Shown in pieces: positions 1 to 34,311 of a stretch of DNA of 34,311 bases. This DNA is from an uncultured Bacteroidales bacterium (GTDB lineage Bacteria; Bacteroidota; Bacteroidia; Bacteroidales; Paludibacteraceae). Where the stretch lies: positions 1-34,311 of the forward strand of contig ONPG01000023.1 in assembly GCA_900319645.1 (NCBI GenBank), in the 5' to 3' direction. Under the pieces are notes generated by a model. It saw only the letters and a list, made by a program, of their open reading frames with translations. It made no database searches and was not told where the DNA came from. The stretch's first letter is position 1, and the number at the start of each line of letters is the position of its first letter. The position numbers were made by a program, and so were the translations under genes.

Positions 1-1
1 G

Positions 2-211
2 TATGTCAACGAGGAGCAATGGCAAGGCAGTGAACGCATCCAACTCAACTATATGGTCATGCTTGCACCGGTAGTAAAAAACTACAAGCAAGCAGGTGAT
101 ACATTGCACGCGAACCGACTCACACGCTATCTGAGTGCAGCCGTTACGAGAACGTCGCTTCCGCAAGAAGAAAAACAAAAGTATTTCAACCTACTGAGCG
201 ACAAAAAATGA
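2..211 (+). CDS. C-terminal end of an unidentified protein (partial)
   Basis: The window opens inside a reading frame that gives about 69 residues before a TGA at 209-211. The visible tail begins YVNEEQWQGSERIQLNYMVM and ends LSDKK; it is hydrophilic and probably helical, with no motif I recognise. Its stop overlaps the start of the sigma factor by four bases (ATGA), so the two are probably translationally coupled and co-transcribed. The start and most of the protein lie upstream of the window, so no function is proposed. It could belong to the same operon as the sigma factor only by chance of position. Confidence 0.55.
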   Translation, partial: YVNEEQWQGSERIQLNYMVMLAPVVKNYKQAGDTLHANRLTRYLSAAVTRTSLPQEEKQKYFNLLSDKK

Positions 212-780
212 TAACTCTGTTTATAAACTATAAGTCTCTTTCCGACGGGCAACTCATGGAGCGTGTTCGTCGGAAAGACGATGAGCACGCATTTGCAGAA
301 ATCTATCGCCGCTATGCCCGATTGTTGCAAGGTTTCTTCTTCCGCAGATTAGGCGGTGACGAAGAGAAAACTTCAGATCACATACAAGACACGTTCTTGA
401 AAGTGTGGTCTTCACGGTGGAATTATTCAGACGGACAACCGTTCCGCACATGGATTTTCACCATCGCCTACAATCTTTGCAAGAACACATATCGGCAAAA
501 TCAGCACGAGCAAGAGTATCTTGATTCGCTTCCGACGGACGAGCCGATTGCAGAAGACAGCACTCCGCTGAAATTGGATGCAGCAACATTTGATAGTGCT
601 TTACAACAAGAACTTGCCCGTCTCAATGAGGCGCAACAAATGTTGTTTGAACTTCGATTTACGCAGGAGTTAACCGTACCGGAAATAGCTGCAATTATTG
701 ATATTCCGGAAGGCACTGTCAAATCGCGCCTCAATACATTAACTAATTATCTACGACTAAAATTGAAAGATTATGAATAA
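208..780 (+). CDS. ECF-type RNA polymerase sigma-70 factor
   Basis: 190 residues, the normal size for an extracytoplasmic-function sigma factor. Region 2 is seen in residues about 20-90 (AFAEIYRRYARLLQGFFFRR, then DHIQDTFLKVW and the -10-recognition-like PFRTWIFTIAYNLCKNTYR). Region 4 is near residues 130-185, with a helix-turn-helix (LTVPEIAAIIDIPEGTVKSR) that should contact the -35 element. It directs core RNA polymerase to a small set of promoters. The gene overlaps the preceding gene by 4 bp and the following membrane protein by 8 bp, the usual sigma / anti-sigma arrangement. The stimulus and target promoters cannot be read here. A second ECF factor lies at 2844 but the two are not close in sequence. 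Confidence 0.9.
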   Translation: MITLFINYKSLSDGQLMERVRRKDDEHAFAEIYRRYARLLQGFFFRRLGGDEEKTSDHIQDTFLKVWSSRWNYSDGQPFRTWIFTIAYNLCKNTYRQNQHEQEYLDSLPTDEPIAEDSTPLKLDAATFDSALQQELARLNEAQQMLFELRFTQELTVPEIAAIIDIPEGTVKSRLNTLTNYLRLKLKDYE

Positions 781-1072
781 GACTTTTGAATCCCAACTAT
801 CTGCTTCTGCGCGTCGTATGCGCAAGCTATCGGAAAGCAATCTCTCTGTCTCTGTTCCCGAAACGATTGTCATTCCGCAAAAACGCACCCGTTATTGGGG
901 ATGGATCGCTACACCAGCTGCCGCTGCCGTTGGTCTGCTGATAGGACTTTTCATTCATCGCCCGGCAGAGCCTTCTAATAACTATACTGTACCTGTTGTA
1001 GTTGCTGCTGACAATTCCGGTCACAGCATTGTAGATGATGGAGCGGATTATAGCTTGTTAATATCACTCTAA
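773..1072 (+). CDS. Small single-span membrane protein, probable anti-sigma partner
   Basis: 99 residues. A cytoplasmic N-terminal segment of about 43 residues (MNKTFESQLSASARRMRKLS...) is followed by one membrane segment (WGWIATPAAAAVGLLIGLFI) and a short periplasmic tail. It starts inside the last codons of the upstream ECF sigma gene, so the two are translationally coupled. Position, topology and size fit an anti-sigma factor that holds the sigma factor at the inner membrane, although no zinc-finger anti-sigma motif (HxxxCxxC) is present. The function is inferred from context; it could instead be a co-regulated membrane protein. Confidence 0.6.
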   Translation: MNKTFESQLSASARRMRKLSESNLSVSVPETIVIPQKRTRYWGWIATPAAAAVGLLIGLFIHRPAEPSNNYTVPVVVAADNSGHSIVDDGADYSLLISL

Positions 1073-1170
1073 AGTTGGGGATTCGAACCCAAAATATAAA
1101 GATTCTTTTAGAAGTTCGAAGTAATGATATTACAAAACACTGTATTTCAGTAGTTTATAAAAACAGGAAA

Positions 1171-1204
1171 CGGGTAAATGAAATTCATTTTTACCCGTTT
1201 TTTA
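1171..1204 (+). terminator. Rho-independent terminator after the sigma/anti-sigma operon
   Basis: An inverted repeat with arms CGGGTAAATGAA and TTCATTT(TT)ACCCG, with a two-T bulge, is followed by a run of six or seven T. It lies about 100 bp past the stop of the membrane protein and can end the 208-1072 transcript. Its right arm is also the first of five TTACCCG repeats, so the two features share sequence. Confidence 0.7.
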
Positions 1205-1392
1205 CCCGATTCTTACCCGATTTTATAAAACGAACGCTGTAAACCATTGATTTACAGCGTTTGCAGAGAGTGAGGGATTCGCCCCCCGGGTACTTTCAAA
1301 CGCCTTTTGGGTATAATTTCCACGCCTGTTCAGCGGGTTAATATTTCAAAAGATTGTTTTCGTTCACACGGGCTTTACCCGATTTTTACCCG
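1191..1392. repeat. Phased TTACCCG direct repeats around a tRNA-Ser fragment (attachment-site-like)
   Basis: Five copies of TTACCCG lie at 1191, 1202, 1213, 1375 and 1386. Within each group the spacing is exactly 11 bp, about one helical turn. The two groups flank a copy of the tRNA-Ser 3' end at 1266-1281. A 10-bp-stem hairpin (ACGCTGTAAA ... TTTACAGCGT, about 1234-1260) lies between the first group and the core. Arm-type repeats on either side of a tRNA-derived core are how tyrosine-recombinase attachment sites are built, but no integrase gene is in the window. The 1073-1584 stretch otherwise holds only a T-arm-like fragment at about 1079-1092, the terminator and AT-rich DNA. Confidence 0.5.
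1266..1281 (-). repeat. Fragment of the tRNA-Ser 3' end
   Basis: Sixteen bases (GAGAGTGAGGGATTCG) are identical to the 3' acceptor/T-arm part of the intact tRNA-Ser gene at 4600-4688, with weaker similarity for several bases on each side, including TTGC before and a C-run after. No tRNA body is present. It is best read as an attachment-site core or the relic of one. Confidence 0.6.
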
Positions 1393-1584
1393 TTTTTCTT
1401 CACTTGGAAAAACTATGCAAAGGTACAAAAAAAATCTTGAATTATGCAAGTTTTTGAACTACTTTTTTTCCAAAAAATGATATATAGTTTTTCCAATAGT
1501 TTCCATTATTTGGAATAAATATGGAATTATCACTTGCAAAAAGATAGAATTCTCACTCAAAAATCTCTAAAATCACGCCATTCC

Positions 1585-1615
1585 TTGCATATATCGAAAA
1601 AAAGCAGTACCTTTG
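1585..1615 (+). promoter_or_regulatory. Bacteroidales promoter for the Fic gene
   Basis: TTGCATA begins at 1585 (-33) and TACCTTTG is at 1608-1615 (-7), 23 bp start to start. This puts the transcript start near 1622, so the reading frame that opens at 1534 cannot be used from its first ATG and the Fic start must be 1645 or 1690. Confidence 0.75.
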
Positions 1616-1625
1616 CAACCGGAAT

Positions 1626-1697
1626 TGGCGGTGTAAAATATAATATGGCGGTATTAAAACTGCCATTTGGCGGTGTAAACTTATATATTATGGCATC
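1626..1697 (+). promoter_or_regulatory. Duplicated leader motif over the Fic start (possible operator)
   Basis: TTGGCGGTGTAAA occurs at about 1626 and again about 46 bp later; each copy is followed by an AT-rich stretch and ATGGC, so each precedes a possible start codon (1645 and 1690). Between them ATGGCGGT and ACTGCCAT form an imperfect inverted repeat. The arrangement could be an operator pair or a duplicated translation start. The Fic protein ends in a winged-helix-like domain that could bind here. Confidence 0.4.
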
Positions 1698-2640
1698 AGA
1701 CTTACTAAAAAAGTTAGCTCAATGTGAGCGACAGCAACAACAATTATGGGCATTTAGGCCCTTGAGCAATGAAACGCTGCAATCGCTGCGCGAGTATTAT
1801 CGTGTCGGTTTAACCTATACGAGCAATGCGCTGGAGGGAAATAGTTTGACCGAATCTGAAACAAAGATTGTAATTGAAGACGGTTTAACTATCGAAGGCA
1901 AGCCGTTACGCGATGTGTACGAAGCTGTCGGACATGCAAAAGCATATGATTACCTCTACGAACTGAGCCATGATGCGCCCATTACAGAAGATACAATACG
2001 TACACTTCATAAACTATTCTATCAACAAATGGACCCAGAGAAAGCAGGTGAGTACAGAAAAGTACCTGTCTTTATCAGTGGCAGCCAATATGCCGTTGCA
2101 CCGGTAATGGAAATCAGAAAACGAATGCAACAACTAGTACAATGGTACACGAATCATGAGGGAAAACTTCATCCCGTTTTACTGGCGGCGGAACTACACA
2201 AACGGTTTGTATACATCCATCCGTTTATTGATGGCAACGGTCGGGTAGCACGGTTGTTAATGAATTTGGCATTGCTGCGCAACGATTATAATATCGCTAT
2301 CATTCCAGCTATTACCCGGTCCGAATATGTTGCAGCTTTGGAAGCGGGACATAAAGACGCGGCGGTTTTCAATAGTTTTATTGCCGATCGGTTGATTATG
2401 ACCCAATTGGATATCCTGCGCCTGTTCCAAGCCAATGAACCGACACCAAAAGCCGAAGATTTTGCCAAACGTCTGTTAGAAACAATTACAAACACTCCTG
2501 GGCTTAATGCTCCTTTGCTTTCTGCTCGCTTAGGTCGCAGTCTACGTACCACCCAGCGCTATCTTAAGCAACTGACCGAAAGCAAACAAATCTCCTTCCG
2601 CGGTGTTGCTAAAAAGGGCGGCTATTATCCGGAAATTTGA
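1690..2640 (+). CDS. Class II Fic/DOC family protein (probable AMPylase)
   Basis: 316 residues from the ATG at 1690. The Fic motif HPFIDGNGRVAR (residues about 177-188) is complete, including the catalytic His and the GNGR phosphate-binding loop, so nucleotide transfer, usually AMP from ATP onto a protein hydroxyl, is expected. An inhibitory-helix motif, SNALEG (about residues 45-50, pattern S/TxxxE-G/N), lies N-terminal to the Fic core and marks a class II, self-inhibited enzyme. The last 60 residues look like a winged helix (LLSARLGRSLRTTQRYLKQL), as in Bacteroides Fic proteins of known structure. No separate antitoxin gene is adjacent, as expected when inhibition is internal. The start at 1645 would add 15 residues. 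The target protein is unknown. Confidence 0.88.
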   Translation: MASDLLKKLAQCERQQQQLWAFRPLSNETLQSLREYYRVGLTYTSNALEGNSLTESETKIVIEDGLTIEGKPLRDVYEAVGHAKAYDYLYELSHDAPITEDTIRTLHKLFYQQMDPEKAGEYRKVPVFISGSQYAVAPVMEIRKRMQQLVQWYTNHEGKLHPVLLAAELHKRFVYIHPFIDGNGRVARLLMNLALLRNDYNIAIIPAITRSEYVAALEAGHKDAAVFNSFIADRLIMTQLDILRLFQANEPTPKAEDFAKRLLETITNTPGLNAPLLSARLGRSLRTTQRYLKQLTESKQISFRGVAKKGGYYPEI

Positions 2641-2660
2641 TGATATATATATCATCTTTT
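2639..2660 (+). terminator. Perfect palindrome plus T-run after fic
   Basis: GATGATATATATATCATC (2639-2656) is a perfect 18-bp palindrome overlapping the Fic stop codon and is followed by TTTT. It is AT-rich, so termination may be weak. Confidence 0.5.
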
Positions 2661-2661
2661 C

Positions 2662-2693
2662 TTGCTTATATCAAAAAAAAAGCAGTACCTTTG
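2662..2693 (+). promoter_or_regulatory. Promoter that is a near copy of the fic promoter
   Basis: TTGC at 2662 and TACCTTTG at 2686-2693 sit in a block that closely matches 1583-1623, sharing the A-run, GCAGTACCTTTGC and the following ACCG. No gene starts directly behind it; the next start is at 2844. It probably adds an upstream transcript for the second sigma locus, or is a duplication relic. Confidence 0.6.
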
Positions 2694-2738
2694 CGACCGA
2701 ATTTGAACGCAAGGGTACTATTAAAACGACACCCGATA

Positions 2739-2776
2739 GTTTGACTTGTGTATTTCAGAAAATAATAGTATCTTTG
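2739..2776 (+). promoter_or_regulatory. Housekeeping-type promoter before the second sigma locus
   Basis: TATCTTTG at 2769-2776 has a TTG-rich element about 23 bp upstream (TTTGACTTGTGTA, 2740-2752). Transcription would start near 2783 and run into the sigma gene at 2844, in addition to the ECF-type promoter at 2805. Confidence 0.55.
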
Positions 2777-2804
2777 TAAAGATTTTGAAAAAATGCATTA
2801 AATA

Positions 2805-2831
2805 GTGTAACCTTTTTGCAATTTCTGTATC
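2805..2831 (+). promoter_or_regulatory. Candidate ECF-sigma promoter (autoregulatory)
   Basis: GTGTAACCTTTTTGCA is followed after a fixed gap by GTATCA and AAATAGA. The same two-part pattern with the same 14-bp gap between AACC and GTAT is found at 3685-3710, before the third gene of the locus. AACC-type -35 elements with a GTAT/CGTAT -10 are typical of ECF promoters in Bacteroidota. The start codon at 2844 is only about 6 bp from the predicted transcript start. Confidence 0.6.
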
Positions 2832-2843
2832 AAATAAATAGAC

Positions 2844-3392
2844 ATGGCATTTCGTCCGACAGACATAGAACTGATACGCGAGGTGTTGCAGGATGGCAAT
2901 GCACGTGCGTTTGAGACACTGATGAAGCGGTACACCTCTTCTGTTTATGGCGCCGCTATGCGTCTGATGAAAGATGAAGACGATGCACAGGAAGTGACCC
3001 AAATGGCTTTCATTCAGGCGTACCGGCAGTTGGATAGCTGGCGCGGTGAAAACTTCGGCTCGTGGGTAACCATCATTGCTAATCATATCGCGTTGCGGAT
3101 GTTGGAGAAAGAGAAACGAAGGCAGACAGAGCCGCTGGATGAAAACACTGATCCTCCGAATGAAGAATACAACGAGCAGAGAGAGTTGCAGTTACAAGCA
3201 TTGGAGAATGCAATCACCCGACTATCTGAAGATGAACGGCAAATCATCCAATGGCATTATTACGAGGGAGTGTCGCTGCAAACTATCGCACAACGCATCG
3301 GGCAGACGGAAAACAATATTAAAGTACGAATCTTCCGCATTCGGGAGAAATTAAAAAAGAAGATAGAAAATGAATACACAAATGACAGATAA
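2844..3392 (+). CDS. ECF-type RNA polymerase sigma-70 factor
   Basis: 182 residues. Region 2 spans about residues 20-95 (AFETLMKRYTSSVYGAAMRL, DAQEVTQMAFIQAYRQLDSW, FGSWVTIIANHIALRMLEKE) and region 4 about 125-175 (LSEDERQIIQWHYYEGVSLQ then TIAQRIGQTENNIKVRIFRI). It recruits RNA polymerase to a small regulon. The gene is followed with overlap by a two-span membrane protein and then by a DUF6249 protein, a gene order I know from other Bacteroidales. Two matching promoters, one before this gene and one before DUF6249, suggest that it activates its own locus. Alternative housekeeping promoters lie at 2662 and 2739. Confidence 0.92.
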   Translation: MAFRPTDIELIREVLQDGNARAFETLMKRYTSSVYGAAMRLMKDEDDAQEVTQMAFIQAYRQLDSWRGENFGSWVTIIANHIALRMLEKEKRRQTEPLDENTDPPNEEYNEQRELQLQALENAITRLSEDERQIIQWHYYEGVSLQTIAQRIGQTENNIKVRIFRIREKLKKKIENEYTNDR

Positions 3393-3690
3393 AGACTTAG
3401 ACCTGCTCTTTGCTGAGAGCGCCAAGCGGCTACCAGACGTCGAGCAGATTAACACCGCAGTTATGCACACCGTGCGCCAGGACTTGCGGCTAAAGACGCT
3501 GCGCAAGTGGGCAAAGCTATTAGGTATTTGTTTCGGGCTACCGGTAGCTGTAGTGGTGTATATCTATGCGCTTTTTGTCTTTATGCCGGAGATGCCGGAA
3601 CAGTTACGGATTTTGAGTCTCGCCCTGCCGATTGCCACCATCCTTTTTCTGGCTGCACAAAAAATCCGTTATTTCTCGCCGGATGTGTAA
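3370..3690 (+). CDS. Two-span membrane protein, probable anti-sigma factor
   Basis: 106 residues. The N-terminal 45 residues are charged and cytoplasmic (MTDKDLDLLFAESAKRLPDV...), followed by two membrane segments (LLGICFGLPVAVVVYIYALF and ILSLALPIATILFLAA). It overlaps the sigma gene by 23 bp from the first ATG, or 11 bp from the ATG at 3382. Coupling to an ECF sigma factor and the cytoplasmic-domain-plus-membrane layout suggest that it sequesters the sigma factor. No zinc-binding anti-sigma motif is visible, so the role rests on context. Confidence 0.6.
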   Translation: MNTQMTDKDLDLLFAESAKRLPDVEQINTAVMHTVRQDLRLKTLRKWAKLLGICFGLPVAVVVYIYALFVFMPEMPEQLRILSLALPIATILFLAAQKIRYFSPDV

Positions 3691-3756
3691 CCTTTTCGCA
3701 CTCCGCGTATCATACAAATAGAGGAGCATACTAGTCAACTCCCTAAAATAACTTTG
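3685..3756 (+). promoter_or_regulatory. Second ECF-type promoter plus a housekeeping promoter before DUF6249
   Basis: GTGTAACCTTTTCGCA (3685-3700) and GTATCA from 3707 repeat the pattern found before the sigma gene at 2805 with the same spacing. Further down, TAACTTTG at 3749-3756 is a housekeeping-type -7 element. Because that element overlaps the ATG at 3754, the true start of the next gene is the ATG at 3781. Confidence 0.6.
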
Positions 3757-3780
3757 TTAAACAATTTAAATTTATACATT

Positions 3781-4206
3781 ATGGAATTAATATCTGATAA
3801 TTTTCTTGGTTTAGTAGCCATTATTTTTATATTTGGCATGCCTGTGATTGCCGTTGTAATGGTTTTCTGGTCCTCAATGCACAAGAAGACCAAAGACAAA
3901 GAAATTCGTCAACTCATCATTGAGAATCATGTGGATCCAGAAACAGCTAAGTTGCTTATTGACGAGCCTAAAAAAGCCCCAAAGCCCGGCACGATTGATC
4001 TTGGCACACTTCGCACCTCTTGCATGTTGCTTGGTGTGGGGCTTGGAGCACTCGTCAACTGGTTGGCGAATATAGCAACCAAAAACATCTATTTCTGGCT
4101 GATTATCGCTTTTGGTGTCGGTATCGGAATGCTCTGCTCCTTCCTCGTAGAATTGCGCCTTGCAAAGAAACAACATCCTACCGAGGATAATTGGAAAGAT
4201 GAGTAG
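3781..4206 (+). CDS. DUF6249-like membrane protein
   Basis: 141 residues from the ATG at 3781 (MELISDNF...). There is an N-terminal membrane segment (FLGLVAIIFIFGMPVIAVVMVFW region), a charged linker containing IRQLIIENHVDPETAKLLI, and two more membrane segments near the C-terminus (TSCMLLGVGLGALVNWLANI and YFWLIIAFGVGIGMLCSFLV). This layout fits the DUF6249 family of Bacteroidota, commonly encoded beside ECF sigma / membrane-protein pairs. It is likely an inner-membrane component of the envelope response controlled by the sigma factor at 2844. Its biochemical role is not known. Confidence 0.65.
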   Translation: MELISDNFLGLVAIIFIFGMPVIAVVMVFWSSMHKKTKDKEIRQLIIENHVDPETAKLLIDEPKKAPKPGTIDLGTLRTSCMLLGVGLGALVNWLANIATKNIYFWLIIAFGVGIGMLCSFLVELRLAKKQHPTEDNWKDE

Positions 4207-4270
4207 GTCATAGAGATAGCTTAATAGGCTAGAGTTTCTTAGAAAAGGATATGTCAATACATTCAAAAAG

Positions 4271-4302
4271 GTTCCTTGAACAAGTTTCAAGGAATCTTTT
4301 TT
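4271..4302 (+). terminator. Rho-independent terminator of the second sigma locus
   Basis: TTCCTTGAA and TTTCAAGGAA form a stem of about nine pairs with a four-base loop, followed by six T. It lies 65 bp past the stop of the DUF6249-like gene. Confidence 0.75.
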
Positions 4303-4320
4303 ATGCTGTAAATCAGTAGT

Positions 4321-4337
4321 GAGAGTGAGGGATTCGA
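4321..4337 (-). repeat. Second fragment of the tRNA-Ser 3' end
   Basis: GAGAGTGAGGGATTCGA is identical to 17 bases of the 3' end of tRNA-Ser (4602-4618). Downstream the sequence departs at once into unrelated GC-richer DNA. It is another copy of the attachment-like core seen at 1266. Confidence 0.6.
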
Positions 4338-4431
4338 GGGCACCGACATTGCCTATGGCAATCCCACCTCGAAAACCCTAATGCCTGCCGGCGGCATCCT
4401 GGGCAAAGCTGCGAGTCGGAAAGCCGGGTGA
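4321..4431 (+). other. Coding-like fragment fused to the tRNA-Ser repeat
   Basis: From the tRNA-like repeat an open frame reads SESEGFEGTDIAYGNPTSKT and continues MPAGGILGKAASRKAG to a TGA at 4429-4431. The composition is GC-richer than its surroundings and reads like the C-terminus of a protein, but there is no start codon or promoter, and a TAA lies just upstream. It may be the end of a gene left by a lost element; it may also be chance. Confidence 0.25.
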
Positions 4432-4579
4432 TTAGCAGAAACTAAACGACACGATGTGTCTGCTATTATTGTTCGCTATGTCCGCCCTATAAGAGCAAGC
4501 TCTCCTATGTCAGACCTATCGCACAATAATAAACGGAAGCCCAATGGACATCCGTTTATCGTTTCTGCCAATCACCCGG
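4424..4579. repeat. Long imperfect inverted repeat (MITE-like or structured RNA)
   Basis: CCGGGTGATTAGCAGAAAC at the left end pairs with GTTTCTGCCAATCACCCGG at the right end (one mismatch). Further in, TATTATTGTTCGCTATGTC pairs with GACCTATCGCACAATAATA with three mismatches, and GAGC/GCTC closes the centre. The whole 156 bp can fold back on itself. No protein is supported here. Its position between a tRNA-Ser fragment and the intact tRNA-Ser suggests a small non-autonomous element or a remnant of one. Confidence 0.5.
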
Positions 4580-4588
4580 TTTCCCGAG

Positions 4589-4606
4589 CTCTCCGCTTGC
4601 GGAGAG
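4589..4606. repeat. Hairpin overlapping the tRNA-Ser 3' end
   Basis: CTCTCCGC-TT-GCGGAGAG is a perfect 8-bp inverted repeat. Its right half is the acceptor 3' strand of the tRNA gene. In the transcript it could serve as a processing or termination hairpin that competes with the acceptor stem. There is no T-run after it. Confidence 0.45.
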
Positions 4607-4688
4607 TGAGGGATTCGAACCCCCGATACGACGTAATGCGTATACCGCATTTCGAGTGCGGCTCTTTCGACCACTCAGACAACTCTCC
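4600..4688 (-). tRNA. tRNA-Ser (anticodon CGA)
   Basis: On the minus strand the acceptor arm GGAGAGT (4688-4682) pairs with ACTCTCC (4607-4601), with a discriminator G at 4600. The anticodon stem-loop is CCGCA-CTCGAAA-TGCGG, so the anticodon is CGA and the codon read is UCG. A long variable arm and the T-arm GGGGGTTCGAATCCC follow, as in class II serine tRNAs. The CCA end is not encoded (CAA follows). A promoter of the phylum type lies 74 bp upstream at 4762-4793. Copies of its 3' end at 1266 and 4321 suggest that it serves as an integration target. Confidence 0.95.
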
Positions 4689-4761
4689 TTCGCGTTCGCA
4701 AACGCTCCGCTTTTTAGCCACAAAAGACCTTGCGGATATGCTTGTTTCACGAAAGCGGGTG

Positions 4762-4793
4762 CAAAGATACTGCTTTTTTTTGACATATGCAAA
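4762..4793 (-). promoter_or_regulatory. Promoter for tRNA-Ser
   Basis: Read on the minus strand, TTTGC (4793-4789) is followed by TATCTTTG (4769-4762) at the standard spacing. It is divergent from the glyA promoter. Confidence 0.75.
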
Positions 4794-4818
4794 CTTTTTT
4801 GCAATTTATCGCGTTTTT

Positions 4819-4850
4819 TTTGTTTATATGGAAAAAAAATAGTACCTTTG
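4819..4850 (+). promoter_or_regulatory. glyA promoter
   Basis: TTTG at 4819-4822 and TACCTTTG at 4843-4850, 24 bp start to start, give a leader of about 55 nt before the glyA ATG at 4914. Confidence 0.75.
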
Positions 4851-4913
4851 CACAAGAAATTCATTCGAACTAACAAAATTTGAGAATAATTTTTATTAAA
4901 TCCAATAGAATCT

Positions 4914-6209
4914 ATGAACCGTGACACAGAGATTTTTGACGTCATCCGCCGTGAGCGCGAACGTCAGATGAAAGGCATCGAACTGATTGCCAGTGAGAAC
5001 TTCGTGAGCGACCAGGTATTGGAATCCATGGGCAGCGTACTGACCAACAAATACGCTGAGGGCTATCCCGGTCACCGTTACTACGGCGGGTGTGAAGTGG
5101 TGGACATAGCGGAGAACATCGCCCGCGACCGTCTCAAACAACTCTACCATGCCGAGTATGTGAACGTACAACCCCACTCGGGCGCCCAAGCCAATATGGC
5201 TGTTTTTATGGCATGTCTGAAAGCCGGTGACACTTTCATGGGCCTCAACCTCAGCCACGGCGGGCATCTGAGCCACGGCTCGGCTGTCAATTTCAGCGGG
5301 CTGATGTTCCATGCCGTTGGTTACGATCTGAACGAGGCCACAGGTCGTGTGGATTACGACGATCTGGAGATGAAAGCGCGCACGCACAAACCTAAGTTGA
5401 TCATCGCAGGAGCGAGTGCATACAGCCGCGAATGGGACTACGCACGTATTCGCCGCGTGGCGGATGAGATAGGCGCCATCTTCATGGTGGACATGGCTCA
5501 TCCGGCAGGATTGATTGCCGCAGGGTTGCTGGACAACCCGCTGCAATACGCACATATCGTCACATCCACCACCCACAAGACCCTGCGCGGTCCGCGCGGA
5601 GGCGTTATTCTCATGGGCAAGGATTTTGACAACCCGTGGGGAAAGACCACGCCCAAAGGCGAGATCAAGAAAATGTCCGCCCTACTCGATTCTGCCGTTT
5701 TCCCGGGCACACAAGGCGGTCCGTTGGAGCATGTGATTGCCGCCAAAGCAGTGGCATTCGGCGAAGCGCTCACCGAGGATTTCAAGACTTATCAGAAACA
5801 AGTGAAGACCAACGCAGCCGTGATGGCTCAGGCTTTTATGGACAAAGGCTACAAAGTGATCTCCGGCGGAACCGACAATCACTCGATGCTCATCGACCTG
5901 CGAACCAAGTTCCCCGAGTTAACCGGCAAGGTGGCGGAGCAGGCTCTGGTGAGTGCCGACATCACCACCAACAAGAACATGGTTCCTTTTGACAGCCGCA
6001 GTGCCTTCCAGACCTCCGGTCTGCGTTTCGGAACACCGGCCATCACTACCCGTGGTCTGAAAGAGGACAAGATGGCTTGGATAGTAGAACTCATCGACCG
6101 CGTACTGACAGACGTGCAAGGAAACAGCATACCTAACACCAAAGTGATAGATATGGTACGCGAGGAAGTGAACCGGGAGATGAAACAACACCCGCTTTTT
6201 GCGTGGTAA
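4914..6209 (+). CDS. glyA: Serine hydroxymethyltransferase
   Basis: 431 residues, full length for the family. The enzyme uses pyridoxal phosphate and tetrahydrofolate to interconvert serine and glycine, giving 5,10-methylene-THF for one-carbon metabolism in the cytoplasm. The N-terminus (IRREREQ-like, then [20 protein letters not shown]) and [19 protein letters not shown] are classic. The PLP lysine is in [14 protein letters not shown] (about residue 228), and [20 protein letters not shown] follows. It is transcribed alone from its own promoter. A long inverted repeat past the stop is shared with the convergent AraC gene. Confidence 0.97.
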
Positions 6210-6220
6210 GACTAAAAAGA

Positions 6221-6251
6221 CAAACAGAAGCACTCACACGTGCTTCTGTTT
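6221..6251 (-). terminator. Convergent terminator between glyA and the AraC gene
   Basis: CAAACAGAAGCAC (6221-6233) and GTGCTTCTGTTTG (6239-6251) are perfect 13-bp inverted arms around TCACA. On the minus strand the stem is followed by TCTTTTT, so it works best for the AraC gene, whose last codons lie in the right arm. On the plus strand there is no T-run, but the stem may still protect the glyA mRNA end. Confidence 0.7.
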
Positions 6252-7088
6252 GCGTATCTGGTTAGGCGTCAAGCCTGTATGTTTCTTGGTGTACTGACAG
6301 AAGAACGAGGCATTGGGGAACCGCATTTTCTTAGCAATCTCATTCACCGGCAAAGAGGAGTGACGCAGGTGTTTTTTGAGTTCAGCCACCGTCACAAAGG
6401 CAATCCATTCGCTGGCAGACTTGCCGGAGCGTGCTTTGGAGGCCTCGGACAGATATTTGGGAGTGATTCCCAGTTTGGCAGCATGCCACTGCACTTCGCG
6501 CTCGTAGGGATTAAGCTGCATCAGCCGCATAAACTCATGGAAGATATAATCACTCTGGTTCACCGCTTTATGCGCGTTCGGAGACATATACAGCGCGCCA
6601 TCCAGATAATTGAGCACCTCCATAGAGGCTGCAATACAGATAGATTGCTCAATCTGCAAACGGTAGTCGGTCTGCTGCTCGCTCATATGAATAGCAAGAA
6701 TCTCGAAATAGGCATGACACAACCTAACACCGCTCTCAGTCAGATGAATAACAGGGTTCTGCTTGATAAAGTCCTGTTTCTCCCACCATCTGGGCTCGCT
6801 GCGAAAATGATGAACCATCAGTTGGTCAAACAGCGACTCGTGGATGGTCAGCTGATGGAAGCGGAAATCAGAGGAGTGGCTGTACACACCAAAGTCCACA
6901 TCGAGCGCAGGTAATCGCACATACAAATCGTTGGCTGCGACGCGTACCATACGGTGATTTACCTCGACATCGATTGCACCTTCCATACAGAAGAGCACTG
7001 TCATTGAATTTTTCGTGCGAGTGGCAGCATACTCGCGGATCCCCTGCAAATCGTTTGACAATAGGATCGTGGGCGTTGAGTGTGTCAT
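6234..7088 (-). CDS. AraC-family transcriptional regulator
   Basis: 284 residues. The C-terminal 105 residues hold the double helix-turn-helix of the AraC family (VQWHAAKLGITPKYLSEASK, then VNEIAKKMRFPNASFFCQYT and KKHTGLTPNQIRK). The N-terminal part looks like a cupin-type sensor domain (TVLFCMEGAIDVEVNHRMVR...). It should bind DNA as an activator or repressor in response to an unknown small ligand. It is divergent from the DUF4837 lipoprotein gene with a 172-bp gap holding both promoters, so control of its neighbour or itself is possible but not shown. Confidence 0.9.
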   Translation of the reverse strand: MTHSTPTILLSNDLQGIREYAATRTKNSMTVLFCMEGAIDVEVNHRMVRVAANDLYVRLPALDVDFGVYSHSSDFRFHQLTIHESLFDQLMVHHFRSEPRWWEKQDFIKQNPVIHLTESGVRLCHAYFEILAIHMSEQQTDYRLQIEQSICIAASMEVLNYLDGALYMSPNAHKAVNQSDYIFHEFMRLMQLNPYEREVQWHAAKLGITPKYLSEASKARSGKSASEWIAFVTVAELKKHLRHSSLPVNEIAKKMRFPNASFFCQYTKKHTGLTPNQIRKQKHV

Positions 7089-7161
7089 AACTGAAAAAAT
7101 TATTTAATATGAGTATAGTAGAAATATTTAATGAATTAAGATAGATTATACAAATTCGGTG

Positions 7162-7193
7162 CAAAGTTACTATTTTTTTTGTAAATTTGCAAA
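7162..7193 (-). promoter_or_regulatory. Promoter of the AraC gene
   Basis: On the minus strand, TTTGC (7193-7189) and TAACTTTG (7169-7162) stand at the usual distance. The leader to the start at 7088 is about 70 nt and AT-rich. Confidence 0.7.
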
Positions 7194-7208
7194 CTTTTTT
7201 GCATTTTT

Positions 7209-7240
7209 TTTGCACGTGTGAAACATTTTTAGTATTTTTG
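7209..7240 (+). promoter_or_regulatory. Promoter of the DUF4837 lipoprotein gene
   Basis: TTTG at 7209-7212 and TATTTTTG at 7233-7240, 24 bp start to start; the ATG follows at 7261. Confidence 0.7.
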
Positions 7241-7260
7241 CATAAAAATTCAACCAAAAT

Positions 7261-8370
7261 ATGAAAAAAGTCCTTATTATTTTTTCGGCAATTATGTTGT
7301 TAGCCGGATGCGGTAAAAAAGAGCGTTTGCTCACATCAGCGACAGGAACTATTTACGAGTGTCTGGTAGTGATGCCGGATCGTCCATTGAGCGACGCTTC
7401 TCGCGCAGCCATCGAGAACGCGGGCATCAATCGTCCGTCGGGCAGTGCCTACCATGAAGCCATCAGCACAACCTGGGGGCTTGTCAAGAACACCATGGGA
7501 GCAGACATGCCCTGCATGCCTCAGATGGAGCCGTATTTTGTGCTGACGCAGGTTCCGATGGGGCAGTTCGATTCCTATCTCAAGCCCACCCGCAACATTC
7601 TGATTATTGACATCAACCGCGAGAAATACACCACCGTGAAAGCCAAGACGGCACGCGACCAGTGGTCGAAGCCTCAAGCGGTCTATCGCATCCAGGCTCC
7701 TGACGATGAGTCGGTGGTAGCTTACTGGCTGGAGCATGGCGAGGAAGTGCGTAACTGGTTTGTACGCGAGGAGCTGGAGCGCCAGACGCGTTTCTATCGC
7801 GCCAACACCAACAAAGCCGCACGTGCGCGTTTGCAGAAACAGGGTTATGACATGCTTATCCCGGAGGACTACATGCTGATCATGGACACGACGGTAAGGG
7901 TCAGCGAACAACCGGTGAATGTGTTATGGTGTTGCAACTCCAAGGGTTCCATGCGCAGGGACTTGGTGGTGTACAACTACCCCTATACCTCCCAAAGCCA
8001 GTTTGAGAACGCCTCTCTCTGCGCCATGCGTGACGAGGTGCTCGGCCGTATCATCAGCGCACAGGTGGAAGGCAGCCACATGGGAACAGAATACAAGTAT
8101 TTCCCACCTCAGAGCAACAACGTATCGGCTTTGCGTGACAGCGTAGGCGGTTTCTACGCAGTAGAGACACGCGGGTTGTGGAAGATCAAAGACGGCGAAT
8201 CTATGGGTGGTCCGTTTGTCTGCCTGAGCAGGCTGGACCAAGTGAACGGACGCGTAGTGAGCGCCGAGACATTCCTGTTTGCAAGTGGTCAGAAGAAACG
8301 CAATGCTCTCCGCCAGGCGGAGGCCATTCTCTATACCTTGGAGATGCCCAACGAACGCCAACGGAAATAG
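7261..8370 (+). CDS. DUF4837 family lipoprotein
   Basis: 369 residues. The N-terminus (MKKVLIIFSAIMLLAGC) is a lipoprotein signal peptide with lipobox LAGC and the lipidated Cys at residue 17. The mature part begins GKKERLLTSATGTIYECLVV, the layout I associate with DUF4837, a Bacteroidota family of cell-envelope lipoproteins of unknown function. The body has no enzymatic motif that I recognise. It converges on, and overlaps by 40 bp, the pnuC-like gene on the other strand, so the two 3' ends are antisense to each other. Confidence 0.75.
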   Translation: MKKVLIIFSAIMLLAGCGKKERLLTSATGTIYECLVVMPDRPLSDASRAAIENAGINRPSGSAYHEAISTTWGLVKNTMGADMPCMPQMEPYFVLTQVPMGQFDSYLKPTRNILIIDINREKYTTVKAKTARDQWSKPQAVYRIQAPDDESVVAYWLEHGEEVRNWFVREELERQTRFYRANTNKAARARLQKQGYDMLIPEDYMLIMDTTVRVSEQPVNVLWCCNSKGSMRRDLVVYNYPYTSQSQFENASLCAMRDEVLGRIISAQVEGSHMGTEYKYFPPQSNNVSALRDSVGGFYAVETRGLWKIKDGESMGGPFVCLSRLDQVNGRVVSAETFLFASGQKKRNALRQAEAILYTLEMPNERQRK

Positions 8371-8990
8371 CCGTACAGGCAGTTGCAACACCAGAAAACA
8401 TACTGGGCGGTCATACAGTAATCGCCCACGTATATCCACATCAGCGTCGAAGTCACGTCAACCGCCATCCACAGATACCACTGCTCACGATAGGCTTGTA
8501 TCATGAGCAACTGCGCCACGACGGCGGCCAGAGTGGTGAAAGCATCCAGATAGGGTGTGGGATCATCGGTATAGGTAGCAAGCAGCCAGCCTGTTACGCC
8601 CCCGAGGACGACCACCCCTGCCGCGATGCACAGCAACACATAAACCGGCAAAGTGCGCGTAGTGATACGATTGTCGTTCTGCTGATTCACTCTCCGACGC
8701 CATATATAGACGCCGTAGATCATCGTAAAGAAATAATAGACATTGATTGCCACCTCGCCGTACAGATGCGCGCGGAGGCAGATATAGGTATAGGTCAGGA
8801 CCTGTGCGAAACCGAAGACAAACGTGCTGATACGTCCTTGCGCACAAAGGCATACAGAGCATACTCCTAAACAGCCGCTGACCAGGGAAAGCCATTCTCC
8901 GCCGGCGATTCCGAACGTGACGATCTGGATCAGTAGTCCCGTCGCCAGAAAAGCCCACTCGAAAACCTTATTTCTTCTTTCCGACCACAT
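8331..8990 (-). CDS. PnuC-family transporter (nicotinamide riboside type or related)
   Basis: 219 residues and about seven membrane segments, the size and topology of PnuC. The family moves vitamin-like substrates (nicotinamide riboside; PnuT thiamine; PnuX riboflavin) by facilitated diffusion, trapping them by phosphorylation inside. The family region is recognisable in YREQWYLWMAVDVTSTLMWI near the C-terminus and in the TIYGVYIW-like segment (YYFFTMIYGVYIW). The gene overlaps the end of the upstream Ig-like lipoprotein by 23 bp and is probably the last gene of that transcript. No nadR-type kinase or thiamine gene lies next to it, so the substrate cannot be fixed. Confidence 0.8.
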   Translation of the reverse strand: MWSERRNKVFEWAFLATGLLIQIVTFGIAGGEWLSLVSGCLGVCSVCLCAQGRISTFVFGFAQVLTYTYICLRAHLYGEVAINVYYFFTMIYGVYIWRRRVNQQNDNRITTRTLPVYVLLCIAAGVVVLGGVTGWLLATYTDDPTPYLDAFTTLAAVVAQLLMIQAYREQWYLWMAVDVTSTLMWIYVGDYCMTAQYVFWCCNCLYGYFRWRSLGISKV

Positions 8991-10719
8991 TGATCAGTTC
9001 CTTGGGTTTGGAGTTCAACTGCGGAATGAGCGTGTAGTCCCATTCTTCCTCAAAATCCCAATTGGCTTTGGTTTGAACCTTCTGGGAATAGTAATATACC
9101 GGTTCCGGTTGGCGATGATCCTCCCAACTACCGGGTGTCCATTTGCCGTCTCCGTTGAGGTCGATATAGAGACGGAGGTAATAAGTATCGGGTTTGAGAT
9201 GGCGGAAGAATGCTCCATCAGCTGTATGAGGTTTTTCGTGCAGCACTTTGTCTTTTCCGTTGAGCAGTTGGACGCAGATACGCCCATCGAAGGGTTTGAC
9301 GCGTACGCGGAGCGTAGAATAATCCTCTGCGGTTTTCGTTTGCAGTTGGAATTTCTGTTTGTTGTTGGCCACACCATATATGTCCGCCACGGCTCCGCTG
9401 TCCACATGCAGTTCATATTGCTTGCCCTCTGCGAGGTTAGCGAATAAATAGATCCGCATGTCCGTAGTCTGGCAGGTGAAAGTCACGGGACGAAGCACCG
9501 TATCGACTTGCTCAAAGAGGTGGATGGAATCTTTCTCCAGAATGCCAAGCGGCGTGGGCAGAAGGATGGAAAGCGTATCAAAGAGTTCAAAACTCTTGCG
9601 TGCATTGGATTTGAGTTCCAGTTTGCGGTTGCGTTTCTCACGCTCGAGCGCTGCCTTGGCTCGTTCGGTGAGCCGTGGCGCACGCCAAATGGTCCGCAGG
9701 GTGTCGGAATACCACTCCATGTTGTAGAGCGAATCGGTACGCCGGTAACGCGTCTCGAGAACGATGGTGTCCTGGAGGATGGACAAGCTGTCTGTCAGCC
9801 AGAGCGTGACCGTGTCACGCCGGGCGGAGAAAGTGGTCAGGTAATGAATCTCTGTGGAATCGGCTCCCCGAACGGACGGGAAGAGCGCCATACTATCCGG
9901 AGGAGCTGAGAAAAACAACTGGATCATGTGCTGTTTCTCGCGCATGATACGCGCAAGATAGACTTTTCCTTTTTGGTCTTTGGATATCCAGAGAACCACC
10001 GCACTGTCCGGCGGGGTAACGAAGTCGTCGGCAAACGCCATGCTCTCTCCGGGAGTGAGACGGTAATCGCGGCTGATGTCGTCCAGCGCATAAATACGAT
10101 AAGAACCGGCATGCACATTGCCGATACGGAAATGCCCGGTGGAATCGGTTTTAGCAATGCGGGTAAAAGGCAGTTGGGTAAAGGCGGAATCGCTTTTGTC
10201 ACGATGAATACCCGCCAGCATGCCGTAAACCGGGTTGAGGTCCTCGGCGTTGATCACGATACCCTCTATCTCTAAGGTGTCTATCTCGGGTCCGGTGGAG
10301 AAAGCGAAGGAATAGTTGTGCGCAGGGTTTTTCTCGGTGTAATCACAGACCGCTGCTCCGAAATCAAGGGTATAGGTCGTGCTGTCAGCCAGAGGTTCCT
10401 CGAAGGTAATGAGCAGCCTTTTGCCACGCACTTTGACCACCGGGGGTTTCTGTTGCGGAGGGGACATCATCAGGTTCTGGCTTACATTGTCTAACTGCAG
10501 ATACTCATTGAAAAGCACTTCGATGTGCGAGCCGTGGAAATCCACGGCTCCATTCTCGGGTTCGGACTTGACCGCAAACGGCGGAATGGAATCCCTGGGT
10601 CCTCCCTGGGGTCCTGTTCCGCGGTTGGCACAACTATTGAAAGTACCAAGGGACAAAATACCAAGTACAAAGACCCAAAGAACCAGCGGGAACCATCTAT
10701 GTCGTTTCGTATCAGCCAT
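8968..10719 (-). CDS. Ig-like (SbsA/Big_5 type) domain lipoprotein
   Basis: 583 residues from the ATG at 10719; an ATG at 10743 would add eight residues but overlaps the upstream gene. A hydrophobic signal ends in TFNSC, a lipobox-like site for lipidation. The next 100 residues (IPPFAVKSEPENGAVDFHGS, then IEVLFNEYLQLDN and the FSFAFSTG-like end YSFAFSTGPEIDT) form a bacterial Ig-like SbsA fold. After it come carboxypeptidase-regulatory-like beta segments (ADSTGHFRIGNVHAGSYRIY) and a C-terminal part ending VVGKKK. It is likely an outer-envelope lipoprotein. This family is common in Bacteroidota and has no assigned reaction. Confidence 0.8.
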   Translation of the reverse strand: MADTKRHRWFPLVLWVFVLGILSLGTFNSCANRGTGPQGGPRDSIPPFAVKSEPENGAVDFHGSHIEVLFNEYLQLDNVSQNLMMSPPQQKPPVVKVRGKRLLITFEEPLADSTTYTLDFGAAVCDYTEKNPAHNYSFAFSTGPEIDTLEIEGIVINAEDLNPVYGMLAGIHRDKSDSAFTQLPFTRIAKTDSTGHFRIGNVHAGSYRIYALDDISRDYRLTPGESMAFADDFVTPPDSAVVLWISKDQKGKVYLARIMREKQHMIQLFFSAPPDSMALFPSVRGADSTEIHYLTTFSARRDTVTLWLTDSLSILQDTIVLETRYRRTDSLYNMEWYSDTLRTIWRAPRLTERAKAALEREKRNRKLELKSNARKSFELFDTLSILLPTPLGILEKDSIHLFEQVDTVLRPVTFTCQTTDMRIYLFANLAEGKQYELHVDSGAVADIYGVANNKQKFQLQTKTAEDYSTLRVRVKPFDGRICVQLLNGKDKVLHEKPHTADGAFFRHLKPDTYYLRLYIDLNGDGKWTPGSWEDHRQPEPVYYYSQKVQTKANWDFEEEWDYTLIPQLNSKPKELINVVGKKK

Positions 10720-10723
10720 ATAC

Positions 10724-11368
10724 TTAGAGAGGAAGGAGTTCATATCCTTGTTGTTGCAGCCATTCTATCGCGTGGGGAAGAACCGCCAACATGCGTTCGT
10801 TGGACTTGAGCGAATCATGGAAATTGATGATCGAGCCGGGCGAAGTCATCCGTTTGATCTTCGCCAGCATTTCGTCCGGCGTAACCGACTTGTCGTAATC
10901 GCGCGTGAGCACATCCCAATAGATGAGCCGGTACCCCATCCTATGCAATGCGCGGCGTTGCCAAAGCCAGGCTTTGCCGTAAGGAGGACGGAATAATGGA
11001 CGATTTGACGATTGATTGAACGATTGAGAGATGGCCTCCTGACATTTTTGGACGTTAGCCAGATATTCTGTTTGGGAATAGCGAATTCCTTTGAGGTGGT
11101 TGTAGGTATGATTGCCCACGGAGTGTCCGGCTTCTACTACCCGTCGGAAGACATCGGGGTGCTTGTCGATATTCTCCCCCACCATAAAGAAGGTAGCCTT
11201 TACCTGATATCGGTCAAGGATCTCCAGCACGCGTGGTGTGACCTCGGGAATGGGTCCGTCGTCGAAGGTGAGATAGACAACTCCCCTTCGCCCGGGAACG
11301 GACGAAGGGAGAGTGAATGTACCGTAAGGGTACAAGTGTTGCGCGATATGTCGCAGGGTGTTTACCAT
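10724..11368 (-). CDS. Polysaccharide deacetylase (NodB homology domain)
   Basis: 214 residues, a single NodB domain. Motif 1 is TFDDGP with the metal-binding and base aspartates, motif 2 is HSVGNHTYNH (metal histidines), motif 3 RPPYG, then WDVLTRDYD and IINFHDS, which carries the catalytic His. Such enzymes remove acetyl groups from N-acetylglucosamine units of peptidoglycan or other polysaccharides. No signal peptide is evident. The stretch SQSFNQSSN between motifs 2 and 3 is encoded by simple repeats (GATTTGACGATTGATTGAAC on the plus strand), an odd low-complexity insert. The start overlaps the end of the upstream ROK gene by 7 bp. Confidence 0.92.
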   Translation of the reverse strand: MVNTLRHIAQHLYPYGTFTLPSSVPGRRGVVYLTFDDGPIPEVTPRVLEILDRYQVKATFFMVGENIDKHPDVFRRVVEAGHSVGNHTYNHLKGIRYSQTEYLANVQKCQEAISQSFNQSSNRPLFRPPYGKAWLWQRRALHRMGYRLIYWDVLTRDYDKSVTPDEMLAKIKRMTSPGSIINFHDSLKSNERMLAVLPHAIEWLQQQGYELLPL

Positions 11369-12318
11369 GCGAGGGACGAAGCGCCAAGGATCGCCGCGTC
11401 GGAATCTTTGAGTACGGATACCGAAACAGGTATTTTACCTTTCCATATCGGCATCAGGTTGTCCTCCATCGACTCGCGGATAGGATCCATGATCCAGTGT
11501 CCGGCTTTGGTGAGTCCGCCGAAGAGGATGATAGCCTCGGGCGAAGAGAAATGGACGTAATCCGCCAGTTTTTCGCCGAGGAGACGTCCTGTATAATCAA
11601 AGATCTGCTTGGCCACGAGGTCGCCTTTCTCAGCGGCGTCGAACACATCCTTGGAGGTGATATGGTCGATGTCCTCCACCTGACGGAGGAGTGTCGGCTG
11701 GGTAGTGGCGGTCACAATCTCTTTAGCGGTACGCGCCACACCCGTGGCAGAAGCGTACGCCTCGATGCAGCCACGCTGACCACAACCGCAGAGACGTCCG
11801 TTGCCGGAATGGTCCACCTTGCAGTGACCGAGTTCTCCGGCGAAGCCGTCATGACCGTAGAGCAGTTTGCCATCGATGACGATACCCGATCCTACGCCGG
11901 TTCCGAGGGTGATGACGATGAAGTTCTTCATGCCACGCGCCGAGCCGTAGATCATCTCTCCCTGTGCAGCCGCGTTAGCGTCATTGGTGATGGTACATTT
12001 GATACCCATCCGCTCGCTGATGAGTTTGGCGAAGGGCACTACCCCTTTCCACGGGAGGTTGGGAGCCTGCTCGATGCAGCCCGAATAGAAATTGCCATTC
12101 GGTGCACCGCAACCGATGCCCACCACGTCGCTGAGCTGGATACCCTCGTCCGCCACCAGACGTTTGAGACCGTCGCACAGCACATCGCAATAATTATCAA
12201 TATCAGGATATTGCTGTGTGGGGATTGAGTTACTGCGAAGAACCTGTCCGTCTTCGTTAACCAGACCGAATTTGGTGCCTGTGCCACCGAGGTCGATACC
12301 TAAAGCGTACTTTTTCAT
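11362..12318 (-). CDS. ROK-family sugar kinase (glucokinase-like)
   Basis: 318 residues from MKKYALGIDLGGTGTKFG at 12318; an earlier in-frame ATG at 12348 would overlap the transporter stop. The ATP-binding motif DLGGTGTK, the catalytic region ITNDANAAAQGE, the ROK signature (GELGHCKV) and the zinc-binding CGCGQRGCIEAYAS are all present. It should phosphorylate glucose or a related hexose at C6 with ATP. It follows the FucP-type transporter with a 26-bp gap, giving an uptake-plus-phosphorylation pair. Exact sugar preference (glucose, mannose or GlcNAc) is not readable. Confidence 0.9.
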   Translation of the reverse strand: MKKYALGIDLGGTGTKFGLVNEDGQVLRSNSIPTQQYPDIDNYCDVLCDGLKRLVADEGIQLSDVVGIGCGAPNGNFYSGCIEQAPNLPWKGVVPFAKLISERMGIKCTITNDANAAAQGEMIYGSARGMKNFIVITLGTGVGSGIVIDGKLLYGHDGFAGELGHCKVDHSGNGRLCGCGQRGCIEAYASATGVARTAKEIVTATTQPTLLRQVEDIDHITSKDVFDAAEKGDLVAKQIFDYTGRLLGEKLADYVHFSSPEAIILFGGLTKAGHWIMDPIRESMEDNLMPIWKGKIPVSVSVLKDSDAAILGASSLAW

Positions 12319-12344
12319 GTTATTATGAGTTAAAAAAATATGAA

Positions 12345-13598
12345 TCAATCTACTTTGATGTCTTTATTGACATTCTTGCTTCCGAAGATGGCATACCAGA
12401 GGATGTACGCCACGCTAATCACGGGCACAACATAGCTGAGCAGACAGTTGTGAGCTGCAATCAAACTCTGGATCTGCGGAACAATACCTCCGCCGACCAC
12501 CATCATCATAAAGATACCGGACGCTTTAGCGGTGTATTTGCCAAGTCCCTCTGTAGCCATATTGAAGATAGAAGTCCACATGACCGAAGTGCAGAGACCG
12601 CAGAGAACGAGGAGCGTGGAAGCGAGAGGGACGTTGATGACCTGACCTTGTACGAAGGTCTTCGCCATGATACTATCGCCAATGAGCATGGCAGCAACCA
12701 TGAGCGTGATAGCTCCAGTCGCCACCCACATCACCATCGTGCGGCTGCTGATCTTGCCTCCGACCGCTGAACCGATAAAACGTCCTATAAGCATAAGAAT
12801 CCAGTAACGTCCGGCTATCAGACCTGCGGCTGCGAAGCCGATTCGCGGGGTGAGGTAACTGATGAGCGTAGCAGGAATACCGATTTCCACGCCGACGTAG
12901 AAGAAGATTGCGATGACGCCGAGAGTGAGGTGGCGGAAGGACCACGGGCTGCGCTCGTATGTGATTTGCTGACCGGCTCCGGCAGGTTCGGCAAGAGGAG
13001 TCAGGCGGATGACCAGATAGATCACGGCAAAGACAGCCATGGCGATATAGAGCACTACATTGACATCGTCAATCTCCTTGCCTGCAAGGCTCTCGCCAAC
13101 TATAGCCCCGACGAGCATCGGGGTCAATGCGCCTGAGAGCGAGTTGAGCGTACCACCCACGAGGTTGAGCTGGTTACCACGGTTGCCGCCGCCTCCGAGG
13201 AGGTTGAGCATCGGGTTCACAACGGTGTTGAGCATACATACGCAAAAACCACCGAGGAGTGCGCCGCACAGATAAACATAGAAATTATCAAACACGCCGC
13301 TTAACCATTGAACGGCTATTCCGATGAATCCGAGGAAGATGGCGGTCAGAGCTGTTTTCTTATAGCCTTTTTTGGCAAGAAAATTACCCGCAGGAATACC
13401 CATAATGAGGTACGCAAGGAAATTGAAGAGGTTACCTAACATACCCATTCGCTCGGCTTGCGCCGGGTCTTCAAACGAAGCGCCCCATATCTTGCCGACG
13501 GGAGCCGCGAGGTTGGTGACAAACGAGATCATCGCATAGAGAAACATCATAGCGACGATCGTGATGATGGTCAATGAATTGTTTTGTTTTGATTCCAT
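12345..13598 (-). CDS. FucP/GluP-type MFS sugar:H+ symporter
   Basis: 417 residues with about twelve hydrophobic segments. The N-terminal half has AYLIMGIPAGNFLAKKGYKK, the A-motif region of the FucP family (PxGxLxxKxGYKK), and AVNPMLN-like TVVNPMLNLLG. These inner-membrane symporters import glucose, galactose or fucose. The ROK kinase directly downstream suggests an imported hexose that is phosphorylated on entry. There is no clear TAnnTTTG promoter in the 75 bp upstream, where two short hairpins are found. Confidence 0.88.
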   Translation of the reverse strand: MESKQNNSLTIITIVAMMFLYAMISFVTNLAAPVGKIWGASFEDPAQAERMGMLGNLFNFLAYLIMGIPAGNFLAKKGYKKTALTAIFLGFIGIAVQWLSGVFDNFYVYLCGALLGGFCVCMLNTVVNPMLNLLGGGGNRGNQLNLVGGTLNSLSGALTPMLVGAIVGESLAGKEIDDVNVVLYIAMAVFAVIYLVIRLTPLAEPAGAGQQITYERSPWSFRHLTLGVIAIFFYVGVEIGIPATLISYLTPRIGFAAAGLIAGRYWILMLIGRFIGSAVGGKISSRTMVMWVATGAITLMVAAMLIGDSIMAKTFVQGQVINVPLASTLLVLCGLCTSVMWTSIFNMATEGLGKYTAKASGIFMMMVVGGGIVPQIQSLIAAHNCLLSYVVPVISVAYILWYAIFGSKNVNKDIKVD

Positions 13599-13622
13599 GA
13601 TATGAATATTTTTGTTAAAATG

Positions 13623-13667
13623 GTTTGCTACGCAAACGTTAAAGGGTTAAAATGGTCGCTGTGCGAC
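13623..13667. repeat. Two short hairpins between the peptidase and transporter genes
   Basis: GTTTGC-TAC-GCAAAC (13623-13637) and GTCGC-TGT-GCGAC (13655-13667) are perfect stems with three-base loops. They lie in the 74 bp between the end of the peptidase gene and the transporter start, in the same direction. They resemble, in style, the triloop hairpins of the accessory island, though they lack the AT-NNN-AT closure. Confidence 0.5.
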
Positions 13668-13672
13668 GGTAG

Positions 13673-15757
13673 TTACAAGTTCTTTTCCAGGAACAGGAGG
13701 ACGCGGGTGTGCATGTGGGCGGCGTTGTTGCCTTTCTTGAGGAAATGATTGTCGTCCGGATAGAGTTGCATCTCAAACTGTTTGTCCGCGCGCACGAGTG
13801 CGTCGATATACTGCATCGTGTGCTGGACGTGCACATTGTCGTCGGCTGTTCCGTGAATGATGAGCACGGCTCCTGTGAGGTCCGCCGCATGGTTGAGGAG
13901 TGAGGCGTTACTGTATCCGAACTCATTCACCTGGGGACGGCGCATATACCGCTCGGTATAAGCGGAGTCGTAGAGCCTCCAATCGGTCACAGGCGCTATG
14001 GCGATGCCGGCTTTGAAGGGATGTCCCTTGGTGGACATGGTCATCAGGGTCTCATATCCTCCGTAACTCCAACCGAGGACAGCCATCCTTTCGGCATCGA
14101 TGTCGTCGCGGCGTCCGATGAAGTTCGCCGCTGCGATGAGGTCTTGCGCCTCTTTGATACCAAGGTTCATATAGGTCTCGTTGCGCCATTCGCGTCCTCG
14201 GCAATCACATCCGCGGCTGTCCACGATGAGCACGGCATAGCCGGCTTCCACCAAGGCGTACTCAAAGCGTTTGCGCCAGCGATTGAGCACACGCTGGCTC
14301 TGCGGCCCCGAGTAGTGCATGAGGACGAGGGGCAGTTGGCTTTGGGCGGTTGGCTTGGGGGAGTTGGGGAGAAGGAGCATCGCCTCCAGTTCCTGACCGT
14401 TGGCATTGGGGATGCGCATCAGTTGGGGTTCGGGGAGGTGGTGTGCCTGCCATGCCTCCGCCAAGGAATCGTTGGAAAGCAGCACTTTACCATTCGTCAA
14501 GCCCTTTGCACCCTTCAGGTCATAGGCCGTATATTGGTTAGGGGTTGTGAACGAGTGGAAGCAGACGATGACCCGTTTGGCGTCGCGGCTGAACCGCGCG
14601 GAGTGGAAACCATCGGCGGTGGTCAGTTGGGTTATTTGCCCGTTCTTGATACTCACGGCGTAGAGTTGCCGCGTAGCGGGCGTAGGCGCAGCCTGGTAAT
14701 AGAGCGTCTGGGTCTTCTCGTCCACGGCGTAGAGGGCTGTCACGTCGGTCGATTCCGGCGTGAGGGCTTTGAGTTGGCTTCCCTGGGCGTTGTAGAGATA
14801 GGCGCGACGCCATCCTTCCTGCTCGCTGAGGACAACAAAACGTCCGTCGGAGAGCCACTTCCACTCGTCGAAGAGACTGTAGTCGATGAAATATTTCTTG
14901 CTGCTCTCTTCGTAGAGAGGATGTGAGACGGTGGATTTCGGGTTGCAGGCAAAGACCTCCATCTTGGTCTGGTCGCGGTTGAGACGTAGCACTAACAGCG
15001 CATCGTTGGTCCATCTCAGACGGGGGAAGTAGTAATCATTGGAGGTTGTTGATTGCTGATTGCCGATTTGCATGGTCTGTATGGCTTTGGTAGCCACGTC
15101 ATAGACGCATACCGATGCTTGTGCGTTGCTGCAACCAGCTTTGGGATAGCGGAGGCTCTCGCTACTCACATACTGCGGATAGGCTTTCGTGGTTTGCTCG
15201 TCTTCCGGCTGTTCCTTGTCCAGATAGAGGTCCCAACTGAAGGCCGGCACTTCGGTCTCGTCGAGGCGAACGAACGCCAGTTTCTTGGAATCGGGCGACC
15301 ATGCAAAGAGAGCGGTTGTACCGAACTCCTCCTCGTAGAGCCAATCGGCTACTCCGGAGATGATGTCGGTATTCTCGCTTTTGGAGACCGCCACTTCGGT
15401 TCCGTAATCAAGTTTGTGGATATAGAGGTTGTTCTCCTTGGCAAAGGCGACATAACGTCCGTTGGGACTTATGACTGCGTCGCGCACCTGCCCTAACTGA
15501 AGCCCTGCTCCGAGCTGTTTGCGGGTATGGCGGAGGGTGTCATAGACAAACCAGTCCGCCGTCTTGGAACGACGGAAGACGGTTTGTTCGTTCTCGCACT
15601 CGAGGCGGTAACGCGTGCAGACCTCTTCCTCCTTGGCGGTTTGCACCTGTGCGGGGGGATTCAAAAGGCTGTCCTGCTCCGCCTCGGAGAGGGTGGCAGG
15701 GTTCCATTCGCCGGACAAGATTGTCGGCAGAATACTTAGTATAAGTAACAGTTTCAT
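13673..15757 (-). CDS. Dipeptidyl peptidase IV (S9B family)
   Basis: 694 residues from the ATG at 15757 (MKLLLILSILPTILSG signal peptide). The ATG at 15781 lies in the promoter and is not used. The N-terminal beta-propeller (for example YVAFAKENNLYIHKLDYGTE and TALFAWSPDSKKLAFVRLDE, the DPP4 EExxG region being YEEEFGTT) is followed by the alpha/beta hydrolase with nucleophile Ser in GWSYGGYETL, Asp in HGTADDNVH and His in YPDDNHFL. It should cleave X-Pro or X-Ala dipeptides from peptide N-termini in the periplasm or at the surface. A low-complexity stretch (PKPTAQSQLP) is encoded by G/T-rich repeats. Confidence 0.93.
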   Translation of the reverse strand: MKLLLILSILPTILSGEWNPATLSEAEQDSLLNPPAQVQTAKEEEVCTRYRLECENEQTVFRRSKTADWFVYDTLRHTRKQLGAGLQLGQVRDAVISPNGRYVAFAKENNLYIHKLDYGTEVAVSKSENTDIISGVADWLYEEEFGTTALFAWSPDSKKLAFVRLDETEVPAFSWDLYLDKEQPEDEQTTKAYPQYVSSESLRYPKAGCSNAQASVCVYDVATKAIQTMQIGNQQSTTSNDYYFPRLRWTNDALLVLRLNRDQTKMEVFACNPKSTVSHPLYEESSKKYFIDYSLFDEWKWLSDGRFVVLSEQEGWRRAYLYNAQGSQLKALTPESTDVTALYAVDEKTQTLYYQAAPTPATRQLYAVSIKNGQITQLTTADGFHSARFSRDAKRVIVCFHSFTTPNQYTAYDLKGAKGLTNGKVLLSNDSLAEAWQAHHLPEPQLMRIPNANGQELEAMLLLPNSPKPTAQSQLPLVLMHYSGPQSQRVLNRWRKRFEYALVEAGYAVLIVDSRGCDCRGREWRNETYMNLGIKEAQDLIAAANFIGRRDDIDAERMAVLGWSYGGYETLMTMSTKGHPFKAGIAIAPVTDWRLYDSAYTERYMRRPQVNEFGYSNASLLNHAADLTGAVLIIHGTADDNVHVQHTMQYIDALVRADKQFEMQLYPDDNHFLKKGNNAAHMHTRVLLFLEKNL

Positions 15758-15779
15758 GTTTGTCTCCAAAAAATCGCAC

Positions 15780-15810
15780 AAAGTTACTACAAAAATCGGA
15801 CATATGCAAG
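15780..15810 (-). promoter_or_regulatory. Promoter of the dipeptidyl peptidase gene
   Basis: On the minus strand, TTGCATA starts at 15810 and TAACTTTG is 15787-15780. The transcript would start near 15773, fixing the start codon at 15757. Confidence 0.75.
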
Positions 15811-15847
15811 CAAACGGAGAATTTTTTTTGTTTTTTGTTCATCTTTC

Positions 15848-17113
15848 CTATTCCATGCGGAGTGACTTGCGTCCTTGGCGGATGAGCAAATGGTAGTTGC
15901 CGAAGGGTATGATGTAGCCACGGAAAGAAGCGGAATCAGGGTCGGTGTCCGAGATAGGAGCGGATATCCCCTGCCCTACTTCGGGATGGCAGGTATAGAC
16001 GGGGACGAGGTCGGCAGAAGTGCGTCGCAACACCATCGGCGAGGGAGTGTCTCCCATGCGTACCAAGCCGGTATAGGAAAACATATCGTCCGGGTCGGAG
16101 GCGTCGATAAGTCCGGCAAACAAAGCATAAGGAATGCCGTTGACGAGGGTGTAGAAAAGGGTCTCTTCGCCCTCGTGGCGCACATGCCAGCACGTTTTCC
16201 GGGTGGTGAGTTTGGAGCCGGAGGCACCTATATACGCGCCGGAGGCGGTATGGCGGATAGTGGCAGAATCGGGCGAGAGAAAGACAATCTCGTAGGTCTG
16301 TTGCTCTTCGTCGGACCCGAGGGGCGCACAATCGAGCAGCCCATCGGAGGGAACACCTGACATCGCCATCGAGGATTGACGGTTGAGATAGATATATTCG
16401 CCTGAGACGGGTTCGGAGACATAGGCGTCGGGCGTGTCCGCGTATCGCCAGACGCTCCAAAGAACCATGTCCTCATGGGGGTAGAAAGTGTGCGAAACAG
16501 GTATCCAGGTGACCGATGATGAGGACCAGAATTCTACCGACGACCAACCGACGAGATACCGTGATTCAAGATCGGGAAGCGAAGGGAGTACCACTCCGGC
16601 TCCAGCGTAGGGTTCGGTGAGGACGCCTACCGTCTCATAGCCTGTTTTCAGGGTGACCATGTGGCTTTGGGCAGGCTGGTAGGAGATCGTGAAATGGGAT
16701 AGATGGAGTGAGTTGGCTGTTCCGAGGACACGTATCGTGAGTTGGTGGCACGCGAGGGAGGCGTCAGAGAAAAGGACAAGAGGATGGTAGGCGGAGTTGT
16801 CATAGGCTCCTATCCATTCGCTGAAGGAGCCGGAGAGCGCGGATATTTCTTGTCCGTCCGCCAATACGGCAATGTCTCCCGAGCCGGAGGAGACATTGGA
16901 TTTGAGGAAGAGCTCTATGCGGGTAATGGTCAGCCCTCCCGGATGAGAGAGGACGAGAGTGGCGGTATCGCCTTGGCGCACATCGCCTTTGCGGAAAGAG
17001 CATTTGTATTCCGCTGTGATGCCGGGAGGTATGTCTCCCGAAGGAGCAACGGAGTTTTTCGACTCCACGGTCCAGGTCATCACCAGGGCGAGTATGGCAG
17101 CGAGGATGTTCAT
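15848..17113 (-). CDS. Secreted protein of unknown function
   Basis: 421 residues with an N-terminal signal (MNILAAILALVMTWTVES). The body is beta-rich and Ser/Gly-rich. It contains one segment like the InlB / Listeria-Bacteroides beta-repeat (MVTLKTGYETVGVLTEPYAG, through LVGWSSVEFWSS and FYPHEDMVLWSVW). The C-terminus (IIPFGNYHLLIRQGRKSLRM) resembles the end of a beta-sandwich sorting tail but is not a convincing T9SS signal. Its ATG overlaps the stop of the upstream gene (ATGA), so it is the last gene of the secreted-protein operon that starts at 20947. Confidence 0.55.
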   Translation of the reverse strand: MNILAAILALVMTWTVESKNSVAPSGDIPPGITAEYKCSFRKGDVRQGDTATLVLSHPGGLTITRIELFLKSNVSSGSGDIAVLADGQEISALSGSFSEWIGAYDNSAYHPLVLFSDASLACHQLTIRVLGTANSLHLSHFTISYQPAQSHMVTLKTGYETVGVLTEPYAGAGVVLPSLPDLESRYLVGWSSVEFWSSSSVTWIPVSHTFYPHEDMVLWSVWRYADTPDAYVSEPVSGEYIYLNRQSSMAMSGVPSDGLLDCAPLGSDEEQQTYEIVFLSPDSATIRHTASGAYIGASGSKLTTRKTCWHVRHEGEETLFYTLVNGIPYALFAGLIDASDPDDMFSYTGLVRMGDTPSPMVLRRTSADLVPVYTCHPEVGQGISAPISDTDPDSASFRGYIIPFGNYHLLIRQGRKSLRME

Positions 17114-17643
17114 TCGCGTACGCGGCGGCGATAGAGCGTATAACCCGCCATCATAAGGATTAGCATCATCCAGGGTGCATCTCCTACCGGCGTAGGATTA
17201 CCATCCGGCACAGGGGGTGCAATGCGGCGGACACCTTGTTTCTCGCTTTCCGCTTCGTCCAGCGAGGCGGCTATCTGGCTGGCAACGGAAGTGCGTGAGA
17301 TAGAGAGTGCGGGGAGCGAGATGGAGTAAGATCCGCCACTATAGTTGATAGAGGACGCACGTCCCGAGCCTCCGCCGGAGTACGATGCCGAGGAACCACC
17401 TGCTACTCCTGCCACAGAGACAGAAGAAGAGGAGGTGGAATAGAGGCGGAAGGCGGAACCGGAGGTCTTAGCCGGCGAGAAAGAAACAGCCGGCGTAGAG
17501 ACGATCACCGGTGTCGGACGGCTCATGAGCGTTCCGGTGGAATGGAAACGATATTCCGGCACGTCAACGGCACAAAGAGCGGTCTGCGTCATCACCGCCA
17601 GAAGAGCAGAAAAGAATATACGTGTAAATGTGTTAGCTTTCAT
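17110..17643 (-). CDS. Secreted Ser/Gly-rich protein with PxGD-TM-Arg C-terminal tail
   Basis: 177 residues from the ATG at 17643 (signal MKANTFTRIFFSALLAVMTQ, cleavage near ALCA). The middle is Ser/Gly-rich and low in complexity (VAGGSSASYSGGGSGRASSI). The end has three parts: TPVGD, a hydrophobic span (APWMMLILMMAGYTLY) and RRRVRE. Such a P-x-G-D / membrane / Arg tail recurs in Bacteroidales surface proteins and looks like a sorting or anchoring signal, analogous in layout to sortase or exosortase tails. It sits between a protein with a T9SS-like tail and another secreted protein in one operon. No enzymatic function is apparent. Confidence 0.6.
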   Translation of the reverse strand: MKANTFTRIFFSALLAVMTQTALCAVDVPEYRFHSTGTLMSRPTPVIVSTPAVSFSPAKTSGSAFRLYSTSSSSVSVAGVAGGSSASYSGGGSGRASSINYSGGSYSISLPALSISRTSVASQIAASLDEAESEKQGVRRIAPPVPDGNPTPVGDAPWMMLILMMAGYTLYRRRVRE

Positions 17644-17668
17644 TGATGTATGCGATATGGGGTTGTTG

Positions 17669-20600
17669 TTATTGTACATTTACGCGCTTACCGGTGATGT
17701 CGAACAGAGCGTTTCCGTTGAGCACATAGAGTTGACCGTTAATAAAGATTTTGCGCGCTTTGGATGATGAAGCCTGTGTGTCGGAAACGCCTGTCGGCAT
17801 TTTCGGGTAAGGCGTACGGCTGATGAGGAAGCGCGCGGAATCGTCCTCACCGGCAGTAAAGGTGTATGTATTCTCCGCGTTGATAAGCGTGGAGGTCTGT
17901 GTACGCATGTCGTTGAGATAGAGCACTTCGTCGGTCTGAGGAGCGAAGCGGAACGTATAGGTGTTGTCGAGCGATCCTTTGGTGAAACCGAGCACGGTAC
18001 CGTCGAACTCAGGCGCACAGTTGACCGCCATCATTCCGTCGGGCGTCTGGGCATAGAGTTGCGGAGCGATACTCTCGCCAAAGAGTTTGTGTCCGTCCCA
18101 TCCATTCTCAAAACCGTCGGCGAAATCCTCGTGCTGCCAGAGATAGACGCGGTCACGGTAACCGCTTTCGCCTACCACGTGGACGTACATCTTGCCAGCT
18201 TCGTCGGCAATCATGTTGTTACGACGCGGCGCTTTGTTCGGACCGGGAACGGTTCCGTCAAGGGCGGGGTCATAGACCAATTGGTCGTAATCGAGATTGA
18301 CGTAGCCAATAGTACTTACGCTTCCTGAAGTAAATACCGAGAAAGATTGCATGGCAGGAATAATGTCAGTTTCTTTTGCGGTTTCTACCGTATAAGTGTT
18401 ATATTGCGCAGGACCGGAACCTTCCGTAATTTCTCCGCTATCACCGTAATCATCTTTACTGCCCGAGTTGAAGATATAGATGGTAGCATATGAATCTATA
18501 AAGTCGGTCGAATTAAAGGCATTGATCTTAATTGGAGCCATCCAAGAGTTAGCGAGCAGGTTTTCATTATTTGCAAAAAGACCTACTCCCGTACTATACC
18601 ATTCTCTTGAATGAATGGTTTTGGAATTAACCAGCGTTCCTTGCATTTCGTAAGAATGTCCTACTGCGTCGGCAGAGATCACACAGTAGCCTTCGAAAGG
18701 ATTCAAACCATCTGATCCGTTCAAACGATCCCACATAATGTTTCCTACACCTTCGGGGGCTTTAGCTTTATACACCCATGAGTTGTAAAAGTCACTGAGG
18801 ACGGTGGCATCGGTAAAGGGCGTGCCGAGGTATTGCGCCACGGAAGCGGAAGAACCGCTGGTTCCGTGGGAGAGGGTGTAGAAATTCACCGTGGCTTGGT
18901 TGGCGGTAAGTGTACCGGTAACGAGTGCGCCGAGACCGTGGGATGCGTCCGAAAGGAAGACGAGATCTTCGGGAGCGGTAGTAGTGCCAGGAGTCTTGGT
19001 CACGGAGGTAGCCACAACCAGTTCCTTGCCTGCGTTAATCGTTATTTTGCCTGTTTTGGAATCGGTCTGGTCGATGATGACTTGTTTCGCACGTGCGTCC
19101 GTGCGATCCACCACAACAGGCGCGTCTATATAGACGATATCATTAATGGTAGGCAGCACACCCTCCGACCAGTTGTCGGTCGTACTCCAGTTATTGCCCA
19201 AAGAGGCTGTGAAATGGTATCTGTTCTCTTCCCAAACCGGATAGAGGTCTTGAGCCTCGTTTGCAGAATAAGTTGCACCCAGGTCGTACGCCTTTGCACC
19301 GCCTTCTGATGTAGCCCAGCCGGTTTGTGTGTAGCCTGCACGCGTGAAAGTCACTCCAGGAAGAGTAAGGTCTATCGCGTGATATTTGGTGGCAGAGGTG
19401 TTGTCGCCAGTTCCAGAAGTACCTTTTTTGTAGTTTATGGTGTACGCATTGTGTACTTCGTAGTACAAGATAGAACTGGTCAAAGCGGTTCCGTCCGTGG
19501 AATTATAGGTATTGTAAGCATCTACCTTAATCTGGTAGGTTGTAACGCCGGAAGACGTAGCGTTTGATTTGGTATAAGTGGCTGTGGTAGAATTTTGCTG
19601 TCTGGTATCGTCCACCATAAAGTCAAACATTTTCGTCATGTTGGCATCATTAACCGCAGAGGTAGCCGAAGCAGTTACTTGAAGGTCTGTTCCTGTCGCC
19701 ACTACAAAAGGATTGCTGACACCGCCGTTACCTGTTGTACCGTCAATAACGGCAGTACTATTATCGCTCAGCGTTACGCTACTCATCGGCGGGCAATACG
19801 TGGTCCATTGGGGAGTCCAGTCATTACAATAATCAGTTTTTCCAGATTCTTCTTGAAGTGCATTTTGAGACGCGCTTGTGCGACCAATCGCCACTTGCAA
19901 GTTAGCAATACATAAAGCTTCACCAGATACGGAAAGACGATTCATTTGTACTTGACCAATACTCTCGTTATTCGGAACTACTGCATAATAAACCCAGTCC
20001 TCAAGTGCATTTGCATGAGTACAATCCACATATGCAACATCACTACCCGTAGCATAATTCTTGAAATAGAAACGTGCCGTAAAATTCCCACGTCTCCAAC
20101 CATCGCCAGTAGTTGTTAAACGACGCGCATCAAAATAGAGGTAAGTTTGTTTGGTCAATGTCTTTTTCGCGTCATCCCCAGGTGCAACAACTGTGAGTGC
20201 CTTGTGTGCGTCATCCCAGCAGAATTCATAAGTTCCTGCAGTAGGCACAGTGATTTTACAGTTACCATAGTCGGTAGAAAATGTCCAGTAAGCGGAAGAA
20301 GTAATTGTGCCATTGTTGCCATAGAATGTAGTTCCATCAAGTATTTTAAATTCGTGTGTTCCCGCACTTAATTCTATGTGCACAGAACCATTTTTAAACT
20401 CATGTGTAGCCGCATTCCAACTATTAAAGCCTCCAACAACAGAAGGTGAGCCATAACTGCCCCAAGAATCTGTTGTTTTATAGTTCATATTATCAGAAAA
20501 ATCATAATCATTCGTTTTATTCCATACATCATCCCAGTTCGCTTTATGAGCATTAGAACCATTCGGATTTTTACGAAGTATTATAAATTTAGTATACGTT

Positions 20601-20947
20601 CCACTTGTAGTTACATGAACTCTCCATATATCTCCTGCGACATAGGAAGCTTCGTACCAACATTCTCCTGCTGTTCCACCCCACATATACACCCATATAA
20701 TAGCGCTAGCTGCAGAATAATCTATTTTCGTATCCCCACCTCCAGAATAATAATGAGTCTTATTTAAATATAAATAAGTATCACCATCGGAGGTAAAAGT
20801 TCCACCCCACACATTTCCCACTCCAAAGAGGAAGAGGAAAAGGACGAGGACAGAGGGGGTAAGCACGTTGGAAAAACGCGTGTTCTGCATGGCAGAGAAA
20901 TGCATGTTCTGCATGGATTTATGTAACTGTTGAATAAGGTTTTTCAT
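17669..20947 (-). CDS. Large secreted multidomain protein with glycan-binding-like domains and T9SS-like tail
   Basis: About 1092 residues from the ATG at 20947; the promoter is too close for the ATG at 20968. Numbering from 20968: signal segment ends near residue 56 (VLFLFLFGVGNVWG). Residues 60-155 resemble a starch-binding-like module (YLYLNKTHYY... NWDDVWNKTNDYDF). Residues 165-262 have a CBM48/E-set look (VVGGFNSWNAATHEFKNGSV, HEFKILDGTTFYGNNG). Residues 505-585 form an InlB-type repeat (TFTRAGYTQTGWATSEGG). The last 35 residues (ARKIFINGQLYVLNGNALFD, then ITGKRV) look like a type IX secretion sorting domain. It is likely surface-exposed and glycan-interacting. Confidence 0.7.
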   Translation of the reverse strand: MKNLIQQLHKSMQNMHFSAMQNTRFSNVLTPSVLVLFLFLFGVGNVWGGTFTSDGDTYLYLNKTHYYSGGGDTKIDYSAASAIIWVYMWGGTAGECWYEASYVAGDIWRVHVTTSGTYTKFIILRKNPNGSNAHKANWDDVWNKTNDYDFSDNMNYKTTDSWGSYGSPSVVGGFNSWNAATHEFKNGSVHIELSAGTHEFKILDGTTFYGNNGTITSSAYWTFSTDYGNCKITVPTAGTYEFCWDDAHKALTVVAPGDDAKKTLTKQTYLYFDARRLTTTGDGWRRGNFTARFYFKNYATGSDVAYVDCTHANALEDWVYYAVVPNNESIGQVQMNRLSVSGEALCIANLQVAIGRTSASQNALQEESGKTDYCNDWTPQWTTYCPPMSSVTLSDNSTAVIDGTTGNGGVSNPFVVATGTDLQVTASATSAVNDANMTKMFDFMVDDTRQQNSTTATYTKSNATSSGVTTYQIKVDAYNTYNSTDGTALTSSILYYEVHNAYTINYKKGTSGTGDNTSATKYHAIDLTLPGVTFTRAGYTQTGWATSEGGAKAYDLGATYSANEAQDLYPVWEENRYHFTASLGNNWSTTDNWSEGVLPTINDIVYIDAPVVVDRTDARAKQVIIDQTDSKTGKITINAGKELVVATSVTKTPGTTTAPEDLVFLSDASHGLGALVTGTLTANQATVNFYTLSHGTSGSSASVAQYLGTPFTDATVLSDFYNSWVYKAKAPEGVGNIMWDRLNGSDGLNPFEGYCVISADAVGHSYEMQGTLVNSKTIHSREWYSTGVGLFANNENLLANSWMAPIKINAFNSTDFIDSYATIYIFNSGSKDDYGDSGEITEGSGPAQYNTYTVETAKETDIIPAMQSFSVFTSGSVSTIGYVNLDYDQLVYDPALDGTVPGPNKAPRRNNMIADEAGKMYVHVVGESGYRDRVYLWQHEDFADGFENGWDGHKLFGESIAPQLYAQTPDGMMAVNCAPEFDGTVLGFTKGSLDNTYTFRFAPQTDEVLYLNDMRTQTSTLINAENTYTFTAGEDDSARFLISRTPYPKMPTGVSDTQASSSKARKIFINGQLYVLNGNALFDITGKRVNVQ

Positions 20948-20979
20948 ATATACCATTTTTATTAACACAAAAAACGGAA

Positions 20980-21010
20980 CAAAATTACTACAATTATTTC
21001 AAATACGCAA
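20980..21010 (-). promoter_or_regulatory. Promoter of the secreted-protein operon
   Basis: On the minus strand, TTGC (21010-21007) and TAATTTTG (20987-20980) are at the usual distance, giving a transcript start near 20973. The start codon is then 20947 rather than 20968. Confidence 0.7.
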
Positions 21011-21138
21011 GAAGAGAGGTACAAAAAGTGCATTTTTTTGCAATTTTTGGGCTTTTTGGGAAGGGAAAAACGTGTTTTGAGATATTCGGTATCTCTTTTG
21101 GGAAGGCACTATCCCCTACTCTCGCTACGAGTATAATT

Positions 21139-21170
21139 GGACAATGGACAATGGACAATGGACAATGGAC
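21139..21170. repeat. Short tandem repeat in the 21011-21495 spacer
   Basis: Four copies of the 7-mer GGACAAT stand in a row. The rest of the spacer holds no credible gene. It does contain a duplicated ACGCTATAAT near 21211 and GC-rich patches (CGCGCGCG at about 21289). A related GGACAAAGGACAAAGGAC run precedes the small lipoprotein at 32121. Confidence 0.6.
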
Positions 21171-21495
21171 GGGCATCGGACGGCATCGAGTCGGTTGCGA
21201 GTCGCTAATCACGCTATAATAACGCTATAATTTTATTGGTTCACAAAGAAAACAAATATTTAGACAAGGGGAATACCTTAATATAATCGCGCGCGCGTAA
21301 TGGACAGAAAGCGCGTCAGAAACATAGCGGCATTGGACGTGTTGACAAAGGACAAAAACGTCTAATTACGCTAATTAAACATGCGGTGTCCCCGATGAAA
21401 CGGAGAAACCCCGGCGGGAAGGGGAATTAAAACGGCGAATTAAACGAATTTCCGCAAAGCGGGTGTTTCGATTTTTTTTACGTTTTTCTTCAACC

Positions 21496-21531
21496 ACTCC
21501 CATGTTTTGGGAGTTTGATGTAGTAATTTTG
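21496..21531 (+). promoter_or_regulatory. Palindromic-operator promoter, copy 1
   Basis: ACTCCCA (21496-21502) and TGGGAGT (21508-21514) form an inverted repeat centred where the -33 element should be. TAATTTTG (21524-21531) is the -7 element. The block 21496-21538 matches 25082-25124 with only two mismatches. A third promoter at 26680 has the same palindrome. Binding of a dimeric regulator, perhaps the WYL protein at 24130, would block RNA polymerase. Confidence 0.65.
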
Positions 21532-21580
21532 CAGCGAATTTGAAAAACAAGGTTGTTTAACGTCAAAAATTAGTACGATT

Positions 21581-21667
21581 ATGGAAAAGAGTGTAAAGAG
21601 TTTGGTAATGGATACAATCGGCATTATAGGCATGTTTTTAGTGGCGGCAGTGCTATTATGCGTCTAA
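21581..21667 (+). CDS. 28-residue hydrophobic peptide
   Basis: MEKSVKSLVMDTIGIIGMFL followed by VAAVLLCV: a short basic start and one membrane span. It is the first ORF behind the palindromic promoter (predicted transcript start near 21538) with an AT-rich start region usual for the phylum. Small membrane peptides of this type can be toxins, regulators or simply leader ORFs. No relative is recognised, and it is the only evidence for a gene between the promoter and the restriction-modification genes. Confidence 0.4.
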   Translation: MEKSVKSLVMDTIGIIGMFLVAAVLLCV

Positions 21668-21690
21668 ATGCACACAAAATGGATATTTTG

Positions 21691-21722
21691 TTTGCATATG
21701 TCAGAAAAAAGTGGTAACTTTG
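21691..21722 (+). promoter_or_regulatory. Promoter of the restriction-modification operon
   Basis: TTTGCATATG at 21691 and TAACTTTG at 21715-21722, 24 bp start to start. The methyltransferase ATG at 21742 is about 13 nt from the predicted transcript start. Confidence 0.75.
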
Positions 21723-21741
21723 CACCCGAAATTGGTATATT

Positions 21742-23202
21742 ATGCTTCAAGCCATATTACAACATACAAAAGATTTTATTACACGAGCCCCGAAAGAGGA
21801 TCGCAAGCAATATGGACAGTTCTTCACTTCTGACAGAACTGCCCAATATATGGCTCAGATGTTCCATTTCGACCTCTCCAAACCGGAAATTAAACTGTTG
21901 GATGCCGGTGCCGGTACTGGTATTCTTTCAGCAGCTGCCGTTTGGTCATTGATGCAACGAGGATATAAAGGAAAAATTCACCTCGTTTGCTATGAGAATG
22001 ATACGAAAGTTATTCCTATTCTCATTAACAATTTAGACTACATGCACGAGCACGCTAATCTTACTTATCGTGTTCTGACGGAGAATTATATCACTACGCA
22101 GCCTTTTGCGGAAAACGGTCTTTTTGACTCTCCCGAACATAAATTCGATTACATCATCGGCAATCCGCCTTATCTCAAACTCTCTAAAGATGCCCCGGAG
22201 GCGTTGCATATGCCGCAAGTTTGTTATGGTGCGCCAAATCTGTATTTCTTATTTTGGGCGATGGCGATTAACAATCTAAATGAAAACGGAGAATTAGTTT
22301 ATATAGTGCCTCGTTCATGGACATCTGGAGCCTATTTTGAACGCTTCCGTGAGTATCTTTTTGCGCACACGACGATACAGTCTGTACATCTTTTTGTTAG
22401 TCGAGACAAAGTATTTAGCGAAGAATCTGTGCTGCAAGAGACCATGATTATCAAGGTAAAGAAGACCCTACAACAACCCAAAACGATTGATATTTCTTCT
22501 TGCTCAACGGCTGATTTTAGCGACCTTACACATTTCCAAGTTCCCTATAGTACCGTTGTAGCACAAAACCATTATGTATTTTTGCCAACCAACAATGATG
22601 AAGCAGAGGTGTTGGCTCGTGTGAATGGTCTTACAGATACACTCAAAACCTTAAAAGTGCCCATGCACACTGGTTTGGTTGTGGATTTCCGCGAACGGGA
22701 AGTGCTCAAAGACGAAGCTGAACCGGAGATAGAAACATATCCCTTGTTTTATTCCTCTCACATAGGAAAAGACGGGCAAGTTATATGGCCGGTTGGTAAA
22801 TCGGGTGAGTACATCCATACTGATCGCTCTGGTTTGCTGCAATCTAATTCCAACTATATATTTGTAAAGCGTTTTACATCCAAGGAAGAACCGCGCCGTT
22901 TGCAATGCGGTGTGTATCTCTCAAGCCGTTACCCCAAATACAAATATATCAGTACTCAAAACAAAATCAATTTTATAGAATGTCCGTCTTTGGATATTTT
23001 ATATGGAGTGTACGCCCTGCTTAACTCCACCTTGTACGATAGGTATTACCGTATTCTAAATGGTTCTACGCAGGTAAATTCAACAGAAGTAAACGCAATG
23101 CCTATTCCGCCTGCAAGTACTGTCAGTAAAATAGGTGCAGAGTTATCAGGCAAACCGCTTACAACCGCATATTGTGATCAAATAGTAGAAAAATGGATAT
23201 AA
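21742..23202 (+). CDS. Type II N6-adenine DNA methyltransferase (BsuBI/PstI-type)
   Basis: 486 residues. Motif X-like GQFFTS (about 25-30), motif I LDAGAGTG (53-60, SAM binding) and motif IV NPPY (141-144, catalytic) occur in the alpha/gamma order of N6-adenine methyltransferases. The C-terminal 200 residues would be the target recognition domain. It methylates adenine in the site cut by the partner nuclease; for BsuBI/PstI relatives that is CTGCAG. The stop overlaps the nuclease start by 10 bp, so the modification gene is translated first. Local base composition is more AT-rich than the flanking core genes, in keeping with horizontal gain. Confidence 0.92.
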   Translation: MLQAILQHTKDFITRAPKEDRKQYGQFFTSDRTAQYMAQMFHFDLSKPEIKLLDAGAGTGILSAAAVWSLMQRGYKGKIHLVCYENDTKVIPILINNLDYMHEHANLTYRVLTENYITTQPFAENGLFDSPEHKFDYIIGNPPYLKLSKDAPEALHMPQVCYGAPNLYFLFWAMAINNLNENGELVYIVPRSWTSGAYFERFREYLFAHTTIQSVHLFVSRDKVFSEESVLQETMIIKVKKTLQQPKTIDISSCSTADFSDLTHFQVPYSTVVAQNHYVFLPTNNDEAEVLARVNGLTDTLKTLKVPMHTGLVVDFREREVLKDEAEPEIETYPLFYSSHIGKDGQVIWPVGKSGEYIHTDRSGLLQSNSNYIFVKRFTSKEEPRRLQCGVYLSSRYPKYKYISTQNKINFIECPSLDILYGVYALLNSTLYDRYYRILNGSTQVNSTEVNAMPIPPASTVSKIGAELSGKPLTTAYCDQIVEKWI

Positions 23203-24119
23203 AAGTTACTGTCATCAAATCAGTACTGGCTACCATTGGTATGCCAAAAGCACAGCAAGCCGACCTTTGTGCGTTGACTATTTTGAGTATGGCTGCCCTC
23301 AAGCCTAAAACACCATGGAAGAAAGCTCAAAACAATTGGATCCGAATCCATGATGTTATTGCTTTTGCAAATGCCAATTATGGGACTACTTACGCGGAGA
23401 ACTCGCGAGAAACATTCCGTAAACAAGCCATGCACCATTTCCGTACAGCAGCTCTGATTGAAGATAATGGAATGGCAACAAATAGCCCGAACTATCGCTA
23501 TCGTTTGACAGATGAGTTTTTGGCTGTTGTGCGTGATATAAATGCCAAGAATGTAGCCAAAAGCCAAGTATTGCAGAACTTTTGCAAGGCGCATACAAGC
23601 CTAACTACTATATATGCTTCCAAAAAGAAGATGCAGAAAATGCCGGTTCAAATCAACGGTATATCTTTCACTTTGAGTACCGGCAAACATAACGAATTGC
23701 AGAAGGCCATCGTGGAGGAGTTCGCTCCGCGCTTTGCTCCCAACTCTCAATGCTTGTATTTGGGTGACACAACCGAAAAAGACCTTGTAAAAGAAGTGGA
23801 TAAACTTAGCGAACTTGGCTTTGCAATTACGCTGCATGATAAGATGCCGGATGTCGTTTTGTATCGCGCAGATAAAAATTGGTTGTATTTCGTTGAAGCG
23901 GTAACATCTGTTGGCCCAATGTCACCGGCACGTATCATGGAAATCCAAGAAATGACGAAAGATGTAAATGCCGGAAAGATTTTTGTAACCGCCTTTCTTG
24001 ATTTTAATACTTATAAACGCTTCTCCAAAGAATTGGCATGGGAAACAGAGGTTTGGATAGCCGACATGCCCGATCACATGATTCACCTAAATGGTGATAA
24101 ATTCCTTGGTCCGAGATAA
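23193..24119 (+). CDS. BsuBI/PstI family type II restriction endonuclease
   Basis: 308 residues. The C-terminal half carries the family blocks LYLGDTTEKDL (188-198), MPDVVLY (218-224) and WLYFVEAVTSVGPMSPARIM (230-249), with a PD...(D/E)xK-like arrangement around D220 and E235. The N-terminal half is helical with a winged-helix look (ENSRETFRKQAMHHFRTAAL). By family it should cut CTGCAG; several such sites occur in this window (for example near 10495, 20235 and 20709), which is no problem for a modified host. The gene is co-translated with the methyltransferase. Confidence 0.92.
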   Translation: MDIKVTVIKSVLATIGMPKAQQADLCALTILSMAALKPKTPWKKAQNNWIRIHDVIAFANANYGTTYAENSRETFRKQAMHHFRTAALIEDNGMATNSPNYRYRLTDEFLAVVRDINAKNVAKSQVLQNFCKAHTSLTTIYASKKKMQKMPVQINGISFTLSTGKHNELQKAIVEEFAPRFAPNSQCLYLGDTTEKDLVKEVDKLSELGFAITLHDKMPDVVLYRADKNWLYFVEAVTSVGPMSPARIMEIQEMTKDVNAGKIFVTAFLDFNTYKRFSKELAWETEVWIADMPDHMIHLNGDKFLGPR

Positions 24120-24129
24120 TTTATCCCTT

Positions 24130-25044
24130 ATGTCTGTTTCACAATACAAGAGATATATCTGGTTAGTGGATACCATCCGTAGTGCGGGAAAGATCAGCAG
24201 AGAGGAGATTGACCGCAAGTGGGCGAGTGCGAGGATCAACGACAATCACGAGCCACGGTTGGCTGACAGCACTTTTTTCCGCTACAAGAACGATGTGGAA
24301 GAACTATTCGAAATTGAAATTCTTTGTGACCGCGCGAATGGTCTTTACTACATAGACGACTCCGACATCAATAGCAAAACCAAACAATGGTTGCTATCAC
24401 AGTTTGCCGTTAGCCAGTCATTAGACACTAGTCGTGAACTCCGCGACAGGATCCTTTACGAACCCATTCCAGAAGGCTCCGAGTACCTGACCACTATCGT
24501 CAACGCCATGCGCGACAGCAAGTGGTTGCACGTCTCACATTTGCGGTTTGACAGCAAGGAGCCGCCGCATATCTTCCTGCTGGCACCGCTTTGTATGAAA
24601 GTGTTCAAGCAGCGTTGGTATGTACTTGGTTTCATTGAAGAGATAGACGGAGTACACAACACCCCCAAGGATGAGCCTCGACTCTATGCGCTTGACCGTG
24701 TCAAACACATGGAAACGATGGAAAAGACCTTCCGCTTACCAAAGAACTTCGACCCGCAGTCCTATTTTGCCGGTTATTATGGTGTTTTTAGAGGTAAGCA
24801 GTTCACGCCGGAACTTATCCGTGCGCGTTTTTCGGAAAGTGCCGCTCCTTTTGTCCGTTCTCTCCCACTTCATCACTCGCAGAAAGAGGTTGAGCCTTGC
24901 GTCTTTGAATGGTTCGTAGCCCCGACGCTTGACTTCGTACAGCAGCTCCGCACACACGGTGCCGAAATAGAGATCCTTGCGCCGGAATCCTTGCGCAAGA
25001 AGTTCGCCGAGGAAGCTAGAAACATCCTAAGAATGTACGAATGA
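24130..25044 (+). CDS. WYL-domain transcriptional regulator
   Basis: 304 residues from the ATG at 24130, ten bases after the nuclease stop. An N-terminal winged helix (residues about 1-90) is followed by a WYL domain (WLHVSHLRFDSKEPPHIFLL, then APLCMKVFKQRWYVLGFIEE and RLYALDRV) and a C-terminal extension (WYL C-terminal domain). WYL proteins sense nucleic acids or nucleotides and often control defence genes, for example BrxR and CapW, which bind palindromes at promoters. Here a palindromic promoter lies 38 bp past its stop and near-copies occur at 21496 and 26680, so it is the best local candidate for the binding protein. Start at 24091 is unlikely because it overlaps the nuclease. Confidence 0.88.
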   Translation: MSVSQYKRYIWLVDTIRSAGKISREEIDRKWASARINDNHEPRLADSTFFRYKNDVEELFEIEILCDRANGLYYIDDSDINSKTKQWLLSQFAVSQSLDTSRELRDRILYEPIPEGSEYLTTIVNAMRDSKWLHVSHLRFDSKEPPHIFLLAPLCMKVFKQRWYVLGFIEEIDGVHNTPKDEPRLYALDRVKHMETMEKTFRLPKNFDPQSYFAGYYGVFRGKQFTPELIRARFSESAAPFVRSLPLHHSQKEVEPCVFEWFVAPTLDFVQQLRTHGAEIEILAPESLRKKFAEEARNILRMYE

Positions 25045-25081
25045 GCAAAAAATGCACTTTTTCTTGCATTTTTCTTGGTTT

Positions 25082-25117
25082 ACTCCCGAGTTTTGGGAGT
25101 TTGATGTAGTAATTTTG
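25082..25117 (+). promoter_or_regulatory. Palindromic-operator promoter, copy 2
   Basis: ACTCCC and TGGGAGT (25082-25100) flank the -33 position and TAATTTTG is at 25110-25117. From 25090 to 25124 it is identical to 21504-21538. It drives the DUF5053 gene. Confidence 0.7.
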
Positions 25118-25132
25118 CAGCGAAAATCAGAA

Positions 25133-25396
25133 ATGTACGCATTATCCCTGATTGAAAACTGCTCTATGTCAGAAAATACAGTAAAAGAAAAATTAAGAGA
25201 AATTTTAGCCGAAGTTAATTACGGTCAAATTTGTTTACAATATTTTCACAAGTCCCCATCTTGGTTATATAATAAGATTAACCGTAATATGGTGGACGGA
25301 AAACCTGCGGAATTGACTCCTGACGAAATTCTCATACTCAAAGGTGCATTATGTGATTTATCCAACCGTATAAGAAAAGTGGCAGACACGCTATAA
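25133..25396 (+). CDS. DUF5053 family small protein
   Basis: 87 residues from the ATG at 25133, or 76 from the ATG at 25166 (MSENTVKEKLREILAEV). The promoter lies at 25082-25117, so the longer frame opening at 25052 is not used. The segment YFHKSPSWLYNKINRNMVDG, with GKPAELTPDEILILKGAL, is the recognisable core of DUF5053, a helical, HTH-like family of Bacteroidota mobile and phage-derived regions. Binding to DNA or RNA is plausible. It sits directly behind the WYL regulator under the shared palindrome promoter. Confidence 0.7.
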   Translation: MYALSLIENCSMSENTVKEKLREILAEVNYGQICLQYFHKSPSWLYNKINRNMVDGKPAELTPDEILILKGALCDLSNRIRKVADTL

Positions 25397-25474
25397 AAGT
25401 CTATACCACACAAACAACGGCTTTCTTTGAAACGCTAACGCATATAGTGAAATAAAAAGAATAGTTTATTAAAA

Positions 25475-26629
25475 ATGGATAAGCAATTAGCTAAAGAATA
25501 TAGTAAGACTTCATGGAAAAATAAGCGTGAATACATATTGAAAAGAGATCAATATACATGCCAAATTTGCGGAAGGACTGAACAAAATGGTGTTACATTA
25601 CAAGTACACCATCTAATCTATTTGGCTAATTGTAAACCATGGGAATATCCCGATTATGCGTATATTACTCTTTGCTCCGGTTGTCATGCATCAGAGCATG
25701 GACATAAAATCCCCACATCTGGCTGGATTTATGACAACGAGTATGATTATGGAGATTACGGTGCAGAACAATGCCAATTGTGCGGGGCGGATCTGAGATA
25801 TGTGCATGTATTACACCATCCAAACTGGGGGAATATTATGGTGGGATGTGAATGTGAAAATAAACTATTGAATGGGGATAACACGGCAACAGAACGCAAA
25901 AAAGAAAGAGAAAAATATGCAGAAAAGCTCAAGCGATTCATCAATTCCCCTTTATGGAAACACAAAAAGAATGGTTATTTTTACAAAAAGGATGGTGTCA
26001 TTGTGCGTATATGGGATAATGATAAATATCATTCTATTACATATCAATATATAGACGACACACAAACATATCGGATAAAAGGTTTCTTTCATTCCTTAGT
26101 AGAAGCCAAATACCGCGCTTTTGAAATATTTTATGCACCGGAAATTCACGAGAGTAAATCTTATCCTAAAGATGAGATCCTTGTATGTCAACAACCAACT
26201 AACCTCTCGGATCGCAGGTGTCTGATTAAAAATATATGCGCTCAAATTATTATAAAGGAAAAGAAATTAATTTTACCCCCTTATAACCTAATAAAATCGC
26301 ATATTGTTCAATTTGTTGTTGTGAGAAACCACCAACAAAATGATAGTCTTAATTATGACTTGTATGCATCTTTGATAAGCAAAAGTGATAATAAGATTTA
26401 TGACTTCTATATTAGATTTGTATTTGGGGATACATTACGAGAACAGGAAATTTTATACATAAAAGAAAAGAATATTCAATATATATGCGTAGATTGCTCT
26501 GATTTATTAGACGAGAGAGAAATCTCTATGGAAATAATACACAAATTTTTATACGACAATCAAAATATCCATTCACAGTGGATACATTCTCCAATATACG
26601 ATGCCTACTCTTCGAAAGAGAGCAAATAA
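25475..26629 (+). CDS. HNH endonuclease with extra Cys cluster and CoiA-like C-terminus
   Basis: 384 residues. The HNH core is N-terminal: CQIC (29-32), LQVHH (43-47) and LCSGCH (66-71). A second cysteine group (CQLC about 100-103, then CEC about 125-127) suggests an added zinc site. The last 120 residues end in IQYICVDCSDLLDEREISME and WIHSPIYD; the pattern of a beta strand ending in an acidic residue and a closing W-I-x-x-P is like the CoiA-type nuclease-fold domains seen in some Bacteroidales proteins, but without an obvious active site. The gene is AT-rich, with no close promoter apart from the DUF5053 one. A role as stand-alone nuclease or defence effector is inference. Confidence 0.7.
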   Translation: MDKQLAKEYSKTSWKNKREYILKRDQYTCQICGRTEQNGVTLQVHHLIYLANCKPWEYPDYAYITLCSGCHASEHGHKIPTSGWIYDNEYDYGDYGAEQCQLCGADLRYVHVLHHPNWGNIMVGCECENKLLNGDNTATERKKEREKYAEKLKRFINSPLWKHKKNGYFYKKDGVIVRIWDNDKYHSITYQYIDDTQTYRIKGFFHSLVEAKYRAFEIFYAPEIHESKSYPKDEILVCQQPTNLSDRRCLIKNICAQIIIKEKKLILPPYNLIKSHIVQFVVVRNHQQNDSLNYDLYASLISKSDNKIYDFYIRFVFGDTLREQEILYIKEKNIQYICVDCSDLLDEREISMEIIHKFLYDNQNIHSQWIHSPIYDAYSSKESK

Positions 26630-26679
26630 TAGCTTTGCTAAATCTCTTTTTTTTGCACTTTTTTTCATTTTTCTATTCT

Positions 26680-26718
26680 AACTCCCAGCATTTGGGAGTT
26701 TTTTGTTGTACCTTTGCG
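26680..26718 (+). promoter_or_regulatory. Palindromic-operator promoter, copy 3
   Basis: AACTCCCA-GCATT-TGGGAGTT (26680-26700) is a perfect 8-bp inverted repeat over the -33 position. TACCTTTG at 26711-26718 is the -7 element. It drives the gene at 26778. A five-codon ORF (26743-26760) lies in the leader. Confidence 0.65.
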
Positions 26719-26777
26719 GCTAAATTGCCGTAATAGACAAAAAATGATAGTAATGACGTAGAAAACGACGCACATAT

Positions 26778-27845
26778 ATGGACGAGGAATATCGACATCC
26801 TGAGCTTTCGAGGCGGCAGGTTGCGCTCTTTGAGCGTAACCCTGTTTGTGCGTTGTGTTTTCGCGTGTGTTTGGATTTATGCGAGGAATACGGCGGGATA
26901 CGGTTTGACCTGTTAGAGAGTATCGTGGCTGCGGATGAGTTATGCGGGCAGATAATTCAAAATGCATGGTCATTGGATGGTGTTGAGCATTACTTCGATA
27001 TGGTCAATAACCGCCTTGGGCACTCAAAACCTGCTATCGCTTGCACCTTTGCCACCGTTTGCGTTACACTCACATGTATGGATAACTTGCCGGAGCCGGT
27101 TTATCAATTGGCGCATGATATGCGCGGGCTGATAATCGGTGAGGGGAACGATCTTTATGATTCATTGAGGCAATCCGCTTATCGGCAGGACATTGTGATT
27201 GACGCTACGGCATATGGAGAGCCACCGCCGGAGCCATCTCTTGTGCGCGAGAATGAGCAATTGCGGTTGCGTACCATAGAATTAGAAAATGAAATAAAAG
27301 TAAAGAATGAACGAATAAACGAACTAACGAATGAACGTATGAAAGAAGCACCGACGATTAACAATTACGGCACGCTTACGTATATAGCGGAGCAGAACAA
27401 TGACATTCACGACAATCAGAACGTGTATGTCGGGAATGAAGGTTTAGCGAGTGAACGTTTACCGAAGGAGCGAGTTAACGATTTAGGGAACGAGCGAATG
27501 AAGAAACTATTCTGCAACGCGTACGGGGACGAAGATACGCAGCGTACCGATGAAGAAAAGCAACGTGTACAACGGTATATCGCCGACCATAATCTGGGTA
27601 ATCGGCAATTGGATAGTGCGCGCGATAATCCGCTGATCCGAATGGCGGTTTGTTTCTGCACCAAGTGGCAAAATCTGCACTATCTCGAAAAGCCGGTTAG
27701 TGCAACGGCTCTATTGCGTTTTCTATCTGATAACTGCGAGATTGAACTGGCGACAGAGCCCAAGCCGATTGCAAATGTCCTTGCCAAAATGCTTAAAGCG
27801 GAAAAGGACAAAGATACTTTCTATGATGTGTGCGACTATTTTTAG
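26778..27845 (+). CDS. Unknown protein with central coiled coil
   Basis: 355 residues; not recognised. The N-terminal 150 residues are helical and contain CALCFRVCLDLCEE and several other cysteines. Residues about 155-190 (ENEQLRLRTIELENEIKVKN) are a coiled coil followed by tandem NER-type repeats (NERINELTNERMKE, later NERMKK). The C-terminal 100 residues (CTKWQNLHYLEKPVSATALL, RFLSDNCEIEL) form a compact helical domain. The gene has its own promoter with the palindrome shared by the WYL-linked promoters. The repeats are encoded by an 8-11 bp microrepeat at 27300-27345. It may be an oligomeric regulator or a defence component. Confidence 0.65.
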   Translation: MDEEYRHPELSRRQVALFERNPVCALCFRVCLDLCEEYGGIRFDLLESIVAADELCGQIIQNAWSLDGVEHYFDMVNNRLGHSKPAIACTFATVCVTLTCMDNLPEPVYQLAHDMRGLIIGEGNDLYDSLRQSAYRQDIVIDATAYGEPPPEPSLVRENEQLRLRTIELENEIKVKNERINELTNERMKEAPTINNYGTLTYIAEQNNDIHDNQNVYVGNEGLASERLPKERVNDLGNERMKKLFCNAYGDEDTQRTDEEKQRVQRYIADHNLGNRQLDSARDNPLIRMAVCFCTKWQNLHYLEKPVSATALLRFLSDNCEIELATEPKPIANVLAKMLKAEKDKDTFYDVCDYF

Positions 27846-27902
27846 TGGCACACATGGACGCACAAGCATTTTTCTTTAATTAAGCTTTAGCCCTTATTTT
27901 TC

Positions 27903-27928
27903 AAGCACTCCAATGGGGTGCTTTTTTT
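27903..27928 (+). terminator. Rho-independent terminator after the coiled-coil gene
   Basis: AAGCACTCC-AAT-GGGGTGCTT with one G-T pair is followed by five more T. It lies about 60 bp past the stop at 27845. Confidence 0.8.
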
Positions 27929-27979
27929 GTGCCTATGTGCGGCACATCGTTGCACATCAGCACACCGTCATAATACCAG

Positions 27980-27987
27980 TACTTTTG
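27980..27987 (+). promoter_or_regulatory. Weak promoter before the HNH gene at 28050
   Basis: TACTTTTG matches the -7 consensus. The -33 position is poor, with the nearest TTGC 30 bp upstream. An inverted repeat, GTGCC-TATGTGC-GGCAC (about 27929-27945), lies before it and may be an operator. Confidence 0.4.
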
Positions 27988-28049
27988 CATCGTTTTTCCC
28001 AATGAACTACCACGTTGGTACTCAGTAACAGGGAGAAACGTGAAGCAAA

Positions 28050-28697
28050 ATGAAGAAACAAAAAATTATTATTGTACAGTACGTACAGAGTTTGATTGAT
28101 CCTAACATCCTCGTTGCGTACACGGCTAACGGCGGTCGAATAGACTTGTATCCGTGTCAAACACCAGAGAAACGCATGACGAAAGGCAAATTGTACACTT
28201 CCGGCGGTGGATTGTTCTTCTCGTTGACCTGCCGTGGGTTGAGGCAAGTGTTTGAAGATTTCACTCCGGCCATGCGCACACCCGGAAAGGGTTGTCACAA
28301 TGCTGTGCGTGGTAATCTCTATCCTCGAATGCGTGCCTATGGCAATATTGTTTGTCATGTACTTGTATGCACCGTTTTCCATGGTCCGCGTCCCACCGTT
28401 CAAGGGGTACGTTATCAGTGCGACCACAAAAACGGCGATGTGATGAACTGGTCTGCTGAAAACCTTGAATGGGTTAGTCCTCGCGAGAACGCATGGCGTG
28501 CGCGTCACGTGCTACATGTGTTGCGGGCAAAAGGGTTTGACCTGTCGGCATGTAGCGGTGCGGACATGGACAAGTGGTTCGCTATCTTCCGAGCGTTGGA
28601 AATGGCAGGCAGGAAGCCCAAAGAACTTCCCTCCGAGGAACTGAAGGAGTTATTCAGTATGTATAACGTCGCGGGAGATTGCTATGAGGGGGAATAG
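28050..28697 (+). CDS. Phage-type HNH endonuclease
   Basis: 215 residues. The HNH_3-type core VRYQCDHKNGDVMNWSAENL followed by EWVSPRENAWRARHVL (residues about 120-155) has the DHKNxD and NLEWV blocks of phage and homing HNH nucleases. The N-terminal 110 residues include RGNLYPRMRAYGNIVCHVLV, the usual lead-in of this family. Such proteins nick or cut DNA and often act as selfish elements in phages and islands. The C-terminal part is helical. The gene is followed directly by the hairpin array at 28699. Confidence 0.82.
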   Translation: MKKQKIIIVQYVQSLIDPNILVAYTANGGRIDLYPCQTPEKRMTKGKLYTSGGGLFFSLTCRGLRQVFEDFTPAMRTPGKGCHNAVRGNLYPRMRAYGNIVCHVLVCTVFHGPRPTVQGVRYQCDHKNGDVMNWSAENLEWVSPRENAWRARHVLHVLRAKGFDLSACSGADMDKWFAIFRALEMAGRKPKELPSEELKELFSMYNVAGDCYEGE

Positions 28698-28698
28698 C

Positions 28699-28990
28699 GG
28701 AGCTGATGCTCCTTGTCGGGGACGTAATCCTCCCGCTCGCGAAAAGAATCGTTCGAGCGTAGCGAGATAAGAATTCACGGGCACAGGACACCGCAGGACG
28801 GTAACTCCGGTAACGGAGGTGCCGGACACAGGACAACGTGAGCACGGAAACCGACATACAATGTCGGGCTAACAGACGAAGGCAGATAACCCGCGGAATA
28901 CCGCGGGGAACAGAACAGTAAAACAACAATGCCGGATACAATCCGGCGACAATAGACAAAGTCATTAACAATGCGGGATAATATCCCGCA
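28699..28990 (+). repeat. Hairpin array A (leader of the 29010 gene)
   Basis: A 312-bp gap with no other gene. Perfect stems: GGAGC/GCTCC (28699), CTCCG/CGGAG (28805), CCGACAT-ACA-ATGTCGG (28851), CCCGCGG-AATA-CCGCGGG (28890), GCCGGAT-ACA-ATCCGGC (28931) and GCGGGAT-AAT-ATCCCGC (28973). The last four start 39-42 bp apart and are followed by GACGAA, CAGAAC, GACAAA and GACAGA linkers. The stems differ while geometry is kept. The block 28803-28838 matches 30956-30991 in array B with two mismatches. Confidence 0.75.
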
Positions 28991-29009
28991 CAATAAACAT
29001 AGACAGATT

Positions 29010-29456
29010 ATGAAAGCAATAGAAATGAACCAAGCCCTCATGGAGGCAATCAAGACAACAGAAGTATTAGGTGCCAGCGCACTCGAAGAGACACGCGCAT
29101 TGCGGCAGTTGGTGGCATCGGCTACCGCTCGTATCGAGGAGCTGCAAACAGCGGCGGTGGAGGACGCAAAAACCTGCGCCATCGAGCAGAACGGAGAGGA
29201 GAAAGGGAAATTCCTCTTTGACGGACACCACTATGAGTTACGACGCGCAGAGACCTTCGATTTCGTCGGCAAGCCGCAGAAATACACGATGGCAGAGGGT
29301 GTGGCTTTTAGGCAGAAGACAGCAGAACAGCAAGTGCTCAAAGCGAAATCGGCAGCGATCACCAAGATCCTCAAAACCCTCCGCGACAACTTCCCCTTGA
29401 CCCACCCCAACATCGCCCCGGATAGCGTGGATTATACGGTAGTGTGCGTGGATTAA
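29010..29456 (+). CDS. Unknown island protein
   Basis: 148 residues from MKAIEMNQALMEAIKTTEVL; the earlier ATG at 28971 lies inside a hairpin and is unlikely. The N-terminal 60 residues are a helical, probably coiled-coil segment (LGASALEETRALRQLVASAT). A compact C-terminal domain follows (FLFDGHHYELRRAETFDFVG, then EGVAFRQKTAEQQVLKAKSA). No family is recognised. The protein is not membrane-bound or exported. It opens the run of small co-directional genes up to 30758 and its transcript would carry the hairpin array as 5' leader. Confidence 0.6.
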   Translation: MKAIEMNQALMEAIKTTEVLGASALEETRALRQLVASATARIEELQTAAVEDAKTCAIEQNGEEKGKFLFDGHHYELRRAETFDFVGKPQKYTMAEGVAFRQKTAEQQVLKAKSAAITKILKTLRDNFPLTHPNIAPDSVDYTVVCVD

Positions 29457-29458
29457 AG

Positions 29459-29477
29459 CGGACGATGGCATCGTCCG
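29459..29477. repeat. Hairpin between 29010 and 29491 genes
   Basis: CGGACGAT-GGC-ATCGTCCG, a perfect 8-bp stem with a three-base loop closed AT/AT. It is followed by TATTGACAG, as in the leader hairpins, directly before the ATG at 29491. Confidence 0.7.
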
Positions 29478-29490
29478 GATATATTGACAG

Positions 29491-29628
29491 ATGCCGAAAA
29501 AGAACAAAAAGAAGAAAAGACAAGCCGCCGCCCGATCCGCCAATCTTGGCGGATACAAAAGCGGGCAGCGGATACAAAAGCGGGCGGCGGCAAAAAGACA
29601 AAAAGAAAAGAAGCAAAAGAAAAATTAA
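29491..29628 (+). CDS. Small, very basic protein containing a palindrome repeat
   Basis: 45 residues: MPKKNKKKKRQAAARSANLG then GYKSGQRIQKRAAAKRQKEK and KQKKN. About half is Lys/Arg, so nucleic-acid binding is possible. The middle (RSANLGGYK) is encoded by the palindrome ATCCGCCAATCTTGGCGGAT followed by ACA, a repeat found at three other places in non-coding parts of the island. A CGGATACAAAAGCGGGC direct repeat follows. It may be a real small gene that took up the repeat in frame, or a non-coding stretch that happens to be open. Confidence 0.4.
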   Translation: MPKKNKKKKRQAAARSANLGGYKSGQRIQKRAAAKRQKEKKQKKN

Positions 29629-29630
29629 AA

Positions 29631-29789
29631 ATGTTTCAGTCCTCTTGTATGTCTGTCCCCTCGCGCGTGCTACGGTTTGATACGATTCGCGACCTTGTCG
29701 CTCATGGGAATCTGCGCCGTGCACTCGCTCTCCCCACCGCAAACACTATGTTGGTTTACGTTGGGGACCCCAACAAGGAAAGGATATAA
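29631..29789 (+). CDS. Possible small protein
   Basis: 52 residues: MFQSSCMSVPSRVLRFDTIR, DLVAHGNLRRALALPTANTM, then LVYVGDPNKERI. It starts three bases after the stop of the basic small ORF, as expected in a tight run of genes. Its composition is protein-like, but no family is recognised. GTTGGG-GAC-CCCAAC (29760-29774) near its end is a further short hairpin. It could be non-coding. Confidence 0.35.
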   Translation: MFQSSCMSVPSRVLRFDTIRDLVAHGNLRRALALPTANTMLVYVGDPNKERI

Positions 29790-29832
29790 AAAGACAGACA
29801 TACAGGGGACGAGACAATTAAAAAACTTTATT

Positions 29833-30156
29833 ATGGACTTAAAAACGGACTTTGAAACCTATTGGGCGTTGTTTAAGCCGGACGTGCAGTTTGAGAACCG
29901 CAGAGACGCAACCCAAATCGAATGGGATGCCTGTCCGCCGGACAAAAAACAAGCCATCATCGCTTGGTTACGCAAACACGGCGCGTACAAAGGGCGCAAC
30001 CCGTATTTCTTCATTCAGGATTTTCGGGTCTGGCAGCCCAAACAGCAAGTGCTATCCTACGCTGCCTATTACGCCAAATATGGTACGACGCTGGAGCGGG
30101 ACGGATGGAAAATGGCGAATCCGACAGGACAGCAAGTTATTTACGTTAAAAACTAA
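29833..30156 (+). CDS. Unknown small island protein
   Basis: 107 residues from MDLKTDFETYWALFKPDVQF at 29833, with an AT-rich start region. The core EWDACPPDKKQAIIAWLRKH and GRNPYFFIQDFRVWQPKQQV is helical and aromatic-rich. No known family is recognised, although small proteins with an NPYFFIQDF-like block are familiar from phage-like regions of this phylum. The stop is six bases before the next gene, so the two are co-transcribed. Confidence 0.55.
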   Translation: MDLKTDFETYWALFKPDVQFENRRDATQIEWDACPPDKKQAIIAWLRKHGAYKGRNPYFFIQDFRVWQPKQQVLSYAAYYAKYGTTLERDGWKMANPTGQQVIYVKN

Positions 30157-30162
30157 AATGCT

Positions 30163-30495
30163 ATGGCACAAGTGATTCAAATAAAAACAGCAGGCGGAGC
30201 GGGAATAATGCTTCGCGGCAAGTTGGGAAACCAGATTTTCCAAGTACGGAACGGCAAGCAGATTGTGATGCAGATGCCACGGAAAAGGACATCGCCACCG
30301 AGCGAGGCTGAATTGGCGAGACGGACACAGTTTGCAGAAGTGCAGGCGGAGTTGGCGGGACTGACCTACGAAAAATGGGAGATGTTTCGCGAAGCTTGGA
30401 AAGCAGCAGGGTATAAGTTCCAAGGGAAGCAGTATTTCACACTGAGAGGGTTTGTTTGCGCGATGCTTTGGGCAGAAAGGAAAGGAGGCAAATGA
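30163..30495 (+). CDS. Member 1 of an unrecognised three-gene family
   Basis: 110 residues. Shared blocks with the products at 31174 and 31603: an N-terminal GK(L/I) turn (IMLRGKLGNQIFQVRNGKQI), a middle RTSPPSEAELARRTQFAEVQ (compare RTTPITPAEQ...KFSTV at 31603) and a C-terminal FTLRGFVCAMLWAE (compare KTLRGYVIAKEYEK and TTFNGWLFAKGWEN). No signal peptide or membrane span. The function is unknown; the size and repeated presence suggest a small structural or nucleic-acid-binding protein. It overlaps the next gene by four bases. Confidence 0.6.
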   Translation: MAQVIQIKTAGGAGIMLRGKLGNQIFQVRNGKQIVMQMPRKRTSPPSEAELARRTQFAEVQAELAGLTYEKWEMFREAWKAAGYKFQGKQYFTLRGFVCAMLWAERKGGK

Positions 30496-30758
30496 TGGAT
30501 TATCCTTTATATGATGTACCTTATTTGGTACGAGACCCGAATGATTTTCGGATGTCTGCAAAACGGCATCAGATAGAAGTACGGAATCAGGCGGTGGTGG
30601 ATGATTACTTTGTGGCACGGGACAAGGGCTCCAATGCCCACGATGCCCGCCAAATAACCGCCACCAAACACGAAATGTCACCCAGACAAGTATATGGTTG
30701 TCTCGTTTGGTACTTCCAAGAAGCCAAAAGAAGACACATCGTGATTCCGGATTTGTAA
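30492..30758 (+). CDS. Unknown small protein, HTH-like C-terminus
   Basis: 88 residues from MMDYPLYDVPYLVRDPNDFR at 30492, overlapping the preceding stop (ATGA). The C-terminal half (ARQITATKHEMSPRQVYGCL followed by VWYFQEAKRR) has the look of a helix-turn-helix. It closes the run of genes that starts at 29010; a new promoter follows at 30771. No family is recognised. DNA binding is only a suggestion from the helical pattern and basic C-terminus. Confidence 0.5.
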   Translation: MMDYPLYDVPYLVRDPNDFRMSAKRHQIEVRNQAVVDDYFVARDKGSNAHDARQITATKHEMSPRQVYGCLVWYFQEAKRRHIVIPDL

Positions 30759-30770
30759 AAAAATCACATT

Positions 30771-30805
30771 TTTGGAACACATTGTTTAATCAGACACTAT
30801 CTTTG
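30771..30805 (+). promoter_or_regulatory. Promoter of the second small-gene block
   Basis: TTTGG at 30771 and TATCTTTG at 30798-30805. The leader from here to the 31174 start is about 360 nt and carries hairpin array B. Confidence 0.6.
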
Positions 30806-30919
30806 CACCGGATTTTGAGAGTAGCAATCGTTTGAGCGGTAGGCGAAATTAGAAGTCCGGTGTTTTTGATGTCGTTATCGTCCCGTATGTCTCCCGTAAG
30901 CGAGTCGTGTTTTGCAGGG

Positions 30920-31154
30920 CACGGAAATCGCGGGCACAGAACAACGAAAAGCGGGAACTCCGGCAACGGAGGTGCCGGACACAGGACACCGAGGGAGCAA
31001 AGCCGGATACTATCCGGCAAAATGGACGAAGCAGGAAGCGGGATAACATCCCGCTAAGAATATAGACAGACGCCGGAGAACATAGACAAAAGCCCGCATT
31101 TAATGCGGGGGAATAAACATACATTATTAATCCATCCGCCATGCATAGGCGGAT
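30920..31154 (+). repeat. Hairpin array B
   Basis: A 415-bp gap (30759-31173) with no credible gene. Stems: CTCCG/CGGAG (30958), GCCGGAT-ACT-ATCCGGC (31002), AGCGGGAT-AAC-ATCCCGCT (31037), CCCGCAT-TTA-ATGCGGG (31093) and ATCCGCC...GGCGGAT (31134-31154). GACGAAG and AGACAGA linkers follow them. The part from CACGGAAATCGCG (30920-30946) recurs at 32595-32621 with three changes, and 30956-30991 recurs in array A. Confidence 0.75.
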
Positions 31155-31173
31155 ACAAAAACAAATCTTAACT

Positions 31174-31426
31174 ATGAGTAAAATCAATTTGGAAGCGCCG
31201 TTTACGGCATTTCGAGGCAAGATTTGCAAGCACTCGAAAATCATCTTCGCACAACGCGGAGACACCCAGTACACCTCGCAGATTTGCAACGGCGGTAAGC
31301 AATGCGAACGCGGCTTTGGCGGACGCTACGCAGAAGGCTGCGTATGAGACTGCGTTCAAAGCGCAGAACAAGTACAAGACCTTGCGCGGGTATGTTATCG
31401 CGAAAGAGTACGAGAAGCTGGCGTAA
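31174..31426 (+). pseudogene. Member 2 of the three-gene family, frameshifted
   Basis: Starts MSKINLEAPFTAFRGKICKH and reads to YTSQIC in one frame, then hits TGA at 31345-31347. The +1 frame carries the expected rest: FATAVSNANAALADATQKAA, YETAFKAQNKYKTLRGYVIA, KEYEKLA, ending at 31424-31426. The two parts match the N- and C-terminal blocks of the 30163 and 31603 products. The length of 253 bp is one base over a multiple of three. A repeated GATTTGCAA at 31221 and 31281 lies at the probable slip or deletion point. Either a true pseudogene, a programmed shift or a sequence error. Confidence 0.65.
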
Positions 31427-31434
31427 GCCACTCT

Positions 31435-31553
31435 CGGCTCTAATGAGCCGATGTCGGGATTCAATCCCGACGCAATGAACGAAGAAAGGCTCTGCGGAAT
31501 ACCGCAGAGAACAGAACAAACATTATTAACCAGATCGCCCAAGCTTGGTCGAT
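31435..31553 (+). repeat. Hairpin array between family members 2 and 3
   Basis: CGGCTC-TAAT-GAGCCG (31435), GTCGGGAT-TCA-ATCCCGAC (31453), CTCTGCGG-AATA-CCGCAGAG (31490) and ATCG-C-CCAAGCTTGG-T-CGAT (31534-31553, followed by ACA). GAACGAAG and CAGAAC linkers lie between them. The third closely resembles CCCGCGG-AATA-CCGCGGG at 28890 with paired stem changes. Confidence 0.75.
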
Positions 31554-31602
31554 ACAATAGTAGAGACCAAGGAGGCGGTCACAAACCTAAACCTTAACTA
31601 TT

Positions 31603-31962
31603 ATGGGAAAAGTAACATTTGAAGACCCGGTACATCACATCTCGGGCAAAATCAGTAAAAAGTATCGCACGACCTACAACTACCGCAAGGCGAGCGAACG
31701 GAAATTCACCAGTGTTCGCGGCGAGCGCACCACGCCTATCACGCCGGCAGAACAGATCATCCAGGGTAAGTTCTCCACCGTACGGGCAGCAGCACTCGTG
31801 AGAAGTCGTGACCTGGCGCACCTGACCGCCGACCAGGCACGCTGGGCAGCCGCCCGCAAAGCCGGAGACCCGCACACCACCTTCAACGGATGGCTCTTCG
31901 CCAAAGGATGGGAGAACTACGACGAGGAAAGCGGAACGGTTATATGGCCGGATTTGCTCTAA
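31603..31962 (+). CDS. Member 3 of the three-gene family
   Basis: 119 residues starting MGKVTFEDPVHHISGKISKK with a good AT-rich start (TTAACTATT before ATG). The blocks RGERTTPITPAEQIIQGKFS and NGWLFAKGWENY correspond to those of the 30163 and 31174 products; a predicted helix in between (TADQARWAAARKAG) replaces the TYEKWEMFREAWKAAG of member 1. No known domain. Its coding part is GC-richer than member 1. The stop is seven bases before the four-arm structure at 31969. Confidence 0.6.
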   Translation: MGKVTFEDPVHHISGKISKKYRTTYNYRKASERKFTSVRGERTTPITPAEQIIQGKFSTVRAAALVRSRDLAHLTADQARWAAARKAGDPHTTFNGWLFAKGWENYDEESGTVIWPDLL

Positions 31963-31968
31963 GCGCAG

Positions 31969-32071
31969 CGGTCGGGATAGCACCTCTTCGGAGACCGCGC
32001 GTCCCAGACGCGCCCTCCCGTCCGCGCCCCCTGCGCGGAAGCCACGGTCCCGAAGGGGTCTAGCCCGACCG
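31969..32071 (+). ncRNA. GC-rich four-arm structured element (candidate RNA)
   Basis: CGGTCGGG (31969-31976) pairs with CCCGACCG (32064-32071). Inside lie four possible arms: CTC-TTCG-GAG, GCGCGT-CCCAG-ACGCGC, CCGCGC-CCCCT-GCGCGG and CCC-GAA-GGG. This is more regular than expected for a spacer. It is not a tRNA (no anticodon or T-arm pattern) and no T-run follows. It may be a structured 3' element of the 31603 mRNA or a recombination site. Confidence 0.45.
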
Positions 32072-32120
32072 AGTGAATGCAGTTAGACAAAAGACAATGG
32101 ACAAAGGACAAAGGACTAAT

Positions 32121-32285
32121 ATGAAGAAAGCGATCTTAGCAGGTATGGTGGCGATAGTCGCCACCGCCTGCAACGTGACAAGGACAGTGACAACACGGAG
32201 CGAGGCATGGCAGAAAGGCGACACGAGCGTAGTCATTCAGACCAAGACCGTGGAGACTTATGATGCATCGCGTAAACTGCCCTAA
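32121..32285 (+). CDS. Small lipoprotein
   Basis: 54 residues from MKKAILAGMVAIVATACNVT at 32121. The lipobox ATAC places the lipidated Cys at residue 17, after a normal short signal. The mature 38 residues (TRTVTTRSEAWQKGDTSVVI, QTKTVETYDASRKLP) are Thr-rich. Small lipoproteins of this build, with a TTRTVT start and a GDTxxxI strand, are common in phage-like and accessory regions of Bacteroidales. An ATG at 32073 would add 16 residues but would place the signal internally. GGACAAAGGACAAAGGAC stands just before the start. Confidence 0.6.
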   Translation: MKKAILAGMVAIVATACNVTRTVTTRSEAWQKGDTSVVIQTKTVETYDASRKLP

Positions 32286-32388
32286 GTAATGCGCTAAAAC
32301 CACGTTTTAGCGGTAATTACCCGGGCGTTCCCGCTCTCCCCAAGAATTAGAAATTCTCGGGGGCCCCGATGAGATGGGACTGTAGGGG

Positions 32389-32408
32389 ATCCGCCAAACT
32401 TGGCGGAT
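32389..32408. repeat. ATCCGCCAA/TTGGCGGAT palindrome
   Basis: ATCCGCCAA-AC-TTGGCGGAT followed by ACA, the same element as at 29534-29556 (loop TC) and, shorter, at 31134-31154. Upstream in the 32286-32886 gap are CGCTAAAA/TTTTAGCG (about 32291) and AGAATT/AATTCT hairpins. Confidence 0.7.
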
Positions 32409-32415
32409 ACAGAGA

Positions 32416-32443
32416 GGGAGCGGCTGTAATGCCGCTCCCTTTT
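32416..32443 (+). terminator. Strong rho-independent terminator at the island's right end
   Basis: GGGAGCGGC-TGTAAT-GCCGCTCCC is a perfect 9-bp stem followed by TTTT. It probably ends the 31603-32285 transcript. Confidence 0.8.
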
Positions 32444-32538
32444 CCGATAGATCGAGAGATCGGGTTATCGAGATATCGAGGTACCGAGAGATTGAGAGAT
32501 CGAGGGACCGATAGATCGAGGGACCGATAGATCGAGGG
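32444..32538. repeat. Degenerate 8-bp tandem repeat (ATCGAGAG-like)
   Basis: About eleven units of roughly eight bases (ATCGAGAG, ATCGGGTT, ATCGAGAT, ACCGAGAG, ATCGAGGG, ACCGATAG), ending in two copies of the 16-mer GATAGATCGAGGGACC. No gene or promoter is seen in it. Confidence 0.7.
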
Positions 32539-32547
32539 AAAAGAGAA

Positions 32548-32652
32548 CCGGCATACGATGCCGGGCTAATTGACGGAGAATTATAGAACGCGCGCACGGA
32601 AATCGCGCGCACAGGACATCGTGGAGAGAGGACCAGCGCAGCGGTAAACCGC
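32548..32652 (+). repeat. Hairpin array C, last before nqrA
   Basis: CCGGCAT-ACG-ATGCCGG (32548-32564) is followed by GCTAATTGACGGAG, as CCGACAT-ACA-ATGTCGG at 28851 is followed by GCTAACAGACGAAG: one stem pair has changed on both sides. Next come CGCGCGC/GCGCGCG around the shared CACGGAAATCGCG block (32595-32621) and GCGGT-AA-ACCGC (32641-32652). No gene follows it except nqrA, which has its own promoter. Confidence 0.7.
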
Positions 32653-32754
32653 CTACACCGCAAGCTCCACACCCCAAAAGTGGCAACAAAATTTGCCAAA
32701 GGCAAGAAAAAAACATGAAAATCGAGTAAAAAACAACGAAAAGTGGCATACACT

Positions 32755-32786
32755 GTTGTGTATGTCATTTTTTTTTTGTAACTTTG
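32755..32786 (+). promoter_or_regulatory. nqr operon promoter
   Basis: TTTTGTG-like TGTTGTG at 32755 and TAACTTTG at 32779-32786, 24 bp start to start. The leader begins with GCCCGC/GCGGGC (32788-32806) and an alternative GGGCT/AGCCC pairing (32803-32819), then AT-rich DNA to the ATG at 32887. Confidence 0.7.
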
Positions 32787-32886
32787 CGCCCGCTTTTGAA
32801 GCGGGCTCTAAAAAAGCCCCTCGAAAAGCCTCGTGATCTCGAAAAAAAGAAATCAAAACAAACAAAAATAATTAATTAACAATTTT

Positions 32887-34257
32887 ATGCAAACAATCAA
32901 ACTGAAACGTGGTTTGGACATTCCTTTTGAAGGAACTGCGGCAGAGACGATCGGTAGCGTTCGTCGGCCGGAGGTCTTTCATATCGTGCCCGACCAGTTC
33001 GCCGGCATCACTCCGAAACTGGATGTCAAGGTCGGCGACCGTGTGAAGGCGGGTAGCCCGCTCTTCCACGACAAAGCGTTTGAGAGCTTGTTCTTTACAT
33101 CGCCTGTTTCCGGCGAAGTCAAAGAGATCGTGCGCGGTGAGCGCCGTAAGATCATGTCTATCGACATCCTTGCGGACGCAACCATCGAGTATGAGAAATT
33201 TGAGGTAAAGAGTGAAGGTTTAACGAGTGAAGGAGTGAAAGACCTTCTTCTCCGTTCAGGCCTCTGGGCATTGATGAAGCAACGTCCGTACGATTGCATC
33301 GCTATGCCGAACAAGACTCCTCGCGCTATTTTTATTTCGAGTTTTGACAGTGCGCCTTGTGCTCCGAACTATGAGTTCGTGCTCAAGGGTCAGTTGCCTA
33401 CTTTGCAGGCGGCTGTCTCCGCGCTGGGCAAGATCGCGCCGGTATTCATCGGCATCAAGGGTGGCGCTAAAGCTACCGAGTTTAGAGAGTTGAAGGACTG
33501 CACCCTCTTCGAGGTGTATGGTCCCCACCCTGCCGGAAACGTAGGCGTGCAGCTCAACAACCTCGCGCCGCTGGCTAAGGGTGAGACCGTCTTCACGGTG
33601 AACATCCAGGACCTCGCGCTCATCGGTCGCCTCTTCCAGAAAGGCATCGTGGACATGCAGAAGAAAGTGGCTCTCACCGGTCCGCTCGCTTATGGCAAGC
33701 AGTACTACAACGTCCTGCCGGGTATGCCGGTTTCCGCTGTCCTGCTCTCGAACGTACACACCGAGTGTCCGTGCCGTTACATCGCCGGCAACGTGCTGAG
33801 CGGTCGTCAGATCACGATGGACGACATGATCAGCCTCTATGACAACCAGTTCACCGTCCTCGACGAAGGCTCTGAGAACCACGAGTTCATGGGCTGGATG
33901 CTGCCGCGCTTCTCGGCTTTCAATGCCGGCAAGACCGACCCGGCAGGTCTGTTGGACAACTGTTTCACGCGCTGGCTCTTCGGCCCGAAGAAATACCAGT
34001 GGGACGCTCGTCTCAAAGGTGGCCGCCGTGCGATCATCGTCAGCGGCGAGTACGACAAAGTGTTCCCGATGGACATCTACCCCGAGTACCTCATCAAAGC
34101 GATGATTGCGTCGAACATCGATAAGATGGAAGCGCTGGGTGCATACGAGGTGGCTCCGGAAGATTTCGCGCTCTGCGAGTATGTGTGCACGTCCAAAATG
34201 CCGCTACAGGCGATCGTGCGCGAAGCGTTGGATTATTTAAGAAAGGAGATTGAGTAA
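32887..34257 (+). CDS. nqrA: Na+-translocating NADH:quinone reductase subunit A
   Basis: 456 residues, normal length. NqrA is the cytoplasmic, quinone-site-linked subunit of the Na+-NQR complex that couples NADH oxidation to sodium export. The start MQTIKLKRGLDIPFEG and HIVPDQFAGITPKLDVKVGD, then FFTSPVSGEVKEIVRGERRK are family-typical; further on FEVYGPHPAGNVGVQLNN and TECPCRYIAGNVLSGRQI. The end overlaps nqrB by one base, marking the first gene of the nqrABCDEF operon. A small oddity is the repetitive VKSEGLTSEGVKDLL, encoded by AGTGAAGG repeats (33209-33240). Confidence 0.96.
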   Translation: MQTIKLKRGLDIPFEGTAAETIGSVRRPEVFHIVPDQFAGITPKLDVKVGDRVKAGSPLFHDKAFESLFFTSPVSGEVKEIVRGERRKIMSIDILADATIEYEKFEVKSEGLTSEGVKDLLLRSGLWALMKQRPYDCIAMPNKTPRAIFISSFDSAPCAPNYEFVLKGQLPTLQAAVSALGKIAPVFIGIKGGAKATEFRELKDCTLFEVYGPHPAGNVGVQLNNLAPLAKGETVFTVNIQDLALIGRLFQKGIVDMQKKVALTGPLAYGKQYYNVLPGMPVSAVLLSNVHTECPCRYIAGNVLSGRQITMDDMISLYDNQFTVLDEGSENHEFMGWMLPRFSAFNAGKTDPAGLLDNCFTRWLFGPKKYQWDARLKGGRRAIIVSGEYDKVFPMDIYPEYLIKAMIASNIDKMEALGAYEVAPEDFALCEYVCTSKMPLQAIVREALDYLRKEIE

Positions 34258-34311
34258 TGGAATGGCTTTATAAAAACTGGAAGAAGTTCGGCAAGAACTT
34301 CGAGGAAGGCG
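34257..34311 (+). CDS. nqrB: Na+-NQR subunit B, N-terminus (partial)
   Basis: Eighteen residues (MEWLYKNWKKFGKNFEEG) run off the window edge. The start shares one base with the nqrA stop (TAATG). The KNFEEG block just before the expected GGKL is the usual N-terminus of NqrB, the membrane subunit that binds FMN and riboflavin. The call rests on this block and on operon position. Confidence 0.8.
   Translation, partial: MEWLYKNWKKFGKNFEEG

Follow-up and report, generated by a model that had tools for sequence, protein, structure and literature searches.

REPs are among the commonest repeats of bacterial genomes, and their mode of spread is still debated. Rickettsia palindromic elements, which are palindromes that sit in frame within protein genes, also bear a likeness to the hairpins considered here. 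Earlier work has described REPs, their REP-associated tyrosine transposases (RAYTs) and also double-foot REPs that lie within a RAYT gene; in TnpA_REP subclass 2.4, 'double foot' REPs are set into the tnpA_REP gene itself (PMC6006769). The sections of PMC3733652 on CGTC-tagged REPs report them without a dedicated transposase, and they name Rickettsia palindromic elements with no RAYT link reported there. How does the present locus compare with these systems? It lies in a 34,311-nucleotide stretch of DNA from an uncultured Bacteroidales bacterium, the whole of which is called the window below. Its hairpin array brings together tiny mobile DNA elements of hairpin shape, which are dispersed through genomes within one group of rumen bacteria. 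To judge from sequence, the likely cognate enzyme of the hairpins is a RAYT, which would cut and move them.

Positions 28699-32652 hold nine perfect stems of at least 7 bp with the plan arm-AT-NNN-AT-arm, while 500 dinucleotide shuffles gave 0.014 on average and never more than 1; elsewhere in the window there are none. The nine hairpins of the preliminary description are thus real and lie where it put them, except that with the longest-stem setting two begin one base earlier (28972 and 29459 rather than 28973 and 29460). All are assigned to the minus strand. Six have an exact foot together with ATNNNAT: 28851..28881 (stem CCGACAT, loop ACA, foot of CTTCGT type, on the 5' side of the hairpin in minus-strand orientation), 28931..28961 (GCCGGAT, ACA, CTTTGT type), 28972..29002 (TGCGGGAT, AAT, CTATGT type), 31002..31031 (GCCGGAT, ACT, CTTCGT type), 31453..31484 (GTCGGGAT, TCA, CTTCGT type) and 32548..32578 (CCGGCAT, ACG, CTCCGT type). 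The unit at 31093..31122 (CCCGCAT, TTA) has a near foot, AATAAACATAC, and feet are weak at the hairpins 29459..29491 (CGGACGAT-GGC-ATCGTCCG) and 31037..31069 (AGCGGGAT-AAC-ATCCCGCT). Two related-looking hairpins have an AATA tetraloop and another linker, AACAGAACA: CCCGCGG-AATA-CCGCGGG at 28890..28917, which is outside the unit model, and CTCTGCGG-AATA-CCGCAGAG at 31490..31518. The regular spacing described for the first array holds for the starts 28851, 28890, 28931 and 28972, which are 39-42 bp apart, but the second of these is the tetraloop hairpin and not an AT-NNN-AT unit. The linker described as GACRRA-like is stronger than claimed, namely AAT-R-R-AC-GAAG or a variant 1-3 nt past the stem. 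Paired changes between 28851 and 32548, and between 28890 and 31490, are present in the sequence as proposed.

A unit consists of a mostly GC-rich stem of 5-6 bp, a closing AT, a triloop and a one-sided foot with the consensus CTTCGTnnRTT (variants CTCCGT, CTTTGT, CAACGT and CTATGT), usually 2-3 nt from the stem; in some units TTAG adjoins the stem. For the unit model, 18 of the 32 units were used, all with one spacing, after a first alignment (A1) with a misplaced gap. Note that perfect pairing in this model is circular, because the units had been picked by perfect stems. The feet of the RAYT genes and a stem-independent test are free of this circularity. In the test, sites were picked by foot and ATNNNAT alone in the window and 20 other genome stretches (366,119 bases), and a site compatible with two spacer lengths was scored with the one that paired better. 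There were 36 such sites. With the five named feet, at least four of the next five positions were Watson-Crick paired at 31 of 32 sites, and the 160 stem cells comprised 157 Watson-Crick pairs, 0 G-U pairs and 3 mismatches; with other feet, two of four sites reached the same level. Selection for structure rather than sequence had been suggested. Pairing is indeed kept, but the AT closure and the foot sequence are kept too.

Which protein would recognise such units? The idea of a structure-specific protein with the hairpins as its targets is well supported, since a RAYT-type clade, here clade B, holds the hairpin in its own genes. The clade-B protein shows an HUH-Y1 transposase fold like that of TnpA_REP/IS200 enzymes and has both the HUH motif (mostly MPDH) and the tyrosine motif, its open frames are 289-500 aa long, and the gene is accompanied by genome-dispersed REP-like hairpins, as is expected of a RAYT. 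In 28 of 31 clade-B genes the coding sequence itself holds the hairpin, downstream of the HUH motif and ahead of the tyrosine, and in 22 of these 28 it is placed 36-45 codons past HUH; among group-A RAYTs only 4 of 25 have a hairpin. The feet on the two sides of the internal hairpin match each other in 19 of 28 genes and match poorly in 9. They include CTTCGT, CTCCGT, CTTTGT, CAACGT, CTATGT and others, and the two sides co-vary. As regards a possible insertion sequence of IS200/IS605 type, in which a transposase gene with a hairpin at each end would move as one and leave near-identical copies, the bacterium's own genome has five RAYT loci differing in sequence according to profile A3, while Pfam Y1_Tnp alone finds one gene there and understates the family. 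A repeat class with a CACAGRACA linker was considered as the element of group-A RAYTs but finds no support, as only 2 of 25 group-A frames have a copy within 600 bp.

Could the hairpins instead serve the genes beside them? Conserved mRNA leader hairpins might regulate or stabilise the transcripts of the island genes, and in the window several small genes do have units ahead of them, on their own strand. The description of the hairpins as standing before the small island genes is locally right, but it is no rule: the unit model has 62 matches in this genome (a hairpin with one conserved foot), and copies lie within protein genes in both orientations, some antisense to genes. In the unit-model search, species of one genus differ in copy number from 0 to 54, and 24 genomes of other families gave just two weak matches. 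Together with the lack of G-U pairs in the 160 stem cells, the position of the hairpin within a transposase gene, and a window where a tRNA is the only Rfam family at the gathering threshold, this makes a leader function very unlikely as the explanation of the family, while any transcribed REP can affect mRNA and a local side effect is possible. Insertion is shown by homologous genes, where a 48-nt in-frame insert is present in three and absent in six; one locus comparison used 10 of 25 loci, from which L231 (wrong reading frame) was then left out. The suggestion of recombination sites is partly right. Four islands (C35, C38, C21 and C19) have blocks in common and diverge between hairpins; their arrays differ by entire hairpin units, and the joints fall in hairpins or beside them; in C38 the place homologous to 28972 lacks that unit and has a different hairpin instead, and hairpin 29459 is kept. 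Such a pattern would also suit attC-like recombination sites of a cassette system exchanging the small island genes. However, single units insert into genes without any cassette, and units stand in tandem without genes between them, so that we give the cassette reading hardly any credence.

A more serious rival accepts mobile units but takes the RAYT link as incidental: another enzyme, or replication slippage and recombination, would spread them, and RAYT genes would be merely hosts like others. Many genes are known to have received REPs, as the pertinent part of PMC3733652 reports, and five genomes (G012, G016, G021, G029 and G032; drafts 63-92% complete) have 13 to 24 matches where no clade-B gene was found. 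Yet the hairpin occupies one gene region in 28 of 31 diverged RAYTs, mostly at a narrow distance from HUH, the feet co-vary, the association of copies with RAYTs is foot-specific, and the RAYTs L255 and L256, which come from another family and stand near clade B, show a palindrome in the corresponding place (listed without a chance control). The median number of copies per genome is 24 with clade B and 3 without, by statistics that ignore kinship and model counts that include RAYT-locus copies; clade membership was assigned by hand, and two genomes with fragments (G026 and G033) were set aside. The presence of any Y1_Tnp was by eye not useful as a predictor, because the genus holds other RAYT groups, and clade B was used instead. 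With RAYT-locus copies removed, four foot-specific tests gave p values of 0.032, 0.015, 0.050 and 0.054, each weak singly and ignoring kinship; foot type was taken from one palindrome per gene, and the CTTCGT palindrome of L162 (G034) was left uncounted. G008 and G027 have CTCCGT RAYTs but few CTCCGT copies elsewhere. A nearest-sequence test of copies against RAYTs, on 127 copies after near-duplicates, odd hairpins and RAYT-locus copies had been dropped from those listed, gave p=0.005, or 0.078 without G000 and G062, and is weak because the copies were hand-picked among the matches listed. Overall, we regard an incidental link as improbable.

We therefore have good confidence that the hairpins belong with REPs as small mobile palindromic elements, with a clade-B RAYT as their putative mover and its internal copy as the cognate one. 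The RAYT would bind the single-stranded hairpin with its foot, and its tyrosine would cut and rejoin, so that units get copied or moved. The internal copy may be the source copy or a site of self-control, and the island of the window would be a place where units have gathered. Structure prediction joins the TnpA_REP fold of the clade-B enzyme to a second, DprA-like domain with the predicted Rossmann-type fold of DprA. Among the Pfam families listed, no DprA family appears in any of 36 members at E<=1, and a PDB sequence search returned transposases only (E 0.024-0.025). Other families, too, have full-length fusions, in genomes G121, G225, G314, G381, G241, G151, G251, G333, G397, G380, G269, G411 and G095. 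The weakest step of the scheme is that the DprA-like part might hold the single strand or bring in RecA. A bolder scenario, which we put forward tentatively and think rather doubtful, is a Bacteroidales family of fused transposases (RAYT with a DprA-like single-strand-binding domain) that have their own palindrome in or beside the gene, with the foot changed together with the palindrome, and whose DprA-like part passes the strand on to RecA after the cut, a recombination-coupled spread not described for REPs.

Why does this matter? The presumed target is copied in the enzyme's own gene, different enzymes have different feet, and the two arms have changed together in most copies. This natural set of enzyme-site pairs makes recognition directly testable. 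The DprA-like fusion suggests a link of REP spread to RecA-type recombination. For one lineage, a dedicated transposase is offered for hairpins with CGTC-containing feet, a link reported missing in the relevant part of PMC3733652, though the tagged families differ.

Among known systems, subclass 2.4, as described in part of PMC6006769, is likewise an HUH-Y1 transposase with Bacteroidetes among its hosts, and here too a REP lies in frame between the HuH and Y motifs, in 28 of 31 clade-B genes. By that description its feet are GT[AG]G at one end and C[TC]AC at the opposite one, which clade-B feet, of CTTCGT type and variants, do not match; its listed length is 194 aa against open frames of 289-500 aa, its HUH motif is NH[IFV]H against mostly MPDH, and the present enzymes have a DprA-like second domain. 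With the CGTC-tagged REPs, in the account of PMC3733652, the hairpins have in common that they are short palindromes, that the most frequent feet contain the letters CGTC and that copies lie within genes. Those REPs have stems of 8-9 bp, loops of 4-5 and, at the opposite end, short unpaired tails; here CGTC lies 5-7 nt from the stem, stems are mostly 7-8 bp and the loop is 3. The GTAG REPs, BIMEs and REPINs with RAYTs of Proteobacteria (the subject of PMC3116915 and PMC2817692) are also dispersed hairpins with a short conserved foot and an HUH-Y1 link, and the present units differ from them by another foot sequence, the cognate copy in the gene and the fused second domain. With DprA and ShosA the predicted fold is common, while here it is fused to a transposase and comes without a sequence family match. 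What is new relative to known REPs is thus the DprA-like fusion, several non-GTAG feet and the single-foot arrays.

The nine AT-NNN-AT hairpins reported in the preliminary description are present as stated: in 28699-32652 there are nine AT-closed stems of at least 7 bp with a three-base loop, while 500 dinucleotide shuffles of this interval gave a mean of 0.014 such stems and a maximum of 1. By the same count, no AT-closed triloop stem of at least 7 bp occurs in the remainder of the window. Is the hairpin confined to this contig? A further 47 AT-closed triloop stems were found in 331,808 bases from elsewhere in this genome, in 20 stretches picked partly for DNA matches to the window; 8 of the 20 (116,225 bases) have none. 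The window and these stretches together (366,119 bases) contain 106 triloop stems with 7 bp or more, 56 of which have AT closure. Once strand-aligned, most hairpins share a foot, AAT-R-R-AC-GAAG, lying 2-3 nt off the stem; on the opposite strand the unit reads CTTCGTnnATT-nn(n)-hairpin. The 366,119 bases were also searched for foot and ATNNNAT only, no stem being required. This gave 36 sites, 32 of them with the feet CTTCGT, CTCCGT, CTTTGT, CAACGT or CTATGT. At 31 of these 32, pairing holds for four or all five of the positions that follow, and the 160 pairing cells comprise 157 Watson-Crick pairs, 3 mismatches and no G-U. Two of the four sites with other feet pass the pairing, their 20 cells including 3 G-U pairs and 6 mismatches. 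Since the stem-blind sites still pair, the hairpin is no artefact of the manner of search. The absence of G-U pairs points to recognition, or preservation, of the unit as DNA.

The unit is dispersed. A covariance model of one unit, with hits counted at E<=1, gave 62 hits on 21 contigs of the window's genome (2,636,779 bases), though a few of these count a single site on both strands, and the weakest may have arisen by chance. Among 61 genomes searched, hits were found in 33 of 37 of the same genus (0 to 54 per genome), and 2 of 24 from other families had a single weak hit each. An exact pattern for one stem kind matched 47 loci across an 84,980-species collection; by title, 14 are Paludibacteraceae, 32 Bacteroidales only and 1 Prevotella, and many titles name rumen or reticulum.

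Copies are also found inside protein genes. An 802-aa BT4734-like_N/DUF3987 gene holds four units, all antisense, and a single antisense unit lies between the target-recognition and C-terminal domains of a 941-aa MmeI-type methylase. A 499-aa DUF3987 gene (L020 8562-10061, minus strand) contains a tandem run of five 36-bp units, one of them with a mismatched stem, which keep the frame and add a low-complexity repeat to the protein. The methylase (L009 82-2907, minus strand) and that of another species (L097 7-1242, plus strand) carry different extra residues in the same linker; the unit model matches the L009 insert only. A search for the 802-aa gene in 41 genus genomes gave 25 loci; ten were aligned and one dropped for wrong frame. 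Of the nine compared, three carry an extra 48 nt at one site, in frame and containing foot and hairpin (with CTCCG instead of CTTCG in one), and six lack it. Gain in three genes seems likelier than loss from six. The islands on contigs C35 (the window), C38, C21 and C19 have blocks in common; the differences between them amount to entire hairpin units, with joints that fall within the hairpin or after the foot. Slippage could account for part of these array changes; it would not account for the 48-nt insertion.

Which genes might move such a unit? Pfam Y1_Tnp detects one gene in the window's genome, and a profile of five relatives detects five loci of REP-associated tyrosine transposases (RAYTs); element hits lie in or adjoin three of the five (C31, C47, C12). 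From the fetched genus RAYT loci 65 HUH-bearing frames were scored, G000:C41 being counted twice among group A and one frame without HUH being left out. In a quick tree of these proteins, 31 fall into a supported clade, B, and are predicted TnpA_REP and DprA-like fusions. When a hairpin is scored by six or more perfect pairs in the segment from HUH to NPRR, 28 of the 31 genes contain one, placed exactly 38 codons past HUH in 12 of 28 and 36 to 45 in 22. No HUH-NPRR hairpin was found in L203, L204 and L213; L203 has one near the gene's end instead. Outside clade B internal hairpins occur in 4 of 25 group-A frames, 1 of 8 intermediates, and L198, which stands beside A in the tree. Of the 28 clade-B hairpins, 19 have arms whose feet pair with each other at 4 or more of 5 positions. 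Pairing was also counted position by position in the 29 internal palindromes with AT closure, of which 25 belong to clade B and four do not. Counted from the loop, position 16 is paired in 23 of them, position 17 in 19, position 18 in 25, position 19 in 21 and position 20 in 22. Shuffling gives means of 8.7 to 11.9, and 0 of 2000 shuffles were as high, in a control that leaves the kinship of these related genes in. In another RAYT group, L198 (G024:C47) and L187 (G019:C40) carry a palindrome within the gene whose stem is 9 bp long and whose flanks are AT-rich; this may be a separate type of element.

Does RAYT type predict copy number? The median number of model hits is 24 in 19 clade-B genomes and 3 in 16 without (p=1.7e-4). 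Limiting the comparison to genomes with a completeness of 88% or more, 11 with clade B and 8 without, gives p=9e-4. Four foot types were counted over 41 genomes, with 0 to 3 matches per genome for a reversed-pattern control, and copies with a given foot are commoner in genomes whose RAYT has that foot. Without copies at the fetched RAYT loci, p is 0.032 for CTTCGT, 0.015 for CTCCGT, 0.050 for CAACGT and 0.054 for CTATGT; a combined permutation within the 19 clade-B genomes gave p=0.015. G024 has 13 CAACGT copies beyond its CAACGT RAYT locus. CTATGT copies are most numerous in G062 (24), where an overlapping two-strand match in the list led us to expect a CTATGT RAYT; it was found, split across two frames. 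Against the link, G008 and G027 have CTCCGT RAYTs yet few copies elsewhere, and no clade-B gene was found in G012, G016, G021, G029 and G032 despite 13 to 24 model hits. In a nearest-sequence test of copy to RAYT, the result was carried by two genomes, G000 (the window's) and G062.

Other repeats accompany the units. Hairpins followed by CACAG[AG]ACA form a second class. It has 16 matches in 366 kb of this genome, and the window holds five (28782, 28827, 30935, 30980, 32610); 42-bp copies lie in group-A RAYTs, six in L104 and one in L179. A third palindrome type, GATCCGCCAANCTTGGCGGATACA, has three copies (29535-29557, 31533-31556, 32388-32411), and an array of about 11.5 copies of the 8-bp unit CGAGAGAT (32445-32536) immediately precedes the last hairpin. 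Tandem 7-mers GACAAAG/GACAATG occur shortly upstream of start codons (window 32086-32116; L009 8745; L018 5536) and include the foot-like AATGGACAAAG without a hairpin. HNH endonuclease-like genes (25475-26629, 28050-28697) adjoin the island.

What the data themselves show is a family of dispersed units, a gene site that is occupied in some genomes and empty in others, a tie to clade B, feet that match each other, and the predicted fold; how the units move is inferred. IS608 acts on a single-stranded hairpin with its foot. According to excerpts of PMC3733652 and PMC6006769, E. coli TnpA_REP does likewise. By analogy with both, the RAYT would act on the single-stranded hairpin and foot of the present unit. 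More tentatively, the copy inside the RAYT gene might act as a source or in control, and the strand might be bound, or RecA brought in, by the DprA-like part. On this reading the window array would be a place where units gathered rather than a device regulating the small island genes.

Searches of mainly open-access journal papers gave, among the matches listed, no publication on a system of hairpin and DprA-fused RAYT, and no article in which TnpAREP or RAYT occurs together with DprA. The CGTC-tagged REPs without dedicated transposase in the excerpts of PMC3733652 have a geometry unlike that of our units. Double-foot REPs inserted in the reading frame of subclass 2.4 transposase genes, where they lie between HuH and Y, are described in excerpts of PMC6006769; the most striking trait of the present system is therefore already known in kind. 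As described there, however, the subclass 2.4 feet are GT[AG]G, differing from those here, the proteins are shorter than our RAYTs, and the C-terminal extensions named are helix-turn-helix or DnaA-like, whereas here the second domain is predicted to be DprA-like.
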